A stretch of 64,000 nucleotides of DNA from Archangium lansingense (GTDB taxonomy: Bacteria > Myxococcota > Myxococcia > Myxococcales > Myxococcaceae), in assembly GCF_026626635.1 (NCBI RefSeq), contig NZ_JAPNKA010000001.1, positions 1,364,001-1,428,000 on the forward strand, written 5' to 3'. Every line of letters starts with the position of its first letter. The first letter of the stretch is position 1. The notes under the pieces were generated by a model, which had not been told where the DNA came from, did not search any database, and saw only the letters and a list, made by a program, of their open reading frames with translations. Shown in pieces: positions 1 through 64,000 of this stretch. Made by a program: the position numbers and the translations under genes.

Positions 1-1298
1 CCCACACCACCGGTGCTGCCAAGGCCGCCCTTTCCGCCGTCTCCGCCCTTACCCCCTCCCACCGTGCTCAGGGTGCAGCTCTCCATCTCCACGTGCCCGT
101 TGACGAGCAGCAAGGCGATGGAGGCCCCACCGCTCTGGCCGCCCTTGCCGCCCTGGCCAGGGCAACCGCCAGCGCCTCCGCCTCCGCCTCCGCCTCCCTT
201 GGACGTGCCCAAGGTGTTCATCGTGCAGTAGCCGCCCCCACCCCCACCTCCGCCCGCGCCCCCGGACGTGCCCACCGTGCCAGCCGTTCCGGTGCTCGCG
301 CGCCAGGTTCCACCCTCCAGCACGCCGGTGCCATCGCCCGGGTCACCGTTCGGTCCATCGCTCCCATGGAAGCCATCCTGCCCGGCGGTGCCTGGTATGC
401 CCGTGCAGACGCAGTTCGTGTCGGAACAGGTGGGGGGGTAGTGGTTCTGCGCGCCGGTTCCCCCATCCGCGGAAGGAGCACCGCCCGTTCCGTTGGTGGC
501 GAGGGCATTAGCGGTACCGCCCTTGCCCCCTGTTCCTCCGTGGTAGGTGCCACACACGCTGGAGCCAGGCGTGCCACCCTGGGCCTGCAGCATGTCCGCC
601 TCGATGGGCTTCGCGGGCTGGCCGCCATCCGCGGCGTGCGGGATGTCACTGGAGTCGTCGCCCGGCTTGCCAGCCGAGCCAGCTCCGGCCGCCATCTCCA
701 CATGGCGCAGCTGCACGTCGTTCGAGTCCAGCACCCGCAGGCCGATGGAGGGGGCTCCGGGGTCGGTGCTGGTCGTGGAGGAGATGCGCAGCCGCTCCAG
801 CGTGACACCCGCGTCCAGCCTGTTCACCGTCAGGCCGATGTTGTTGCCGTTGAGCCGGGTGATGTTGTCGGCGCTGCGCTTCCACTCCCCCTCCAGGCCG
901 GCATAGCCACCGTAGAGGGAGACGGGCACGTTCAGCTCCAGCCCCGGCTCGTTGTAGTCACCCTTGGCCAGGTAGAGCACCTTGCCTTCGGTGGCGGCGC
1001 GCGGCAGGGCGTACTTGAGGGTCTTGAACGGGGCCTGCGACGTCCCGGGATTGACGTCGTCCAGGCCCCGGGCGGGGTCCACGAAGAAGCCGCCATCGGC
1101 CATGCCGTCGATGCCGTCGCAGTTGGCATCGTGGAAGAGATCATCCGGAGGGTCCACCGCCGCGGTGTTGCAAGTGGAGGGCTGGCAGCGCCCGGCATTC
1201 ACGCAGTCGTCGAACGCCGCGTCGAAGTTGTAGCAGCCGGTGGAACCCAGCAGCGTCAGCGTGAGCGCCGCGGCGAGAGGCTTCTTCTTCTCGAACAT
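1..1298 (-). CDS. Glycine-rich surface lipoprotein, DUF1565/beta-helix-like (3' end outside window)
   Basis: Reads from an ATG at 1298 leftward off the window, so the C terminus is missing (at least 432 codons). It begins MFEKKKPLAAALTLTLLG followed by STGC, a lipoprotein signal with Cys at about residue 22. After a short Asp/Cys-rich stretch there is a segment (FFVDPARGLDDVNPGTSQAPFK) typical of proteins with DUF1565-type parallel beta-helices: a list of Asp-rich, Gly-Thr turns before repeated strands. The last ~200 visible residues are extremely rich in Gly, Ala, Thr and Cys (runs such as GGAGGGGGGGCYC), the pattern of myxobacterial PE-PGRS-like outer-surface proteins. A weak GTGAGGA-like ribosome site precedes the ATG. 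Function unknown; probably anchored in the outer membrane. The lipoprotein call is firm, the fold is inferred. Confidence 0.8.
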   Translation of the reverse strand, partial: MFEKKKPLAAALTLTLLGSTGCYNFDAAFDDCVNAGRCQPSTCNTAAVDPPDDLFHDANCDGIDGMADGGFFVDPARGLDDVNPGTSQAPFKTLKYALPRAATEGKVLYLAKGDYNEPGLELNVPVSLYGGYAGLEGEWKRSADNITRLNGNNIGLTVNRLDAGVTLERLRISSTTSTDPGAPSIGLRVLDSNDVQLRHVEMAAGAGSAGKPGDDSSDIPHAADGGQPAKPIEADMLQAQGGTPGSSVCGTYHGGTGGKGGTANALATNGTGGAPSADGGTGAQNHYPPTCSDTNCVCTGIPGTAGQDGFHGSDGPNGDPGDGTGVLEGGTWRASTGTAGTVGTSGGAGGGGGGGGYCTMNTLGTSKGGGGGGGGAGGCPGQGGKGGQSGGASIALLLVNGHVEMESCTLSTVGGGKGGDGGKGGLGSTGGV

Positions 1299-1306
1299 GT
1301 GAGTCC

Positions 1307-2224
1307 TCACGGTAGCGTTCCGGCCACGCCTACCATTCCGCCCCCGTTGCCTACGGAGGCAGTGGGCCGCACCAGCACGGGCTCGCCCTTGTCCTTGCCA
1401 GACAGCAGATAGATGAGTCCGGTTGTCACCACGCCGACCGCGCCCACCCCGAAGGATACCTGGCTCAGCAGCTGCGAGCGCTTGCCCGAGTCGCGCAGCC
1501 GGGCGCCGTCTTCGGGACCGGACACTCTGTGCTCCTTGAGGGCGGTGTAGTCATTGGTCGCCTGCACGTAGAAGACCGTGCCCACGCCCAGCAGTACCGC
1601 GCCACCGGCAGCGGGCAGCCACGCCCAGCCCGGCGCGCTCGAGCGCGAGGCCGTCAGCTCCGGCCGCGGCTGCACCGGCTGGACGGGAGTGGGGGTGGTG
1701 GGCTGGGGCTGCACCTCGACGACGGGCTCCGAGGACGGGCGCAGCGCGCGGCGCACCGGGGGCATCACCTTGTCGCTGGCCTGGGTGAGCGCGTCGAGCA
1801 GCTGGTCCTCGCGCACGCCCGGCACGTAGTGCTCGGAGAGCTGCTCACCGTCGCGCGTGGCGTAGGCCTTCAGGCCCACCCGGTAGCCGCTGAGGAACTG
1901 CACCAGCTCGGCGATCATCACCACGTCAGCCTGGGCGGCCTCGCCCAACGTAATCCGGCAGGCAGCCTCCATGCGGTTGCACCCGAGCACCGTCTTGCGC
2001 TGCGCGGGCGGCAGCCGCTGGGACAGCTCCGAGGCGCGCACCACCTGCAGCCCCTGCGCCTTGAGCTGCTCGTACACATGCTCCTGGGCGAAGGAGACGA
2101 TGTGGGAGGGGACACCCGCGGCCTCGGGCGGGGCGATCAGGACGGTGAGGGGAGCCTCGGAAGTCGCGGGCGCCTGGCCGAGCACGACGAGCGTGGCGAG
2201 GAGTGAAAGGAACACGGTGCTCAT
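1307..2224 (-). CDS. Exported membrane-anchored protein of unknown function
   Basis: 305 residues from the ATG at 2224, chosen over an upstream frame extension because GGGGGGAAAG lies just before it and a Sec signal peptide (MSTVFLSLLATLVVLGQAPA) starts there. Residues ~25-150 look like a small alpha/beta domain of the CsgG/TolB-N kind often found in myxobacterial 'penicillin-binding protein activator'-like proteins (LTVLIAPPEAAG, ADVVMIAEL). A Pro/Gln linker follows, then two hydrophobic helices near the C terminus (about 200-222 and 258-278) separated by a charged 35-residue loop. The gene ends 9 bp upstream of the ATG of the Gly-rich lipoprotein on the same strand, so the two are probably one operon. 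Function is not recognised. Confidence 0.75.
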   Translation of the reverse strand: MSTVFLSLLATLVVLGQAPATSEAPLTVLIAPPEAAGVPSHIVSFAQEHVYEQLKAQGLQVVRASELSQRLPPAQRKTVLGCNRMEAACRITLGEAAQADVVMIAELVQFLSGYRVGLKAYATRDGEQLSEHYVPGVREDQLLDALTQASDKVMPPVRRALRPSSEPVVEVQPQPTTPTPVQPVQPRPELTASRSSAPGWAWLPAAGGAVLLGVGTVFYVQATNDYTALKEHRVSGPEDGARLRDSGKRSQLLSQVSFGVGAVGVVTTGLIYLLSGKDKGEPVLVRPTASVGNGGGMVGVAGTLP

Positions 2225-2311
2225 CACTTTCCCCCCATGTTGCGCCCACCGCAAGGTCACGCACTCCAAGTGACGGCAAGTGCGTAATCCCGTGTGCCCA
2301 GCCGGGCGGGC

Positions 2312-4132
2312 TCAGCGGCGAGGCTTCTCGGGCATGGGCTTGATGTGTGTCTTCTCCGAACTGTCCAACTCGCGCGGTGCGTCATCGTCCTCCAGGTCCT
2401 CGGAGGGGACGGGGGGAGGCGGGCGGGCGGGAGCGGGAGGCGCGGGCCGGCGAGCGGGAGCCGCCACGGCGGGGCGGGAGCTGGTGGCCGTGGCGGGGCG
2501 CGGTGGGGGCGTGGAGGGGCGGGCCGGGCGCGGCGGGGGAATGCCCCGGCCCTGGGTCTCGAGCTCGTCGGCCAGGAGGTCCGCGGACACCTGCACGCTG
2601 GGCTCGTCGTCGCGGGGAGCGCCGAGCGCGTCGTCCTCCTCGGAGGCGAAGGGGTTGCGCGTGGGCGGGGGCGTCTTGTCGTCGTCCACGGGCGGGGCGG
2701 GCTTGTTGGAGGGCAGGTTGGGCCGCAGGGCGGGGCCGCCGGTGCGCGCGGCGGGGACCTCGGACGTCCTGGAGCGGGCGGGCGGCTCGGGGGCCTTGGG
2801 GGCGGCGACGGGGAGGTTGGCGGGCACCTGCACTTGAACAGGTGGGGAGACGGGTGGGGCGGCGGGCTTGCCACCCTTGGCCTCGAGGGCCTCGTCCTTG
2901 AGGCGCTGCTCGAAGTCCAGCCACTCCTTCTTGTAGCTCGCGGGGTCCTGCTCGCCACGCTCGCGGTGCTTGAGCGAGGGGGCCCAGCGCACGGAGTAGC
3001 TCTCGCCAGCGTGGAAGGAGGGCGGCGGGGGCACGCCGTAGGTGGCCGGGTCGAAGAAGGAGTCGTCCAGGTCCGAGAAGCCGTAGGCGCGCGCCCGGGC
3101 GACGAAGTGGGGGACGATGCCGGTGGGCGCGTGGTAGCCGAGGATGTGGCCGTCCTCGTCCTTCGTCACCGGGGTGAAGACGAAGATGTCCTGGGTGCGG
3201 TACTCGCCCTTCTCGTTGAGGGGAAGCACCTCGGAGAGGGCAATCGTCTTGCGGCTGCCGTCGTGGAGGCGCTCGCAGCAGACGATGAAGTTGATGGCGC
3301 TGGCGACCTGGGCGCGGATGGCCACCATGGGCAGGTCGATGCCGGACATGAGGCAGAGCGACTCGATGCGGCGCAGCGTGTCGGTGGGCGTGTTGGCGTG
3401 GGTGGTGGCCAGCGAGCCGCCGTGGCCGGTGTTCATCGCCTGCACGAGGTAGAAGGCCTCACCGCCGCGCACCTCGCCCACCACGATGCGGTCGGGGCGC
3501 AGACGCAGGGCCGAGTTGAGCAGGTCTCCCATGTCCACGCCGCCCTTGCCGAACTTGTCCGGGGGCCGGCTCTCGAAGGGGACGAGGTGGGACTGGTTGA
3601 GCTGGAGCTCGGCCGAGTCCTCGATGGTGAGGATGCGCTCCTCGTCGGGGATGAGGGAGGAGACGATGTTGAGCAGCGTCGTCTTGCCCGAGCCGGTACC
3701 ACCGGACACCAGCATGTTGAGCTTGGTGTGAATGCCCGCGTCGATGAGCCGCGCCATCTGCGGCGTCATGGACTTGAACTTGATCAAGGACTCGATGGTG
3801 AGCTTGTCCTTGAAGAACTTGCGGATGGAGATGGTGGTGCCCTTGCGGGCGATGGGCGGGATGACGACGTGGATACGGCTGCCGTCGGGCAGGCGGGCGT
3901 CGAGGCGGGGGCGCTCGTCGTTGAGGAGGCGGCCGACGAACTGCGCCATGTTGCGCGCGGCGCCGATGAGGCCTTCCTCGGTGAAGGTGGCATCGGTCTT
4001 GGAGACCTTGCCCTTGCGTTCGATCCAGACGTCGGTGGGCCCGTTGATCATGATCTCGGAGACCGAGGGGTCGTCGAGATAGGGGAGGACGGGCTTGAGG
4101 AAGGCGCGGAGCGACTCGGAATACATCGACAT
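2312..4132 (-). CDS. cpaF: CpaF-family secretion/pilus assembly ATPase with long Pro-rich tail
   Basis: 606 residues from MSMYSESLRAFL. The N-terminal domain (about 1-110) has the SEIMINGPTDVWIERKG signature of CpaF/TadA ATPases. The RecA-like core has Walker A GGTGSGKTT at 144-152, an Asp box (ILTIEDSAELQL), Walker B-like RIVVGEVRGGEAF and the His box TTHANTP. These hexameric ATPases power Tad/Flp pilus or type II-like secretion at the inner membrane. After about residue 400 comes ~200 residues of Pro/Ala/Arg-rich low complexity that ordinary CpaF (~430-480 residues) lacks. A 13-codon upstream extension is possible, but the ATG at 4132 follows GGGGGC. No other tad genes are visible nearby, so the machine it serves is unknown. 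Confidence 0.92.
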   Translation of the reverse strand: MSMYSESLRAFLKPVLPYLDDPSVSEIMINGPTDVWIERKGKVSKTDATFTEEGLIGAARNMAQFVGRLLNDERPRLDARLPDGSRIHVVIPPIARKGTTISIRKFFKDKLTIESLIKFKSMTPQMARLIDAGIHTKLNMLVSGGTGSGKTTLLNIVSSLIPDEERILTIEDSAELQLNQSHLVPFESRPPDKFGKGGVDMGDLLNSALRLRPDRIVVGEVRGGEAFYLVQAMNTGHGGSLATTHANTPTDTLRRIESLCLMSGIDLPMVAIRAQVASAINFIVCCERLHDGSRKTIALSEVLPLNEKGEYRTQDIFVFTPVTKDEDGHILGYHAPTGIVPHFVARARAYGFSDLDDSFFDPATYGVPPPPSFHAGESYSVRWAPSLKHRERGEQDPASYKKEWLDFEQRLKDEALEAKGGKPAAPPVSPPVQVQVPANLPVAAPKAPEPPARSRTSEVPAARTGGPALRPNLPSNKPAPPVDDDKTPPPTRNPFASEEDDALGAPRDDEPSVQVSADLLADELETQGRGIPPPRPARPSTPPPRPATATSSRPAVAAPARRPAPPAPARPPPPVPSEDLEDDDAPRELDSSEKTHIKPMPEKPRR

Positions 4133-4234
4133 AGCGCCCCCGAGGGTAGCCCGAGACTGGCCGAGGCCCAAGCGGAGGGCCTGGTTACCGGGAGGGCAGG
4201 GGGGCGGGCGGCTCCGGCCGGGACGGGCAACAGC

Positions 4235-4987
4235 TCAGCTCGCCGGGGCCCTGGATACCACGGGCGCGAGCAGCCCCTGGGTGTGCAGCGTGTCCTGGAT
4301 ATGGCGGCCCAGGGCGAGGTGCTCTGGGTTGGAGGCGGTCAGGCGCTCGGGGGTGAGAATCAGGAGTGTGCCCTGGTCCTCCACTGCTTCGGTGCGTGCT
4401 GGAGCTGGCAACGCGGGGACCTCTCCACGCGAATGGGAGAAGTACGTCAGCCAGCCCGGGAACGTGCCGGCATAGCCTTTTTCGGACAAGCTGTCCCGAA
4501 GGTCATCGGAAGTCACAACGCCCCAGTCTGGCGCCCAGGCCAACACCATGGCGCGCATGATCTCGGTCAGCACGGGCACGGTGAGCACGCGCTCTTGTCC
4601 TGGCTGCTCTTTGGGCAACTGGAGGAGGCAACTGTTGGAGGCGCCCAGGGCATCGGAACCACACAGGAACCGGACCATGCCGCCCCGTTCATCCTCCATA
4701 TGTCCCGTCCAGGTGCTGAAGATGAAGCCGACCTTTCCAAGCCTGTTACTCCTCTTCTTGAAGAAGCGGATGAAGGTTTCGGTGGTGGGCTCGAACTGGA
4801 GTTGCAACGCCTTCTTGAGGGAGTCCGCCTGCTCGAACCAGCGGGTGTAATCAGGGGCGCACCGCGAGAGGCGGTGGAAGAACATCTCCGCCCGGCGTGC
4901 GCACTCTTCCGCGGTCTCCACCCGGCAGCCCCAGTAGACGGCGGCGTAATAGGTCTCCCTCACCTGGGCCATCCTCCAGAAGGTCAT
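4235..4987 (-). CDS. Imm52-family immunity protein
   Basis: 250 residues, starting MTFWRMAQVRETYYAA. It is clearly paralogous to the protein at 10217-10939: shared blocks include ARRAE, RWFE, FEPT, RFFK, TVPVL, GWLTY, EDQGTLIILT-like and NPEHLAL-like segments. This matches Imm52 (PF15579), a family found next to Tox-REase-5 toxins in polymorphic toxin systems. The start codon overlaps the stop of the toxin gene by 4 nt (ATGA), so the antitoxic partner is translationally coupled to the toxin. No signal peptide, so it should act in the cytoplasm by binding the nuclease domain. Assignment rests on family resemblance plus context; strong. Confidence 0.88.
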   Translation of the reverse strand: MTFWRMAQVRETYYAAVYWGCRVETAEECARRAEMFFHRLSRCAPDYTRWFEQADSLKKALQLQFEPTTETFIRFFKKRSNRLGKVGFIFSTWTGHMEDERGGMVRFLCGSDALGASNSCLLQLPKEQPGQERVLTVPVLTEIMRAMVLAWAPDWGVVTSDDLRDSLSEKGYAGTFPGWLTYFSHSRGEVPALPAPARTEAVEDQGTLLILTPERLTASNPEHLALGRHIQDTLHTQGLLAPVVSRAPAS

Positions 4988-6687
4988 GGTGGCGTGTGGA
5001 CCACGTCAATACCTTGGACCCCCGACTTCCTGAACAACTTCTGGAGGATGTCCACCATCCTGGGCTCCGCGACGTGCCAGCGGATGGGGATGCCGTTAGC
5101 CACCCGGCTCTGCCGCTCGGCCTGCCTGACGAGTCGCTTCGCTCCCTGGAAATACTTCTTGGGTTCGAGGTCTGCGTCGAAGTGCTTGTCGTAGCCCAGG
5201 CCCTTGGTCTCTTGTAGGAAGCCCTGCTCAAAGTCGAAGCCGTCGAAGTCCGCCTTCTCGCCGTTGCGCCGCACTCGGTACACCCAGCCCGCGGGCGCCT
5301 TCGTCACCTTGTGCTGGAAGGCGCGCGAGCGCGGTGACATGCGCTCGTTCTTGGGCACCCACTGGCCCGGTCCACCCACCGGAGGCACCCAGTTGCCACC
5401 TCCGCCCGCTCCCACCTTCGCCAGGTGCATGCCCCAGGTAACGCTCAGCCCCTGCCCCGCCACAGTGACGGCTCTCCCGGGCACCGCCACCAGTCGCAGC
5501 ACCAACTCTCCCCGCTTCGTCAACGTCAGCAGGGGCAGCGACAGCCGGCTGAGCTTCTCCCCCCACGTCACCGCTTTCACCGCGCCTGCCCCAGCAGTGC
5601 CCACCGTCAGCAGCACGTGGGCCGTCAGCCGGAATACCGTGCGCACCCGCTCGCCTCGTGGCTTCTGACGGAAGTCCTCCCAGTACTCGGGGGCGTTCTG
5701 GAAGAGCACCCGCACCGCTCCCGGCAATTGGGCCAGGCCCTCCAAGGATTCGACGGGGTGGAAGACGAGCCGGGCAAGTCCCTCGAGCGTGTCCCCCAGT
5801 GCCAGCCCCGCCCCCTCCAGCGCCGGTAGCACTACCCCGTCATCCGGCACATAGGGGCCCAGCGGCTTCGCACCCCGGGGCACCTCCAACCCCGTGTCCA
5901 CCGGCCACAGTTGCTCGTCCTCCACTGCGTAGAAGGGGCCCACCTCGTAGCCGCCCGCGCGCAGCGTGCCGTCCTTCGCCAGCCACACCTCGCCCGCTCG
6001 CTGCACCGCCTCCCCCGTCACCACCCGCACCAGGTAGCCGTCTGGCCTCATCACCCTCAGCCGGTGAAACCGGTCCATGCGCGCGTGTAACTCCTGGCGC
6101 GTCACCGGCCCCGGCCCTGTCGCCACCTCCAGCAGCAGGTGCGCCGCCATGCGCTGGCGGGGAAACTCCCCCAGCCCTGCCTCCGCCTCCACCAGGTGCC
6201 CCAGCAACTGCACCGCCTGCTCGGGCGACAGGGTGCGCCCATCCTTCGGCAGCGCCTCGTCAGGCACCCCCACCTGGTGCAGCAGTCCCTGGAAGTAGTC
6301 CCGGCTGAAGGGCACCGCGGAGGGGCGTCCATCGCCTACGCCATCGGGCCAGCCCACCGGGCCCTCGCCCCTGTTCTCCGGCGGCCCGTCCGTCAGGGCG
6401 AGCGCGGCACCGCTCTCCTGGTCGAAGTCGTCCTCCGTGTCGTCGTCCTCGTCGAGCGCGGGAGAGTCCTCTGGTAGCGCGGGAGTCCGCACGGCGTCGG
6501 CCAGAGGCCGCGACTGGCGCGCCTCGTGGGAGGAGGGCAACAGGTGGCGGGGGCGTGGACTGGCGAACGGCCCGGCCCGAGGCCCATGCGTGGCGCACCC
6601 GCCCAGCACCAGCAAGGCCAGCGTGAGCACCACTGAGGCGCGGCGCCCCCACCCGTCGGAGTGGGCGTCAGCAGAATGCAGGGACAT
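4984..6687 (-). CDS. Lipoprotein toxin with C-terminal Tox-REase-5 nuclease domain
   Basis: 567 residues from the ATG at 6687, chosen because it gives a compact lipoprotein signal (ASVVLTLALLVLGGC, Cys at about 30); a longer frame upstream would bury it. Residues 60-130 are Asp/Pro-rich linker; the middle is a helical region with hydrophobic stretches around 350-420; a Gly-rich hinge (GAGGGGNWVPPVGGPGQWVP) precedes the last ~110 residues. Those carry a restriction-endonuclease-fold pattern: DFDGFDFEQ, then QETKG (E-x-K) and a late GIDVVHTPP strand, matching Tox-REase-5 (PF15648). The paired downstream Imm52 supports this. The layout resembles SitA toxins of Myxococcus, lipoproteins passed between kin by TraA/TraB outer-membrane exchange; delivery route here is inferred. 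Confidence 0.85.
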   Translation of the reverse strand: MSLHSADAHSDGWGRRASVVLTLALLVLGGCATHGPRAGPFASPRPRHLLPSSHEARQSRPLADAVRTPALPEDSPALDEDDDTEDDFDQESGAALALTDGPPENRGEGPVGWPDGVGDGRPSAVPFSRDYFQGLLHQVGVPDEALPKDGRTLSPEQAVQLLGHLVEAEAGLGEFPRQRMAAHLLLEVATGPGPVTRQELHARMDRFHRLRVMRPDGYLVRVVTGEAVQRAGEVWLAKDGTLRAGGYEVGPFYAVEDEQLWPVDTGLEVPRGAKPLGPYVPDDGVVLPALEGAGLALGDTLEGLARLVFHPVESLEGLAQLPGAVRVLFQNAPEYWEDFRQKPRGERVRTVFRLTAHVLLTVGTAGAGAVKAVTWGEKLSRLSLPLLTLTKRGELVLRLVAVPGRAVTVAGQGLSVTWGMHLAKVGAGGGGNWVPPVGGPGQWVPKNERMSPRSRAFQHKVTKAPAGWVYRVRRNGEKADFDGFDFEQGFLQETKGLGYDKHFDADLEPKKYFQGAKRLVRQAERQSRVANGIPIRWHVAEPRMVDILQKLFRKSGVQGIDVVHTPP

Positions 6688-6804
6688 GCGGGCCTCCCGG
6701 AAAAAGCGAGTCCCCACCTGTACCCGCCCAGACTGACCTCCCCGGCGCATTCCTCCCTCCCTCGGCCCGGCCACCGACGTGCGGTCTGGGACAAGCCGGG
6801 CCCT

Positions 6805-6825
6805 CACTTGTCATCATGACAAGTG
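6805..6825. promoter_or_regulatory. Palindromic operator-like site 1
   Basis: Perfect inverted repeat with 10-bp arms (CACTTGTCAT and ATGACAAGTG) around a single C. It lies between the divergent toxin lipoprotein and Ser/Thr kinase genes, 118 bp upstream of the toxin ATG. The symmetry and half-site (TTGTCA/TGACAA) resemble operators of dimeric one-component regulators such as GntR-type proteins; which regulator binds is unknown and none is encoded next to it. Confidence 0.6.
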
Positions 6826-6859
6826 TAGTTTATGAAATATGTAGGATAAAGATATCTTC

Positions 6860-6878
6860 ACTTGTCATGATGACAAGT
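6860..6878. promoter_or_regulatory. Palindromic operator-like site 2
   Basis: Second copy of the site at 6805, with 9-bp arms ACTTGTCAT and ATGACAAGT around a single G. Centres of the two copies are 54 bp apart, about five helical turns, so a looped or cooperative complex is possible. The DNA between them (6826-6859) is unusually AT-rich for this genome and may hold the divergent promoters; on the minus strand TTGTCA of this site could act as a -35 with TATCTT as -10. Confidence 0.6.
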
Positions 6879-7005
6879 CACCTCCACCCAGGGAAGGGGC
6901 CTCCAGACTGGCTCCCGGTGATGGAGGCGGGACAAGGGCGACCGTCCGCGCACACCAGCTTTCAGCGGTCATGTTAGGCTGACCCACCTCGGAGGTGAGG
7001 CGCGC

Positions 7006-9189
7006 ATGAGCGAGGCCGGGACGCACAGCGCTGGGGACGAGCCGCGAAGGCTGAAAGCACCGCCGCACCTCAAGCAGGACTCGCCGGAGCGCTACCAGCC
7101 CCGGCCAGGCCTGGAGGTGGCCGGCTACGAGTTGCAGGCGAAGCTGGGCAGCGGCGGCCAGGGCACCGTGTTCCGCGCCGTGCGCCAGGGCCGCACCTAT
7201 GCGGTGAAGTTCCTCCCCCTGCCGCGCGGCCGGCACTGGGCCCTGCGCGAGCGCGACGTCATGCGGAAGCTGAGCGAGGCGGGCGGCCTGCCCCTGGAGG
7301 AACATGGCCTGTGGCCCGAGCACCAGCCCCTCTTCCTCTTCCTCGTCATGCCCTATGTGCGCGGGCTGCCGCTGGACGTGTGGACTCGCGTGCACAACCC
7401 CGACTCGCTCCAGACGGCGCTTCTCTTCCGCCAGGGCGCGCGCCAGCTCTCGGCGGCACACGCGGCCGGAATCATCCACCGCGACGTGAAGGGGGCCAAT
7501 CTGCTGGTGTACGGCGAGGAGCGGCTGGTGCTGGTGGACTTCGGGGTGGCCACCTACGAGGGCGCTCCTCCGGTGACGGGGGCCTTTCCCCCGGGCACCT
7601 GGCCCTACCTCAGCCCTCGCGTGTGGCGCGCCTGGCGCGGCCTGGAGGACTCGCGCCCCTGCCCGGCGGATGACCTCTGGGCACTCGGGGTGGAGCTGTA
7701 CGTGCTGCTCACGGGCCGGTTGCCCTTCCAAGGCAGCGAGGGCGAGCTGGTACACGCCATCCTCCACGAGGAGCCGCCAGTGCCGCACGAGCTCAACCCC
7801 CGGGTGCCCCGGGAGATGGGCGAGGTGTGCTGGCGCATGCTGCGCAAGCGGCCCGAGGAGCGGTACGCGGACGCGCTGGCGGTGGACGCGGCGCTGGGCG
7901 AGGCGTTGAAGCAAGCGGACGGGGCGTGGCGCACACCGCTGTGCGAGGCCTGGGGGCCGCACCACGCCACCACCGTGCGCGAGCGCGACATGTGGGCGGG
8001 TGGGGACGCGCTGGCGCTCTACGCGCGGCTGGCCTCCTATGAGCACCTGCTCGTGCGCGGCAAGCCGCGTCCTCTGGACGAGGTGTCCACCTTCGCCTCG
8101 GACGGGGAGCCGCCAGTGTCTGGGTCCCCAGACGCTTCGCCCGTGCGTGAGGAAACCTCAGGGCAAGCCGTGGAACCAGACGCCGCGGACAGGCCCCAGG
8201 CAGCCCCGGGGGAAACCGCGCCGCTCGCCGGGCCGCAGGTGGCGAGCGAGGCGGACGCACCGCAAGCAGAGGCACCACCGACTCCGCTCACCCGAGAGGC
8301 TGCCCTGCCCGCCGCACGCTCGCAGCGGGTGCTCCAAGCCGCAGGGTTGGTGCTGATGCTGGGCCTCGGTGCATGGCTCGCCGGGCACCTGGTGCTGCGC
8401 GGCTCCGTGTCGACCTTCCCACCGCTGGGGACGCCGCGCGCCAGCCTACCGCCGGAGTTCTTTCGTATCACCCTGGAGCCGGAGCACCAGGAAGTGGCGC
8501 CCCTGTGGAAGCGGCCAGAAGGTGACGGCGGCGCGGCGCCCGCGGTGGCGGCAACCCCCGCGCCCGTCGCCCGTGCGACGCGCTCCCAGGAGACGCGCAT
8601 GAAGAAGAAGACTCCAGCCAAGGCTCCCGCTCCCCCGCAGCCGCCGAAGGACACGAGCTCCGTGGCCGCGACGGTGAGCGCGGCCGTGCTCACCTGTACC
8701 CTCGGCAGTGGTTGTGCCACCGCCACCACCACTCCCCCGGAGCGGTCCACGCCTCAGCACCCGCCTCCCGCCGAGTGCCCTCCCGATGCCGCGCAGAACA
8801 TGAAGGAACTGGGCCTCATCTACCCTGGCTCCCGTGGGAGCGTGTTCGTTCCTGGTGGCGTCTATCCCATCTCCGTGCGCCCCGGCCCGGTGTCCTTGCG
8901 TCTGTCGGGCACTTCCAAAGGCTGGTGGGGCAAGCTGCCCGAGGGCACCCTGATGACCGGCGAGGCGCTCTTCGGCGAGCGCCGTGTGCACGGCCGCTTC
9001 ACACAGGCGCACACGCCCGAGGGGAAATCGTACGTGGTGTGCCTGGAACTGAAGTGGGGACCGGACTGGGGCTGGAAGAAATTGGAGGGCAGCGGCCAGG
9101 ATGTCGCCATGATCGGCAATGGCGGCTCCCTCTGGCCAGTGGAGCGCTTCGGGGAGGCCTGGAAGTTCGAGGAGCGGGAGAAGCGGTAG
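7006..9189 (+). CDS. Ser/Thr protein kinase with TM segment and lipoprotein-like C-terminal domain
   Basis: 727 residues; ATG preceded by GGAGGTGAGG. Kinase domain ~40-310: glycine loop GSGGQGTVF (48-56), Lys68 in YAVKF, catalytic loop HRDVKGANLL (158-167; Asp160, Asn165), DFG 178-180, and a degenerate APE-like segment (LSPRV). All catalytic residues are present, so it should be active. A Pro/Ala/Glu-rich linker (~370-435) leads to a TM helix near 445-465, placing the rest outside the inner membrane. From residue 532 the sequence looks like a second protein: MKKKTPAKAPAPP, a hydrophobic run and a lipobox-like LGSGC, then a ~150-residue beta-rich domain. This may be a fusion, or an internally started lipoprotein. 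The DUF2381 gene follows 55 bp downstream, a usual myxobacterial pairing. Confidence 0.88.
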   Translation: MSEAGTHSAGDEPRRLKAPPHLKQDSPERYQPRPGLEVAGYELQAKLGSGGQGTVFRAVRQGRTYAVKFLPLPRGRHWALRERDVMRKLSEAGGLPLEEHGLWPEHQPLFLFLVMPYVRGLPLDVWTRVHNPDSLQTALLFRQGARQLSAAHAAGIIHRDVKGANLLVYGEERLVLVDFGVATYEGAPPVTGAFPPGTWPYLSPRVWRAWRGLEDSRPCPADDLWALGVELYVLLTGRLPFQGSEGELVHAILHEEPPVPHELNPRVPREMGEVCWRMLRKRPEERYADALAVDAALGEALKQADGAWRTPLCEAWGPHHATTVRERDMWAGGDALALYARLASYEHLLVRGKPRPLDEVSTFASDGEPPVSGSPDASPVREETSGQAVEPDAADRPQAAPGETAPLAGPQVASEADAPQAEAPPTPLTREAALPAARSQRVLQAAGLVLMLGLGAWLAGHLVLRGSVSTFPPLGTPRASLPPEFFRITLEPEHQEVAPLWKRPEGDGGAAPAVAATPAPVARATRSQETRMKKKTPAKAPAPPQPPKDTSSVAATVSAAVLTCTLGSGCATATTTPPERSTPQHPPPAECPPDAAQNMKELGLIYPGSRGSVFVPGGVYPISVRPGPVSLRLSGTSKGWWGKLPEGTLMTGEALFGERRVHGRFTQAHTPEGKSYVVCLELKWGPDWGWKKLEGSGQDVAMIGNGGSLWPVERFGEAWKFEEREKR

Positions 9190-9244
9190 GAACTGACGCC
9201 GGAAGTCTCTGTTACCCTGGGTCACTCCCGAGGTCACTCCACCC

Positions 9245-10189
9245 ATGTCTCCCCTGTTCGCCGCCCCCCTGCTGCTCGCGCTGCTCACGGACCTGTCCGC
9301 CTCTGCCAGACTCGCTTCCGAGGAGGGGGACATGCCGGGTGCACGCCGCCTGGAGCTCACGGTGGAGAACGCGAGAGAACAACACCCGGTGCACGTCAGC
9401 CCTCGTCACTCCACCCATCTGGTGTTCGACACCCCATTGCAACCCGGTGGCGTGGAGGTGGACGAGCGGTGGGTGAAGAAGGCGGTGAACGAGGCCGAGG
9501 GCATGGTGACGCTGCGGCTCGCCGGCGTACCACCGCCGGACGAGCCGCTCACGGTGACGGTGCGCTTCGCGGAGGCGCAGGGGCCCGAGCGTGTCACCTT
9601 CCGGCTGTGGGTGCACCCCATCCGGGGCGAGCACGAGGTGCAGGTCGTCCGCCAGCCTGGTGTCTGTGCGTCGTCGCACCAGGAGGCCCGGTGGCAGCGC
9701 GAGCGGGCCGAGCGGTGCGAGGCCGCGCGGGAGCGGGAGCGCACCGGCCCGGAAGCGCCGCGCCCCGAGGGCTTCTCGGACCTGGTCGACGCCGGGCTGG
9801 TGGGTTACGGCGCGGGCATCGTGGGTCGGGTGCTCGAGCGCGGCAAGGACTTCACCCAGCGTCCCGGTGAGACGCTCGTGGTGATGGAGGCCTACAGCTA
9901 TCGCGTCGAGGTGCAGGGCCGCGTGGCGGTGGAGCTGCACGTGGACAACACGGACACACGGCCCTGGGTGGCGGAGGGCGCCGGGGCCGCGGAGCTGGTG
10001 AACGAGCAAGGCGTGCGGCTCAAGGTGGTTCGGGTCTGGCAGCCCAAGCCCCTGGTAGCGGGGACACGGCACCGACTCGTAGTGGAGGCGGAGGCCACGG
10101 TGGAGCAGGCCCGAGGCTCCTTCCGCCTCGAACTGGGCGAGGCGGAAGGAGCGCGCACCCTCACCGTGCGCGGTGTGTCCTTCCCATGA
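9245..10189 (+). CDS. DUF2381 family protein (TIGR02268, Myxococcales paralogous family)
   Basis: 314 residues with a signal peptide (MSPLFAAPLLLALLTDLSASA). After it come two beta-rich regions: ~35-130 (HVSPRHSTHLVFDTPL, then LTVTVRFAE) and ~215-314 (RVAVELHVDNTDTRPW, ending TLTVRGVSFP), joined by a charged helix (EARWQRERAERCEAARERER). This is the layout of the myxobacterial DUF2381 family, which is commonly encoded beside Ser/Thr kinases like the one upstream. Role unknown; location probably periplasmic or outer membrane. Ribosome site CCGAGG precedes the ATG. It probably shares the kinase transcript. Confidence 0.85.
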   Translation: MSPLFAAPLLLALLTDLSASARLASEEGDMPGARRLELTVENAREQHPVHVSPRHSTHLVFDTPLQPGGVEVDERWVKKAVNEAEGMVTLRLAGVPPPDEPLTVTVRFAEAQGPERVTFRLWVHPIRGEHEVQVVRQPGVCASSHQEARWQRERAERCEAARERERTGPEAPRPEGFSDLVDAGLVGYGAGIVGRVLERGKDFTQRPGETLVVMEAYSYRVEVQGRVAVELHVDNTDTRPWVAEGAGAAELVNEQGVRLKVVRVWQPKPLVAGTRHRLVVEAEATVEQARGSFRLELGEAEGARTLTVRGVSFP

Positions 10190-10216
10190 GCCGGGAGCGC
10201 CTGCTCCTCGCCCCGG

Positions 10217-10939
10217 TCATTTCTTGAGCGGAGGCATCAGGCCCGCCTTCACGAGCTGCTCGCGGGTGTCCCTGGCCAGAGCGACGTGCTCCGGGTTCTT
10301 CAGGGAGAAGCGCTCCTGGGTGAGGATGATGAGCGTGCCCTGGTCCTCCATCGGCTCGACGTGCACCTGCCGCGGCAGGGGCGGCACGTTTCCCCTCCCG
10401 CCAGCGATGTACGTGAGCCATCCGAGGCAGGGGTGTCCGTCCATCATCTCCTTCCTCGCGGCCAGGTCGCCATCCGCGATGATGGCGCATCCGTTCGGGT
10501 CCCACGCCTGCACCATGGCGCGTACCACCTCCCTCAGTACAGGGACGGTGAGCACCCGGCTGGCGGCCGGCTCCTCCCGGGGCAGGTAGAGCAGGCACTC
10601 GTTGAGATAGGAGGGGCTTTCGGAGCCGCAGACGAAGTTCAGCTTGCCGCCTCGCCCCCGTTGCTCCTGCCCCGTCCACGCATCGAAGGAGAACACGCCC
10701 TTGGCGAGCCGGTACCTCCTTCTCTTGAAGAAGCGCAAGAAGGCCTCGTAAGTAGGCTCGAAGGGAAGCTGGAGCGAGTGCTTGCGCGAGTACGCACACT
10801 CGAACCAGCGAGCATAGACCGGGTCACACCGGCCCAACTGCTGGAAGAGCGTCTCCGCGCGCCGGGCACACGTCTCGGTGGATTCACTTCGGCCTGACCA
10901 AATGACTCCCGCATGGAAAAGTCCCATTGGCCAATACAT
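10217..10939 (-). CDS. Orphan Imm52-family immunity protein (paralogue of 4235-4987)
   Basis: 240 residues beginning MYWPMGLFHAG; an ATG 12 nt further in (MGLFHAG) is an equally good start. It aligns along its whole length with the Imm52 protein at 4235: ARRAETLF, YARWFE, FEPTYEAFLRFFK, TVPVLREVVRAMVQAW, GWLTYIAG, MEDQGTLIILT, NPEHVALARD. There is no toxin gene beside it: it faces convergently into the DUF2381 gene and is followed upstream by ung. Orphan immunity genes are common in polymorphic toxin regions and usually protect against toxins of neighbours or replaced alleles. That role is inferred. Confidence 0.82.
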   Translation of the reverse strand: MYWPMGLFHAGVIWSGRSESTETCARRAETLFQQLGRCDPVYARWFECAYSRKHSLQLPFEPTYEAFLRFFKRRRYRLAKGVFSFDAWTGQEQRGRGGKLNFVCGSESPSYLNECLLYLPREEPAASRVLTVPVLREVVRAMVQAWDPNGCAIIADGDLAARKEMMDGHPCLGWLTYIAGGRGNVPPLPRQVHVEPMEDQGTLIILTQERFSLKNPEHVALARDTREQLVKAGLMPPLKK

Positions 10940-11006
10940 ACGCTATCTGACCGCAAAAGTAGTGTAGAACGTGCGGGTCAATGAGGTATGACACGTGGGA
11001 GACGCG

Positions 11007-11690
11007 ATGGGCTCGATGAAGGACCGGCTGCCGGCGGACTGGAAGAAGGTGCTGAAGGACGTGCTGGCCAGCCCGGAGTTCGCGGAGCTGGAGGCGTTCG
11101 TGGCGGAGGAGCGGCGGGAGCACACGGTGTACCCGTCGGAGGAGGACCTGTTCTCGGCCTTCCGCCTGACACCCTACGAGCAGGTGAAGGTGCTGCTGCT
11201 CGGGCAGGATCCGTACCATGGACCGGGGCAGGCCCATGGCCTGGCGTTCTCGGTGAAGCCAGGAGTGAAACCACCGCCCTCGCTGGTGAACATCTTCAAG
11301 GAGCTGCAGAGCGACATAGGCGCTCCGAAGCCGAAGGATGGGTCGCTGGAGCCGTGGGCGGAGCAGGGCGTGCTGCTGCTCAACGCGGTGCTGACGGTGC
11401 GCCAGAGCGAGCCCAATGCTCACGAGGGACACGGCTGGGAGCGCTTCACCGACGCGGTCATCCAGAGGGTGAGCAACAATCCGGAGCCCGTGGTGTTCAT
11501 CCTGTGGGGCAGCTACGCCCAGAAGAAGAAGGCGCTCATCGATACGTCGCGGCACATCATCCTGGAGGCGCCGCACCCCTCCCCCTTGTCCGCGAGCAAG
11601 GGCTTCTTCGGAAGCAAGCCCTTCAGTAGCGCTAACAAGGCCTTGAAGAAGGCGGGGCGAGAGCCCATCGACTGGGCGCTGCCGGAGTGA
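11007..11690 (+). CDS. ung: Uracil-DNA glycosylase (family 1)
   Basis: 227 residues. Removes uracil from DNA to start base-excision repair. Motif A GQDPYHGPGQAHGLAF (water-activating Asp) and motif B HPSPLSA (His of the Leu-insertion loop) are intact, as are LLLNAVLTV and VFILWG. Length is normal for bacterial Ung. I chose the ATG at 11007 because GGGAG lies 5 nt before it; a GTG at 10995 would add MGDA without a better ribosome site. Single-gene unit; the divergent neighbour is the orphan Imm52. Confidence 0.97.
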   Translation: MGSMKDRLPADWKKVLKDVLASPEFAELEAFVAEERREHTVYPSEEDLFSAFRLTPYEQVKVLLLGQDPYHGPGQAHGLAFSVKPGVKPPPSLVNIFKELQSDIGAPKPKDGSLEPWAEQGVLLLNAVLTVRQSEPNAHEGHGWERFTDAVIQRVSNNPEPVVFILWGSYAQKKKALIDTSRHIILEAPHPSPLSASKGFFGSKPFSSANKALKKAGREPIDWALPE

Positions 11691-11742
11691 GGCGGGGAGA
11701 CGTCCGGGATCTGTCCGAGCCCCCATGACTCGGGATAACCTG

Positions 11743-11763
11743 CCCCCCTCTCGAAGAGGGGGG
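11743..11763. promoter_or_regulatory. GC-rich hairpin overlapping the ribosome site of the next gene
   Basis: Inverted repeat CCCCCCTCT ... AGAGGGGGG with a 3-nt loop, between ung and the sheath-like gene. Its right arm runs into GGGGAGG, the ribosome-binding site of the ATG at 11772, so a folded mRNA would hide that site. There is no following T-run, so it is not a classical terminator. Confidence 0.55.
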
Positions 11764-11771
11764 AGGTCCAC

Positions 11772-13427
11772 ATGAGTCGTGAGGCAGCGGGTTCTCAGGT
11801 GAGGTGGTGGGTCGCGGGGGCTTTCACGCAGAGCCCCTCGGGCAGGCACTTCCTGGTGACGTCGGACACGTACGCCGAGGAGCTGGCGCGCTCCGCCACC
11901 GGGCTGCGCGTGAGCGTGGCCGACCGGTTGGGGGCAGGAGAGACGCGTGCCTTCGAGCTGAACTTCCCCAAGCTGCGCTCCTTCACGGTGGCGGAGGTGG
12001 TGTCGGCCCTCCCCGAGCTGCGCGCGCTCAAGGCCCTCATGGACGGGCTGGACAAGCTGCCCGCGGAAGCGGCGGTCAAGAGCCTCGAGGCGGTGGTGGG
12101 AGCCGGGCGCCTCTCCGAGTCCGTGGGCGAGGTGCTGCGTGAGAAGCAGGCCCCGTCCGCTCCCGCGCCGAAGGGGAGCAACGGAGTCGTGCCGCACTCG
12201 CCCGCGGCCCCCAAGCAGCCGGACCTCGTGGACTCCATCTTCGACCAGACGGACGCGGCCAGGCCCGCGCAGGCGGCGAAGGCGGGAGTGGATGCCTTCC
12301 TGCGTGCCGTGGGCACTCGCTCGTCCTCTCCGGCGACTTCCTCCTCGGTGGCTGCCCCGGCGCGCGCCCTGGTGGAGGAGGCGGTGCTGGCCACGGCCCG
12401 GGATGTGCTCGCCCACCCGCTCGTCGCGCGGCTCGAGTCGGCCTGGCGCGGCCTGAAGATGCTGGTGGACCACTGCCCCGCGTCGTCCGGGATGGCCGTG
12501 GAGGTGTTCGACGTGGAGGGGCCGGCGGCGGTGGAGGGCCTGGAGTCGCAGCTTCCGCTCGACCGCTTCGAGCGCCCCGATGTCCTCTTCGTGGTGGAGG
12601 CCGTGGACGATGTGGCCGTGCTGGGACGGCTGGCGGCGCTGGGTGAGCGCGCGCAGCTTCCGGTGGTGGCGGAGGTGCGGCCTTCGCTCTTCGGCGTGAC
12701 GTCGGCCGCGGAGGTGGCGACGCGGGTGGAGGAGGAGGGCAGCGGGCTGTCGGAGGCCTGGGCCGGCCTGCGCGCCGAGGAGTCCTCGCGTTGGCTGTGT
12801 GTGGCGCTGCAGCGGGTGGTGGTGATGGTGGATGGGCAGGGCGCCCGGCGGCGGACGTGCTTCACCAGCGCGTCCCTGGGCGTGGCGTCGATGCTGGCGT
12901 CGAGCTTCCGCGAGACGGGCAGCTTCGCGCGGATTCTCGGGGGCACGGGTGGGGTGCAGGCACCCGCGGTGTGGCAGCTGCCGCCGGGACGCGAGGGCGG
13001 GACGGCGGTGCCGACGGAGGCGTTCTTCCCCGTGCGCACGCAGTCGCGGCTGGCCGAGCTGGGCGTGCTGGGGCTGGGGAGCGGGAAGAACTCGGATGTG
13101 TTGCAGCTCACGGCGGCGCCCATGGTGTACGGAGGCGAGCACAAGGTGCCGCTGCCGGCGCAGATCCTCACGGGCCGCATCGTGCGCTTCGCCCAGTGGG
13201 TGAGGGATCAGCTCCCGTCGAGCGCGGGTGACGCGGAGGTGTCGACGCTGTTCTCCCAGGCCGCGGACGTGTTCCTCTTCGGCGGAGCGACGCCGGCGGG
13301 CCGGGTGCGCGGCGAGGTGGTGTCCACCGGAGAGGGAACTCGGGGCGTGCGCGTGACGGCGCTGGTGCGGCCGGAGTACGCGGGCATGCCGCTGGAGCTG
13401 GGCTTCGTCCTGCCGATGCGCGGGTAA
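11772..13427 (+). CDS. Fused TssB-TssC-like type VI secretion sheath protein
   Basis: 551 residues with a strong ribosome site (GGGGGAGG, 5 nt). Residues ~35-115 resemble the small sheath protein TssB/VipA: FELNFPKLRSFTVAEVV, then a helical LPELRALKALMDGL. After a Pro/Ala-rich linker, ~195-551 resemble the large sheath protein TssC/VipB: AHPLVARLESAWRGLKMLVD (the LEAAWRGLxYLV signature), a long middle, and the C-terminal strand VRVTALVRPEYAG. In canonical systems the two are separate subunits that assemble the contractile sheath. Here both sit on one chain and no other tss gene is in the window. It could be a regulatory or divergent sheath homologue. Catalytic function is not expected. Confidence 0.75.
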   Translation: MSREAAGSQVRWWVAGAFTQSPSGRHFLVTSDTYAEELARSATGLRVSVADRLGAGETRAFELNFPKLRSFTVAEVVSALPELRALKALMDGLDKLPAEAAVKSLEAVVGAGRLSESVGEVLREKQAPSAPAPKGSNGVVPHSPAAPKQPDLVDSIFDQTDAARPAQAAKAGVDAFLRAVGTRSSSPATSSSVAAPARALVEEAVLATARDVLAHPLVARLESAWRGLKMLVDHCPASSGMAVEVFDVEGPAAVEGLESQLPLDRFERPDVLFVVEAVDDVAVLGRLAALGERAQLPVVAEVRPSLFGVTSAAEVATRVEEEGSGLSEAWAGLRAEESSRWLCVALQRVVVMVDGQGARRRTCFTSASLGVASMLASSFRETGSFARILGGTGGVQAPAVWQLPPGREGGTAVPTEAFFPVRTQSRLAELGVLGLGSGKNSDVLQLTAAPMVYGGEHKVPLPAQILTGRIVRFAQWVRDQLPSSAGDAEVSTLFSQAADVFLFGGATPAGRVRGEVVSTGEGTRGVRVTALVRPEYAGMPLELGFVLPMRG

Positions 13428-13713
13428 AGGGAGAGACCTTCGCGCCTGCCGCGAGCGTGAGGCGGTAACGGCGGACCACCGCAGAGCCCGTGCCATGCCG
13501 GGCTCTCTCCCACGTGTCGTGGGATTACACGTCAAAACATACGCGCTGACGCGTCAATGGACGGGCTGACGCGTCAAAACCGCTGGCCGCGTGGCCCGAA
13601 CGGCTGCTCCCGTCTGGTTATACGCGAATTAATACATTGCCAATGAGAGGCACGTGAATTGCTGAGAACACCGCATCGTGGGTCGTGTTTGCACAAACAG
13701 GAACCAACCCAAG
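13428..13713 (+). promoter_or_regulatory. Upstream region of the lod operon with two TGACGCGTCA palindromes
   Basis: 286 bp without a gene. It holds two perfect 10-bp palindromes TGACGCGTCA at 13547-13556 and 13567-13576, exactly 20 bp apart (two helical turns), both inside the longer direct repeat GCTGACGCGTCAA. A half-site ACACGTCAA occurs at 13527. Downstream the DNA becomes AT-rich (TTAATACATT around 13630), a plausible core promoter about 80 bp before the CDS. The binding protein is unknown. Confidence 0.5.
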
Positions 13714-15627
13714 ATGAAAACGTTCGCGGTCCTCTCGTCACGTCCTCGTCGAAGTTCCCTTCTCGCCTTCGGCCTCTTGTGGGGGGCCCTGCAGGCGTTG
13801 CCCGGCTTCGCCCAGAGCGCCGCTCCCAAGCCCGCCGCCCCCGATCCACAGCAGAGTGCCCTCAACAATGGCAGCCCGGAGGAGGCGTCCAAGTACTACA
13901 AGGAGCTCTCCAAGACGCTCGGAATCCTCACGCCCGCGACGATCGAGACGCAGGCGACCTTCAAGGATCTGTTGAGCTACCTCGGGTACAAGGAGCTCAC
14001 CCCCGAGGACGTTGAATTCGCCACCCCCGAGTCGTTGATGGAGGGGAGGGCGACCGTCGCGCAGGCACTGCCCGTGGGCAGCAAGGTCTCGCTCAAGGCG
14101 GACACGGGCTCGTTCATGGCCCGCTGCGATGGCTGTCAGCAGGTCGTGACGCCCCCACTGCCGGATACCGTGACCGTTCACGCTACCAGCGCGGACGCTG
14201 GGCCCTTCGTCCGCTTCGAGGTAGTGGATGCGGGCAATGGCAAGATCGCCCTCAAGGCGGACACGGGCAAATACGTGGCCCGGTGCCATGGATGCATCGT
14301 GCAGGCCACCATCGAGGAATTCGCGACCATCCACGTGACCGGTGCCACCCCGCCCGGTATCGCCCGATTCACCCCGGAGCTCCTTCCCAACGGGAAGGTC
14401 GCCTTCAAGGCAGACACGGGCAAGTACCTGGCCCGGTGCAAGGACTGCTCGCCTACCTCCAAGACTCCCAACACGGTTGGGATCCACGCCACCGATGCCC
14501 GGAAGCAGGCCGTGGCCCAGTGGACCGTCGTCGTGCAGAACGGTGTTTCGCCCGGAGACATCCTCGTCTCCCGTTTCTTCGCGCCCAAGATCGTCGACTT
14601 CAGCGTCGATCCCGCGCAGCGCAAGGTTGGCTGGCGCCGGCTGGTGCGCATGAAGGCCCGCCCTGGTTCCCAGGCGCAGAAGCATTTCGTGGAGAGCGCC
14701 TGGATCCTCTTCAACCACTTCACCAGTCCCCCCGTCCACAGCCCCTTTGGCGGCACCAACGTGCCCCTGTCGGCGAAGAATGGCTCCGTCAACACGCAGG
14801 TGGCCCTGCTCACCCAATGCAAGGCCGGCCAGACCGCGTGCCAGAACGCGGAGCTCAACAGCATCTATTGGATGGACTTCGGAGCTTCGAACCAGGGCTA
14901 CAAGCTCTCCTACAAGCTCGACGCCTTCTTCGATGCCGGTTCGCTTCCGGGCGCCGCCCCCTACTTCGTCCCCAACGGGTGTGACACCTGCCATGGCTCG
15001 CTGCGTGGCCAGGCCGTGCTCAACCACCTCGACACCGACCACTGGTTGGACCGCCTCACGGATGGCGACTTCCCCGCCCTGAACAAGCCCGATGCGCCTC
15101 CCGCGCTCTTCGACGCGGGCAAGGACGCCAGGTCGGCCCGGTACGCCGAGGCCTTCGGCGTGCTGCGCCAGCTCAACCAGGAGGTCGCGGCCATGCAGAA
15201 GCGTGTGAACCCCAAGGGCTTCCACCTCGCCGCGGCCAACAGGTGGTTGGAGGTCCACAAGACCTCGGTGGCGCCGGAGCCGGACCTCGTCAAACGCTCC
15301 TTCACCTTCTTCAACACGGGCCATCCGCTCAAGAAGGACCGCAAGCCCACCGCGGCTCCCCTGAACTGGACATCGAGCGCCGATGACAAGGAGTTGCTCG
15401 GCCTGATGAACAAGTATTGCTACCGCTGCCACGGCGCCGTCCGCTACGACATCTTCAGCAAGGACATGGTCGCGGACCAGAGCAGCCCCATCCTCGACCG
15501 GCTCGATCCCAATCCCACGCAGGCGAAAATCACTGGCTTCAAGATGCCCGTGGACCGGGAGATGAGTGACAAGGACAAGAAGCGCCTGATCGAGCTCATC
15601 GAGAAGCTGTACACCCAGACCCACTGA
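13714..15627 (+). CDS. Exported fascin-like/di-heme cytochrome c-like protein of the lod operon
   Basis: 637 residues from ATG 13714 (AGGAA upstream; a GTG at 13678 would only lengthen the leader). Signal peptide ends near LPGFAQSA. Residues ~110-280 hold three repeats built on KADTGKYxARCxxC (K-x-x-x-C-D-G-C, C-H-G-C, C-K-D-C), the fascin/beta-trefoil pattern with an added CxxC in each. The rest contains two c-type heme motifs, CDTCH at ~423 and CYRCH at ~569, the second followed by GFKMP (probable axial Met). It is thus a likely periplasmic electron acceptor. It precedes the LodA gene by 15 bp and probably takes electrons from, or delivers activity to, the oxidase. That link is inferred from position. 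Confidence 0.8.
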   Translation: MKTFAVLSSRPRRSSLLAFGLLWGALQALPGFAQSAAPKPAAPDPQQSALNNGSPEEASKYYKELSKTLGILTPATIETQATFKDLLSYLGYKELTPEDVEFATPESLMEGRATVAQALPVGSKVSLKADTGSFMARCDGCQQVVTPPLPDTVTVHATSADAGPFVRFEVVDAGNGKIALKADTGKYVARCHGCIVQATIEEFATIHVTGATPPGIARFTPELLPNGKVAFKADTGKYLARCKDCSPTSKTPNTVGIHATDARKQAVAQWTVVVQNGVSPGDILVSRFFAPKIVDFSVDPAQRKVGWRRLVRMKARPGSQAQKHFVESAWILFNHFTSPPVHSPFGGTNVPLSAKNGSVNTQVALLTQCKAGQTACQNAELNSIYWMDFGASNQGYKLSYKLDAFFDAGSLPGAAPYFVPNGCDTCHGSLRGQAVLNHLDTDHWLDRLTDGDFPALNKPDAPPALFDAGKDARSARYAEAFGVLRQLNQEVAAMQKRVNPKGFHLAAANRWLEVHKTSVAPEPDLVKRSFTFFNTGHPLKKDRKPTAAPLNWTSSADDKELLGLMNKYCYRCHGAVRYDIFSKDMVADQSSPILDRLDPNPTQAKITGFKMPVDREMSDKDKKRLIELIEKLYTQTH

Positions 15628-15642
15628 TTCGGAGGTCACGCC

Positions 15643-17523
15643 ATGGCCCGGTTCTTTCGCATCCATCCTGCCGTGGGCATTGCCCGCGTCGGCAACTCCC
15701 CGGACGAGTTCTTCATCGGTCCGGAGCATCCCAACCAGCCGCCCAACTTCGACATTACGCAGAAGAAGTTCCAGCCCTTCAAAGACAGCCAGGGCCGCGT
15801 CAAGCGGCAGGCGGCTCGCTTCCGCATCTTCGAATACACGGTGCAGAACGGCGTGAAGACGCCCCTGCGGGAAGTGACCGCGGGCAGCTTCGAGGTCACC
15901 GGCATCAAGTGGAATGTCCACCTGGCCAACCGCAAGGCCGCCTTCTTCAAGTTCGATGGGCAGGACGGGGCGAACGGCGTCTGGAAGGGGAAGCGCAATG
16001 CGCATGTCCAGGCCGCGGCCGAGCGCGAGCGGCTGCTCGTCATCGACCCCGGGCTCAAGTCCATCTCGGGTCAGAGCAAGCCGCCCGTGAACCTCACCAA
16101 CCCCAATGCCAACATCCCCATCACCACCCTGGGCGAGCTGCGCACGGATGCGAAGGGCCGCCTGCTCGTGCTGGGCGGGCTCGGTCAGGCCAGCAAGACC
16201 GCGCAGGGCAAGCTCATCGACGACTACGTGAACAATGACCACTGGTTCGACGACATGTCGGACGGGCCCGTGAGCGCGGAGATCACCTACACGGAGGGCG
16301 GCAAGACCCTGACGGCGAAGCTGGAGGGCACCGATGGGGCCTGGCTGCTGGTGGCGCCGCCAGATTTCGGTCCCGCGGTGGGCAACGTCGTGCGCCTGTT
16401 CGACACCATGTGGGACGTGGCGGTGCGCTCCAAGGAGGTGCCGCTTCCCGCCAGCGACGGTTTCTTCGACAAGGGCCTGTTTGCCCGACTCGAGAAGCAG
16501 CGCGCCGACTGGAGCACGGCGAGCCATTCCTTCCAGACGTACAAGCCCTCCTACCGGCTGGAAGTGTTTCCCATCCTCGAGCGGGCCCTGGGGCACCGCC
16601 ATGTCCACAACCCCGAGGCCTCCAAGGCCTTCCATGCCACCCTCGCGGGCGTGGAGCAGGATCTCGGCACGGTGGCCTCGGTCAAGGGCCAGCGCCTGCG
16701 CAAGACGATCTTCAACTACTTGCGTGACCCGTTCAGCACCACCCAGGAGCCCCTGCTGATGCCCAAGGGGCTGGGCGACGGCTACAGGGACGAGGCGCCC
16801 GACGAGGGAACGAAGAAGGGCTACTTCATGACCCTCACGCGGGTGCAGTACGCGCTGCTCAAGCGCTGGTCCGAGGGGCAGTTCGAGGAGGACTGGGACG
16901 CGGCGAAGGCCCGCGCCATCGACCCGGACATCAGCCCCGGAGGGCTGGATCGGGCCGCGATGGAGAACGCCGTGGGTGGCCCCTTCTTCCCTGGCATCGA
17001 CTGCAGCTGGCTGGTGCGCCAGCCGGAGCTGTACGCGGCGCCCTTCCGCATCAAGCACTCGGGCACGGTGTTCCCCACCGCGGCGAAGCTCGCCATTGGC
17101 CCGGGGTTCTTCTCCCAGCAGATGGCGCTGCCCTGGCAGGCGGACTTCTACCAGTGCAAGAAGCAGTTCTTCGACCCCAAGTCCTTCAAGAAGGACAACT
17201 TCCAGGGCGACGGCATGTACCACATGTGGTGGGCCGCGCATCGTCCGGATGATGTCTACGCGAAGAAGGGAGACATCCAGATGGTGCCCTGGACTCGCGC
17301 CCTGGATGCGGTCGCCGAGACCGAGGCGAAGAAGCCGGAGATCAAGAACAGCGCGCCCGAAGGCACCAGCGCCGTCGAGATGGCCATGTACATCCAGATG
17401 CAGAAGAACTGGTGGCAGCTCGGCTTCGTCATCAACGAGGGCGACGCCTATTTCGAGACCCAGGAGCGCAGCGCCCCGGCAGCGGTTGCCTCCGCGGGTA
17501 CCGGGACCGCCAAGGCTTCCTAG
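15643..17523 (+). CDS. lodA: LodA/GoxA-family CTQ-dependent amino-acid oxidase
   Basis: 626 residues; ribosome site GGAGGT 8 nt before ATG. The N-terminal IHPAVGIARVGNSP is the hallmark of LodA-like quinoproteins, which oxidise an amino acid (Lys or Gly in known cases) to release H2O2 using a cysteine tryptophylquinone made in the protein. Asp501 and Cys505 (DFYQC) keep the D-x3-C spacing of Marinomonas LodA, where they serve cofactor formation; the partner Trp is probably 529 or 530 in MWWAAHRPDD. Other conserved pieces: GIDCSW and FRIKHSG. The Cys-Trp distance (~25) is shorter than in LodA itself, so this is a different subgroup; the substrate cannot be told. The lodB gene follows directly. 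No signal peptide is visible. Confidence 0.92.
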   Translation: MARFFRIHPAVGIARVGNSPDEFFIGPEHPNQPPNFDITQKKFQPFKDSQGRVKRQAARFRIFEYTVQNGVKTPLREVTAGSFEVTGIKWNVHLANRKAAFFKFDGQDGANGVWKGKRNAHVQAAAERERLLVIDPGLKSISGQSKPPVNLTNPNANIPITTLGELRTDAKGRLLVLGGLGQASKTAQGKLIDDYVNNDHWFDDMSDGPVSAEITYTEGGKTLTAKLEGTDGAWLLVAPPDFGPAVGNVVRLFDTMWDVAVRSKEVPLPASDGFFDKGLFARLEKQRADWSTASHSFQTYKPSYRLEVFPILERALGHRHVHNPEASKAFHATLAGVEQDLGTVASVKGQRLRKTIFNYLRDPFSTTQEPLLMPKGLGDGYRDEAPDEGTKKGYFMTLTRVQYALLKRWSEGQFEEDWDAAKARAIDPDISPGGLDRAAMENAVGGPFFPGIDCSWLVRQPELYAAPFRIKHSGTVFPTAAKLAIGPGFFSQQMALPWQADFYQCKKQFFDPKSFKKDNFQGDGMYHMWWAAHRPDDVYAKKGDIQMVPWTRALDAVAETEAKKPEIKNSAPEGTSAVEMAMYIQMQKNWWQLGFVINEGDAYFETQERSAPAAVASAGTGTAKAS

Positions 17524-17531
17524 CCACGCTC

Positions 17532-18671
17532 ATGCTCACCGCTCCCATCTCCTCGGCCTTCGAAGCGCAAGAACCACGGGCCTCCTATGACGTCGTGGTG
17601 ATGGGCGGCGGTGTGGCCGGCTTGAGTGCCGCGCTCACCCTGGTGAGGGCGGGTGCCTCCGTCTGCGTCCTGGAGCGCACGGACTACTCCCCGTGGCGCC
17701 CGGGGGAAACCCTTTCCCCGGTGGCCTTCGCCGAGCTGCGGCAATTGCTGGCACCCGAGCCGTTGGAGACCGAGGGCTTCCTGGAGTCCCATGGCCTGGA
17801 AGCCACCTGGGGCTCGGAGCAGCCCCACCACCACTCCTTCCTCGCCAATCCCTATGGGAGTGGCTGGCACGTGGAGCGCCGGCTCCTGGATGCAATGTTG
17901 GCCCGTCAGGTCCAGTCGCTCCAGGTGCCGCTGTGGCGGAGCACCTGCGTCACCCACCTGGAGCGCGAGGGACATGGGTGGCGGGTGCGGGCCAACATGC
18001 CCCAGGGCCCCGTGGAATTGCGCTGCGCGGCCCTGGTGGATGCGACCGGGCGCTCAGCCCAGGTGGCGCGGTGGCAGGGCGTGCGGCGGCACGACTGGGA
18101 TGCGTTGTGCAGCGTGTCCACGGTCATCGACAGGCCGCCCGGATTCCAGGCGCAGCACCTGGTGGTGGAGGCCGCGCCCCAGGGCTGGTGGTACGCCGCG
18201 CCGTTGCCCGAGGGCCGCCTCATCCTCTCGCTGCTGAGCGACGTGGATGTGCTCCAGCGCCACGGCGCCTTGCAGCCGGCGGGGTGGGGCGCCCTCTTCT
18301 CCACCACCCGGCACCTGAGCGAGAGGGTCGGGGGGCTCGCGGCGGTGTCACGGCTGCACTTGCGCCGCTGTGAGACGAGCCGTCTGGAGCATGCGGCGGG
18401 GGTGGGCTGGGTGGCGGTGGGGGACGCCGCGGCGATGTGGGATCCGCTCTCCTCGAGCGGCATCCTGAAGGGGCTGCGCACCGGGTGCGCGGCGGCGCGG
18501 GCCCTGTGCGCCGCACTGGGCGGAAACAGCAGCGCACTGGAGGACTACGCACGGCAACAGGCGGAGGAGTTCAGCCGCTACCTGTCCGCGCGCCAGGCCC
18601 ATTACACCCTGGAGCAGCGCTGGGCCGGAGAGGACTTCTGGCGGCGCCGGCTGGACGCACCCGCGGGGTGA
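17532..18671 (+). CDS. lodB: LodB-like FAD-dependent oxidoreductase (CTQ maturation)
   Basis: 379 residues from ATG 17532, 8 bp after lodA. Rossmann FAD site at ~20-50: DVVVMGGGVAGLSAALTLVRAG ending in an acidic residue (VLER); second FAD motif near 290: VGWVAVGDAAAMWDP. This is the tryptophan-halogenase/geranylgeranyl-reductase type flavoprotein group to which LodB and GoxB belong; those enzymes install the oxygen atoms on the LodA tryptophan. Together with lodA and the upstream cytochrome-like gene it forms one operon. A longer frame opens inside lodA but has no ribosome site. The ribosome site here is weak, so coupling to lodA translation is likely. Confidence 0.88.
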   Translation: MLTAPISSAFEAQEPRASYDVVVMGGGVAGLSAALTLVRAGASVCVLERTDYSPWRPGETLSPVAFAELRQLLAPEPLETEGFLESHGLEATWGSEQPHHHSFLANPYGSGWHVERRLLDAMLARQVQSLQVPLWRSTCVTHLEREGHGWRVRANMPQGPVELRCAALVDATGRSAQVARWQGVRRHDWDALCSVSTVIDRPPGFQAQHLVVEAAPQGWWYAAPLPEGRLILSLLSDVDVLQRHGALQPAGWGALFSTTRHLSERVGGLAAVSRLHLRRCETSRLEHAAGVGWVAVGDAAAMWDPLSSSGILKGLRTGCAAARALCAALGGNSSALEDYARQQAEEFSRYLSARQAHYTLEQRWAGEDFWRRRLDAPAG

Positions 18672-18715
18672 ACCATCGAGCAAGCCGGCCCGCGACTGGT
18701 TAGAGTCTACCCACC

Positions 18716-19546
18716 ATGGCGAAGACCGCATCCCGCAAGGCCCCGGCGAGCCAGAAGAAAGCCGCCCGCAAGGCACCGAAGAAGAAGAGCGCCGTTTCCG
18801 CGAAGAAGAGCGCCGTTTCCGCGAAGAAGAGCCCCGCGCCCGTGAAGAAGCGTGGAGTGCCGGTGAAGAAGCCCGCCGCCGCGAAGAAGCGCGCTGCTCC
18901 GGTGCCGCCTCCCGAGCCCGAGGAGACCGCTTCGAGTGAGACGGCCTCCAGCGCCGAGCCGCTCCCCGAGATGAAGGCCCTGCCTGCCGGCGAGCCCCTG
19001 GCCGGCCCCACGCTGCCCTTCGAGATTGACCCCAAGCGCGTCGAGGAGAGCCTGGGCAAGCTGCGCGAAGAGCTCGTCCACTGGGCCAACAAGGGCCGCT
19101 ACACCAAGGTGCGCTTCAAGTTCCGAGGCAAGCAGCTGCTGCCGGACCTGCCCATCGCCGCCGTGGTCGCCGCCGAGGGCCTGACCTTCTACTGGGGCGG
19201 CATCCTGCGCGCGCTCGTCTTCACCGTGGCCGGTGGCAGCCTGCTCCAGGTGGAGTTCGTCAACGACGCGGACAAGCGCGTCCAGGCCGGCAAGGAGGCC
19301 CTGCTCGCGGGTGACCTGGACGACGCCCTCGCGCACTTCCGCGACGCGCTCGCCATGGACCGCGACAACATCGGGGCGCACCTCAATGTAGGCGTGGCCC
19401 TCAAGCTGAAGGGGGATAAAACGGGGGCCCTCGCCGCCTTCGAGCGCGCCAAGGCGCTGGACCTGGAAGGCCCCCTCGGCGCTGAGGCTGAGCGGCTCGC
19501 GGTTCCGCTGCGTCCGAAGGACAACACCATTGCTCAGGCGGGCTGA
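18716..19546 (+). CDS. Histone H1-like Lys/Ala-rich protein with TPR-like domain
   Basis: 276 residues. Residues 1-65 are an almost pure Lys/Ala/Pro tail with KKSAVSA repeated, like bacterial histone H1 homologues and probably nucleic-acid binding. A Glu/Ser/Pro linker follows. Residues ~105-190 form a globular region (FRGKQLLPDLPIAAVVAAEG, YWGGILRALVFTV); the last ~85 residues hold two TPR-like helices (GKEALLAGDLDDALAHFRDALAMD and the following NIGAHLNVGVALKLKG pair). Combination suggests a DNA- or RNA-associated adaptor; function unknown. Flanks: lodB upstream and the papain-like toxin downstream, same strand but separate spacing. Confidence 0.8.
   Translation: MAKTASRKAPASQKKAARKAPKKKSAVSAKKSAVSAKKSPAPVKKRGVPVKKPAAAKKRAAPVPPPEPEETASSETASSAEPLPEMKALPAGEPLAGPTLPFEIDPKRVEESLGKLREELVHWANKGRYTKVRFKFRGKQLLPDLPIAAVVAAEGLTFYWGGILRALVFTVAGGSLLQVEFVNDADKRVQAGKEALLAGDLDDALAHFRDALAMDRDNIGAHLNVGVALKLKGDKTGALAAFERAKALDLEGPLGAEAERLAVPLRPKDNTIAQAG
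18782..18844 (+). repeat. In-frame 21-bp tandem repeat in the Lys-rich tail
   Basis: Two exact copies of a 21-bp unit (starts AAGAAGAGCGCC) at 18782 and 18803, plus a partial third at 18824. Each unit encodes KKSAVSA. Length is a multiple of three, so slippage would change the tail length without breaking the frame. Confidence 0.75.
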
Positions 19547-19595
19547 CGCCTGTGAACGAGGGGCGTATCCTCGTTCTTGAGCCTTGGAGGTGTGC

Positions 19596-20162
19596 ATGGC
19601 CTGGATTCTTCAGAGCCTGATGTGTGTCGCGTTGCTGCTCGCCCCCATCCAGCACGCGGACGCCTCTGGGGTCGTCGGTCATCCGACGCCAGTCCAGGCC
19701 TTGGGCCATCCGATCCGCTTCACCGACTTGTCAGGCGGAGTTCCCGATTCCGTTCGGATGCATACGCTCGCGCTGATGCTGCGCGGAGAGGTTGCGGCAG
19801 CCGGCGATTACTACTTGCTGGCCACGGGGGCGTCGCAGTTGCCGGGATGGTTCACGGCACTTCAAAAGGCTTTCGATACGGCAAGCCGCGCTCCCAACGC
19901 TTGCCAGTCTGCGGCCAAGGCGATCGCCGAGGGATTCAGGCAGTTGGGCCAGAGTCCCCAACTCATCCGCATCTCGAGCACGGGTGGAGACATGCTGTCG
20001 TGGAGGGGCAGGCAGCTGGTTTCGGACAACAACTTCCATGTGGCCGTGCGCAATGATGGAAGAATCTTCGATGCCTTTACGGGCTCGGCGGGAATGGCCT
20101 GGGCCGAGTATCAGGCAGCCATGACGTACCTGGGGACGCTTCAGTACACGGTGATTCCATGA
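19596..20162 (+). CDS. Secreted papain-fold-like toxin
   Basis: 188 residues from ATG 19596 with GGAGG 5 nt before it. A signal peptide (MAWILQSLMCVALLLAPIQHADA) sends it out of the cytoplasm. The rest is small and carries a Cys-His-Asp order: Cys103 in NACQSAAKAIAEGFRQLG, His148 in DNNFHVAV, Asp159 in RIFDAFTG. This is the papain-like fold seen in polymorphic toxins (Tox-PL/Papain fold toxin families) and in NlpC-like enzymes. The next gene overlaps by 4 nt (ATGA) and is a small cytosolic protein, the usual toxin-immunity arrangement. There is no long delivery domain. The fold call is by motif spacing only. Confidence 0.68.
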   Translation: MAWILQSLMCVALLLAPIQHADASGVVGHPTPVQALGHPIRFTDLSGGVPDSVRMHTLALMLRGEVAAAGDYYLLATGASQLPGWFTALQKAFDTASRAPNACQSAAKAIAEGFRQLGQSPQLIRISSTGGDMLSWRGRQLVSDNNFHVAVRNDGRIFDAFTGSAGMAWAEYQAAMTYLGTLQYTVIP

Positions 20163-20527
20163 GCGCGATTCGTCCCCCCGAGGAGTGGAAGGGTCGGTTC
20201 GTTTCGACCCTGGACGTCCTGCTCTTCATCCGGGAACAGGTGCTGGGTGGAGTGATGCCGGAGATGTTCTTCGGCCGGCTGGACGTATGGGCGTTGGCGG
20301 CATTCGTGCACGGCGTGCGGTTCCACCTGTACTGCGGTGGAGTCGAGGACTCGCGGTACCAGGAGTTTGGCGCCTGGCTCCGAGACGTCCGGAATGAGTT
20401 CCCGTCAGGCAAGGGGTGGGCCGGGCTGTATCTGGAAGAGTCAGGGGGAGACCATCGGGCGGCCATCCTGAAGTTCCTGGAGCGCTGCGCGGAGTACGAC
20501 TCCCTGACTCGGGCACGAGCCCCCTGA
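20159..20527 (+). CDS. Probable immunity protein for the papain-like toxin
   Basis: 122 residues, no signal peptide, starting MSAIRPPEEWKG. Its ATG overlaps the toxin stop (ATGA), the same coupling as in the Tox-REase-5/Imm52 pair. Helical, acidic, with blocks LDVLLFIREQVLGG, WALAAFVHGVRFHLYCGG and a C-terminal LKFLERCAEYDSL. I do not recognise a named Imm family. The immunity role is inferred from position and size. Confidence 0.6.
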   Translation: MSAIRPPEEWKGRFVSTLDVLLFIREQVLGGVMPEMFFGRLDVWALAAFVHGVRFHLYCGGVEDSRYQEFGAWLRDVRNEFPSGKGWAGLYLEESGGDHRAAILKFLERCAEYDSLTRARAP

Positions 20528-20617
20528 GCACTTGGATTGGACCGCATAACGCCGGTTTCGTCCTGATTCCCAGCGGCCCCTGGCCAAGGCCTCGCGGGGG
20601 GTATACTGCGGGGCACC

Positions 20618-21769
20618 ATGGGAGCGCCGCTCGACGAATACCGATTGCGCCTGGAAGGCAGGGCGGAGCTGTTGGAGCCCGCTCGGGAGCGCTACTACCG
20701 CCTGGTGCTGGTGCTCGCTGACTCCCGCTGGCAGCAACGGCTGCGGCAGGAATTGCCCCTGCTGCGTGAGGTGACGGCCCACCAGGGCGCATTGGACGAG
20801 ATGCTCGCCCCCGCCCTGCGCCGCGCCCAGGCCGAGGCCTGGCCTACCAGCAACCCGACCGTCCGCTGCCTGTACGAGGTGCACTCGCTCCATGAGCAGC
20901 TCGTCCGGGACGTGGCGCGCAAGCTCGGACGCAGTGCCCATGAGCCCCTGGGCAGCCTGATGAGTGCCCTGGAGGACTGGCTCATCACCATCCCGCGCGA
21001 GGTGCCTCCCCACCTGCGCGCGAGCACCGCGCTGGAGCTGCTCCCGGACTCGCTGCCCGCGCTCCGGGAGGCCGCCGCCTTCGGGGAGTTCCTGGAACCG
21101 CTCTTCGCCCACCCGATGCTGCTCACCGGCCGCATCCCCTTCACCCAGGCACAGCGAGAGGAGCTTCACCTGTGGTGGCCGAGGGGCGAGGCAGCGCTGG
21201 CCTCGCTCTGGGGCCGGCTGTCCGGGGTGGACGCGAAGGGGCTCATGGTGGCCGAGCTCCGCAAGCAGGCCACCCGGGCGCCGCTCTACCCGCCGCGCAC
21301 CGGCCCCGAACGCCTGCTGCATGCCGAGTACTGGCACCAAGAAGCCTGGGCCCGGATGCGCCAGCTCGTCCAGGTGCGGCTGGCCCCCCTCGTGCCCGAG
21401 CCGCACGAGTATGCCCCCGTGCTCTGGTGGCTCTTCGAGCGCGAGTACGTGCCGCGTGTCCGGCTCCTCGCCTCGGACGCCATCGAGGAGGCCCGGGCGG
21501 GGCTGATCGAGGTGGCCTACGAGCTGTGGGATGCCCAGCGGCCGGATATTCCCGACGAAGAACATTGGACGCCCGCACGCTGGGCGCGGCTGGAGGAGCA
21601 GGCCTGGAGGGCGGATGAGGGCCGGAGCGGGGCGGACGGCGAGCGGGTCCGCGGAGTCCTCCGGGAGCTCATCCAGCGGCACGGCATTGGCACCCAGAGC
21701 CTGCGTGGCTGGAAGGATTCCTCGCGGCTGGTGAACCTGGTGCAACAAGCCCGCGGGCTCATGGGTTGA
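20618..21769 (+). CDS. Hypothetical helical protein
   Basis: 383 residues, starting MGAPLDEYRLRLEGRAELL, with GGGG 4 nt upstream. No signal peptide, TM helix or catalytic motif is visible. It is mostly amphipathic helices with many Leu, Arg, Glu and Trp (for example WHQEAWARMRQLVQVRL). No family recognised. It stands alone between the toxin pair and gyrA. Confidence 0.7.
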   Translation: MGAPLDEYRLRLEGRAELLEPARERYYRLVLVLADSRWQQRLRQELPLLREVTAHQGALDEMLAPALRRAQAEAWPTSNPTVRCLYEVHSLHEQLVRDVARKLGRSAHEPLGSLMSALEDWLITIPREVPPHLRASTALELLPDSLPALREAAAFGEFLEPLFAHPMLLTGRIPFTQAQREELHLWWPRGEAALASLWGRLSGVDAKGLMVAELRKQATRAPLYPPRTGPERLLHAEYWHQEAWARMRQLVQVRLAPLVPEPHEYAPVLWWLFEREYVPRVRLLASDAIEEARAGLIEVAYELWDAQRPDIPDEEHWTPARWARLEEQAWRADEGRSGADGERVRGVLRELIQRHGIGTQSLRGWKDSSRLVNLVQQARGLMG

Positions 21770-21870
21770 AAGAAGAAATCCGACGCCCGGAAGGGTGTCC
21801 GAAACCCCCCGGCCGGGCAGGCTCCGGACCGCCTTTCTGGCTACCCCCCACCACCCCCGTGTTTCCCTTG

Positions 21871-21899
21871 TTGACGCAGGAAAATCCGGGGGTTAGGTA
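21871..21899 (+). promoter_or_regulatory. Candidate gyrA promoter
   Basis: TTGACG at 21871-21876 and, 17 nt on, TAGGTA at 21894-21899, in the 187-bp space before gyrA. The -35 is good, the -10 is weak, so the call is tentative. Confidence 0.35.
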
Positions 21900-21956
21900 A
21901 CCACGTTACCCAGATGGGCCCCCTCGTGCGGGCCCCCCTCGAGACCTCCAGATTTC

Positions 21957-24725
21957 ATGGCCGACGACACCACCGACAAGCCGGCAACGCCCCCCGCTCC
22001 TCCGCCTCCGGGCAGCGTGGGAGAACTCATCCCCGTCAACATCGAAGACGAGATGCGCCGCTCGTATCTCGACTACTCGATGTCCGTCATCATCGGGCGC
22101 GCACTGCCCGACGTGCGTGACGGCCTCAAGCCCGTGCATCGCCGCGTCCTCTACGCGATGAACGACCTGGGCAACTACCACAACCGCGCCTACAAGAAGT
22201 CCGCGCGCGTGGTGGGTGACGTCATCGGTAAGTACCACCCCCACGGCGACACCGCCGTCTATGACGCCATGGTGCGTCTGGCCCAGGAGTGGAGCCTCCG
22301 CTACCTGCTGGTGGACGGCCAGGGCAACTTCGGCTCGGTGGACGGCGATTCCCCGGCCGCCATGCGTTACACCGAAGTGCGCATGGACCGCCTGGCCGAG
22401 GAGATGCTGGCGGACATCGACAAGGAGACCGTCGACTTCGGTCCCAACTACGACGACTCCACCGTCGAGCCGCTCGTCCTCCCCACCAAGTTCCCCAACC
22501 TCCTGGTCAACGGCAGCACGGGCATCGCGGTGGGTATGACCACCAACATCCCGCCGCACAACATGACCGAGGTGCTCGACGGGACGCTGCACCTCATCGA
22601 CCATCCCGAGACCACCGTCCGGGAGCTGATGCAGTTCATCCCCGGTCCGGACTTCCCCACCGCCGGTTTCATCTCCGGCCGCGAGGGCATCGTCCGCGCC
22701 TACGAGACGGGCCGCGGACAGCTCACCCTGCGCGCCCGCACGGAGATCGAGACCTCCAAGAAGGGTGACCGTGAGAGCATCATCGTCACGGAGATTCCCT
22801 ACCAGGTGAACAAGGCGCGGCTCATCGAGAAGATCGCCGACCTGGTGCGCGAGAAGAAGCTGGAGGGCATCAGCGACATCCGCGACGAGAGCGACCGGCA
22901 GGGCATGCGCATCGTCATCGAGCTCAAGCGCGATGCGATGTCGGCGGTGGTGCTCAACAACCTGTTCGCCAACACCCCGCTGGAGACCACCTTCGGGGCG
23001 GTGATGCTGGCCATCGACGCGGGCCAGCCGCGCACGCTCACCCTCAAGGAGCTGCTCGAGCGCTTCATCTCGCACCGCCGCGACGTGGTGACGCGCCGCA
23101 GCCGCTTCGAGCTGCGCAAGGCGCGCGCCCGCCGCCACATCGTCGAGGGCTTGCTGGTCGCGCAGGACCTCATCGACCTGGTGGTGAGCCTGATCCGCGC
23201 CTCGAAGGACCCGGACGAGGCGCGCTGGGGCCTGATGAACATCCTGTCGCCGGCCCTCTACGCGCACGAGCGCTTCAAGAACCTGCAGCGCATCGACTAC
23301 GAGAAGGCCAAGGCGCAGATGGAGCTGCTCGTCTCGCGCGCGCGTGCCGAGGTGCCGAGCTACTCGGGCCTGGAGCACAAGTACGAGGGCGCGGGCTTCA
23401 GCGAGGAGCAGGCGAAGAACATCCTCGAGATGCGCCTGCAGCGGCTCACCGGCCTGCAGCGCGAGGAGCTGTTCCGCGAGTTGGTGGACCTCATCCGCGA
23501 GATTCTGCGGCTGGAGGACATCCTGGCCAACGAGTCGAGCCTGCTCAATGTCATCAAGACGGAGCTCAAGGAGATCCGCGAGCGCTACGGAGACAAGCGG
23601 CGCACGGAGATCACCGGCGCGGTGGATGAGATTACGAGCGAGGACCTCATCGCCGAGGAGACGATGGTGGTCACGCTGTCGCACACGGGCTACGTGAAGC
23701 GCTCGCCGCTGAGCGAGTACCGGGCGCAGAAGCGAGGTGGGCGCGGCAAGACGGGGGCGACGACGAAGGAAGACGATTTCGTCACCGACCTGTTCGTGGC
23801 GAGCACGCACGCCTACCTGATGCCGATTACCAACAAGGGCCGGTTGTACTCGCTGAAGGTGCACGAGATTCCGTCGGCGGGCCGCACGTCGCGCGGCAAG
23901 GCCATCGTGAACCTGGTGCAGTTCGGTGAGGGTGAGCGGCTGGCGCAGGTGCTGGTGACGCGGGAGTTCGCGGAGAACCAGTTCGTGTTCTTCGTGACGA
24001 AGCGGGGCGTGGTGAAGCGCACGGACCTGTCGGCGTTCGCCAACGTGCGTGTCAGCGGCATCATCGCGCTGGGCATTGACGAGGGGGATGAGCTCGTCGC
24101 GGTGAAGATCACCGATGGGACGAAGGACATCCTGCTGTCGACGGCGACGGGCATGAGCATCCGCTTCCCGGAGGAAGAGGTGCGCTCGATGGGCCGTCAG
24201 GCGTACGGCGTGAAGGGAATCACGCTGGAGGACGGGGACGAGGTGGTGGGGGCGGACGTGGTGGAGAAGGACACCACCATCCTGACGGTGACGGAGAACG
24301 GCTACGGCAAGCGGACGGAGGAGAGCGAGTACCGTCAGCAGGGCCGAGGCGGCAAGGGCATCATCGACATCAAGACCACCGAGCGGAACGGCAAGGTGGT
24401 GGGCCTGGTCCAGGTGACGGACAAGGACGAGGTGATGTTGGTGACGAACGGCGGGATGCTCATCCGGATGAAGGCGAAGGAGATCTCCGTCATCGGCCGC
24501 AACACGCAGGGCGTGCGGCTGATCGCGCTGGAGAGCGCGGAGGAGAAGGTGACGGGCATCTCGAAGCTGCCGGAGTCCGACGAGGAGTCGGAGAACGGAG
24601 GAGAGACCACGACGCCTGTGGAGGCCGCCGCGTCGGAGGAGCCGTCGGAGGCCGGAGCTGTCACCGAGGCCGCCGAGGAGCCGTCGGAGTCCTCGGACTC
24701 AGAGCCGGAGCCGGAGCAGAGCTGA
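21957..24725 (+). CDS. gyrA: DNA gyrase subunit A
   Basis: 922 residues. The A subunit cuts and rejoins DNA, and with GyrB introduces negative supercoils. Catalytic Tyr138 lies in [10 protein letters not shown]. The quinolone-resistance region is [17 protein letters not shown]: Thr99 takes the place of E. coli Ser83 and Asp103 matches Asp87. The C-terminal beta-pinwheel starts with the GyrA box as [10 protein letters not shown], which separates it from ParC. The tail after ~880 is an acidic Glu/Ser/Pro run ([18 protein letters not shown]), longer than in E. coli; acidic tails can tune gyrase activity. Alone on its transcript; gyrB is not in the window. Confidence 0.98.
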
Positions 24726-24727
24726 CA

Positions 24728-24829
24728 CCCCTCTCCCACCGGGAGAGGGACGGGGTGAGGGTGCAACGGGCCTCGAGTTGAGCCCGTGTAAAGCCCCCTC
24801 TCCCACTGGGAGAGGGCTGGGGTGAGGGA
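24728..24829 (+). repeat. Two REP-like palindromic repeats after gyrA
   Basis: Two copies at 24728-24762 and 24795-24829 of a unit: CCCTCTCCC, 4-nt loop, GGGAGAGGG, then a CGGGGTGAGGG-like tail. They lie in the 312-bp gap between gyrA and the next lipoprotein; the rest of that gap shows nothing else to me. The first could also help end gyrA transcription. Confidence 0.75.
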
Positions 24830-25037
24830 TTTCCCTCCTCCGGCCCTCTTCGCATTTTCAGAGCACCGCGGCCCTGCGGGACGTGGCAGACGTAAAGCCC
24901 CACACACAACCCGTCCCGAATCGCCCGCGGGCTGTCTGGGGCCGGACGGTCAACCCCGCCTTGCCCGTGTCATTAAGTTCTGGAGGCAGGCGCGCCTTCG
25001 CGTCCGTTGCGACAGGCGGCCTGCGGAGGGGGGTTCA

Positions 25038-26621
25038 ATGCGTTCTTTCTTACTCCTGGCCCTGGCTGGAGCCACGGCCCTCACGGCCTGTAGTGCGTCC
25101 GTGGAGCAGCCAGCTGTTCCCACCACACCGCAAGTGTCGCGGCACCCGGAGCGCCGAGGCATCGGTCTGCTGCCCGCGGGCGGGCTCCAGACGCTGGCGA
25201 AGCCGAAGGCGGACTTCGTCGTGGATCCACGGCGCTCGTTGGCGGTGACGGACGAGGTCATCCTGGCGCGCTTCAGCTTCGAGGAGGTGATGAACCGGCT
25301 CGCGGAGCAGAGCGGCATTCCGGGACTCACGGGGCTGCAGCTCTACCAGGAGTGGTGGGACTCCCAGCGGAAGGGGCCAGGGTTGAGGCTGGGGGGCCCG
25401 CATTGCGATGACGAGCGGCAGCCGGACGGAAAGCCGGCGTTCAAGGGCTTCGCCTACATGTGTCCACGCGAAGAGTGGCGTCAGGCGCTGGAGAACCCCT
25501 TCGCCGAGCCCGCCACGAATCCCGGGGCGTACGTGCCCATCGGACTCTTCAACCGCTTCGACCTGGCGGCGGAGGATGGGAGTGACTGCGGGGAGTACCG
25601 CATCGTCTTCGCGCGCCGCTCCGGCATCACCGATTCGAGCAATCGCAACCTGCTCGCCTTCGAGGGCGTGCTGCCCAACCCGCGTCCGAAGAAGGGACTC
25701 GATGGGTGCCGCAAGGTGGCGCGCTTCTGGGCGGAGCTCTCCCAGGAGCCGGACGCTGCGGCACGCGCCGAGGCGCTGCATCGCTTCTACTTCGAGGGCG
25801 TGGGGAAGTTCCCGCCGGTCCTCCACATCGACCACTTCGGCAACGCCACGGAGCATGGCACCGGCCAGGTGCGTACCAACCAGTTCATGCACAATAGCTG
25901 GACGCTGCGCGAGTTCCGTCTGCGCAAGCGCTGCACGGGGAACACGTGCGTGATGCGCTTCGAGCCAGACACGGTGAAGTCGAACCCGGCCGGCGTGCTC
26001 TTCAGCGCGAAGCAGGACCACCCGCTGAAGGAGGAGTTCTCGGAGGTGTTCGCGTCCCAGATAGGGTCGCTGTCGGGCAATGATCTGCTGCTCTACACCA
26101 TGGACATCGATGATCGCTTCAACAGCGGGCAGAGCAATTCGAGCGGCACGGAGAACCTCTACGCCCACCAGATGGGCAACGGCCCGAGTCCGCTGCGCAC
26201 GAAGCTCCAGGAGCGGCTCCACCTGGCGGGCAGCCCGCTCACGGTGGCGAACATCGTCGCGCGGGCGCAGACGCTCACGTGCGCGGGCTGCCACCAGCTG
26301 AGCACGAAGGTGGACCTCGGAGGCGGGCTCACCTGGCCCGACAAGACAACGAACTTCACCTTCGTGCACGTGAGCGAGCGCACGATGGACGAGGGGCCGG
26401 ATGGCCCGCGCTTCGGGCTCTCGGAGCCACTGGTGGGCACCTTCCTTCCGTACCGGCAGCAGCTGCTGGAGGCCTTCCTCGAGCGGCGCCCGCCCTTCGA
26501 CAAGCACCCGGACCCCGATGACCACTGCGAGGCGCCGGCGCCGCCCGGGGCGCAGGCTGGCAAGAAGGACAAGCCCGGCAAGGACAAGCCCGGTAAGGAC
26601 AAGTGCGATGACGAGGACTGA
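25038..26621 (+). CDS. Lipoprotein with one c-type heme motif
   Basis: 527 residues from ATG 25038 (GGAGGGGGG upstream). Lipoprotein signal MRSFLLLALAGATALTAC. The body has no domain I can name; it contains EYRIVFARRSG, LLYTMDIDDRF and, at ~415, CAGCHQL, a CxxCH heme site, so a c-type cytochrome-related role in the periplasm is likely. The C-terminal tail repeats GKDKPGKDK and ends in CDDED. A similar heme protein, the di-heme oxidoreductase, is encoded 2 kb downstream. Confidence 0.75.
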   Translation: MRSFLLLALAGATALTACSASVEQPAVPTTPQVSRHPERRGIGLLPAGGLQTLAKPKADFVVDPRRSLAVTDEVILARFSFEEVMNRLAEQSGIPGLTGLQLYQEWWDSQRKGPGLRLGGPHCDDERQPDGKPAFKGFAYMCPREEWRQALENPFAEPATNPGAYVPIGLFNRFDLAAEDGSDCGEYRIVFARRSGITDSSNRNLLAFEGVLPNPRPKKGLDGCRKVARFWAELSQEPDAAARAEALHRFYFEGVGKFPPVLHIDHFGNATEHGTGQVRTNQFMHNSWTLREFRLRKRCTGNTCVMRFEPDTVKSNPAGVLFSAKQDHPLKEEFSEVFASQIGSLSGNDLLLYTMDIDDRFNSGQSNSSGTENLYAHQMGNGPSPLRTKLQERLHLAGSPLTVANIVARAQTLTCAGCHQLSTKVDLGGGLTWPDKTTNFTFVHVSERTMDEGPDGPRFGLSEPLVGTFLPYRQQLLEAFLERRPPFDKHPDPDDHCEAPAPPGAQAGKKDKPGKDKPGKDKCDDED

Positions 26622-26717
26622 GGACACTCGGGAGCGAGGTGGCTTGCCCCACGAGCAGCCGGGCGCCTACGGTGGAGGGGTCGCAATGGAGATGGGCCTC
26701 TATTCGTAGGAGAGGAC

Positions 26718-27020
26718 ATGAACGTCGCAGGCCTTCGAGCAATGGGGACCCGGTTCTTCCGCTACGTGCGAGACCCGCGCGTACCGCTGTGGCGGCGGCT
26801 CTCGGGGTTGCTGGCTGTCGTCTATTTCATCGCGCCCGTGGACGCGCTGCCGGACTTCATCCCCATCCTGGGCTGGCTGGACGACGTAGGCGTGCTGTCG
26901 GCGGCGGCCCTCTTCATGGTGCGCGAGGTGCAGCGCTACCAGCCGGAGGGAGAGACGTCGGCGTGGCCGCAGCCGGTGGAGGATGGCCGGACGGGCGCTC
27001 CTCCGCTGCGCGAGCGCTGA
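26718..27020 (+). CDS. DUF1232 (YkvA-like) small membrane protein
   Basis: 100 residues; ribosome site GGAGAGG precedes ATG. The DUF1232 signature is clear: YFIAPVDALPDFIPILGWLDDVGVL. One or two hydrophobic helices, cytoplasmic tail rich in Arg. Function in the family is unknown. Confidence 0.88.
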   Translation: MNVAGLRAMGTRFFRYVRDPRVPLWRRLSGLLAVVYFIAPVDALPDFIPILGWLDDVGVLSAAALFMVREVQRYQPEGETSAWPQPVEDGRTGAPPLRER

Positions 27021-27025
27021 CCGTA

Positions 27026-27060
27026 CTCCCTCTCCCTTTGGGAGAGGGTCGGGGTGAGGG
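27026..27060 (+). repeat. REP-like palindromic repeat
   Basis: Copy of the gyrA-downstream repeat: CTCCCTCTCCC, loop, GGGAGAGGG, then TCGGGGTGAGGG. It directly follows the DUF1232 stop. Confidence 0.75.
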
Positions 27061-27154
27061 TCTCACCGTCAGTGCGAGCGGCTTGTCCTCCTCCCAGGGA
27101 ATGCGTTAGCGGCATGACTTTCCGCCGGAGAGCTCCTCCGGTGAAGGGAGAGCC

Positions 27155-28644
27155 ATGTACCGACGTTCGCCTTACGCCCTGCTCGGCACCGTGTTGCTGT
27201 GGGGGTGTGGTGGCAAGCCGCCGCCTGATACGAACACCCCTCCGGACCTGACACCGCCGGCCGTGTCGCTCGCCTCGACGTACGAGGCGCGGCGCCTGGG
27301 CACCTACCAGGGACTGCGGCTGGAGGGCTCGGCGAGCGATGACACCGGGGTGGAGCGGCTCACCTGGAGGCTCAACGACGGAGAGCCGCAGGTGCTCGAG
27401 TCCGCGGAAGCGGAGGGCGGGCGGGCCTTCGTGCTGGAGTTGAAGCCCCGGCCTGGCACCAACACCGTGGTGGTGCGCGCGGAGGACTCCGTAGGCCACA
27501 TGGCCGAGACCTCCGTGTCCTTCTACTTCGGCAACCTGGTGGCGGCGGGTGGCCTGCATGGCGGAGCGGTGCGCGGCGGGCGGCTCTACACGTGGGGGCA
27601 GAACACCCAGGGCCAGCTCGGGCAGGGGGACACCACGGCGCGCTCCACGCCCGTGGTGGTGGCGGACCTGTCGCGGGTGGCCTCCATCGCCATCAACAGC
27701 AACAGCTCGCTCGCGGTGCGCGAGGACGGCACGGTGTGGACGTGGGGGGCCAACGCCAGCGGGCAGCTCGGGCTGGGAAGTCCTCCGGTGGAGGGGGAGA
27801 CGCGTACTCCGGATACCCAGGCTCGCAACCGGCCCACGCAGGTGCCTGGTCTGACGGACGCGGTGTCCGGCGCGCTCGGCTTCAGCCATGCGCTCGTGTT
27901 GAAGGCCGACGGCACGGTGGTGTCCTTCGGGAAGAACAACAACGGGCAGCTTGGTGACGGCACCACCACGGATCGGGACCATCCGATGCCGGTGCGCGGG
28001 CTGACGGACGTGGTGAAGCTGGCGGGCGGCTCGCAGCAGTCGGTGGCCCTCACGCGGGACGGCTCGGTGTGGGTGTGGGGCAATAACAACTTCGGCAATC
28101 TGGGCCAGGGCACCGAGGACTCGGATGCGCACTCCGAGCCGGCGAAGGTGCCGGGCCTCTCCGGTGTGGTGGATATCGCCAGTGGGCGCGACCATGTGCT
28201 GGCGCTCCACTCGGACGGCACGGTGTCCGCATGGGCCTCAATGTCAGCGGCCAGGTGGGCAATGGCGAGAGCGGTACAGGCACCGAGGTGCACGCGCCGG
28301 TGAAGGTGGTGGGCCTGACGGACGTGGTGGCCGTTGTCGCCAACTCCAACTTCAGCCTCGCGCTGAAGGAGGATGGCACGCTGTGGGGGTTCGGCCAGAG
28401 CTTCAACGGGCAGCTCGGCAATGGGCTGAGTGGCAAGGAGCATCCGGTCCATCCGCTCGCGGACACGGCGGTGCTGGGACTGTCGGAGCTGCGGGACGTC
28501 GCCGCGGGCTCCACGTTCGCGCTGGGGCTGCGCCGGGATGGCCAGCTCTTCGGGTGGGGTTGGAACAGCAACGGCTCGCTCGGCAACTACGAGCTGCAGA
28601 ACGACTGGAGCTTCCCCGAGCCCGTGACGGTGAAGCTGCCATGA
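27155..28644 (+). pseudogene. RCC1-repeat lipoprotein interrupted by a 1-nt frameshift
   Basis: ATG 27155 with GGAGAG upstream; lipoprotein signal ALLGTVLLWGC. Then an Ig-like region (~30-120) and RCC1/beta-propeller repeats (LYTWGQNTQGQLGQG, VWTWGANASGQLGLG, VVSFGKNNNGQLGDG, VWVWGNNNFGNLGQG). At about 28233 the next repeat should read SAWGLNVSGQVGNG, but the run GGG is one G short and the frame ends at 28303. The correct frame resumes at once and carries two more repeats to 28644, so the intact product would be about 496 residues. This may be a true frameshift, a homopolymer sequencing error, or slippage. RCC1-type propellers bind proteins; the role here is unknown. Confidence 0.85.
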
Positions 28645-30077
28645 GGACGCGCCACGGCTGGACGCTGGCGGCGGCCCTTGCCCTGCTGGCGGTGGCGTGC
28701 CGCGAGGAGCCTCCGTCTCCTCCGACCGAGGAGCCCCCGGTCCGCTGGGACGTGGTGGAGCCTGGTGAGGTGCTGTCGGGCGGTGAGGCAGGGACTGTCA
28801 CTCACTCGGGCGCACAGGCCTTCGCTCAGGCGCTGCCCGCGCTGACCCTGGAGCGGCGCTCGGGGTTTGTCTCGGGGCGGGGCGTCTTCGAGATTGATTG
28901 GGTGCCAGCACCGGCCTCCAGTAGCCGGGCGGACCGGGACGGACTGGGGCCTCTCTTCCATGCGGTGGCCTGCATCTCGTGCCACCCGGCCAACGGACGA
29001 GCCGCGCCGCCGGACGAGCCCGGCTCCACGGGTGAGGCGCTGCTGGTGCGCCTGAGCATCCCGGGCACGGCGTCGAATGGAGGCCCGCTCCCGGAGCCCA
29101 CCTATGGAGACCAGCTCCAGCCGAAGGGCATTCCAGGTGTGCCAGCCGAGGCACAGGTGGTGGTGCGTCACACGTCGCGGACGAGCACCTTCGCGGATGG
29201 AGAGACCTTCACCCTCCAAGTGCCGGAGTACGTGCTGGAGGCACCGGCCCACGGCCCGTTCCACCCGGACACGATGCTCTCACCACGGCTTGCCCAGCCG
29301 CTGCACGGGCTCGGCCTGTTGGCGGCGGTGCCCGAGGAGAAGGTGCTGGAGTGGGCGGACCCGGACGATGCGAATGGAGACGGCATCTCCGGCAGGCCCA
29401 ATCGCGTCTGGAGCGTGCGCCAGGGCAAGCAGGTGCTGGGACGCTTCGGCTGGAAGGCCAATCAGCCGGACCTGGAGCAGCAGAACGCGGGGGCCTTCCT
29501 CGGGGACATGGGACTCACCACGCCCCTCTTCTCCGAGCAGCCCTGCACCTTGGCGGAGCAGGCCTGCGGGGACGCGCCCTCGGGTGGAGCCCCGGAAGTG
29601 GAGTCCCACCGGCTGGCGGCGCTCACCTTCTATACGCACGTGGCGGCGGTTCCTGCTCGGCGGGATGTGGATGCGCCACGGGTGCTGCAGGGCAAGGCCA
29701 TCTTCCATCGCGTGGGGTGCGCGGGCTGCCACCGGCCCACGCTCACCACGGGGACGCTGGAGGGCTACCCGGAGCTCGCGGGGCAAACCCTCCGGCCCTA
29801 CACGGACTTGCTGCTGCACGACCTGGGCGAGGAACTCGCGGACGGGCGGCCGGACTTCGAGGCCTCGGGACGTGAGTGGCGTACGGCGCCGTTGTGGGGC
29901 ATCGGCCTGACGGCCACCGTCAACGGGCACACGCGCTTGCTGCACGATGGGCGGGCGCGCTCGTTGATGGAGGCCATCCTCTGGCACGGTGGCGAGGCCG
30001 AGGCCTCACGCGAGGCGGTGCGGCAGCTCTCGAAGGAAGAGCGCGAGGCTCTCCTCACCTTCCTGGAGTCGCTGTAG
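28641..30077 (+). CDS. Di-heme oxidoreductase (DHOR, DUF1111-like)
   Basis: 478 residues; its ATG overlaps the RCC1 stop by 4 nt (ATGA). Lipoprotein signal MRTRHGWTLAAALALLAVAC. Heme sites CISCH at ~111 and CAGCH at ~360; the C-terminal half has the family blocks GRFGWKANQPDLEQQNAGAF, DLLLHDLGEELADG, EWRTAPLWGIG and LHDGRARSLMEAILWHGGEA. Members are periplasmic thiol-oxidoreductase or peroxidase-like proteins, often next to imelysin iron proteins. Here the partner is instead an RCC1 lipoprotein. Confidence 0.9.
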   Translation: MRTRHGWTLAAALALLAVACREEPPSPPTEEPPVRWDVVEPGEVLSGGEAGTVTHSGAQAFAQALPALTLERRSGFVSGRGVFEIDWVPAPASSSRADRDGLGPLFHAVACISCHPANGRAAPPDEPGSTGEALLVRLSIPGTASNGGPLPEPTYGDQLQPKGIPGVPAEAQVVVRHTSRTSTFADGETFTLQVPEYVLEAPAHGPFHPDTMLSPRLAQPLHGLGLLAAVPEEKVLEWADPDDANGDGISGRPNRVWSVRQGKQVLGRFGWKANQPDLEQQNAGAFLGDMGLTTPLFSEQPCTLAEQACGDAPSGGAPEVESHRLAALTFYTHVAAVPARRDVDAPRVLQGKAIFHRVGCAGCHRPTLTTGTLEGYPELAGQTLRPYTDLLLHDLGEELADGRPDFEASGREWRTAPLWGIGLTATVNGHTRLLHDGRARSLMEAILWHGGEAEASREAVRQLSKEEREALLTFLESL

Positions 30078-30081
30078 CCAC

Positions 30082-33000
30082 TCAGGCGAAGACGTCGGCC
30101 AGGTAGCGCTGCTGCTGTTCCATCTCCCGCAGCCAGTCCGCTGCCTGATCGCCGGTGCACCCGGCCCGCTCCTGGTGGATGCGGGCCACCGTCTCGCGCA
30201 CGGCGGGGGCCATGTATCTCCCATCGCCGCAGACATACAGGCGTGCCCCCGTGTCGAGCAGCGCACCCACTCGTGCCCGCTCCTCCCAGAGCCGGTGCTG
30301 CACGAACGTCACCCCGTCGCGTTCCTGCCGGAAGAAGGCGGGGAACACCTCCACCACGCCTTGGGCCTGCCAGGCCTCGAGCTCCTCGCGGTAGAGGAAG
30401 TCCACGTCGGGATGATCGCACCCGAAGAACAGCAGGGCCTTGCCGAGCGGTGTGCCCCGCTCCGCGAGCCGTGCCCGCTCCTGGATGAACCCGCGGAAGG
30501 GCGCGAGCCCGGTCCCGGCGCCAATCATCACCAGGGGAGCGCTGGGGTCCTCGGGAGGACGGAAGGGGGAGTGCGGCTCGCGAAGCGTGGCCAGCAGCCG
30601 CGAGCCCGGCTCGACGCGGGCGAGGTGGCTGGAGCACGCTCCCCGGTAGCGGCCACGCCCCGACCAGGCCGGCGCATCGATGACGGCGACCGTGAGCGCG
30701 CACCGCTCCGGCGCATCGAGCGGAGAGGAGGAGATGGAGTAGCGGCGCGGCTTCATCGGGGGCAGCAGCTCGAGGAACACACCGAAGGGCAGCTCACAGG
30801 CGGGGAACTCCTCGAGCAGGTCCAACACGCTCACACGCTTGTCGAGCACCTGCGTGCGGTACAGCTCCTGCTCCGAGTCTCCTTCGCCCGCGAGCGCGAG
30901 CAGCCGCTTCTTCTCGGGCGGGCACGCGGTGTACTTCGCCAGGAGCAGGAGGTCGCGCCGCGTGGCGGGCGCCGACAGCTCGACGTAGTGCCCAAGCAGC
31001 GAGCGCACCGTCACGGGCCTGTCGAGCGGGAGGGTGCTCTGCTCCTCCCGGGTGCGCCGGATGAGGACCGTCTCTTCTGGCTTCAGACCGAAGCGCCGGG
31101 CCACCCGCTCCACTTGCTCGGGCGCGTTCTCCGGAAGCACCGCGAGGTGGTCTCCCGTCCGGTAGGACATGCCCTCGGGCAACCGCACCTCCAGGTGGCG
31201 CTTCGAGCGGCCGAACGGTGACGTCATGTCTACGAGCTCGCGGTTGGCTACCACCTTCACCGGCACCACTCCGTGGGCGGCCTCCAGCGGGTCCGCCACC
31301 TGCTCGAGCCGCTCCACCTCGTAGCGAGGCCCCTGGCTCGCTTCCGAGGCCGTCACGCCGAAGGCCTCGCCGAGCCTGGGCCACACGCTCTCGTACCAGC
31401 CATCGAAGTCGCCGAAGAAGTCGCCGCGTGCATCCGCCTCGCCGCGGTCGAGCAGCCGCTGGGCGCCGGCGGCGGCCAGGAGCTCGTCCACGCGCTTCGG
31501 CACGGACTGCCAGGTCGCGGCCCAGTCCCGGTTGCCGCAGCCGAACACGGTATAGCGCACGCCCGTGAGTGCTCCCGGGGAGAGCTCCTCCAGCCAGTGG
31601 CAGAAGGCCTTCGCGTTGTCCGGGGGATGGCCGTTGTACGAAGCGCTCACGATGACCACCGCCCCTTCGCGAGGCAGGCGCCCGCTGTAGGCATCCATCG
31701 TCGCGACAGTGGACGCGTAGCCCTGCAGCTCGGCGTCACTCGCGATGCGCCGCGCGAAGGCCTCCGACGAGCCCATGTTCGAGCCGTACAGCACGAGCAG
31801 GGGCGTGCCGTGCCGCGCCACGGGGCCAGACGTCCAGGTCGGCTTTGTCGGGGCCGCCTTGGGCGCCGGCCGCAGGGCCACCACCGTCTTGTCCTGCTCG
31901 TCACCCCGCGCGCGCACGCGGATCCGGAAGTCCTCCGGCTTGAGTGTCAGCGTCTCCTTGATGCGGAGCTGGTACCGGGTGTGGTCGATGAGCTGGAAGC
32001 GCTGCAGCAGCATGGCGAGCACCAGCGTCGCCTCCTGCATGGCGAACTGGCGGCCGATGCACGCGCGCTGTCCGTTTCCGAAGGGCTTCCACGCATTGGG
32101 TGGACGGGCTGCGACGGCCTCCGGGGTGAACCGGTCCGGGTCGAAGCGCTCTGGCTCCGGCCACACCTCCGGGTCGCGGTGCAGCATTGGCGTGAGAATC
32201 ATGAGCGGCTCGCCCTTGCGCACTGGCCACGTGCCGCCCAGGAGCGTGTCCTCGCGCGACTGGAGGGCGAAGGCCGGCGCCGTGGGCCAGAGGCGCAAGG
32301 ACTCACGGAGCACCTGGTCCAGATAGGTGAGCTGGTGCATCTGCTCGAAGGTGGGGCGCTGCGATACATCCCTGCCGAGCACTCGGTCCACCTCGGCGGT
32401 GGCACGCGCGAGCACGTCGGGGTGCTTGAGGAGCAGGTAGAGGGCGAAGGACAGCAGCCCGCTCGTCGTCTCGTGGCCGGCGATGAGGAAGGTCACCACC
32501 TGATAGCGGATGTTGAGGTCGTCGAGCCCCTGGCCACTCACGGAATCCACGCCCTGGAGCATGAGGCTGAGCAGATCCTTGCGCGTGGCGGCATCCCCGG
32601 AGCGGCGCCGCTCTTGGATGACCTGATCCACGACCTCGTGCATGTACGCGATGTCGCGCTGGTACTGCTGCCGGGTCATCAGCATCAACCGCGTTTGCAG
32701 GGGCAGTCGCCGGGTCCGCTCGCCCGCCTCGGCGAGGCTGCGCACCATGGCGTCCACGAAGGGGTGCATCTCCCGCTGGTAGAAGCTGTTGAATCGGTAC
32801 CCGAACCCGCAGAGCGCGATGGTGTCGAGCGTCAGCCGCGTCATGTTGTCGGGCACGTCGAGCTCCGCATCGGGCCCGAGCCGCGCCCACTTCTCCACCA
32901 GCTGCTCGGCGATATCGAGCATGAGGTCGAAGTAGCCCCGCATCGCCTGGGGACCGAAGGCCGGGAGCAGGATGCGGTGCGCGCGCTCCCAGTTGGGCTC

Positions 33001-33291
33001 ATGGGTGTGCGCGGTGAAGAGCCCGTCCCCGGCGAACTCGCGGATGTTCTCCAGCGCGGTGATGACGAGCTTGTCGAAGCGCTTCTCGTCGCACACCTCG
33101 TTCACCAGGGCGTGGGAGCCGAGGACGAGCATGGACCTGCCTGGGAAGGACAGCCGGAAGAGGGGGCCGTACTCCCGGCTCAGCCGCATCATCGACTGGA
33201 TGGGCGTCTCCGACGCGACGTCGGGGATGTTGCCCACCAGGGGACGCGTGCGGGGCTGCGGGATGGACGCTCGGGCCGGGGTGGCGCGCAT
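30082..33291 (-). CDS. Self-sufficient cytochrome P450/NADPH reductase fusion (CYP102, BM3-like)
   Basis: 1069 residues. P450 domain ~1-465: GDGLFTAHTHEPNW region (Phe92 = Phe87 of BM3), I-helix AGHETTS 271-277, E330-x-x-R333, heme loop FGNGQRACIG with Cys411. FMN domain from ~497 (LLVLYGSNMGSSEAFA); then FAD and NADPH domains (RYSISSSP, MIGAGTGLAPFRGF, LYVCGDGRYMAP; C-terminal DVFA). In BM3 such a protein hydroxylates long-chain fatty acids using NADPH without separate redox partners; the same is likely here. Soluble, no TM anchor. The tandem operator at 33316-33348 lies 25 bp upstream and a TetR regulator gene precedes it, as with BM3R1 and BM3. Confidence 0.96.
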   Translation of the reverse strand: MRATPARASIPQPRTRPLVGNIPDVASETPIQSMMRLSREYGPLFRLSFPGRSMLVLGSHALVNEVCDEKRFDKLVITALENIREFAGDGLFTAHTHEPNWERAHRILLPAFGPQAMRGYFDLMLDIAEQLVEKWARLGPDAELDVPDNMTRLTLDTIALCGFGYRFNSFYQREMHPFVDAMVRSLAEAGERTRRLPLQTRLMLMTRQQYQRDIAYMHEVVDQVIQERRRSGDAATRKDLLSLMLQGVDSVSGQGLDDLNIRYQVVTFLIAGHETTSGLLSFALYLLLKHPDVLARATAEVDRVLGRDVSQRPTFEQMHQLTYLDQVLRESLRLWPTAPAFALQSREDTLLGGTWPVRKGEPLMILTPMLHRDPEVWPEPERFDPDRFTPEAVAARPPNAWKPFGNGQRACIGRQFAMQEATLVLAMLLQRFQLIDHTRYQLRIKETLTLKPEDFRIRVRARGDEQDKTVVALRPAPKAAPTKPTWTSGPVARHGTPLLVLYGSNMGSSEAFARRIASDAELQGYASTVATMDAYSGRLPREGAVVIVSASYNGHPPDNAKAFCHWLEELSPGALTGVRYTVFGCGNRDWAATWQSVPKRVDELLAAAGAQRLLDRGEADARGDFFGDFDGWYESVWPRLGEAFGVTASEASQGPRYEVERLEQVADPLEAAHGVVPVKVVANRELVDMTSPFGRSKRHLEVRLPEGMSYRTGDHLAVLPENAPEQVERVARRFGLKPEETVLIRRTREEQSTLPLDRPVTVRSLLGHYVELSAPATRRDLLLLAKYTACPPEKKRLLALAGEGDSEQELYRTQVLDKRVSVLDLLEEFPACELPFGVFLELLPPMKPRRYSISSSPLDAPERCALTVAVIDAPAWSGRGRYRGACSSHLARVEPGSRLLATLREPHSPFRPPEDPSAPLVMIGAGTGLAPFRGFIQERARLAERGTPLGKALLFFGCDHPDVDFLYREELEAWQAQGVVEVFPAFFRQERDGVTFVQHRLWEERARVGALLDTGARLYVCGDGRYMAPAVRETVARIHQERAGCTGDQAADWLREMEQQQRYLADVFA

Positions 33292-33315
33292 TCGGGATGC
33301 TCCTGTCTCAGGGGA

Positions 33316-33348
33316 CTTATAGGTCTATAAGCCTTATAGAGCTATAAG
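33316..33348. promoter_or_regulatory. Tandem TetR-type operators upstream of the P450 gene
   Basis: Two 16-bp palindromes: CTTATAGGTCTATAAG at 33316-33331 and CTTATAGAGCTATAAG at 33333-33348, identical except for the two central bases, centres 17 bp apart. They are AT-rich islands in GC-rich DNA, close to the start of the P450 gene. Sequence and spacing fit a TetR dimer pair; the TetR gene upstream is the obvious binder. Confidence 0.8.
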
Positions 33349-33449
33349 CCCCGTCCCGTGGCCCGTCAACCCGGCGTGCCCCGTCGTGCGTGTGGGTGCC
33401 TGGCAGCTGTATGTGCTGCCGGGCAGTCCTGTGTATTCAAGGTGGGGTG

Positions 33450-34151
33450 TCAGTCCTGCCCGCGGCGGGGCTTCCGGGCGGCCGGGCGCTTCTTCCGAGC
33501 AGGCGCATTCCGGGGCGGAGGCGGGGACGCCGGGGCGGCGAGCAGTCCCCGCAGCACCATGCTCACCACGAGGTCCGCGTACTGCGAGATGAAGCGCTCG
33601 TCCTTCACATCCAGCCCCCAGATGCGCCGGGCTGTCTCGGGCTCGGCGAAGGGCTGGTTGGTCGCGCCGATGATGGCGAAGTAGGCGTGCCGCGAATCGA
33701 TGGACTGGACCGTCCCGTCCTCTACCGCGGCGGAGAGCTCGCGCTGGAAGAAGGACAGCGGCCCTGGGCGCAACATCGCGAAGAGGGCCTCGAAGGCCTC
33801 TCCCCCCGCGCTGCTCTCGTTGCGGATGATCCGGGAGAACTCCGGGTGGCTGCCATTGAAGAGCACGGAGGCACGCAGCAGGTGCGCCAGACGGGTGACG
33901 CGGTCCGCCCCCTCCACCTCTCCCTTGGCCCGGGACATCGCCTCGTGGAACTCCTGGATGAGCGCCTCGGTCACGGCCTTCCAGAGGCCCTGCTTGGAGC
34001 CGAAGTGGTGGTGCACCAGGGGCTGCGTGACGCCGGCCAGCCGGGCGATGCCCGCTGTGGTTGCTCCTGCATAGCCGCGGTCCGCGAACTCCCTGGTGGC
34101 CGCGGCCAATATCTCCGCTCGGCCGCTCCCTGCGAGGTGACGAGTGCTCAC
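33450..34151 (-). CDS. TetR-family transcriptional regulator
   Basis: 233 residues. N-terminal helix-turn-helix: AEILAAATREFADRGYAGATTAGIARLAGV, TQPLVHHHFGSKQGLWKAV. Ligand-binding domain follows; the tail after ~205 is Pro/Arg/Lys-rich (APARKKRPAARKPRRG). Same strand as the P450 gene, 158 bp upstream of it, with the tandem operator in between. Likely a repressor released by the P450 substrate (fatty acids in the BM3R1 case); this is inferred. Confidence 0.93.
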   Translation of the reverse strand: MSTRHLAGSGRAEILAAATREFADRGYAGATTAGIARLAGVTQPLVHHHFGSKQGLWKAVTEALIQEFHEAMSRAKGEVEGADRVTRLAHLLRASVLFNGSHPEFSRIIRNESSAGGEAFEALFAMLRPGPLSFFQRELSAAVEDGTVQSIDSRHAYFAIIGATNQPFAEPETARRIWGLDVKDERFISQYADLVVSMVLRGLLAAPASPPPPRNAPARKKRPAARKPRRGQD

Positions 34152-34201
34152 GGCTTCATCGTGCTGGCTCGGGGGTCCACTGGCCAGTTATTACGGGCCT
34201 C

Positions 34202-35212
34202 ATGACCGCCACCAATCATCAGTTCCGCCTCGCCGCCCGTCCCGTTGGTCTGCCCAAGCGTGAAGACTGGTCCTACACCGAAGAGCCCGTGCGTGAGCCG
34301 GGCGAGGGAGAGCTGCTGGTCAAGGTGCTCTACCTCTCGTTGGACCCGGCCATGCGCGGCTGGATGAACGAGGGCAAGTCCTATATCCCGCCCGTGGGCA
34401 TCGGTGAGGTGATGCGCGCCGCGGCCGTGGGCCGGGTCATCGCCAGCAAGCACCCCGGGTTCGCGGTGGGGGACCAGGTCTCTGGCATCTTCGGCGTGCA
34501 GGAGTACGCCCTCTCCAATGGCAAGGGCGTCACCAAGGTGGACACGCGCGCCGCTCCGCTGCCTGTCTACCTCGGCGTGCTCGGCATCACCGGCCTGACG
34601 GCCTATTTCGGGCTGCTCGATATCGGCAAGCCGCAGCCGGGCAACACCGTGCTTGTCTCGGGCGCGGCCGGTGCAGTGGGCACGGTGGTGGGGCAGATCG
34701 CGAAGCTCAAGGGCTGCCGCGTCGTGGGCATCGCGGGTGGTGCCGACAAGTGCCGGTACATCGTCGAGGAGCTCGGCTTCGACGCCGCCATCGACTACAA
34801 GTCCGAGGACGTCAGGAAGGCGCTGCGCACGCACTGCCCCAACGGCATCGACGTCTACTTCGACAACGTCGGCGGCGACATCCTCGATGCGGCGCTCACC
34901 CAGATTTCGCGCGGTGCACGCATCGTCATCTGCGGGGCCATCTCCCAGTACAACAACACGACTCCGGTGAAGGGCCCGTCCAACTACCTGTCGCTGCTCG
35001 TCAACCGCGCGAGCATGACGGGCATGGTGGTGTTCGACTACGCCGCGCGCTATGGCGAGGCCGTGCGTGAGATGGCTGGCTGGATGGCCGAGGGCAAGCT
35101 CAAGTCTCGCGAGGACATCGTCGAGGGACTGGAGACGTTCCCTGACACCCTGCTCAAGCTCTTCAAGGGCGAGAACACGGGCAAGCTCGTGCTCAAGGTG
35201 GCCGGGGAGTAA
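34202..35212 (+). CDS. NADP-dependent MDR oxidoreductase (CurA/leukotriene B4 reductase-like)
   Basis: 336 residues from ATG 34202, 50 bp from the divergent TetR start. Zinc-free medium-chain reductase: LYLSLDPAMRGWMNE (substrate domain), nucleotide-binding NTVLVSGAAGAVGTVVGQIAKLKG, and the conserved VDVYFDNVGG/AL pattern (GIDVYFDNVGGDILDAAL). Such enzymes reduce alpha,beta-unsaturated carbonyls. Being divergent from TetR it may also be regulated by it. A longer upstream frame would overlap the TetR gene and is rejected. Confidence 0.93.
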   Translation: MTATNHQFRLAARPVGLPKREDWSYTEEPVREPGEGELLVKVLYLSLDPAMRGWMNEGKSYIPPVGIGEVMRAAAVGRVIASKHPGFAVGDQVSGIFGVQEYALSNGKGVTKVDTRAAPLPVYLGVLGITGLTAYFGLLDIGKPQPGNTVLVSGAAGAVGTVVGQIAKLKGCRVVGIAGGADKCRYIVEELGFDAAIDYKSEDVRKALRTHCPNGIDVYFDNVGGDILDAALTQISRGARIVICGAISQYNNTTPVKGPSNYLSLLVNRASMTGMVVFDYAARYGEAVREMAGWMAEGKLKSREDIVEGLETFPDTLLKLFKGENTGKLVLKVAGE

Positions 35213-35268
35213 CGGCGGGCGCCGGAGCACACAGAAGGTGCCCCGGCGCTATGGGACGGGGGCCCGGC

Positions 35269-37821
35269 TCAGCGCGTCGCGAGCGTGTCGACGTGCTGGC
35301 GCAGGGCCACCTCGTTCTCCAACCGAGCGCTGAGCCCAGCGATGGGCTGGGCGGCCTGGGCGATGCGCCCGCGGGTGCGAGGACCCGCGGCCACGAGCCA
35401 GGCCACACCGAGGGCGAGCTCGGCCACCTCGGGAGCGCCGCTGAGCTGCGGGATGAGCGCGAGCAGCGCCTCCACGGCCTTCTTCACCTGCGCGCCGTGC
35501 AGGGCGTGGCTGCTGGTGATGCCCTGGCGCAGCAGCTCCAGCAGGGCGAGCGCGGTGGCGCGGGCCTGACGCACGGGCTCGTCGCCCGTTCCCGTGCCCG
35601 CCCACAGGCCGCTGGCGAGCTGCTTCTCGAGCAGGCCCACTCCACCGTCGGCGGCGGGCTCCGGCTCCATGGGCATCTCTGCCCTGGACAGCATGTCGCG
35701 CGACTCGGCGAGCTCCTCCGCCTCGTAGCTCATGGAGTCCATGACGGGCCCCGCATCCGCGGGCGCCGGAGCCTTGTCCTTGAACAGGCCACCGAGGAAA
35801 CCACCCTTCTTCTTCGCGGCCTCCCTGGCGGGAGCCGGAGCGGGCGGTGCGAACGACGCGGCCGGTGAAGGCGCGGGCCGGGCGGCCATGACCCTGGGCG
35901 GCGGAGGCGGTGCTCCCCCGGGGGCACCCCCGATGGACGCCTTCTGGAGCGCCATGCGGCGCCGCGGCATTCCGCCCGAGGCGGGGGCGCCGCCCTCTGC
36001 CTCCTCTTGCTTCGCGGTGCCGAACATGGCCCAGCCAGCGGGGGCGTGGACGGGGACGACGCGGGTCTCGGGCTGGCTCGAGGCGCGGCGCTCACCGGTG
36101 CGCTCCTCCACCACGACAAAGGAGGTGTAGGGCGTGACGATGCCGTGCGCGAGCGCCAGTTGGACGATGCGCTCCTTGAGGGCCTGGGCACGCCGGCCCA
36201 CCAGCGCCGCGTCCTGCCAGGCGCGGATGCGCTCGGCGGCCCACAACTTCTCCACCGCGGGGCGGTCGCTCTGGGCGGGAAAGCTCACGGGGATGGAGAG
36301 GGAGAAGGTCTCCGCCCCGGACTTGCCCTTGAGCAGCACCTTGCCGCTGCCGGGCGTGGTGTAGCGGCCGAAGAGGCTCCACGGAGTGCCGTCCACGAGC
36401 TGCGGGGGCTCGGCGGGGGCCAGGTCCGAGGCCTCCACGCCCTCGAAGCGCACCTCCACGCCAGTGACGCGAGGCGCGAGCGCGCGGGAGAACTGAGCTA
36501 CCACCTTGTCGTCGATGCGCTCGCCGGGGTGGATGAACTCCACGGCACCGCCCGTCTGACGGGCCATGTCCTTGAGCAGCACGTCACTGACGTTGGTGCC
36601 GATGCCGAAGGAGTAGATGCGGGCCGTCTTGCGGGCCCCCATCACCGCGTTGAGGATTTCGGACTCGTTGCCCACCTGGCCATCGGTGAGCAGCACCACC
36701 ACGCCGTCGGGCACGGCCTGCACCGCGGCCAGCATGGGCTGGAGCAGCTCGGTGCCACCGTCGGCACGCAGCGCGGCCACCCACTTGTCCGCCTGCTCCA
36801 GCGTCTTCTGGGTGAAGGTCGCCGGCTCCTTGGAGAAGAGCTGGAAGGAGTTGTCGAAGGCGATGATGTTGAAGCGGTCGCCCTCGCGCAGGTGGCGCAG
36901 GCACAGCCGGAGGGCGCCCTGGGCCTGGGGAAGGCTCTCGCCATCCATGGAGCCGGAGGTGTCCACCACGAACACCACCTCCTGGCGCTTGGGGCCCGCG
37001 GCCATGCCCAGCAGGTCAGGCACAACGGTGAGGGCGAAGGTGCCCGGCTCCTCGCCCTTGCGGTGGGTGACGAGCGTGGTGAGCGGGGTGCTGGTGTCCG
37101 GGCTGCGGATGCTGAGGATGAGGTCGCGGTCCAACGCCACGTTGGGCTGGGAGAGCTTCACGCGGGTGCCGCTCTCGGCGCGCGACACGTCCAGCTTGTG
37201 AGAGGGGCTCTCCACCACCACCTCACGGCCGAGCGAGACGAGCAGCTCCAGGGTGAGGCCGTAGCGAGCGTCGCCCACGGGCGGGGTGATGCGGTCCGCG
37301 TCGGGAACGCGGTTGGTAGGGTTGGCCACGCCATGAGCGGAGCGGTCGCCGGTGGGAGTACCGGGGATGTAGCGGGGGGCGACGAGGGTAGGCAGGGCCC
37401 AGCGCACACAGCCTTCTTCCACCTGGATGGCCTGGAGGAACTCGACCTCGACGAGGGTCTCCTCGTTGGGCAGGAGGTTGCCCACCTGAGCGGTGAAGAC
37501 GTTGGGGCGCTCCTGGTCGAGCAGGGCGGCGCCGTGGCCGGCAGTCACCGCGTCGTCATAGGCGCGGAAGGCCTCCTCGCGCTCCTTGAGGACGCCCTGA
37601 ACGCGGCGGCCAGCACACTCCATGGAGAAGGCGGTGAGGGTGGCGTCGGAGGGGAGGGGGAAGACGTAGACGGCCTCAATGGGCTTGGACTCGGTGTTGC
37701 GGTAGCGCTGGCGAACGCGAACCCGAGCGTGACCGCCGAGTAGTTCACCGGTGACGTCCACGCCCTGAAGGGGAACCTGAGCGCCGCTCTGCGTGTACAG
37801 ACCTGCCTTCTCGATCTCCAT
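35269..37821 (-). CDS. VIT/von Willebrand A domain protein
   Basis: 850 residues. N-terminal VIT domain (~5-130): GVDVTGELLGGHARVRVRQRY, then EAVYVFPLP and GRRVQGVLKEREEAFRAYDDA. vWA domain at ~275-450 with MIDAS VFVVDTSGSMDGES (near 284) and VVVLLTDGQVGNE. The C-terminal half is Pro/Ala-rich linker and helices. The pair VIT-vWA is shared with inter-alpha-trypsin inhibitor heavy chains; bacterial roles are unknown, probably adhesion or protein scaffolding. No signal peptide is visible. Its start is 4 bp after the MerR stop, with AAAGGT inside the MerR end, so it is in an operon with MerR. Confidence 0.92.
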   Translation of the reverse strand: MEIEKAGLYTQSGAQVPLQGVDVTGELLGGHARVRVRQRYRNTESKPIEAVYVFPLPSDATLTAFSMECAGRRVQGVLKEREEAFRAYDDAVTAGHGAALLDQERPNVFTAQVGNLLPNEETLVEVEFLQAIQVEEGCVRWALPTLVAPRYIPGTPTGDRSAHGVANPTNRVPDADRITPPVGDARYGLTLELLVSLGREVVVESPSHKLDVSRAESGTRVKLSQPNVALDRDLILSIRSPDTSTPLTTLVTHRKGEEPGTFALTVVPDLLGMAAGPKRQEVVFVVDTSGSMDGESLPQAQGALRLCLRHLREGDRFNIIAFDNSFQLFSKEPATFTQKTLEQADKWVAALRADGGTELLQPMLAAVQAVPDGVVVLLTDGQVGNESEILNAVMGARKTARIYSFGIGTNVSDVLLKDMARQTGGAVEFIHPGERIDDKVVAQFSRALAPRVTGVEVRFEGVEASDLAPAEPPQLVDGTPWSLFGRYTTPGSGKVLLKGKSGAETFSLSIPVSFPAQSDRPAVEKLWAAERIRAWQDAALVGRRAQALKERIVQLALAHGIVTPYTSFVVVEERTGERRASSQPETRVVPVHAPAGWAMFGTAKQEEAEGGAPASGGMPRRRMALQKASIGGAPGGAPPPPPRVMAARPAPSPAASFAPPAPAPAREAAKKKGGFLGGLFKDKAPAPADAGPVMDSMSYEAEELAESRDMLSRAEMPMEPEPAADGGVGLLEKQLASGLWAGTGTGDEPVRQARATALALLELLRQGITSSHALHGAQVKKAVEALLALIPQLSGAPEVAELALGVAWLVAAGPRTRGRIAQAAQPIAGLSARLENEVALRQHVDTLATR

Positions 37822-37825
37822 GGCT

Positions 37826-38344
37826 CTACCTTTCCTGGGACTCCTGGATGAGGGCGCGCACGCGTTCTGCGAGCGCCCGGGTCTTCGCGTCCGCCGTGTC
37901 AGCGAGGTGCAGCTCCAGCCCCAGCGCCAGCTCCCACCGCTGCCAGCTTGTCACTCCAGCGGAGGAGGGTGCAGGGGCCTCGGCCTTCACCGGCCCGGCG
38001 GGGGACGGCGAGGCGGGGGCCGGTTCAGCCTGTTCGGCAGCGGGGGCCGCTACCGAGGGGGGAACCTGGGTGGGGTCCGCCTCGGAGAGCGCCTTCAGCT
38101 CGTCGGGGCTCAGCCGCAGGAGCTCCACCTGGATGGCATCGAGCGGGAGGAACCTCGCTTGTAGGACCCGGATGGCCTTGAGGCGCACCAGGTGCTCTTC
38201 ACCATAGACGGTGTCCGGCCCCTTGAAGGGCGGAGCGGGCAGGAGCCCGCGCTGGACGTAGTAGCGCACGGTGCGCGGGGACACGCCCGCCGCTTCCGCC
38301 AGCTCCGTCAGCTTCCACTCCTTGCGTGTGTTCGTCGTGCTCAC
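37826..38344 (-). CDS. MerR-family transcriptional regulator
   Basis: 172 residues from GTG 38344. Winged helix MerR domain at the N terminus: WKLTELAEAAGVSPRTVRYYVQRGLLPAPPFKG. The middle is Pro/Ala-rich and the C-terminal helix (LAERVRALIQES) may dimerise. I placed the start at the GTG because the strong promoter at 38352-38380 puts the transcript start within 1-2 nt of it; an earlier in-frame TTG is the -35 box itself. So the mRNA is probably leaderless. Probably controls itself and the VIT/vWA gene downstream. Confidence 0.85.
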   Translation of the reverse strand: MSTTNTRKEWKLTELAEAAGVSPRTVRYYVQRGLLPAPPFKGPDTVYGEEHLVRLKAIRVLQARFLPLDAIQVELLRLSPDELKALSEADPTQVPPSVAAPAAEQAEPAPASPSPAGPVKAEAPAPSSAGVTSWQRWELALGLELHLADTADAKTRALAERVRALIQESQER

Positions 38345-38351
38345 GGGACTG

Positions 38352-38404
38352 ACAGTAAGACTCGACAGTGGTGGTGTCAAGTTGTCACTGGTGAATTGTC
38401 ACTG
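38352..38404 (-). promoter_or_regulatory. Sigma-70-type promoter and repeated half-sites of the MerR operon
   Basis: Minus strand: TTGACA (38380-38375), 17 nt, TACTGT (38357-38352), then about 7 nt to the GTG start. Upstream, the plus-strand unit TTGTCACTG occurs twice (38382-38390, 38396-38404), and related GACAGTG half-sites lie at 38364-38370 and near 38413. These could bind the MerR protein; they also sit about 80 bp before the divergent DUF2721 gene. Confidence 0.65.
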
Positions 38405-38483
38405 TCATGAAGACAGTGGCGGGATGTAGGAGAGCAGGCGACCGAGCTTGCGCAGGCTGGGAGCGGGTGTGACAGAGGGGGGT

Positions 38484-38981
38484 ATGGACGCGACAGGCGG
38501 CATGGACATCTCCTCCATCCGGGTCATTGGAGCGGCGGTGACGCCGGCGGTGATGGTGTCCGCGTGCGGCATCCTGGCCACGGGGTTGGACAACCAGATC
38601 GCGCGGATGACGGCGCGCACGCGGGACATGCTGAAGGAGTGGCGCTCGCTGCCGGAGGACAACCCGCGACGCGAGGTGCTGCGCTTGGAAGTGGCCATCC
38701 TGGACCGGCGGCACCTGTTGCTGGCGCGTGCGCTGGGGATGGCCTACGGGGCGCTCATCTCGTTCGTGGTGACGTCGCTGCTGTACCTGTCGCAGCGGCG
38801 CTTCGGGGTGTCGGACGTGCTGCCGGTGTTGTCCTTCTCGGTGGGTGTGGTGCTGCTGGGAGCCCTCGCGGTGTTCGCGCTGGCGTCGCTGCGGCTGGGG
38901 CGCGATGCGCTCGAGCTGGAGAAGCGCGAGATGTTCGGAATCGTCGTGCAGCCCGGGCCTGGTGGCGAGCGGCACAAGTGA
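38484..38981 (+). CDS. DUF2721 membrane protein
   Basis: 165 residues from ATG 38484 (GAGGGGGG upstream; an ATG at 38502 is a possible alternative). Hydrophobic segments at ~12-30, ~75-95 and ~105-125, with the conserved charged loop between them (LDNQIARMTARTRDML and RREVLRLEVAILDRRH), as in DUF2721. Unknown function. Divergent from the MerR operon. Confidence 0.85.
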   Translation: MDATGGMDISSIRVIGAAVTPAVMVSACGILATGLDNQIARMTARTRDMLKEWRSLPEDNPRREVLRLEVAILDRRHLLLARALGMAYGALISFVVTSLLYLSQRRFGVSDVLPVLSFSVGVVLLGALAVFALASLRLGRDALELEKREMFGIVVQPGPGGERHK

Positions 38982-39067
38982 GTACCTGGCTCGTCACGAA
39001 GCCAGCCAGCGAGCCCGCCCTCCCGAGGTGGCGGAGCGAGGCACGACACGACGGGCACGGAGGGACC

Positions 39068-39847
39068 TCAGCCGGTGATGTCAGCGGGTGACTTCAGCTG
39101 GATGCCGAGCGCTCGTATCAGGTCCAAGGGGATGGGGATGATGGTCTGGTTGCCACCGCCGGTGATCTCCACGAGGGTCTGCAGGTAGCGGAGCTGAAGG
39201 GTGATGGGGTTGCGGTTGAGCACCTCGGCGGCGAGGGAGAGCTTCTCGGCGGCCTGGTGCTCGCCCTCGGCGGCGATGATTTTGGCGCGGCGCTCGCGCT
39301 CGGCCTCGGCCTGGCGGGCGATGGCGCGCTGCATCTCCACGGGCAGGTCAATGTGCTTCACCTCCACGTTGGAGACCTTGATGCCCCAGGGGTCGGTGTG
39401 GGCATCGAGCACCTTCTGGATTTCGCGGTTGATGCGGTCGCGCTCGGAGAGGAGCTGGTCCAGCTCCACCTGGCCGAGGATGGCGCGCAAGGTGGTCTGT
39501 GCGAGCTGGCTGGTGGCGTAGAGGTAGTCCTCCACCTGGAGCACGGCCTTGTCGGCGTGGATGACGCGGAAGTAGACGACGGCGTTCACCTTCACGCTGA
39601 CGTTGTCCTTGGTGATGACGTCCTGCGGGGGCACGTCGCGGGCGACGGTGCGCAGGTCGATGATGACGATGCGCTCGACGAAGGGGATGATCCACCGGAA
39701 GCCGGCGCGCTTGAGGCCCACGAAGCGGCCGAGCCGGAAGACGACGCCGTTCTCGTACTCGTTGACGATGCGCACGCCGGAGAGGAAGGCGAGCACGAGG
39801 AAGCCCAGGGGGACGAGCAGCCCGAGGGCTCCGAAGAAATCGTTCAT
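39068..39847 (-). CDS. Slipin/stomatin-like SPFH protein
   Basis: 259 residues. One TM helix ([20 protein letters not shown]) followed by the SPFH domain: [41 protein letters not shown], and the C-terminal helix [23 protein letters not shown]. Slipins assemble scaffolds at the inner membrane and in archaea are cleaved by the NfeD protease partner. Overlaps the nfeD gene by 4 nt (ATGA), as expected for this pair. Confidence 0.95.
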
Positions 39848-41184
39848 GACTTCACCTCATCGACGAACAGGGTGAGTCCCTCCACGCGGCGCACCACCAC
39901 GCGGGTGCCTGCGGGAAGGGGAGAAGAGGAGAGGGCGGCCCAGCGCTCGCCATGGACGAACACCTCGCCGCCGGAGGGTGAGACGGTGTCGAGCACCTGG
40001 CCCATTTCGCCGACGAGGCCCGCATCACCGGCGAGCTGGGGCTTGCGTCGAGTCTCTGCGGCGCGGAAGGCGAGGTAGACGGCAGCCCCGGCGACGAAGA
40101 CGGCGGTAGGCAACATCGTGCGCAGGGGAACCTGCAAGGGGCTGTCGAGGAACCAACCCGGATCGAAGCGGTCCACGAGGAACACGCCACCGAGCACGAG
40201 CAGTCCCAGGCCAGCGGTGCCGAGCAGTCCACTGGTGACGAAGAGCTCGGCGACGAGCAGGGCAACCCCGAGCAGCAGGAGGACGATGGCACCGGTGCGC
40301 ACGGGCAAGGCGGAGGAGGCGAGCAGGGCGAGCACGAGGCACACCACACCGACAACACCAGGGGCGAAGAGACCGGGGTGGGTGAGCTCGATGGCGATGC
40401 CGAGGCCGGCGATGAGGAAGAGGATGTAGACGACGGCCGGTTGGGCGAGGGCGTGGAGGAAGCGCTGGGAGAAGGAGGGCCGCAGGTCCACCACCTGGGC
40501 GTTGGCGGTGCGCAGCGTGACGGGCGTGTCGCCGACGGTGACGGAGCGACCATTGGCCCACTCGAGGAAGGACTCCTGCGTGGGGGCGACGTGTTCGATG
40601 ACGTGGAGCGCGAGGGCCTTCTCGGCGGGGACGCTCTCGCTGTTGCGGACGGCGCTGATGGCCCACTCGACGTTGCGGCCGCGTTGCTTGGCGATGGCCT
40701 CGACGAAGGCGACGGCGTCGTTCTCTATCTTGCGGGCCATCTCCTTGCCGCCGGCCTCCTCGGGGTCCTGGCCGGAGAGACCGACAACGGGGTGAGCGGC
40801 GCCGATGTTGGTCCCGGGCGCCATGGCCGCGAGGTGGGAGGCGAGGGTGATGAAGACGCCAGCACTACCGGCCCGTGCGCCGGAGGGGCCGACCCATACG
40901 AGGACGGGGATGCGGGCCCCGAGGAAGGCGCGGACGATGTTGCGGGTGGACTCGAGCTCTCCGCCGGGAGTGTCGAGCCGGATGAGGAGTGCCTGATGAC
41001 CGGCCTCTTGGGCGCGGCGGACACAATCGACGAGGAAGGCACTGGAGCCGGCATCGACGGTGCCATCGAGGACACAGCGGGAGACGACGGCGGGGGCGGG
41101 AGAATCCGCACGACTGGTTGCCTGTCCGAGCAGCAACAGGCCCAGCACGAGCACCCCGAAGACCGAACGCCCGAACCCACCCAT
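39844..41184 (-). CDS. NfeD-family membrane protease
   Basis: 446 residues from ATG 41184 (GGAGG 4 nt upstream; an ATG 27 nt earlier lacks a ribosome site). Signal peptide [22 protein letters not shown]. Residues ~35-235 are a ClpP-like serine protease domain: [14 protein letters not shown], then [16 protein letters not shown] with the nucleophile in GSAG. A block of TM helices follows (~255-370), then a C-terminal OB-fold NfeD domain ([27 protein letters not shown]). Partner of the downstream slipin in membrane quality control. Confidence 0.94.
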
Positions 41185-41218
41185 CACGCCTCCAACTCCC
41201 TCTGCCATCAAACCCAGT

Positions 41219-41290
41219 CACCAACCCTCACCACCAACCCTCACCACCAACCCCCGCCAACAACCCCCGCCAACAACCCCCGCCAACAAC
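41219..41290. repeat. Short tandem repeats between nfeD and the glycosyltransferase gene
   Basis: Back-to-back imperfect copies of CACCAACCCT-like 10-12-bp units, then three copies of a 13-bp unit CCCCGCCAACAAC, ending directly at the REP-like repeat. No coding potential. Probably a slippage-prone spacer. Confidence 0.7.
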
Positions 41291-41324
41291 CCCTCTCCCC
41301 CCGGGAGAGGGACGGGGTGAGGGT
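41290..41324 (+). repeat. REP-like palindromic repeat
   Basis: Copy of the family: CCCCTCTCCC, loop, GGGAGAGGG, ACGGGGTGAGGGT. It lies downstream of the glycosyltransferase gene (minus strand). Confidence 0.75.
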
Positions 41325-41468
41325 ATCCGTCCCCGTGCTCCAATCCGTGAATCAGCCCGGACCACGTATCTACTGCGCCCCGCCGTGTCGCCCAGCCCCC
41401 GAGGGCATCCGTCGAACGGCGCACGTCCCAGGGCGGCTGGGGTTTCCTGAACTACACAGATGACCTGC

Positions 41469-42785
41469 TCAGTGCCCCACGTCGCCCGCGAGCCGGCTCT
41501 CCGCTTCGTTTTCGAGCTGGAGAGACGCGGTGGGAGCCGAGGCGGCCCGTTCTACGGCGAGCGCCTCCAGCAGGAGGAGCTCATCGAGGAGGAGGCGAGG
41601 CATGAGGAAGTGCTGGCGGACGCGCTCGCGGCCGCTCGCGCCGAGTGTCCGAGCGGTCTGCGGGTGGCGCAGGAGGTGGAGCAGGGCGTCGGCGCACTCC
41701 TCGACGCTGTCCACGAGGATGCCGCCGATGCCGGGGGGAATCTGCATGGGGATGCCGCCGACGCGCCCGGCGACGACGGGGGTGCCCTTCCAGAGGGCCT
41801 CGGAGACGACGAGCCCGAAGCCCTCGCGCAGGGACTTCTGGATGATGACATCGGAGAGGGACTGGAAGGCATTGACCTCGACGTTGCCCACGCCGACGAG
41901 GTTGGTGAAGACGTGGATGAGGTGGTCGTCGGTGGTCTCGGCGCGGACCTTCTCGTAGATGTCCCAGGCCTCGGGGTCGTCGAGGGCCATGGAGCTGACG
42001 AGGGCGAGCTGGAGGTGGGGGATGTGTTGGCGCACGAGCCGGTAGGCGGCGACGACGCCGAGGGGGTCCTTCCACTTGTCGAAGCGGCTGACCTGGGTGA
42101 CGAGGGGGCGGCTGAGGCGGACGCCGATCCACTCGAGGATGTGGCGGGCGAGCTCCTTCGGGAGGGTGAGGTTCTTGGGGCTGAGGGGATCGATGGCAGG
42201 CGGGAGGATGGCGACGCGGCGGATGGGGAAGCGTGGGGGGATGAAGCTCTCGAGGGTGAAGACGGCGGCGTCGTAGGCGCCGAGGTAGGGCGTGAGGAAC
42301 TCCCAGATGGCGGGATTGGGGTGGGAGGTATCGATGTGGCAGCGCCAGATCCACCGGGAGCTGCGGTGGTGGACGAGCCCGGCGATGGCGGCGGGCTGGG
42401 GGTCGTGGACGACGACGAAGTCGTAGCCCTCGGCGAGGTGGGGGGCGTTGAGCTGGGCGTTGCCGAGATAGAGGGCCTTCTCGGTCTCGGAGAGCTCGCC
42501 GGGAGCGCCCTGCAGTCCGTTGTGGAGACGCTTGGTGATCTGAAAGAAGGCGTCGTCGCCGCGGATGATCTTCCACTCGGCCTCCAGACCGAGGTCCCTG
42601 AGGAGGGGGACGCAGGCGCGGAGGATCTCCGAGACGCCGCCGCCGTAGGAGGTGGCGTTGACGTGGAGGATGCGGGCGCCGCGCAGACGTTGGGCGACGC
42701 GGACGAGCTCATCGAGCTGCTCATCGGGAGCGACGCCGCGGTACGCATCGAGGGACCTGTCACCAATGTCGACGACGTCGAGCAT
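41469..42785 (-). CDS. GT4 glycosyltransferase, trehalose synthase (TreT)-like
   Basis: 438 residues from ATG 42785, chosen for GGAGG 4 nt upstream. N-terminal domain: HVNATSYGGGVSEILRACVPLL, KIIRGDDAFF; WRCHIDTSHPNPAIWEFL; C-terminal nucleotide-binding domain: VTQVSRFDKWKDPLGVVAAYRL, IIQKSLREGFGLVVSEALWKGTPVVAG with the E-x7-E motif. This is the pattern of trehalose glycosyltransferring synthases, which make trehalose from a nucleotide sugar and glucose. The frame extends 43 codons upstream but that part has no ribosome site. Stands alone. Confidence 0.9.
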   Translation of the reverse strand: MLDVVDIGDRSLDAYRGVAPDEQLDELVRVAQRLRGARILHVNATSYGGGVSEILRACVPLLRDLGLEAEWKIIRGDDAFFQITKRLHNGLQGAPGELSETEKALYLGNAQLNAPHLAEGYDFVVVHDPQPAAIAGLVHHRSSRWIWRCHIDTSHPNPAIWEFLTPYLGAYDAAVFTLESFIPPRFPIRRVAILPPAIDPLSPKNLTLPKELARHILEWIGVRLSRPLVTQVSRFDKWKDPLGVVAAYRLVRQHIPHLQLALVSSMALDDPEAWDIYEKVRAETTDDHLIHVFTNLVGVGNVEVNAFQSLSDVIIQKSLREGFGLVVSEALWKGTPVVAGRVGGIPMQIPPGIGGILVDSVEECADALLHLLRHPQTARTLGASGRERVRQHFLMPRLLLDELLLLEALAVERAASAPTASLQLENEAESRLAGDVGH

Positions 42786-43000
42786 GGGACCTCCAGGCCG
42801 CAAGGGATGCGGCACCGAGGAAAGGTGACGATGGCGGCGAGGGGAGGCGGAAGGGAGCAGGCTGGCGGGCGGAGCGGGGGGCGATGGGGGGAGCGCTCCT
42901 TGGGGCGCGTGCATCCGATGGAGGACGGAGCGAAGGGGGGCGCGTTGCGGCGTGGAGAGGGGCTCCCTACGGTGGGAGGGGAATGCCTTCAGGAGGACGC

Positions 43001-43195
43001 ATGCGCCGTGCCCTGCTCATCACGATAGGAGTGGTCGTTTCCTTGCTGGCCTGCCGGACGACGCAGCCACCGGGAACGGAGAACGCGCCGCCGATCCAGG
43101 ATCCAGCCCAGAAGGAAGGAGGGCAACTGGTGCCCGCGGAGCCACCGGGGCCAGCGGAGCCGCTCCCGGTTCCGGATGCGGGAATGCCCCCGTAG
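43001..43195 (+). CDS. Small lipoprotein
   Basis: 64 residues from ATG 43001, with AGGAGGA 4-5 nt upstream. Lipoprotein signal MRRALLITIGVVVSLLAC, then a disordered Pro/Glu/Gln tail (PPGTENAPPIQDPAQKEGG) ending PDAGMPP. Typical myxobacterial short lipoprotein; function unknown. Confidence 0.7.
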   Translation: MRRALLITIGVVVSLLACRTTQPPGTENAPPIQDPAQKEGGQLVPAEPPGPAEPLPVPDAGMPP

Positions 43196-43219
43196 TCCTC
43201 TCTGGAGACTGACCGACTC

Positions 43220-43257
43220 CTCCCTCGCCCACCGGGAGAGGGGTCGGGGGTGAGGGT
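43220..43257 (+). repeat. REP-like palindromic repeat (diverged)
   Basis: TCCCTCGCCCACCGGGAGAG followed by GGGTCGGGGGTGAGGGT. Longer loop and one mismatch compared with the other copies. It follows the small lipoprotein gene. Confidence 0.7.
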
Positions 43258-43346
43258 ATCGAGCGCCCCAGGTTGAGCCTGCGTGAACCCCTGTGCCGCT
43301 GTGAGCGGGCCAGGGGGACGTGCGCGGCTATGCCTCCAGAACGGCT

Positions 43347-43418
43347 TTACGCATAGACAGTATCGAGTGGGCGCGCGATGCCGATGCGCAGATGCCTCAC
43401 CAAGTCATCCTTCGCCAT
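43347..43418 (-). CDS. Possible 23-residue peptide
   Basis: ATG 43418 preceded by AGGAGGAGG, one of the best ribosome sites in the window, reading MAKDDLVRHLRIGIARPLDTVYA and then TAA at 43347. The strong ribosome site is what makes it worth listing; length is too short for a firm call. It could be a leader peptide or the start of a decayed gene. Confidence 0.35.
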   Translation of the reverse strand: MAKDDLVRHLRIGIARPLDTVYA

Positions 43419-43540
43419 GGCGGAACCTCCTCCTTAATCACGAAGGTACGTACTGCACCTGGAGAGCAGGCAGGAAGCTCCAGCGAGGCCCCACGGCGGC
43501 CGTGACAGGAGCGAGCGGCTGGCGCACAGTGTCGCCGCTG

Positions 43541-45331
43541 ATGCAGGGACGTTCATCCCAACACATTGCAGGAACGAGAGCCCGAGGTGCGGTGCTGCTG
43601 GCCCTGATGGGGGCACTGGTGCTGGCGCTGGGGGAGGGGTGCGCCCGGAGGGCGCCCGAGGGAGCGCGAGTGGAGACGACAGTCTACGTGGCACGCCGGA
43701 TCCGGACGCTGGACGAGCGGAAGCCGGAGGCGGAGGCGCTGGCGGTGCGTCGGGGCCGGCTGGTGGCGGTGGGGACGAAGGCCGAGGTGCTGAAGGCGGC
43801 GGGCGAGGGGGCGCGGGTCGTCGATTACGGCGACGCGGTGGTGGTGCCTGGGCTGGTGGACGCGCACGCGCACATTGCGGGGCTGGGCAGGAGCCTGACG
43901 GTGGCGAGGCTGGAGGGGGCGAGCTCGGTGGACGAGGTGGTGCGGCGCCTGGCGGAGGCGCCATCGACGAGCTTCCAGGGGGACTGGCTGATTGGGAAGG
44001 GATGGGACCAGAACGGGTGGCCGGGCAAGGAGTTCCCCGGGCGGGGCGAGCTGGACGCGCGCTTCCCTCGGACGCCGGTGTACCTGACGCGGGTGGACCA
44101 CCACGCGGCCTGGGTGAACGGGGAGGCGCTGAAGCGGGCGGGGATTTCGCGCGAGACGCCGGACCCGGCAGGAGGGCGGATCCTCCGGGATGCGAAGGGG
44201 GAGCCGACGGGGGTGCTGGTGGACAACGCGATGGACCTGGTGGCGCAAGTGGTGCCGCCACCGACGGACGAGCAGCTAGAGGCGAGACTGTCGGCGGCGC
44301 TGGAGCGCTGCGCGCAGGTAGGGCTAACGGGGGTGCACGACGCGGGGATGGACCTGAGGACGTTCCGCAAGCTGCAGGCGTGGGACATGGCGGGGCGGCT
44401 GCCGGTGCGGGTGTACGCGATGGCGGACGGGCAGGGGGAGGACCGGCACACGTACCTGGAGCTGGGGACGTACGGGGGGCGGATGCTGGAGATGAAGGCG
44501 GTGAAGTTCCTGTTGGACGGGGCGCTGGGCTCGCGAGGGGCGGCGTTGCACGAGTCCTACAGTGACGAGCCGGGGGAGACGGGGCTGCTGCTGATGGAGC
44601 CGGAGGAGCTCTCGAGGAGGACGTGGGCCTTCATGGAGCGGGGCTTCCAGGTGTGCATCCACGCGATTGGAGACCGGGCGAACACGCTGGTGGTGGACAC
44701 GCTGATCCGAGCGTCGGCGGGGACGGGGACGAGGCCGCTGCGGCACCGGGTGGAGCACGCGCAGATATTGAGGCCCGAGGACATCCGGAAGCTGGGAGAG
44801 GCGGGGCTGGTGGCGAGCGTGCAGCCGACGCACGCGACGAGCGACATGGGGTGGGCGGAGGCGAGGCTGGGGGCGGAGCGGCTGAAGGGCGCGTACGCGT
44901 GGAAGAGCCTGAAGGAGGCGGGGGCGGTGCTGGCGCTGGGGAGTGACTTCCCGATCGAGAACCCGGACGTACTGTCAGGGCTGTACGCCGCGAGGACGCG
45001 TCAGGATGCGTCGGGGAAGCCGGAGGGCGGGTGGCAGCCGCAGGAGCGTCTGTCAGGACAAGAATCGCTGGAGGGCTTCACGGTAGGGCCGGCGTGGGCG
45101 TCGTTCGCGGAGGAGCGGCGGGGGAGGCTGATAGAGGGGATGGACGCGGACTTCACAGTGCTCTCGGTGGACCCGGTGTCGGACGAGGCAAAGTCACTGG
45201 TGGACGCGAAGGTGGTGGCCACGGTGGTGGGCGGCCGCGAAGTCCACCGTGCCCCTGACAAAGCCCTTCCTGGTCGTGGATTCGATGCTCGCCCTCCCGG
45301 CGGACAGTCGGTCGAGCCCAGAACACATTGA
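43541..45331 (+). CDS. Amidohydrolase family 3 (YtcJ-like), exported
   Basis: 596 residues from ATG 43541; N-terminal hydrophobic segment GAVLLALMGALVLALGEGC suggests secretion or lipid anchoring (the box is imperfect). TIM-barrel amidohydrolase: metal site VVPGLVDAHAHIAGLG, DHHAAWVNGEAL, KFLLDGALGSRGAAL, HAIGDRANTLVVD, HRVEHAQI, QPTHATSDM, ALGSDFPIE. Members hydrolyse N-formyl or N-acyl imides; substrate unknown. The last ~20 residues (APDKALPGRGFDARPPGGQS) look unlike the family, and the next frame carries a plausible unrelated peptide, so the end may be a fusion scar. Confidence 0.85.
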   Translation: MQGRSSQHIAGTRARGAVLLALMGALVLALGEGCARRAPEGARVETTVYVARRIRTLDERKPEAEALAVRRGRLVAVGTKAEVLKAAGEGARVVDYGDAVVVPGLVDAHAHIAGLGRSLTVARLEGASSVDEVVRRLAEAPSTSFQGDWLIGKGWDQNGWPGKEFPGRGELDARFPRTPVYLTRVDHHAAWVNGEALKRAGISRETPDPAGGRILRDAKGEPTGVLVDNAMDLVAQVVPPPTDEQLEARLSAALERCAQVGLTGVHDAGMDLRTFRKLQAWDMAGRLPVRVYAMADGQGEDRHTYLELGTYGGRMLEMKAVKFLLDGALGSRGAALHESYSDEPGETGLLLMEPEELSRRTWAFMERGFQVCIHAIGDRANTLVVDTLIRASAGTGTRPLRHRVEHAQILRPEDIRKLGEAGLVASVQPTHATSDMGWAEARLGAERLKGAYAWKSLKEAGAVLALGSDFPIENPDVLSGLYAARTRQDASGKPEGGWQPQERLSGQESLEGFTVGPAWASFAEERRGRLIEGMDADFTVLSVDPVSDEAKSLVDAKVVATVVGGREVHRAPDKALPGRGFDARPPGGQSVEPRTH

Positions 45332-45802
45332 AATCACAAGACATTTCCTTGAATACGTAATCGGAGCCCAGGAAAACGTCCAATCAGACGTTGTTCGGCT
45401 TGACGCTTTCGCCTGAAATGGGTATTTCTTCGCCGTCTTCACCACCTAGATGGACGTGGATGAAGGCTCTGCCCACGCAGAAGTACAAACCGGTAGTTGA
45501 CGGTGGATACTGGAGTACGTAGTATCGCATGTGTTTTGAACGTCCATATGGGCGTTCAGAGCACGGATAAAAACGTAGATGATTCTTATCGGGGCGTTGA
45601 ACCGATAAAAAAGGCGGGTACTCGGCCAGGAGTCCCGCCTTCAGTACGACGCAGCCCCACTGGGGGAGGCCGAGTCTCTATGCACGACGATCATGGGGGG
45701 TGACCCCCGGGTTGTCAATGCTCGCTCCTTTGGCTGCCTGGACGGAAGGGTCACGTTCACGCGCGTGGACCCGGACTGAACGAGGAAAGGAGGGAGCTGA
45801 AG
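45332..45802. other. Gene-poor, AT-richer leader and boundary region
   Basis: 471 bp with no convincing CDS. The left half (45332-45600) is AT-richer than its neighbours, as expected at a transfer boundary. A 43-codon open frame at 45285-45416 (MLALPADSRSSPEHIEITRH and on to VVRLDAFA) overlaps the amidohydrolase end and looks like a decayed gene fragment. The right half holds a candidate minus-strand small RNA (45605-45683), several hairpins, and AGGAGG before the mini-protein ATG at 45803. Confidence 0.5.
45605..45683 (-). ncRNA. Candidate small RNA with Rho-independent terminator
   Basis: On the minus strand a promoter TTGACA (45718-45713), 17 nt, CATGAT (45695-45690) puts the start near 45683. 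The transcript ends in a strong hairpin: AGGCGGG, ACTC, loop, GAGT, CCCGCCT and a T-run (45641-45605). The 5' part holds ACTCGGCC, complementary to GGCCGAGT inside the terminator, so an alternative fold is possible. It is antisense to the leader of the 45803-48388 operon. Predicted only from sequence. Confidence 0.45.
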
Positions 45803-45913
45803 ATGAACACATACATCTGCTGCTATTGCGGTCAGCCGATCATCTTCCGCTGGTCGCACAAGATCGGTCGGGTCATCCCGATCCACATCCAGGGTCGCTG
45901 CACTCAGTTCTAG
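45803..45913 (+). CDS. 36-residue Cys/His mini-protein
   Basis: ATG 45803 with AGGAGG 8 nt upstream. Reads MNTYICCYCGQPIIFRWS then HKIGRVIPIHIQGRCTQF. Cys6-x2-Cys9 and His28-x4-Cys33 could bind one zinc. It is first in an operon with a DndB-like gene and queC. The stop codon lies in a 7-bp hairpin (CACTCAG/CTGAGTG), and a longer stem-loop (45944-45972) sits before the next gene. Function unknown; real by ribosome site and motif. Confidence 0.7.
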   Translation: MNTYICCYCGQPIIFRWSHKIGRVIPIHIQGRCTQF

Positions 45914-45943
45914 CTGAGTGATGGGCGGCCCTGATGGGTGACC

Positions 45944-45972
45944 GCGCGCCGCCAGCCCTGGTGGTGGCGCGC
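45944..45972 (+). other. Intercistronic stem-loop
   Basis: Arms GCGCGCCGCCA and TGGTGGCGCGC (one G-U pair in RNA) with a 7-nt loop, between the mini-protein and the DndB-like gene. No T-run follows, so it may stabilise the upstream message or modulate read-through. Confidence 0.5.
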
Positions 45973-46064
45973 CGGTCCGTGCTTCGCGTCCGACTTCAAT
46001 CCTCGGTTCCACGTCTGCGTTTCGTGGACGGGTTTCCCCCCATTTTCCCAAGCGAGGTTTCAAC

Positions 46065-47561
46065 ATGAGGCAGACAGTTTTCGTGGAGAAGTCCGTCGGC
46101 AAGACTGTGCTCGTGGGCACGTTTTCGGCGGCCGAAGTGGTGTCGATGCTGCTGAGCGGCCACCTGGGAGTCAACCCTGAGGCACAGCGCTCGTTGTCCA
46201 AGGGCGCCTCCAAGGAGACCACCAAGGAACTCCTCCAGGACGAGCGCGTCCACCGTACGCCGCGGATGGAACGGTTCGTGGACTTCCTCAGGACGGTGAT
46301 CCGCTACCTGGATCAGGGGTACTCCTCCCACGGGTTCCTGGGCGCCATCCAGTTGGTGATTCCCGAGGAGTTCCAGGGGGCCCAGGTGCGCTTCATCGAG
46401 GCGGACACGGGAAACCTACCCGGAGGCCTCTCGATTGCCCTGGCTTCCTTGGGCAAGCACACCCGGATCGCTACCCTGGAGATGAACCCTAGCCTTGATG
46501 AGATTGCCATGGCCGTGGGTGATGGTCAGGGCCGGTGCTTCGGCTTGTACTCGCTGCGCAAGACCGCCCAAGACATGCTGACCAAGGCCCGCCGCGAGCA
46601 GAAGAAGATCTCGCCCGGAAGTCCCGAAGCGGAAACCCTTCGAGTGAAGATCGAGGAGTGCGAGGGCTACCTCAACAAGGTGAGCGAGTTCCTCTCGAAT
46701 ACCGCCATCCCGTTCGTCATCTATGCCAAGGAGATCAAAGCGAACGGTTCGATCGTCGGACTCGACCTCACGGCCCAGAAGCGACTCTACATCGAGGGCA
46801 ACGCCCTGAACTCGCAGGCGTCCAAGGAGGAGCAGGTCAAGTTCGAGTCGTTCTCGCCGGTCACCCTGTCTCTCCAAGAAGACCGCATTGAGGACGAGAA
46901 TCGCTGGATGAGTTCCGATTTCATCGAGGAGGACTCGAAGTCGGTGTCGAAGAGCAGCATCAAGCTGTTCACGCTCTCCGCACTCGTCCAGGCCTACAGC
47001 CTCTCCATGCTCGGCCGGAACGATGGGATCAAGGATATCAGCGAGGAGGCTTTCCAGGATGTCTCGTACCAGAAGGAATTCGTGAAGGCGTTCTGGAAGC
47101 GGGTCTCGAACGTCTTGAATGACCTGTGGATCCCCGAAGTCAAATCGTCCGGAGACCGCCTGAAGTACCTCAACGAGCGCAGGGAAGAGCAGAACGTGGC
47201 GTTCCAGGCTGTTTTCCTCCAGGCGCTTGGCAAAGTGGGCTACACCCTTGGGGAGAAGGCGCTCTGGGCGCCAGAGTCTCCCCTGCTGAGCGTCGTGGAT
47301 CAGCTCAAGAACATTGAGTTGCGCGCGAAGGTGGGCGATCCCTCCACCTGCTCCAATCCGAACGGACAGGTCAACAAGCACGAGGGGTGCTGCTACACCG
47401 CCGGATGGGTCCAGAGCATGATGGTCGCCAAGCATGACGGAGGGGAGTTCGCGGGCTACACCTTCAACAACACCCGTGACACCATCGAGCGGACCTACCA
47501 GCACCTGCTCACTCTTTTCGGGCTCTCCGGCGCTCCTTCCAAGGACTCTGCGGCGGCCTAG
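46065..47561 (+). CDS. DndB-like DGQHR-domain protein
   Basis: 498 residues; GAGGT 6 nt before ATG. N-terminal NPEAQR (37-42) and the motif VGDGQGR (DGQGR 153-157) belong to the DndB/DGQHR family; the usual third-position His is Gly here. DndB controls phosphorothioate DNA modification, and the related DpdB assists preQ0 insertion into DNA. A middle helical part ([21 protein letters not shown]) and the C terminus with [20 protein letters not shown], possibly metal binding, complete it. It sits between the mini-protein and queC, so a role in deazaguanine DNA modification is inferred. It is not close to the two DpdB-like proteins at 49839 and 52318 in sequence. Confidence 0.75.
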
Positions 47562-47567
47562 ACGCCT

Positions 47568-47600
47568 GGGGGGAGTCCGGCACTGACGCGACTCTCCCCC
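47568..47600 (+). other. Stem-loop between the DndB-like gene and queC
   Basis: GGGGGGAGTC and GACTCTCCCCC form a GC-rich stem with one bulge and a 12-nt loop. No T-run, so possibly an attenuator or processing site. Confidence 0.45.
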
Positions 47601-47653
47601 GGAGCCTGGCCCTGCATTCCACAGCACTTTCGACGGCTCTCCAGCGTGCCGAT

Positions 47654-48388
47654 ATGACACTCCCACTTCCGACGAACACCCCCGCCTCTTCGTCCGCCCT
47701 GGTCCTCTTCTCCGGTGGACAGGACTCCACGACCTGCCTTGCCTGGGCCCTCGAGCATTTCGACCGGGTCGAGACGATCAGCTTCGACTATGGCCAGCGT
47801 CACGTGGTCGAGCTCGAATGCCGCACCCGTGTCGTGGCGGCGCTTCGGGCCCAATTTCCCAAGTGGGCGGCGAAGCTGGGCAACGATCACATGATCGACC
47901 TGAAGGTGCTCGGGCAGATCAGTGACACGGCCCTGACGCAGGCGAAGACGATTCAACTGAACAAGGACAAGCTGCCCAACACCTTCGTGCCCGGGCGGAA
48001 CCTGATGTTCCTCACCTTCGCCGCCGCCGTGGCCTACCGGCGTGACCTCAAGGTGCTCGTCGGCGGGATGTGTGAGACGGACTACTCCGGCTACCCGGAC
48101 TGCCGGGATGACACCCTCAAGGCCTTGCAGGTGGCGCTCAATCTCGGGATGGACCAGCGCTTCGTCATCGAGACACCGCTCATGTGGATCGACAAGGCCA
48201 GGACGTGGAAGCTCGCCGAGTCCCTCGGTGAGCAGCGACTGGTGGAATTGATCCGAACGGAGACCCACACCTGCTACCTGGGGGCGCGTGACGTGCTCCA
48301 CGACTGGGGCTACGGGTGCGGCAAGTGCCCTGCGTGCGAACTCCGCGCCCGGGGATGGGCTGCCTACCGCTCCGCACGGAAGGACTGA
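47654..48388 (+). CDS. queC: 7-cyano-7-deazaguanine (preQ0) synthase QueC
   Basis: 244 residues. ATP pyrophosphatase loop [13 protein letters not shown] (PP-loop SGGxDS at 20-25), [25 protein letters not shown], and a C-terminal zinc site made of HTCYLG, then [15 protein letters not shown]. QueC turns CDG plus ammonia and ATP into preQ0, precursor for queuosine in tRNA and for 7-deazaguanine in DNA. The other precursor genes (folE, queD, queE) are not in the window. The location in this operon points to a dedicated preQ0 supply for DNA modification, but it may also serve tRNA. No clear ribosome site. Confidence 0.94.
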
Positions 48389-48422
48389 GCTCCCGGACCT
48401 GGCTCCAGGAGCTCTGCTCCCC

Positions 48423-48540
48423 CTAGGAGCCTGTCGGAATACCTCGGCTACCCACTACATGAGGGGTAGTGCGACTCAAACACACCGCTATGGTTGGTAT
48501 GTAGGAGTCGTTTTTCGGCGATTCTCCGACAAGCTCCTAG
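48423..48540. mobile_element. 110-bp MITE with 12-bp terminal inverted repeats and CTAG duplications
   Basis: Body 48427-48536. Left end GAGCCTGTCGGA, right end TCCGACAAGCTC, complementary with one mismatch; flanked on both sides by CTAG (48423-48426 and 48537-48540). CTAG fits the YTAR target of IS5-family elements, so it is probably a non-autonomous derivative. The right CTAG contains the TAG stop of nhaR, and the left one follows the end of queC by 34 bp. No transposase is inside. Confidence 0.75.
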
Positions 48541-49433
48541 CCGAACAACCGTGAGCGAGCGGTCTCCGCGATGGCGACGACAGCCGGATGGCGGAGCCGC
48601 CGCTCGACGGAGATGGCGTAGAAGCATGTCTCGATGTCATCAGTGCGGCCGATGACGGAGACGTTGAACTGGCGGGAGACCTCGGCCTCGATGACGGAGG
48701 GAGCGGGGAAGACGCCATGGCCGCGCTGGCCGAAGGCCATCAGGAGAGCGCTGTCGTCGAATTCGCCGACGACGAGGGGGTGGACGCCCTGTCTGCCGAA
48801 CCACATGTCGAGCGAGCGACGGTCGGAGGAGGACTCAGAGGGCAGGAGGATGGGGGCGGCGTCGAGGGAGCGGGGGAAGCCCTTGGAGAGGGAGGCCAGC
48901 TTGGGAGCGGCGAAGAAGGAGACGCCGCACTTGCCGAGTAGGTGATTGAAGGCACGGATGCTGGCGGGCTCGGCGGAGGGGGCGTCGGCGAGGACGGCGT
49001 CGAGCTCGTGGAGGGCGAGGGAGGCGAGGAGCTGGGGGAGGGGACCTTCGCGGCAGGTGATGCGGATGTCGGGGGAGACGTCGAAGGCGGGCTGGAGGAG
49101 GCGCTCGGCGACGAGCTTGGGGATGACATCGGTGACGCCGACGGAGAAGCGGAGCTGCTGGCCGGAGGGGAGGCCGTTGACGACGTTCTTGAGCTCGTTG
49201 CCGAGGCGGAAGATGTCCTCGGCGTAGCGCAGGACGGTGCGGCCGACATCGGTGAGGACGAGGCGGCGGCCCTGGCGCTCGAAGAGCTTGTGGCCGAGCG
49301 ACTCCTCGAGGAGCTTGAGCTGGGCGCTGATGGTGGGTTGGGCGAGGTGGAGCTCCTGGCTGGCCTTGGCGATGGAGCCGGCGCGGGCGACGGTCCAGAA
49401 GTAGAGGAGGTGGTGGTAGTTGAGCCAGCTCAC
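48537..49433 (-). CDS. nhaR: LysR-family regulator, NhaR type
   Basis: 298 residues. NhaR-type N terminus MSWLNYHHLLYFWTVARAGS, winged helix AKASQELHLAQPTISAQLKLLEESLG, KLFERQGRRLVLTDVGR. Effector domain begins ~90 (RFSVGVTDVIPKLVAERLL). NhaR activates the Na+/H+ antiporter gene nhaA in response to sodium; no nhaA is in the window, so the target is elsewhere. Its stop codon lies in the MITE target duplication. It separates the plus-strand operon and tRNA-Phe. Confidence 0.92.
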   Translation of the reverse strand: MSWLNYHHLLYFWTVARAGSIAKASQELHLAQPTISAQLKLLEESLGHKLFERQGRRLVLTDVGRTVLRYAEDIFRLGNELKNVVNGLPSGQQLRFSVGVTDVIPKLVAERLLQPAFDVSPDIRITCREGPLPQLLASLALHELDAVLADAPSAEPASIRAFNHLLGKCGVSFFAAPKLASLSKGFPRSLDAAPILLPSESSSDRRSLDMWFGRQGVHPLVVGEFDDSALLMAFGQRGHGVFPAPSVIEAEVSRQFNVSVIGRTDDIETCFYAISVERRLRHPAVVAIAETARSRLFG

Positions 49434-49626
49434 GCGAGGGGTCTCCGGGAGAAGGCCAGGGATTTAACGAAAACGCACAGGCGGTGCGTGAGAGGACGGA
49501 GGGCGGGAGGCCGGGCGTGCGAGCGGGGGAGGGGAAGGAGAGGAAGTGGAGGGGAGTTGAAGAACCAGCTTGACGCGAGGGCCGAGTCCCCGTAAATCGC
49601 CGGTACTTCGAGCGGTTGAGCAGAAC

Positions 49627-49699
49627 GCCCAGGTAGCTCAGTTGGTAGAGCAGGGGACTGAAAATCCCCGTGTCGGTGGTTCGATTCCGCCCCTGGGCA
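49627..49699 (+). tRNA. tRNA-Phe (GAA)
   Basis: 73 nt including discriminator A. Acceptor GCCCAGG/CCTGGGC, D arm GCTC...GAGC, anticodon stem GGGGA with loop CTGAAAA giving anticodon GAA, T arm GGTGG/TTCGATTC. No encoded CCA. A terminator follows at 49727. Not split or duplicated, so no attachment-site scar is visible. Confidence 0.97.
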
Positions 49700-49726
49700 C
49701 TTCCTACAGAATTCCGCAGTACACCG

Positions 49727-49763
49727 AGGCCGATACGCACCCCGTATCGGCCTTTCGTGTTTT
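49727..49763 (+). terminator. Rho-independent terminator of tRNA-Phe
   Basis: AGGCCGATACG (49727-49737), 5-nt loop, CGTATCGGCCT (49743-49753), then TTCGTGTTTT. Perfect 11-bp stem. Confidence 0.85.
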
Positions 49764-49799
49764 CAGCGCCTAGCGAGCTCCGCGGTGAGGCTGCGGCAC

Positions 49800-49823
49800 G
49801 GGGCCGTGTTCATTCACGGCCCC
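49800..49823 (-). terminator. Hairpin at the 3' end of the DpdB/DpdA operon
   Basis: GGGGCCGTG (49800-49808), loop TTCATT, CACGGCCCC (49815-49823): a strong stem just after the stop of the minus-strand gene. No long T-run, so possibly a weak terminator or mRNA stabiliser. Confidence 0.55.
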
Positions 49824-49838
49824 TTGGGGAGTGGCTCC

Positions 49839-50996
49839 TCAGCGTCGTGCGGCGCGCCCGGTCTTCTCGGACTTGGGAGGCACCCGGTTCCACACCAGGT
49901 TCTTGTATTGAGCGATGAGGTGGTTGGCGAGCAGCTCGATGTCCTTGGACGTGTTCTGCAGCTCGTTCCACTTGCGCTGCTGCCCGCCCCCGAAGTCCCA
50001 GTGACCGGCGGTCCACCGGCAGAGCTCCTTGAGCGGCTGGAGATCGGCCTCGTAGTGCATGACGGTGGGGATATGCGTGTCATGTAGCCGATCGCTGATG
50101 GTGTCCATGATGAAGCCCATGCTGACGATGCCCGCGCCGTGCATGAGCCGCGACTTCCTGGGCGCCAGTCCCCAGGCTGCCTTGAAGACCCGGGCGACCG
50201 CCATCCAGTAGTTGCGCAGCAGTTCCAGCATGGGCTCGACATCGCCCTCCAGGGTTCCCGGCTGCCTGAACTTATAGAGCGCGCCATCGCTCAAGCTGTT
50301 CTCAAGCATCTTGAGGATGGAGTTGTCCTTGATGACCCCCGTCGGATTGGTCGCGGTCTGGATCATCCCTCGCAGAGGCGAGCTGAGGTCCAGGTTGAGC
50401 CGCTCTAGGATCTGGGCCGGGAGCCGGCGCCGGTTGAGGAGTGACGGTAGCTGGGCGGTCGTCTTGGGGAGCAGTTCGTAGATGAGCCCCTTGGGCAGGG
50501 GCTTGGTCGAGTTGACGAGGATGAACTGCTCCGTCTGCTGGCTGACGTCGTTGGTGATGAACGCCGTCACGCAGATGGGGAAGCTCTCGATGGAGGCCTC
50601 GCGGATGGCTGCCAGGCGCTGTTGGCCGTCCACGATGAAGCCTGGCTTGCGCTCGTCGGCGAGGTTCTCCTCCATGGGGATGGTGATGAAGCCCGGACGC
50701 GCATAGTCCGTGGTCAAGGTGCCCTTGGCCGCCTCGAAGCGTACGCGCGAATCGAAGGCCAGGACGATGGCGTTGGGCACCATCGGCGAGGGGCTCTCGA
50801 GGTAGTTGCGGATCTCATCGATGTGCGAGAGCACCTCGGGCCGCTGATAGCCATGCAGGCCACCATCCTCATGACGGTTCACGCGCGAGATGGTGGCGAA
50901 GCGATGGACCAGCTTTCCATCCACCGCGAAGGAGTACAGCTTCCGTCCGGGGGACTGGTGCACTTCCACGGCGGGAAGCTTCAGTTCTTTCGACAT
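49839..50996 (-). CDS. dpdB: DpdB-like DGQHR-domain protein 2
   Basis: 385 residues from ATG 50996 (AAGGGAAG upstream); an ATG at 51014 touching the DpdA stop (TGATG) is a possible alternative start. Conserved blocks: GYQRPEVLSHIDEIRNYL, PNAIVLAFD, the motif IVDGQQRLAAI (DGQQR 123-127), FILVNSTKPLPKGLIYELLP and SRLMHGAGIVSMG. This is the DGQHR family containing DpdB, which in Salmonella works with DpdA to put preQ0 into DNA. It is a clear paralogue of the protein at 52318-53460, and the two flank dpdA. The distinct role of each copy is unknown. Confidence 0.88.
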   Translation of the reverse strand: MSKELKLPAVEVHQSPGRKLYSFAVDGKLVHRFATISRVNRHEDGGLHGYQRPEVLSHIDEIRNYLESPSPMVPNAIVLAFDSRVRFEAAKGTLTTDYARPGFITIPMEENLADERKPGFIVDGQQRLAAIREASIESFPICVTAFITNDVSQQTEQFILVNSTKPLPKGLIYELLPKTTAQLPSLLNRRRLPAQILERLNLDLSSPLRGMIQTATNPTGVIKDNSILKMLENSLSDGALYKFRQPGTLEGDVEPMLELLRNYWMAVARVFKAAWGLAPRKSRLMHGAGIVSMGFIMDTISDRLHDTHIPTVMHYEADLQPLKELCRWTAGHWDFGGGQQRKWNELQNTSKDIELLANHLIAQYKNLVWNRVPPKSEKTGRAARR

Positions 50997-51013
50997 GTTT
51001 CTTCCCTTGCTCA

Positions 51014-52321
51014 TCAGCCGCGGGCCTGTGCTTTCAACCGGTGCGAGGGCTGCCGGGACTCCGTGAAGGGCTCCTGGGGCGTGTCCAGCCCGAGCCGTTG
51101 CAGTTGCCGATAGAGAGTCCAGATGTTGTGGAAGCCCCGCCTCCGGTTGCGCTCGGCACCCCGGAAGAGGATGACGTGGTATTTCAGGCTCTGGCACACC
51201 TCGCAAGGGCAACGGCGCCAGGGAGCCTCGCGCAGCGTCTTCTCGTAGGCGGGGGCGTGGTTCTTCTTCGTGTCGGGATCGTAGAACCGCTCGTACTCCA
51301 TGAGCACCTCCACGACCTGGGTGACCGTGCGCCGGCCTTCCTCGAAGAGCTTCATGGCTTCCAGGCAGGCCCGCTCCAACCGGCGCGCCTGCTCCTGGGA
51401 GACCTGCCCGGAGGAGATCTTCCGCTGCAGACCGGGGTTCCCCTCGACCTGCGGGATGCGGATCGCCGTGTACTTGAAATCGTCCGAGTAATAGTTGTCG
51501 CGGTCGTCCTTGAAAGCCTGCCGCAGCGGGGACGTGCTGTCGAATGAAGCGACGCCCAGGCGGGAGAACTCCGCGAGGTGCTCGGTGCGCGTCACGCCCA
51601 GCAGGTGCAGGCGTGTGCCTGGCTTGCGCACCGTCTGGATCTCCTCCAGGCACATGTGGAGCTCGGGAGTCTTGAGGGGGACCATGCCGCCGAGCGCGAT
51701 GTAGTCGTAGCCCATCTTCTGCAGCGCCTTCACCGCCGCGGCGTAGGACTTCGGGCTCCAGCCCTGGGCCACTCCGAGCGGCTCGAAGGAATAGCGCCCC
51801 ACCTTGTGCTTGTGGAGGAACTCCTGGGCCAGCTCCAGCGTGAGCTTCTGCCTGTCCCGGACGGGCTCGGCGATCTCCACCCCGGAACCCGGCGTGTCCG
51901 CCGCTGGCTTGAACTCGAGGATGACGTGGTCGAGTGACACGCCCATATCGAAGCGGCAGTTACCGTAGAACTCGAGCACCTCGTCGACTGAATACGGTGG
52001 GACCTCCTCGGCCACGTACGTGAAGGCACCACAGTCGCCCATGATCTTGAGCGGGTGAGGAGCCCGCTCCAGGCGGAAGAACTCGGGTGCGCCGCGTCGC
52101 AGCAGCCGGTGGCGCTGGGCCGCTGTGTAGCGGCTGCCCAGCGCGCCGAAACCATCGACGATGCCCTTGGAGACCAGCAGCCCGTCGAAAGCGGGCATGG
52201 AGAAGATCTCGTGAGCGTAGAGGTCGTCGGTCTGGCGCTGACGGGCCACCGAGCGGCGCTCGCGCTCGAAATCGAAGGTGGGATCGACGAGATCCTGGCT
52301 GTCTGGCAGGAAGAACTTCAA
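51014..52321 (-). CDS. dpdA: DpdA, TGT-like DNA 7-deazaguanine transglycosylase
   Basis: 435 residues from TTG 52321, which overlaps the preceding stop by 4 nt (TTGA) and gives the typical start MKFFLPDSQDLVDPTFDF. Fold and motifs are those of tRNA-guanine transglycosylase, diverged: GDCGAFTY with Asp96 (base recognition region), SLDH Asp131, IALGGMVPL, the probable nucleophile Asp261 in SFDSTSPLRQAF, and a zinc site CPCEVC (371, 373, 376) with His398. DpdA swaps guanine in DNA for preQ0, and the base is then processed. The neighbours and queC support DNA, not tRNA, as substrate. Ribosome site absent; coupled translation is expected. Confidence 0.92.
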   Translation of the reverse strand: MKFFLPDSQDLVDPTFDFERERRSVARQRQTDDLYAHEIFSMPAFDGLLVSKGIVDGFGALGSRYTAAQRHRLLRRGAPEFFRLERAPHPLKIMGDCGAFTYVAEEVPPYSVDEVLEFYGNCRFDMGVSLDHVILEFKPAADTPGSGVEIAEPVRDRQKLTLELAQEFLHKHKVGRYSFEPLGVAQGWSPKSYAAAVKALQKMGYDYIALGGMVPLKTPELHMCLEEIQTVRKPGTRLHLLGVTRTEHLAEFSRLGVASFDSTSPLRQAFKDDRDNYYSDDFKYTAIRIPQVEGNPGLQRKISSGQVSQEQARRLERACLEAMKLFEEGRRTVTQVVEVLMEYERFYDPDTKKNHAPAYEKTLREAPWRRCPCEVCQSLKYHVILFRGAERNRRRGFHNIWTLYRQLQRLGLDTPQEPFTESRQPSHRLKAQARG

Positions 52322-53460
52322 GCGGATGTCCGTCGGTTGTTCAGGTAGGCGCGAATCAGCGCGCTGGAGAGCAGGCGGATGTGCTGCGGCGTGTTCTGGA
52401 CCTCGTTCCACGCCAGCCCGCCGAGCTCCTCCCAGTTCCCATCCGTCCAGCGGCAGATGGGTCGGATGCGAGCCAGCTCGGTGCGCACCACCTGGGGGGC
52501 CCGGGCACCGTGCAGGTCGATGCTGCCCATGACCTTGTCCATGAGCCGCCCCATGGCGCAGAGGCCCGCGCCATGCATCAGCCTGCTGCGGGTAGGAGGG
52601 CGGCCCCAGGCCTCGGGGAAGATGTCGCGGACCGCCTTCCAGTACATGAGGAGCAGCTTGCGCACGGACTCGAAGTCCGTCTCTCCACTGGCGATGTTGC
52701 GGTAGGGGAAGAGGGCTCCGTTGGGGGAGGAGAGACTCTCCTGGAGCATCTTCACTATGGCGGTGTCGGTCACCACGGCGGAGTGGCGGGAGTCGGCGTC
52801 TAGCGAGGCGCGCCGGATGAGACCCCGGAAGGGCGAGTCGGGGTCCCGGTTGAGCAGGTCGCACAGGGCTGCAGGCGCGCGGCGGGCCGCGAGGTTGCTG
52901 GGCAGCAGCGAGGACACCTCGGGGAGCAGCTCGGTGATGAGTCCACGCGGCAGGGGCTTGGTGTTGTTGACGCGGAGGAACTGGTCGCGTTGCAGGTCCA
53001 CCTCATCCGCCACGAAGGCGTTGACGGGCACGGGGAAGTCCTGCCGCCTGCACTGTGAGAGTGCCAGGGCTCGCTGCTGGCCATCCACGATCCACGCGGG
53101 CTTGCTCTGGCCCGGCCTGGGCAGGGGGATGCGCAACGTGCCGGCCTCGCCGATGCCGGAGTCCACCTTGGGCCCTCGGACCTGCTTGAAGAGGGTGCTC
53201 GAGGACAAGGCGAGGATGATGGAGTTGGGGAAGAGGACCTGCGGACCGTCGAGGTACTCGGTGATGCTGCGCACGTGCCGCTTCACCTCGGGGCGCTGGT
53301 AGCCGAGCAGGGCCCCGCCCTGGTCCCGCGACACGCGGGAGACGTCGGCCACCCGGAGCAGCTCGGAGGCCGTGAGGGTGAAGAGGTAGAGCGGATGCCG
53401 GGGGTGCTGCGCGATGCGGATGGCACGGCGCAGCAGCGCATCGGGTTCGCGGCGGCTCAT
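52318..53460 (-). CDS. dpdB: DpdB-like DGQHR-domain protein 1
   Basis: 380 residues; ATG overlaps the preceding DUF6884 stop by 4 nt (ATGA) and its own stop overlaps the dpdA start. Motif WIVDGQQR at 123-130, plus GYQRPEVKRHVRSITEYL, PNSIILALS, FLRVNNTKPLPRGLITELLP and SRLMHGAGLCAMGRLMDKV. Paralogue of the 49839 protein, with common blocks but different N terminus (MSRREPDALLRRAIRIAQHP). Being coupled directly to dpdA, it is the more likely functional DpdB. Biochemical role (ATPase, loading or regulation) is unknown. Confidence 0.88.
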   Translation of the reverse strand: MSRREPDALLRRAIRIAQHPRHPLYLFTLTASELLRVADVSRVSRDQGGALLGYQRPEVKRHVRSITEYLDGPQVLFPNSIILALSSSTLFKQVRGPKVDSGIGEAGTLRIPLPRPGQSKPAWIVDGQQRALALSQCRRQDFPVPVNAFVADEVDLQRDQFLRVNNTKPLPRGLITELLPEVSSLLPSNLAARRAPAALCDLLNRDPDSPFRGLIRRASLDADSRHSAVVTDTAIVKMLQESLSSPNGALFPYRNIASGETDFESVRKLLLMYWKAVRDIFPEAWGRPPTRSRLMHGAGLCAMGRLMDKVMGSIDLHGARAPQVVRTELARIRPICRWTDGNWEELGGLAWNEVQNTPQHIRLLSSALIRAYLNNRRTSA

Positions 53461-54419
53461 GGGCGCTCCTGGAGCTCGTGGAAGAGCCGGCCGAAGCGCT
53501 TCTGCTCACAGGCGAGGCCGCTGTCTCGCAGCTGCCTCAAGGTGGCGCTACAGGAACGTTTCTGCGTGCGCAGCGCCTGCACGATGAACTGGCGTACCTC
53601 GTCGTCCGTCATGGGCGTCCGCTCATAGCGCACGGGGGGAGCGCTGCGGTGGATAAGACGCTCGTAGTACTCCCGAGCGTGGGTTGCGTCCACTTCGCTC
53701 CCCGTATCGCGAGCGCGCTGGAGGATGTCCCGGGCGACACGGGCGTGGAGCGACTGGCGTGCGCCTCCCAGGCGATTCTGGAGGTGGGCGTTGGAGGGAA
53801 CCTGGTGGGGTGCCAGGACACCCTTGAAGAGGGGCGCAGGCGTCGAGACGATGAGGAGATGCTCGGGCTTGTTCAGGGCCTGGGCAGCGCGTGCCAGGTC
53901 ATCCGCGAACGCGGCGACATAGGCCGGTGAGGCCACGACCAGGATTCGGGCGCGCGGTGAGGACTCCACAAGCTGGTGGATGTGGCGGGGCGTTCCCGGG
54001 GCGGGGCCGGATTCCCGGGCGAGTGCCTTCCACCAGAGCTGGAGCAACTCAGCCGTGGGGCGGGATTCTCCCTTGGGGATGACGGAGTCCGCGTGGCCTC
54101 GGGAGAAGGTGGCCGAGTACGGGCGGATGGGAGCGTTCGCGGGGATGAGCCCGTATCCCGCCGAAGCCACCCAGAGGTGGGAGCGCAGCCCGGCCTCGGT
54201 GGCCAGCGGAGGCAACTCCTGGACGACACTCCAGTGATCACCCGCGTACAAGTCCTGTGCGGAGCGCTTGGGATGAGGGTGGTCGCGGAGGCAGTTCCAC
54301 CAGAGTTTGGCGCGGGATTCGGGTGGCGCCGCCTGGACGGTTCGCAGGTGAAGCCCTGGAGGAATGGGGACACGCTTCCGGTCGCTGCAGCTGGCGATGA
54401 TGTGGAGATCGGTCGACAT
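53457..54419 (-). CDS. DUF6884/YaaA-like protein of the dpd operon
   Basis: 320 residues from ATG 54419 (GGGAG close upstream). Starts MSTDLHIIASCSDRKR, the Cys-Ser signature of the DUF6884/YaaA-like group, with SAQDLYAGDHWSVV and LWVASAGYGLIPANAPI as further family blocks. A C-terminal helical winged region (about 240-320: DDEVRQFIVQALRTQKRSC, ATLRQLRDSGLACEQKRFGRLF) looks DNA-binding. First gene of the operon with DpdB1, DpdA and DpdB2 and coupled to DpdB1. By position it is a candidate for the step after preQ0 insertion (DpdC-like) or for base recognition; neither is shown. Confidence 0.75.
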   Translation of the reverse strand: MSTDLHIIASCSDRKRVPIPPGLHLRTVQAAPPESRAKLWWNCLRDHPHPKRSAQDLYAGDHWSVVQELPPLATEAGLRSHLWVASAGYGLIPANAPIRPYSATFSRGHADSVIPKGESRPTAELLQLWWKALARESGPAPGTPRHIHQLVESSPRARILVVASPAYVAAFADDLARAAQALNKPEHLLIVSTPAPLFKGVLAPHQVPSNAHLQNRLGGARQSLHARVARDILQRARDTGSEVDATHAREYYERLIHRSAPPVRYERTPMTDDEVRQFIVQALRTQKRSCSATLRQLRDSGLACEQKRFGRLFHELQERP

Positions 54420-54718
54420 GGCTCCCGGAGCGGCTCGGGGCCGGTATACCCGCAGATGGTGACGTGGGCGAAAATCCGAGTGCTGATCTCCGCATCCCGA
54501 TCGGGGAGCTCCGCGCGCTGCCCCGTGAGTCCGTGGGTACGCATGGGTGGTGACGTTGCATGTGGTTCTGGCGAACATGACTTCCACGGTTGTATCGCCG
54601 GAACCGCCCGGAGAGAAAGTCCCGAGAGAAGGCGGTTTTTTGGATCTGTGGCTTCGCGGAAACTGGGTGCGGCCGGGTGTGGGGTGGCGTGCAGTTATAC
54701 CCCGGGTGCGGCCGGTTT

Positions 54719-55204
54719 TCAGTCGATGCTCAAACCAGCCTGCTGGAGCAGGGCTTCATGATGCTCGCTTGGGAAGTGGTCATTCATCAACGTGCGAGCA
54801 ATACGTCGAACGAGCTCCGGCCGTGCGCGGAGTAGCTGGTCGTATTCTTCGATGAAGCCGCCCCGGGCATTCGATTCGCGCAGAGACGTCAGGGTCGGAT
54901 CGGTGTTGCTCTTGCGCTGAACCAGTTCCGCCTTGTTGCGGACCTCGACTTCCCAAAGTCCATCGTGCTGTAGGCGCCAGAACGGGTAGCCCGCATGAGG
55001 AGTGTTTCGTGCCTGGCCGTGGCTCTTCAGGAGTGACACGAGCTTGGGCTCGATCTCCACGAAGGAGACGAGCCTCGGTTCGTCGCGTTGAATACGTCCC
55101 AATGCGAGGAGGAGAAGCAGGGGTTTGTGTGCTGCCGTCTGCCCCTGGCGCCTCCAGGTCTGGAGGTTCTGGATGGCACTCAGGAGCCTCTGTTCTTCAT
55201 TCAT
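54719..55204 (-). CDS. Stand-alone sulfur-binding (SBD)-like domain, no nuclease domain
   Basis: 161 residues. It follows the N-terminal domain of ScoMcrA-type restriction enzymes closely: LLSAIQNLQTWRRQGQTAAH, KPLLLLLALGRIQRDEPRL, YPFWRLQHDGLWEV, GGFIEEYDQLLRARPELVRR, and FPSEHHEALLQQAGL. In full-size enzymes this domain binds phosphorothioate DNA and an HNH nuclease follows; here a stop (TGA-type end after LSID) closes the frame at the domain border and the 131 bp downstream contain no HNH. It is 299 bp upstream of the dpd-like operon on the same strand. It could be a reader of modified DNA or a truncated relic. Confidence 0.75.
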   Translation of the reverse strand: MNEEQRLLSAIQNLQTWRRQGQTAAHKPLLLLLALGRIQRDEPRLVSFVEIEPKLVSLLKSHGQARNTPHAGYPFWRLQHDGLWEVEVRNKAELVQRKSNTDPTLTSLRESNARGGFIEEYDQLLRARPELVRRIARTLMNDHFPSEHHEALLQQAGLSID

Positions 55205-55494
55205 GGTGGCTCACGCGTGCAACGTACCCCACGTGCACTGTGTCTCGGCACCACCGCCCCGGGTCCTTTGCTGCCTGCCCTGGTGCTTGACTGGGGTCCG
55301 GCGAGGTACCGGTGGGTCTTGCCCCATCCCCGTCCCTCGAGCCGACGAGAGTGCACCCGCAGTGTAGGCGGTCAACCCCCCGTTCGGGCGCCGGGCGGGT
55401 AGTCCCGTGACAACGGACGTGGTGGGACGGCTTGCATCCGGTACATTCCGTCCCGCCAGGGCCCCGCGGTTGGGGTCCTCGGGCAGGGAGTTCC

Positions 55495-57141
55495 ATGACG
55501 CCACGGGTCGAAGAGACGGATGTGCTCATCATCGGCTGCGGCCCGGTGGGGGCGCTGACGGCCAATTTCCTCGGTCTGTACGGGGTCCGCACGCTCGTCC
55601 TCGAGCGCCTGCCCACCCCCCATGGCCAGCCACGCGCCATCACCTGTGACGACGAGGCCCTGCGCATCTACCAGGCTGCTGGCCTCTCCGAACCCATGGA
55701 CGCCCATATGTACACCGTCCCCGAGGTCCAGATGACCGGGGCCGACGGTGAGCTCTTCGCCCGCGTCGTCATCCAGGGACTCGACTTCGGCAACGGTTTC
55801 CCCGCCCTCCGCTTCTTCAGCCAGCCCTACGTCGAGGACGTCCTGCGCCAGGGCCTCTCCCGCTTCCCCCATGTAGAGCTGCGGTTCGGCCACTCCCTCG
55901 AGGCCTACTCGCAGGACGCCCAAGCCATCTCCGCCACCGTTCGCAACACCCACGACGGCTCCGAGTACACCGTGCGCGCCCGCTATCTGCTCGCCTGTGA
56001 CGGTGGCCGCAGCACCGTGCGCCGCATCGCCGGCATCGAGATGGTGGGCTCCACCTACGACGAGCAGATGCTCGCCATCTCCCTCCTCCTGCCCGAGCCG
56101 CCGCCGCCCCTGTGCCGCATGGTGTGCGATCCCCATCGCCACATCTTCGTCGCCCGCTGTTCCGGCAACGAGATGCGCGTGGATTGTACGATCCGCCAGG
56201 ACGAGAAGGCCGAGGACCTGCTCCAGCCCGAGCGTCTCCGCGAGTTCATCGCCCCCTTCGTGGACCCGGATCGCGCCACCATCCTCCGCGCCGCCGCCTA
56301 CGTCTTCAACCGCCGCATGGCCTCGCGCTGGCGCGACGGGCGGATGTTCCTGCTCGGCGATGCCGCCCACCTCATGCCGCCCGTGCTCGGCCAGGGGCTG
56401 TGCTCCGGCCTGCGCGACGCCCACAACCTCTCCTGGAAGCTCGCGTCCGTGCTCCACGGCCACGCCGATGAGCCGCTCCTCGACACCTACGAGCAGGAGC
56501 GCCGCCCCCACGTCGAGGCCATGCTCGACACCAGCGTCCAGATGGGTCGCGTCGTTCTCACCGGCAACCGCCCCATGGCCATGCTGCGCGACCGCGTCTT
56601 CCGGGCGCTCGACCACATTCCCCGCGCGCAGCGCTTCATCCGCAACTTCGAGTTCAAGCCCCGGCCTCTCATCTCCCGCGGCTTCATGCTCGGGGGCTCG
56701 CGGGGCCACCGCCAGGCCCCCGAGGGCACCTACTTCCCCCAGCCCCGCGTGGGCGCTCCGGGTGGTGGGGAGGTGCGGCTCGACGAGCTGATGGGCCCCG
56801 GCTTCGCGGTGCTGGTGCACCCGGATACCCGCGAGGCCTCGCGCCGTGGAGCCCAGGCGCTCGCCGAGAGCCTCGGGGCTCGCTGCCTGCGCATCATCCC
56901 GCCTCGCTCCGGACAGGCTCAGCCCGGTGAGGTGGTGGATACCGAGGGGAAGCTCGACGAGTGGTTCCGCGAGTACAAGGTGGAGATCGCCGTCATCCGT
57001 CCGGATCGCTATCTCTTTGGCGCGGTGCGCGGCTCGCATCTGGCGTGGCTGTCCACGGCGCTGCGCGGGTGGATCCACGGGCCACTGAGCGAGCGGGAGA
57101 TGCCCGCTCCCGCGTCCGCCCTCAAGTCGTCGGTGGGCTGA
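55495..57141 (+). CDS. FAD-dependent aromatic monooxygenase (MhpA-like)
   Basis: 548 residues from ATG 55495 (GGGAG upstream). FAD fingerprint DVLIIGCGPVGALTANFLG (residues ~9-27), DG motif ACDGGRSTVRR, GD motif FLLGDAAHLMPPVLGQG. Class A flavoprotein hydroxylase of the 3-(3-hydroxyphenyl)propionate type; C-terminal thioredoxin-like domain (GFAVLVHPD). No other aromatic degradation genes are nearby, so the substrate is unclear. Divergent from the SBD gene. Confidence 0.9.
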   Translation: MTPRVEETDVLIIGCGPVGALTANFLGLYGVRTLVLERLPTPHGQPRAITCDDEALRIYQAAGLSEPMDAHMYTVPEVQMTGADGELFARVVIQGLDFGNGFPALRFFSQPYVEDVLRQGLSRFPHVELRFGHSLEAYSQDAQAISATVRNTHDGSEYTVRARYLLACDGGRSTVRRIAGIEMVGSTYDEQMLAISLLLPEPPPPLCRMVCDPHRHIFVARCSGNEMRVDCTIRQDEKAEDLLQPERLREFIAPFVDPDRATILRAAAYVFNRRMASRWRDGRMFLLGDAAHLMPPVLGQGLCSGLRDAHNLSWKLASVLHGHADEPLLDTYEQERRPHVEAMLDTSVQMGRVVLTGNRPMAMLRDRVFRALDHIPRAQRFIRNFEFKPRPLISRGFMLGGSRGHRQAPEGTYFPQPRVGAPGGGEVRLDELMGPGFAVLVHPDTREASRRGAQALAESLGARCLRIIPPRSGQAQPGEVVDTEGKLDEWFREYKVEIAVIRPDRYLFGAVRGSHLAWLSTALRGWIHGPLSEREMPAPASALKSSVG

Positions 57142-57218
57142 CGGCGGAACAGTCTCTCGGGGAATTTCCCGCGAACCCACCCGTTGGGGGGGCTCTTCGC
57201 GGCATGGAGGGAGAGCGG

Positions 57219-58613
57219 ATGCTCAGACAGAAGTTGCTCGTCACGGGGTTGGTGCTGCTGGCCGGAACGGCTGCGTGCGCCCAGGGACGGTCCGCGAGGA
57301 CCGAGGCGGCGGCCACCACCGCCGCTCCGAAGCCCGGCGCCCAGGTGACCACGAAGACGCTGAAGAACGGGTTGAAGGTCATCGTCTGGGCAGACCCAGA
57401 CAATCCCAGTGTCGCGCTCTACAACTGGTTCCGCGTGGGCAGCCGCAACGAGCGCCCCGGCATCACCGGCCTGTCCCACTTCTTCGAGCACATGATGTTC
57501 AACGGCGCGAAGAAGTACGGCCCGGGTGAGTTCGATCGCGTCATGGAGGCGCACGGCGGCCGCAACAACGCCTACACCTCCGAGGACGTCACCGTGTACC
57601 AGGACTGGTTCCCGCGCTCGGCGCTGGAGAAGATCTTCGACCTGGAGGCGGACCGGCTGCAGCACCTCGCCATCGACCCGAAGGTGGTGGAGAGCGAGCG
57701 GGGCGTCGTCTACTCGGAGCGGCGCTCGGGCGTGGACAACAACAACGGCGGGATGCTCATGGAGCAGGTGCAGGCCACTGCCTATGTGGCCCACCCCTAC
57801 CAGTTCCCCGTCATCGGCTGGCCCTCGGACATCGAGAGCTGGAAGCAGGAGGACCTGGAGCGCTACTTCCGCACCTACTACGCGCCCAACAACGCCACCC
57901 TCATCGTGGTGGGCGCGGTGACGCCCGCGGAGATCTTCTCGCTGGCGGAGAAGTACCTCGAGCCCATCCCCGCCCAGCCCGAGCCCGAGCCGGTGCGCAC
58001 CCAGGAGCCGCCGCAGCAGGGCGAGCGCCGGGTGGTGGTGCGCAAGCTGGCCCAGGCGCCGCTGCTACAGATGGCCTTCCACGGCCTCAAGGCCAGCGAC
58101 GCCGAGGCGCCCGCGCTGGACTTGCTGGTGCGCATCCTCACCGAGGGGGATTCCTCGCGGCTGCACCGGCGGATGGTGGAGGAGGAGCGGGTGGCCATCA
58201 GCGTGGCGGGGTACCGGGGCGCGGGGTTCGATCCCTCGCTCACGTGGATGTTGGTGGACCTGCCGCCGGGAGGCGATCTGGGCAAGGCCGAGGCGCTGCT
58301 CGACGCGGAGCTGGCGAAGGTGGTGTCCGCGGGCGTCACTGACGCGGAGCTGCGCAAGGCGAAGAACATCGTCGTGGCGGACTTCTGGCGCAGCCTGGAG
58401 ACCAACAGTGGCCGGGCGCAGGCGCTCGGCACCTACGAGGTGTTCCACGGGGACTGGCAGAAGCTCTTCCAAGCGCCGGAGCACTATGAGGCGGTGACGC
58501 GCGAGCAGGTGCAGAAGGTGGCGGCGAAGGTGTTCTCGAAGAACAACCGCTCGGTGGGGGTGCTGGTGCCCGAGGCCGCGGCGGACGAGGCGAAGAAGGA
58601 GGCGGCGCGATGA
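57219..58613 (+). CDS. M16 metallopeptidase, catalytic subunit, exported
   Basis: 464 residues from ATG 57219 (GGAGGGAG upstream). Lipoprotein-type signal [20 protein letters not shown]. Inverted zinc motif HFFEH (His87, Glu90, His91), [14 protein letters not shown] and the downstream EADR Glu: an active pitrilysin-type protease in the periplasm. Its stop overlaps the next start by 4 nt (ATGA). The two proteins form an alpha/beta pair like mitochondrial processing peptidase. Confidence 0.94.
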
Positions 58614-60082
58614 AGGTGCTGAACGGGAAGGTGGCGCTCGCGGCGCTGCTGGTGGCCTCCACGGCGGGGGCTCAGGAGACGAAGGTCCAGGGCCCCACGG
58701 CGCAGCAGGTACGCAAGGCCGCGGCGCAGGACGCGGTGAAGCTGCCCAAGGCCACGGTGCTGGAGCTGAAGAACGGCGCGAAGCTGCTCCTGGTGGAGAA
58801 GCACGAGGTGCCGCTGGTGTCCTTCAGCGCGAAGGTGCGCGGCGGGGCGCTCGGAGACCCGGAGGGCAAGGAGGGCGTGGCCGCGCTCGCCGCCGAGCTG
58901 CTCCAGAAGGGCGCCGGCAAGCGTGACGCCGCGCAGTTCGCCGAGGCGGTGGACAGCGTGGGCGGTGTGCTCGGGGTGTACTCCGGCCGCGAGTCGCTCG
59001 ACATCGGCGGGCAGTTCATGGCGCGCGACACCGCGCTCATGGTGGAGCTGCTCTCGGACATGCTGATGCGGCCTCGCTTCGACGCCGCTGAGCTGGAGAA
59101 GATGCGCGAGCGCATGGTGTCGGAGCTCGCCGCGGCGAAGGACGGAGATCTTCGCGGCGTCATCGGCACCTACTTCCAGGCCTTCCACTTCGGGCCGCAC
59201 CCCTACGGCCGGCCGGTGGGCGGCAGCGAGGCCTCGCTGGCTACGCTCACGCGCGAGGATGTGCTGGCGTACGCGAAGTCGCACCTGGGCGGAGACCGGC
59301 TCATCCTCTCGGTGGTGGGCGACTTCGATGCGAAGAAGCTCGCGAAGCAGCTCGAGGTGGCGCTCGGTGGCTGGAATCGCGCGGGTGCTCAGGTCCCGGT
59401 GGCTCCTTCCACCAGTCCGGTGAAGGGTCGGCGCGTGCTGCTGGTGGACAAGCCAGACGCCACGCAGACGTACTTCTGGGCTGGCAACACCGGCATCTCG
59501 CGCACCGACCCCGAGCGCGTGAATGTGGCTCTCGCCAACACGGTGCTCGGTGGTCGCTTCACCTCGCTGCTCAATACGGCGCTGCGCGTGAAGTCGGGCC
59601 TCACCTACGGCGCCGGCTCGATGGTGCTGCCCAACATCCAGCCGGGCCCCTTCGCCATCTCCTCGTATACGAAGACGGAGTCCACCGGCCAGGCGCTGGA
59701 TATGGCGCTGGACGTGCTCGCCAACTACCGCCAGCAGGGCCTGGATGACGCCACGCTCGCCTCCGCCAAGGAGTACGTGCTGGGCCAGTTCCCCCCTACG
59801 CTGGAGACGGGACAGCAGATCGCCTCGAAGCTGTCCGAGCTCGCCTTCTACGGGCTGGATTCGAACGACGTGGATGAGTTCGCCTCCAAGGTGTCCGCCG
59901 CGGACAAGGCTCGCATCCAGGCTGCGATTCAGCGCGTCATGCCCGCCCAGGACGACCTCACCGTGGTGTTCATCGGCAAGGCCGCGGCCATCCGCGACGT
60001 GGCTCGCAAGTACGGCCCTGTGACCGAGATGAGCATCACTGACCCGCACTTCGCTCCTCGGACGGCGGCGAAGAAGCAGTAG
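58610..60082 (+). CDS. M16 peptidase-like, non-catalytic subunit
   Basis: 490 residues with signal peptide [14 protein letters not shown]. Same fold as the upstream protein, but the HxxEH position reads AALAAELL, so it cannot bind zinc. It keeps the substrate-shaping R-x-x-x-G-L-x-Y segment ([13 protein letters not shown]) typical of the partner subunit. Coupled by ATGA to the catalytic gene. Confidence 0.94.
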
Positions 60083-60088
60083 GCGCAT

Positions 60089-60168
60089 ACCCTCACCCCT
60101 GCCCTCTCCCAGAGGGAGAGGGAGTTACGTCTGGCCCTCTCCCTCTGGGAGAGGGTCGGGGTGAGGGT
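60089..60168. repeat. Pair of REP-like repeats in opposite orientation
   Basis: Reverse copy at 60089-60122 (CCCTCACCCC, GCCCTCTCCC, GGGAGAGGG) and forward copy at 60133-60168 ending GGTCGGGGTGAGGGT, 10 bp apart. Together they form a large cruciform-like structure between the convergent M16 and DUF1615 genes; possible bidirectional transcription stop. Confidence 0.75.
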
Positions 60169-60190
60169 CTTCCCCAGTGCCGCTGTCCCC

Positions 60191-61414
60191 CTACTTCGGC
60201 AGCGCCGCGTAGCGGTTCATGCACTTCTGGTAGCGCCTGTTCACCGACTGCGCGAACCACGCCGTGGATTTCTCCCCGCTCATCTTCGGGCTTCGGATGA
60301 CCACCGTGGGCAGTTGCTCGTAGGCCGGTGTCTCGCTCGTCTCCTCCTGGTACACGCGCTTGATGGCGCTCCAGGTGTCCGTCTCCTCGAAGGCGAGCTC
60401 CTTCTCCTTCTCCACGTCTTTGCGCACCCGCCGCTCGCTCACGTCGTCCGGCACGTACCGCTCCCGGAAGGCCAGAATCGCTTTCAGCGAGTTGCTGTCC
60501 GCGTCCACCGGCTCGCCCTGCTTGTCGTAGGCCAGGAGGTCTCCATCCGTCACCAGCTTGATGCCGGTGAGGCGGCTTATCTGCGCCTGCACCGCCGCGT
60601 TGCGCGAGGCGTAGAAGCCCGCGTTGTAGTCCGCGAAGCGGTAGAGCGGCTCGCTGTAGTGCGCCTCGTAGCCCAGCAGCCGCGCCGTGCCGTAGTACAC
60701 CCCTCCTCCCCGCGTGTAGAGCTCCTCACGCACCCTCTGCAGCGCGCGCTCGTCCCCTCCGGCCAGCTCCTCCGAGAAACGCACGCTCACCTGCATGGAG
60801 CCCGCCGTGGTGATGGGGTTGAGGTCCTCCAGTCGCGTGGACTTGAAGAGGCTGCTCGCAAGCTGCGCCGCGATGTACGTCTTCGGGTACTCCGTCTCGT
60901 AGTACTCCAGCAGCTCGCGGAAGATGCGATCCAGGTCCCGCTCCGTCTTCACCTGCGCGAGCCGCTGCTCGAAGGTGCGCGTCTGGCCCGGCCCCTTTCC
61001 CTCCAGCAGTCCTTTGATCGCCGGCGGCCCCAGCGGGCCCAGCTTGTCCGCATACGCCTCTAGCTTCTGCTGAACGATGCGCGCCAGGCCCGGCACTGCC
61101 GGGTTCGCCTCAAAGCCGGACTCCTGCTCGATGACGGCCAGCACCGAGCACACCGCCTCCGCCGAGGGGTAGAGCCGGTGCGCCTCCAGCGCCGCCAGCA
61201 CATCCGCCGCCCAGCCCTCCCGGTCCTTCTCATCCGGGGGCACGAGCTGTGTCGCCTGCTCCTCGGTGACTCGTGGTGGCAGCGGCGCCTGCGGCCTCAC
61301 CTGGCGGGGAGCGCATGCCACCAGCGCCGAGAGCACGCACGCGGCCAGTACAGTCCGGCCCGCGTGAAAAAATCGCGCACCGTTCCATCTCTCCCGCGCG
61401 GAGACAAGTGTCAT
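60191..61414 (-). CDS. DUF1615 lipoprotein
   Basis: 407 residues from ATG 61414; lipoprotein signal FHAGRTVLAACVLSALVAC. Body shows the DUF1615 pattern: WAADVLAALEAHRLYPSAEA, VCSVLAVIEQESGFEANPAV (lysozyme-like Glu in IEQESGF), and STRLEDLNPITTAGSMQVSV. Related to lytic-transglycosylase folds; acts in the periplasm or outer membrane. An ATG 51 nt upstream (MMVFRN) has AAGGGG before it and is possible, but would give a poor signal peptide. Confidence 0.88.
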   Translation of the reverse strand: MTLVSARERWNGARFFHAGRTVLAACVLSALVACAPRQVRPQAPLPPRVTEEQATQLVPPDEKDREGWAADVLAALEAHRLYPSAEAVCSVLAVIEQESGFEANPAVPGLARIVQQKLEAYADKLGPLGPPAIKGLLEGKGPGQTRTFEQRLAQVKTERDLDRIFRELLEYYETEYPKTYIAAQLASSLFKSTRLEDLNPITTAGSMQVSVRFSEELAGGDERALQRVREELYTRGGGVYYGTARLLGYEAHYSEPLYRFADYNAGFYASRNAAVQAQISRLTGIKLVTDGDLLAYDKQGEPVDADSNSLKAILAFRERYVPDDVSERRVRKDVEKEKELAFEETDTWSAIKRVYQEETSETPAYEQLPTVVIRSPKMSGEKSTAWFAQSVNRRYQKCMNRYAALPK

Positions 61415-61472
61415 GGGGCCAGCGTTTACAACCCATGAAGCAGAAAAATTCCTGAAAACCATCATAACCCCT

Positions 61473-61505
61473 TGTTCACGGCTTAAATTGGAGTTCAAGT
61501 GAACA
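61473..61505. promoter_or_regulatory. Inverted repeat between divergent DUF1615 and M4 genes
   Basis: TGTTCAC and GTGAACA, 19 bp apart, in the 116-bp intergenic space, with AT-rich DNA between. Possible shared operator; modest evidence. Confidence 0.35.
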
Positions 61506-61530
61506 GTCTCTTCTTACGAGGAGTAGTGAA

Positions 61531-63744
61531 TTGGCCAATCGAGTGATGCGGACGCTGTGCGTGGCGTGGTTGGGCGCGAGCCTTGCTGCCTGCGGTTCGA
61601 CGGCGGAAGTGAACGAGGAGGCGGTTCGGGCGGGTGAGAAGGACGTGGACGTCCAGGCGGCGCTGGCGCGCTTCAAGGACGTGCGCGTGGTGGGCAGCGA
61701 GGCCGGCGTTCCCTACGCCGTGACGGGCAAGCTGGGCCGGTTGTCGCCCGCGGGCGCCGTGGGCGAGCTTCGCGCCCGGGACGAGCTGCGCGAGGCGGTA
61801 ACGGACATCGCGCCGGTATTCCGCGTGAGCGGCGAGGACCTGGTGCTCAAGCGTTCCTCCGTGGACGAGCAGGGCCACCGGCACGTGCGCTTCCAGCAGA
61901 CCCTCAACGGTCTGAAGGTGGTGGGTGGCGAGGTCGTCGTGCACGCGGATCGCGCGGGCAACATCTATGCGATCAACGGCTCGGCCCGCACGGGGGAGCA
62001 GGTGTCCGCTGCCGCGACGGTGGCCCCCGAGGCCGCGCTGACCGCGGCTGTGGCCGGCTCCAGCGCGCGCGGTGCTTCCTCCCAGGGTGATGCGAAGCTG
62101 GTCTACCTGCGCCCCGAGCGTAGCCAGGAGCTGCGGCTGGCCTACGAGGTGCGCGTGAAGGGCGAGCGTGACGGCATCCCCGCCGACGATCTCGTCTACG
62201 TGGACGCGCAGCGCGGTGGCGTCCTGCTGGAGAACCCGCTCATTCACACGGCGCTCAATCGTCGGGTGTACTCGGCCAACAACGGTTCGAGCACGCCCGG
62301 CACGCTCAAGCGCAGCGAGGGCCAGGCGGCCATCGGAGACGCCCATGTCGACATCAACTACGACATGCTGGGCGTTACCTACAACTGCTACAAGACGCTC
62401 TTCAACCGCGACTCGTACGACAACGCGGGTGCCACGCTCACCAGCACCGTTCACTACGGCTCCAACTACGTCAACGCCTACTGGGACGGCACCCAGATGG
62501 TGTACGGCGATGGCAATGGTGTGGACTCCATCGAGCTGGGCAAGGACCTGGACGTCACCGTCCACGAGCTGACCCACGCCGTGACGGACTCCGAGTCGGA
62601 CCTCATCTACTCGGGTGAGTCCGGCGGTCTCAACGAGTCCATGTCCGACATCTTCGCCGGCGTGTGCGAGAGCTGGAACCGCAGCTGGGCCGTGGACGCG
62701 GACGTGTTCATGATTGGCGAGGACATCTGGACGCCGGCCACCGCGAACGACGCGCTCCGCTACATGGATGACCCGGCCAAGGACGGGGTCTCGCTCGACT
62801 TCTACGGCGACTACGCCCCGGGCGTGGACGTGCACTACAGCTCGGGCATCAGCAACCTGGTGTTCTCGCTGCTGACCAAGGGCGGCACGCACCCGCGCGG
62901 CAAGTCGACCAACGTGGTTCCGGTCATTGGCCCGGAGAAGGCCGGCCGCATCTTCTACAAGGCCAACACGGACCTCTTCACCGCCAGCACCACCTTCGAG
63001 CAGGCCAAGACGTACACCATCCAGGCCGCTGATGCGCTCTACGGCGCGGGCTCGGCCGAGTCCCTGGCCGTGGACGAGGCCTGGAAGGCCGTGGGCGTGC
63101 CGCCTCCGCCGCCGGTGATCAACCCGCTGACCAACGGCGTGGCGGTGACCGGCATCTCCGGTGGCAAGAAGTACTACTCGCTCGATGTGCCCGCCGGTCA
63201 GTCCAACCTGGTGTTCAACATGAGCGGTGGCACGGGTGACGCGGACATGCACGTGAAGTTCGGCGCGCTGCCCACCGCCAGCACCTACGACTGCCGTCCG
63301 TACACGGGTGGCAACACGGAGAGCTGCAGCTTCACCAACCCGTCCGCGGGCACCTGGTACGTGATGCTCAACCCCTACTCGTCGTACTCGGGCGTCACCT
63401 TCACGGGCACGTACAGCGGTACTGGCGGAGGTGGTGGCGGCACGCCGGTGACCCAGACCATCAACGACAGCGTGGCCTCGGGCGCGGCGGACAACTTCGG
63501 CCCGTACAGCGTGGTGGCTGGCACCAAGTTCAAGGTGGTGATGTCGGGCTCGGGTGACCCGGACCTCTACGTCCGCTTCGGCGCGGCGCCCACGACCAGC
63601 ACCTACAACTGCCGTCCGTACACCTCCGGCGCCTCCGAGACGTGCGACCTGACGGTGCCCGCGGGCACGACCAGCGCGTACGTCATGGTGCGCGGCTACA
63701 CCGCGGCGACGTACACCCTGAACCTCAGCTACACCAAGCCGTAG
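61531..63744 (+). CDS. Secreted M4 (thermolysin-like) metalloprotease with two PPC domains
   Basis: 737 residues from TTG 61531, with AGGAG 7 nt upstream; an ATG 15 nt later lacks a ribosome site. Lipoprotein/secretion signal MRTLCVAWLGASLAAC. FTP/PepSY propeptide region (~40-215), then the peptidase: HELTH at 345-349 (zinc His345, His349, Glu346) and third ligand Glu369 in GGLNES, spaced as in thermolysin. C-terminal PPC domains at ~540-625 and ~645-735, each with a CRPYT...C disulfide-type loop. Extracellular degradation fits the predatory myxobacterial lifestyle. Confidence 0.96.
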   Translation: MANRVMRTLCVAWLGASLAACGSTAEVNEEAVRAGEKDVDVQAALARFKDVRVVGSEAGVPYAVTGKLGRLSPAGAVGELRARDELREAVTDIAPVFRVSGEDLVLKRSSVDEQGHRHVRFQQTLNGLKVVGGEVVVHADRAGNIYAINGSARTGEQVSAAATVAPEAALTAAVAGSSARGASSQGDAKLVYLRPERSQELRLAYEVRVKGERDGIPADDLVYVDAQRGGVLLENPLIHTALNRRVYSANNGSSTPGTLKRSEGQAAIGDAHVDINYDMLGVTYNCYKTLFNRDSYDNAGATLTSTVHYGSNYVNAYWDGTQMVYGDGNGVDSIELGKDLDVTVHELTHAVTDSESDLIYSGESGGLNESMSDIFAGVCESWNRSWAVDADVFMIGEDIWTPATANDALRYMDDPAKDGVSLDFYGDYAPGVDVHYSSGISNLVFSLLTKGGTHPRGKSTNVVPVIGPEKAGRIFYKANTDLFTASTTFEQAKTYTIQAADALYGAGSAESLAVDEAWKAVGVPPPPPVINPLTNGVAVTGISGGKKYYSLDVPAGQSNLVFNMSGGTGDADMHVKFGALPTASTYDCRPYTGGNTESCSFTNPSAGTWYVMLNPYSSYSGVTFTGTYSGTGGGGGGTPVTQTINDSVASGAADNFGPYSVVAGTKFKVVMSGSGDPDLYVRFGAAPTTSTYNCRPYTSGASETCDLTVPAGTTSAYVMVRGYTAATYTLNLSYTKP

Positions 63745-63769
63745 TCACGGTGAGCAGGATGGGTTGACG

Positions 63770-63809
63770 GCGGGCGGCTCTCCACTCGGGGGCCGCCCGC
63801 TTTCTTTTT
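63770..63809 (+). terminator. Rho-independent terminator after the M4 protease gene
   Basis: Stem GCGGGCGGC (63770-63778) and GCCGCCCGC (63792-63800), followed by TTTCTTTTT. Confidence 0.85.
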
Positions 63810-63830
63810 CCGGAGCACCGTGGGGCGTGC

Positions 63831-64000
63831 TCACCGCCGGAGCTGGATGTCACGCGCGAGGCTCTCGCCTCCGCCCACCAGGTCGAACGAGGCCCGCACG
63901 GGAGTGCCCTCGGTGATGTCTCTCAGCGGGATGTGCCGGCCCCGGCGCAGACCGCGGCTGCGACCGTCGATGCGCAGCTCGTAGATGTTGCCCTCGTCGT
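63831..64000 (-). CDS. C-terminal fragment of an unidentified protein (5' end outside window)
   Basis: Open from the right window edge to a TGA at 63831; about 55 residues are visible, reading DEGNIYELRIDGRSRGLRRG, HIPLRDITEGTPVRASFDLV, and ending DIQLRR. Looks like a beta-rich C terminus. The codon pattern suits coding. It is convergent with the M4 gene across the terminator. Confidence 0.6.
   Translation of the reverse strand, partial: DEGNIYELRIDGRSRGLRRGRHIPLRDITEGTPVRASFDLVGGGESLARDIQLRR

What the first reader, a model, noticed from the sequence alone, without database searches (positions are those of the whole stretch)
49839..54419. Compact dpd-like operon for 7-deazaguanine DNA modification with two DpdB-like copies
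Four minus-strand genes in close coupling: a DUF6884/YaaA-like protein, DpdB1, DpdA and DpdB2. The DpdA motifs (GDCGAFTY, FDSTSPLRQAF, CPCEVC zinc site) fit the TGT-like enzyme that inserts preQ0 into DNA. Known dpd clusters (Salmonella Montevideo dpdA-K) need DpdA plus DpdB for preQ0 and DpdC for ADG, followed by restriction genes. Here DpdB is doubled and flanks DpdA, and no helicase or PLD restriction gene is seen. It is therefore either a minimal modification-only system or one whose restriction part differs.
Basis: partly seen in the sequence, partly recalled or inferred. Interest (0 to 1): 0.9.

Follow-up and report, generated by a model that had tools for sequence, protein, structure and literature searches.

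The report
Dpd DNA-marking operon, distant restriction half
This myxobacterial chromosome carries a four-gene operon predicted to write a modified guanine into its own DNA, and a nearly complete set of Dpd restriction genes 6.6 million bases away, so a known phage-defence system has likely come apart into two halves that would work together at a distance.

Summary
In detail: four overlapping minus-strand genes, 49839-54419. DpdA and both DpdBs pass NCBI's curated cut-offs, and the family profile matches a solved DNA-guanine transglycosylase end to end. Two points change. First, the 'DUF6884/YaaA-like' gene is DpdC (PADLOC 290 bits): the order is dpdC-dpdB1-dpdA-dpdB2 and the predicted product is dADG. 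The doubled DpdB is common: 49 of 80 DpdA loci from several phyla, B1 a 100/100 clade. Second, no DpdD/E/F/H/J/K-like frame is in the window, but the same 13.76-Mb contig carries dpdE-F-G-H-(I)-J-K-D 6.64 Mb away, with no dpdA, B or C within the 40 kb fetched there. Its DpdJ is closest, among the dpd loci compared, to one 1.1-8.5 kb from a C-B1-A-B2 operon in a gammaproteobacterial MAG. In a sister species restriction-like genes sit in a tRNA-Phe-bounded insertion exactly between tRNA-Phe and dpdB2; in the window that site is empty. Best reading: a Dpd system split into a stable marking half and a mobile restriction half acting in trans. Gene evidence is strong; chemistry and coupling are untested.

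The parts
53457..54419 (-). dpdC (DUF6884): predicted to hydrolyse dPreQ0 to dADG
   Evidence: PADLOC DpdC 290.4 bits, E 3.9e-87, residues 4-318; Pfam DUF6884 26 bits, below cut-off 30; no PDB sequence match
52318..53460 (-). dpdB1: DGQHR/ParB-like predicted ATPase, B1 clade
   Evidence: NF041060 427.5 bits, cut-off 300; PADLOC DpdB 474 bits; keeps DGQQR and GYQRP; B1 clade 100/100
51014..52321 (-). dpdA: DNA-guanine transglycosylase, TTG start overlapping the dpdB1 stop
   Evidence: NF041059 574.6 bits, cut-off 200; PDB 7ui4 E 4.4e-161 with the family profile; only DpdA match in the genome
49839..51014 (-). dpdB2: DGQHR/ParB-like predicted ATPase, downstream copy
   Evidence: NF041060 504.7 bits; PADLOC DpdB 507.7 bits; tree
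54719..55204 (-). Stand-alone sulfur-binding-domain (SBD) protein, 161 aa, no HNH nuclease; membership of the system not shown
   Evidence: NF045808 profile positions 3-154 of 284 only, 151 bits under cut-off 180; PDB 5zmo ScoMcrA SBD E 1.4e-13; no HNH remnant; dN/dS 0.19 vs the sister species
49627..49700 (+). tRNA-Phe(GAA): intact, unoccupied insertion site next to dpdB2
   Evidence: ARAGORN; the 3' part is duplicated around a 32-kb insertion in the sister genome G063
47654..48388 (+). Second QueC (preQ0 synthase), related to QueC of alphaproteobacterial dpd islands
   Evidence: TIGR00364 208.4 bits, cut-off 150.3; 66-69% identical to QueC in dpd islands L155-L159; another over-cut-off QueC at C1:11538282
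46065..47561 (+). Third DGQHR/DndB-like protein, 498 aa, role unknown; membership of the system not shown
   Evidence: Pfam DndB 47.9 bits, cut-off 29.1; no relative in the other 194 Myxococcota genomes, though 76 relatives in the protein database

Best explanation
The window holds the four synthesis genes of a Dpd DNA-modification system (dpdC-dpdB1-dpdA-dpdB2), the same chromosome carries Dpd restriction genes (dpdE-F-G-H-I-J-K-D) 6.64 Mb away, and the two sets likely act together in trans. Shown: the gene identities and order, that the genome's only DpdA match and both its DpdB matches are in the window, and that the distant operon has no synthesis gene in the 40 kb around it. Inferred from characterised Dpd systems: DpdA, helped by the DpdB ATPases, swaps guanine for preQ0 in host DNA, DpdC turns dPreQ0 into dADG, and the DpdE-J helicases/ATPases with the PLD nuclease DpdK and DpdD destroy DNA without the mark. 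Further inferred: the marking half stays by tRNA-Phe and is inherited vertically, while restriction halves come and go separately, in the sister species by insertion at that tRNA-Phe. Least certain: that the distant operon reads this mark, and what B1 adds to B2 (perhaps a heteromeric ATPase partner).
For: Identities. Distant operon: DpdJ 1147 bits (cut-off 800) and DpdF 571 (cut-off 550) over cut-off; PADLOC DpdE 719, DpdF 470, DpdH 648, DpdJ 1223, DpdK 188, DpdD 320 bits. One contig, 6,637,759 bp apart. One DpdA, two DpdBs in the genome; no DpdA/B/C match better than E 0.28 near the distant operon. Co-occurrence: the 5 of 195 genomes with DpdH at E <= 1e-10 and the 5 of 195 with DpdJ at E <= 1e-60 all have DpdA or, in G171, a DpdB at a contig edge. 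Among the loci compared, DpdJ and DpdD are closest to L087 (52% over 1533 aa, 1519 bits; 41%) and DpdK about equally to L087 and L114 (51, 52%); in L087 they lie convergent, 1.1 kb past a C-B1-A-B2 operon whose DpdA is 62% like the window's, the closest outside Myxococcota. The sister genome G063 has restriction-like genes inserted between tRNA-Phe and dpdB2, bounded by a 45-bp tRNA repeat with one mismatch. Operon dS against G063 (0.17-0.32) is like that of two flanking core genes (0.26, 0.30), dN/dS 0.11-0.23.
Against: No chemistry or phage test exists. DpdH, DpdE, DpdD, DpdK and DpdG of the distant operon score below NCBI's cut-offs (293/450, 420/500, 195/300, 88/100, 52/80), DpdG is weak in PADLOC (17 bits), and the gene at the DpdI position matches no family. 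DpdE/F/H show no special kinship to any operon. The set compared was stretches around DpdA plus a few restriction stretches, so that the nearest relatives lie beside dpd operons is partly built in; and the DpdJ of L114 is cut by the end of its locus (43% over 659 aa). Unlinked pairs are few: G000, G096 (DpdD/J/K only) and G098 (draft, different contigs, and it has a second restriction set beside its dpdA). The chance of 3 of 3 falling in DpdA genomes of the family is 0.0025, of 2 of 2 0.02, and near relatives are not independent. Searches scored only the best 2-3 candidates per genome and had strict thresholds. Ten of the 16 DpdA genomes have neither DpdJ at E <= 1e-30 nor DpdH, so marking without this restriction set is viable.
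Confidence: 0.63

Rival explanations
1. Modification only: the window operon writes dADG for a purpose other than guarding against its own restriction genes (protection against incoming Dpd restriction modules, or gene regulation), and the distant operon is decayed, silent or uncoupled.
For: Ten of 16 DpdA genomes (G046, G061, G062, G065, G094, G101, G120, G126, G136, G139) have no DpdJ at E <= 1e-30 and no DpdH; three of these have an HNH nuclease pair instead. In G062 against G065 the operon still evolves under purifying selection, dN/dS 0.08-0.19. A published survey reports Archangium islands with dpdC and without the restriction operon (PMC11888242, passages).
Against: The eight distant genes are open frames in one direction, and where a model exists it is covered nearly end to end in PADLOC for D, E, H, J and K; an intact restriction operon without a mark would be expected to harm the cell.
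Confidence: 0.22
2. A different local effector: the stand-alone SBD protein, or the third DGQHR protein beside QueC, reads the 7-deazaguanine mark and replaces the canonical restriction part.
For: The SBD gene is kept beside dpdC in two species, 81% identical, dN/dS 0.19, without HNH. In three relatives a DGQHR-like protein with an HNH nuclease adjoins dpdB2 (L030, L031, L038).
Against: No nuclease domain was found in either window protein; the SBD gene occurs beside dpd in only 2 of 16 myxobacterial loci, its dS (0.54) is above that of the operon, and the third DGQHR protein is in 1 of 195 genomes.
Confidence: 0.07
3. The distant dpdD-K operon is an orphan guarded by some unrelated mark, and its presence in this genome is coincidence.
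For: It has no synthesis gene nearby; Dpd-like restriction genes are known in hybrids with other systems (PMC12458937, passages).
Against: None of the 195 genomes has DpdJ (E <= 1e-60) or DpdH (E <= 1e-10) without a dpd synthesis gene (G171 by DpdB only); DpdJ/K/D relatives in L087 and L114 lie near dpd synthesis genes, though the set compared was mostly such loci.
Confidence: 0.06
4. The DpdA-like protein is a tRNA transglycosylase and the operon acts on tRNA.
For: Weak Pfam TGT match, 29.7 bits.
Against: DpdA equivalog 574.6 bits against 25.3 for general TGT; solved DNA-guanine transglycosylase E 4.4e-161, the only PDB match at E <= 0.001; DpdB and DpdC partners.
Confidence: 0.01

Closest known systems
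Dpd (7-deazapurine in DNA) islands, dpdA-K, as in Salmonella Montevideo and Kineococcus radiotolerans
   Same: DpdA, DpdB and DpdC in one operon; the same genome has DpdD-K
   Different: Synthesis and restriction halves lie 6.64 Mb apart; DpdB is present as two paralogues, while the enterobacterial loci sampled here have only the downstream one (Salmonella itself was not examined)
Restriction-less dpd islands reported for Myxococcota/Archangium (GATOR-GC survey, PMC11888242, passages read)
   Same: dpdC present, restriction operon absent next to dpdAB
   Different: The passages read describe windows around dpdAB; here restriction genes are elsewhere in the genome
C-B1-A-B2 dpd operons of Actinomycetota, Planctomycetota and Alphaproteobacteria
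   Same: Same gene order and B1/B2 orthologues
   Different: 39 of those 49 loci have restriction genes (over 100 bits in HMMs made here) within the DNA held, mostly 10 kb each side
ScoMcrA / SBD-HNH phosphorothioate-dependent endonucleases
   Same: Sulfur-binding domain homologous to the 161-aa protein
   Different: No HNH nuclease; sits beside a dpd operon

Membership tests
Dpd system (synthesis part) | DpdA, DNA-guanine transglycosylase | tested here: met
   NF041059 574.6 bits, cut-off 200; PDB 7ui4 E 4.4e-161
Dpd system (synthesis part) | DpdB, DGQHR/ParB-like protein | tested here: met
   Two copies, 427.5 and 504.7 bits, cut-off 300
Dpd system (synthesis part) | DpdC | tested here: met
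   PADLOC DpdC 290.4 bits, E 3.9e-87; Pfam DUF6884 below cut-off
Dpd system (restriction part) | dpdD-K in the same island | tested here: not met
   No DpdD/E/F/H/J/K-like frame in the window; G and I not tried
Dpd system (restriction part) | dpdD-K in the same genome | tested here: met
   Seven of eight genes of C1:8056178-8073698 have Dpd family matches; DpdJ and DpdF pass NCBI cut-offs, the other five matched genes do not; the DpdI-position gene has no match
Dpd system | dPreQ0 or dADG in DNA | not testable with these tools
   Needs LC-MS/MS
tRNA-guanine transglycosylase (Tgt) | Passes the Tgt family cut-offs | tested here: not met
   TIGR00449 25.3 vs 47.6; TIGR00430 16.9 vs 306.75; TIGR00432 17.3 vs 350; the general Pfam TGT domain does pass, 29.7 vs 26.3
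SBD-HNH PT-dependent endonuclease (gene 54719-55204) | SBD domain | tested here: met
   PDB 5zmo E 1.4e-13
SBD-HNH PT-dependent endonuclease (gene 54719-55204) | HNH nuclease domain | tested here: not met
   Aligns to the N-terminal half only, below cut-off; no remnant downstream

The most novel reading that the evidence does not exclude
Dpd is a modular, trans-acting restriction-modification system: the marking operon is a stable, vertically inherited chromosomal gene set by tRNA-Phe, kept under selection even alone as a standing antidote against Dpd restriction cassettes, while interchangeable restriction halves are gained separately and can sit anywhere in the genome.
Probability: 0.4. Interest if true: 0.68.

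Novelty: new variant of a known kind. Interest (0 to 1): 0.52.

Why it matters
Dpd systems are usually called from neighbouring genes. If the halves can be megabases apart, some 'restriction-less' dpd islands may be misread, and solitary dpd synthesis operons become a natural case of an antidote without its poison. It gives a clean test: delete dpdA at one locus and ask whether the distant operon turns on the cell. It also raises a specific question, what the conserved second DpdB (B1) does, because the enterobacterial loci sampled here lack it.

Tried and rejected
Three main Dpd papers (PMC10164549, PMC6207457, PMC10966956) are not held, so what they say is recalled or taken from passages of other papers. 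Passages of PMC13329287 on QueC were seen and not used. Rejected: tRNA-TGT identity; the idea that doubled DpdB is unusual; the idea that the third DGQHR protein (46065-47561) belongs with the DGQHR+HNH pairs of relatives (no significant similarity). P0005 against plasmids and phages gave no match. DpdJ was sought in 13 further genomes with no or only fragmentary restriction hits near dpdA and found over cut-off in 6, on other contigs than DpdA; these are drafts and several DpdA contigs end nearby, so I do not count them as split systems. In Myxococcota 8 of 9 loci with DpdB1 go with DpdD-K-like genes or an HNH pair, against 1 of 6 loci without B1, but enterobacteria have restriction genes without B1, so I make no claim. 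The HMMs were seeded with genes from L162-L170, so their hits there are true by construction. In the DpdB tree the gammaproteobacterial DpdBs, labelled B2 by best match, fall next to the B1 clade with weak support (90/87), so their side is not settled.
Full report
THE OBSERVATION. The four minus-strand genes exist at the coordinates given, with overlapping ends: dpdC 54419-53457 and dpdB1 53460-52318 share ATGA, dpdB1 and dpdA share TTGA (dpdA starts with TTG at 52321), and dpdA and dpdB2 share one base at 51014. NCBIfam calls DpdA (574.6 bits, cut-off 200) and two DpdBs (427.5 and 504.7 bits, cut-off 300). An alignment of 10 myxobacterial DpdAs keeps GDCGAFTY, the Asp of FDSTSPLRQAF and the CxCxxC...H residues (which residues are catalytic is recalled from TGT knowledge). 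The only solved structure matching the family profile at E <= 0.001 is 7ui4, 'DNA-guanine transglycosylase', end to end at E 4.4e-161. A published survey also lists DUF6884 as the domain of dpdC (PMC11888242, passages). So the locus is dpdC-dpdB1-dpdA-dpdB2, the synthesis set expected to end in dADG.

TWO DpdBs ARE COMMON. In Myxococcota, 16 of 195 genomes have DpdA over cut-off. Of these 16 loci, 9 (window included) are C-B1-A-B2, 6 are C-A-B2 (one cut by a contig end) and 1 is divergent. Among 80 DpdA loci from genome contigs (some are the same myxobacteria; the tool kept the best 80 of 99), 49 are C-B1-A-B2, 25 C-A-B2 and 6 other. In a tree of 70 rows (DpdBs of 36 of the 80 loci, the window, four more myxobacterial B2s, four orphan DpdBs and two outgroup proteins), the labels given by best match fall out as one side of a branch each, B1 (23 rows) and B2 (41 rows), with 100/100 support; the gammaproteobacterial B2s lie next to the B1 clade with weak support (90/87), so where they belong is open. 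Both paralogues keep DGQQR and other shared motifs. The survey above counts 801 additional dpdB copies. So the doubled DpdB is an old paralogue pair, not a feature of this strain.

THE RESTRICTION HALF IS ELSEWHERE IN THE GENOME. HMMs built here for DpdD, E, F, H, J and K find nothing in the 64-kb window. But the window's genome has a DpdJ at C1:8058875-8063377 (1147 bits, cut-off 800) and a DpdH-like match at C1:8064444-8067140 (293 bits, cut-off 450). The stretch C1:8056178-8073698 is one minus-strand run of eight genes, 1092, 801, 286, 1024, 226, 1516, 178 and 720 aa. PADLOC calls them DpdE 719, DpdF 470, DpdG 17 (weak), DpdH 648, none, DpdJ 1223, DpdK 188 and DpdD 320 bits. NCBIfam agrees, with DpdF (571) and DpdJ over cut-off and E, G, H, K and D under it. 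The genome's one DpdA match and its two DpdB matches are in the window. In the 40 kb fetched around the distant operon the window's DpdA, B and C find nothing better than E 0.28. Both loci lie on the same 13.76-Mb contig, 6,637,759 bp apart one way and 7,098,333 the other.

ARE THE TWO HALVES A PAIR? Three lines of evidence say so. First, co-occurrence: in 195 Myxococcota genomes DpdJ at E <= 1e-60 occurs in 5 (G000, G063, G096, G098, G171) and DpdH at E <= 1e-10 in 5 (G000, G042, G063, G098, G171). All six genomes have DpdA, or in G171 a DpdB at a contig edge. Those searches scored only the best 2-3 candidates per genome. For the unlinked cases alone (G000, G096, and G098 by contig) the chance of 3 of 3 falling in the 14 DpdA genomes of the 96 of the family is 0.0025, and of 2 of 2 it is 0.02; relatedness makes these too optimistic. 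G096 has D, J and K but no E, F or H in the stretch fetched and no DpdH in the genome; G098 also has a second restriction set beside its dpdA. Second, matching relatives: the distant DpdJ and DpdD are closest to L087, a gammaproteobacterial MAG (52% over 1533 aa, 1519 bits against 656 for the next full-length one; 41%), and DpdK is about equally close to L087 and L114 (51, 52%). In L087 these three lie convergent, 1.1 kb past a C-B1-A-B2 operon whose DpdA is 62% like the window's, the closest outside Myxococcota. Limits: the set compared was mostly stretches around DpdA, the DpdJ of L114 is cut by its locus end (43% over 659 aa), and DpdE, F and H show no such kinship. Third, a restriction operon with no mark would be expected to attack its own DNA (general knowledge), and the window holds the only DpdA match in the genome.

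A MOBILE RESTRICTION HALF AT tRNA-Phe. dpdB2 ends 138 bp from an intact tRNA-Phe gene. That stretch carries IS-like remnants by eye, EAD1/TIR/trypsin-type genes and a dpdE-F-G-H-J-like cluster (the HMM seeds include genes of that cluster, and the NCBI scores for J and H are below cut-off, 277 and 311 bits). So in G063 restriction-like genes appear to have been inserted at tRNA-Phe next to a pre-existing marking operon; in the window that site is empty. No integrase was identified. Synonymous divergence of the operon between the two species (0.17-0.32) matches two flanking core genes (0.26, 0.30), and dN/dS is 0.11-0.23, which fits vertical inheritance under selection. In G062 against G065, where no DpdJ (best E above 1e-6) or DpdH was found, dN/dS is still 0.08-0.19: the marking operon is kept without this restriction half.

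NEIGHBOURS. The QueC at 47654-48388 is a second preQ0 synthase, 66-69% identical to QueC of alphaproteobacterial dpd islands, against 28-45% for QueC in the other dpd loci sampled; another over-cut-off QueC lies at C1:11538282. It may raise preQ0 supply; QueD, QueE and FolE were not searched in this genome. The 161-aa gene at 54719-55204 is the sulfur-binding domain of PT-dependent endonucleases without the HNH domain; it is kept in G063 (81% identical, dN/dS 0.19, dS 0.54) and no HNH remnant follows. It may be a stand-alone reader; its ligand is unknown. The DGQHR protein at 46065-47561 has no relative in the other 194 genomes but 76 in the protein database.

MECHANISM, SHOWN AND INFERRED. 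Shown: gene identities, order, genome positions, co-occurrence, tRNA-Phe insertion pattern. Inferred from characterised systems (summarised in PMC12839542, passages): DpdA with DpdB ATPase puts preQ0 in DNA and DpdC makes dADG; that DpdD-K restrict unmarked DNA is from PMC11888242 (passages) and general knowledge. Inferred here: that the distant DpdD-K reads this mark.

NOVELTY. Dpd itself, DUF6884 = DpdC, extra DpdBs and restriction-less myxobacterial islands are in print. A Dpd system split across a chromosome was not seen in the library searches (listings, plus passages of four papers), and that library lacks the three primary papers tried, so the claim is only that I did not find it.

Noticed in passing
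L070 8565-10172, L071 9483-11102, L072 9105-10697, L073 9419-11035 (genomes G087, G134, G076, G088): Prophage-like loci encode ~535-aa proteins, 63-94% identical to each other; the one scanned (L070) is a natural fusion of DUF6884 (DpdC-like, 131 bits) with a DpdB/DndB domain. Those genomes have no DpdA match, and PHROG methylase and helicase genes lie near. It suggests that DpdC and DpdB work as a unit, and that phages may borrow a host mark.
   Followed up: partly
L030 11841-14145, L031 5237-7495, L038 11947-14189; also L109, L146, L158: A further DGQHR/DpdB-like protein (below family cut-offs) paired with an HNH nuclease sits beside dpdB2, convergent with the operon, in three myxobacterial genomes without DpdH or DpdJ at E <= 1e-30; similar pairs lie near dpd loci in other phyla (clear in L146, weak in L109 and L158). 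Candidate compact restriction module, like GmrSD or SspE (comparison recalled).
   Followed up: partly
window 46065-48388: A 498-aa DGQHR/DndB-like gene and a dpd-lineage QueC lie together between two core genes that adjoin each other in L027, L029, L031 and L036: a separate insertion close to the dpd operon.
   Followed up: partly
window 54719-55204: HNH-less sulfur-binding-domain gene kept beside dpdC in two species; five of the six other relatives aligned carry an HNH-like C-terminal part, the sixth is cut by a contig end.
   Followed up: partly
L032, L034, L039, L155-L159: dpd islands carrying preQ0 genes (queE, queD, queC, folE2) beside the synthesis operon (some names are by eye from the sequence).
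   Followed up: no
G096 C1:3316380-3323901 (L173): DpdD, J and K, far from dpdA (C1:8415658), with no DpdE, F or H in the 20 kb fetched: a possible partial restriction half in trans.
   Followed up: partly
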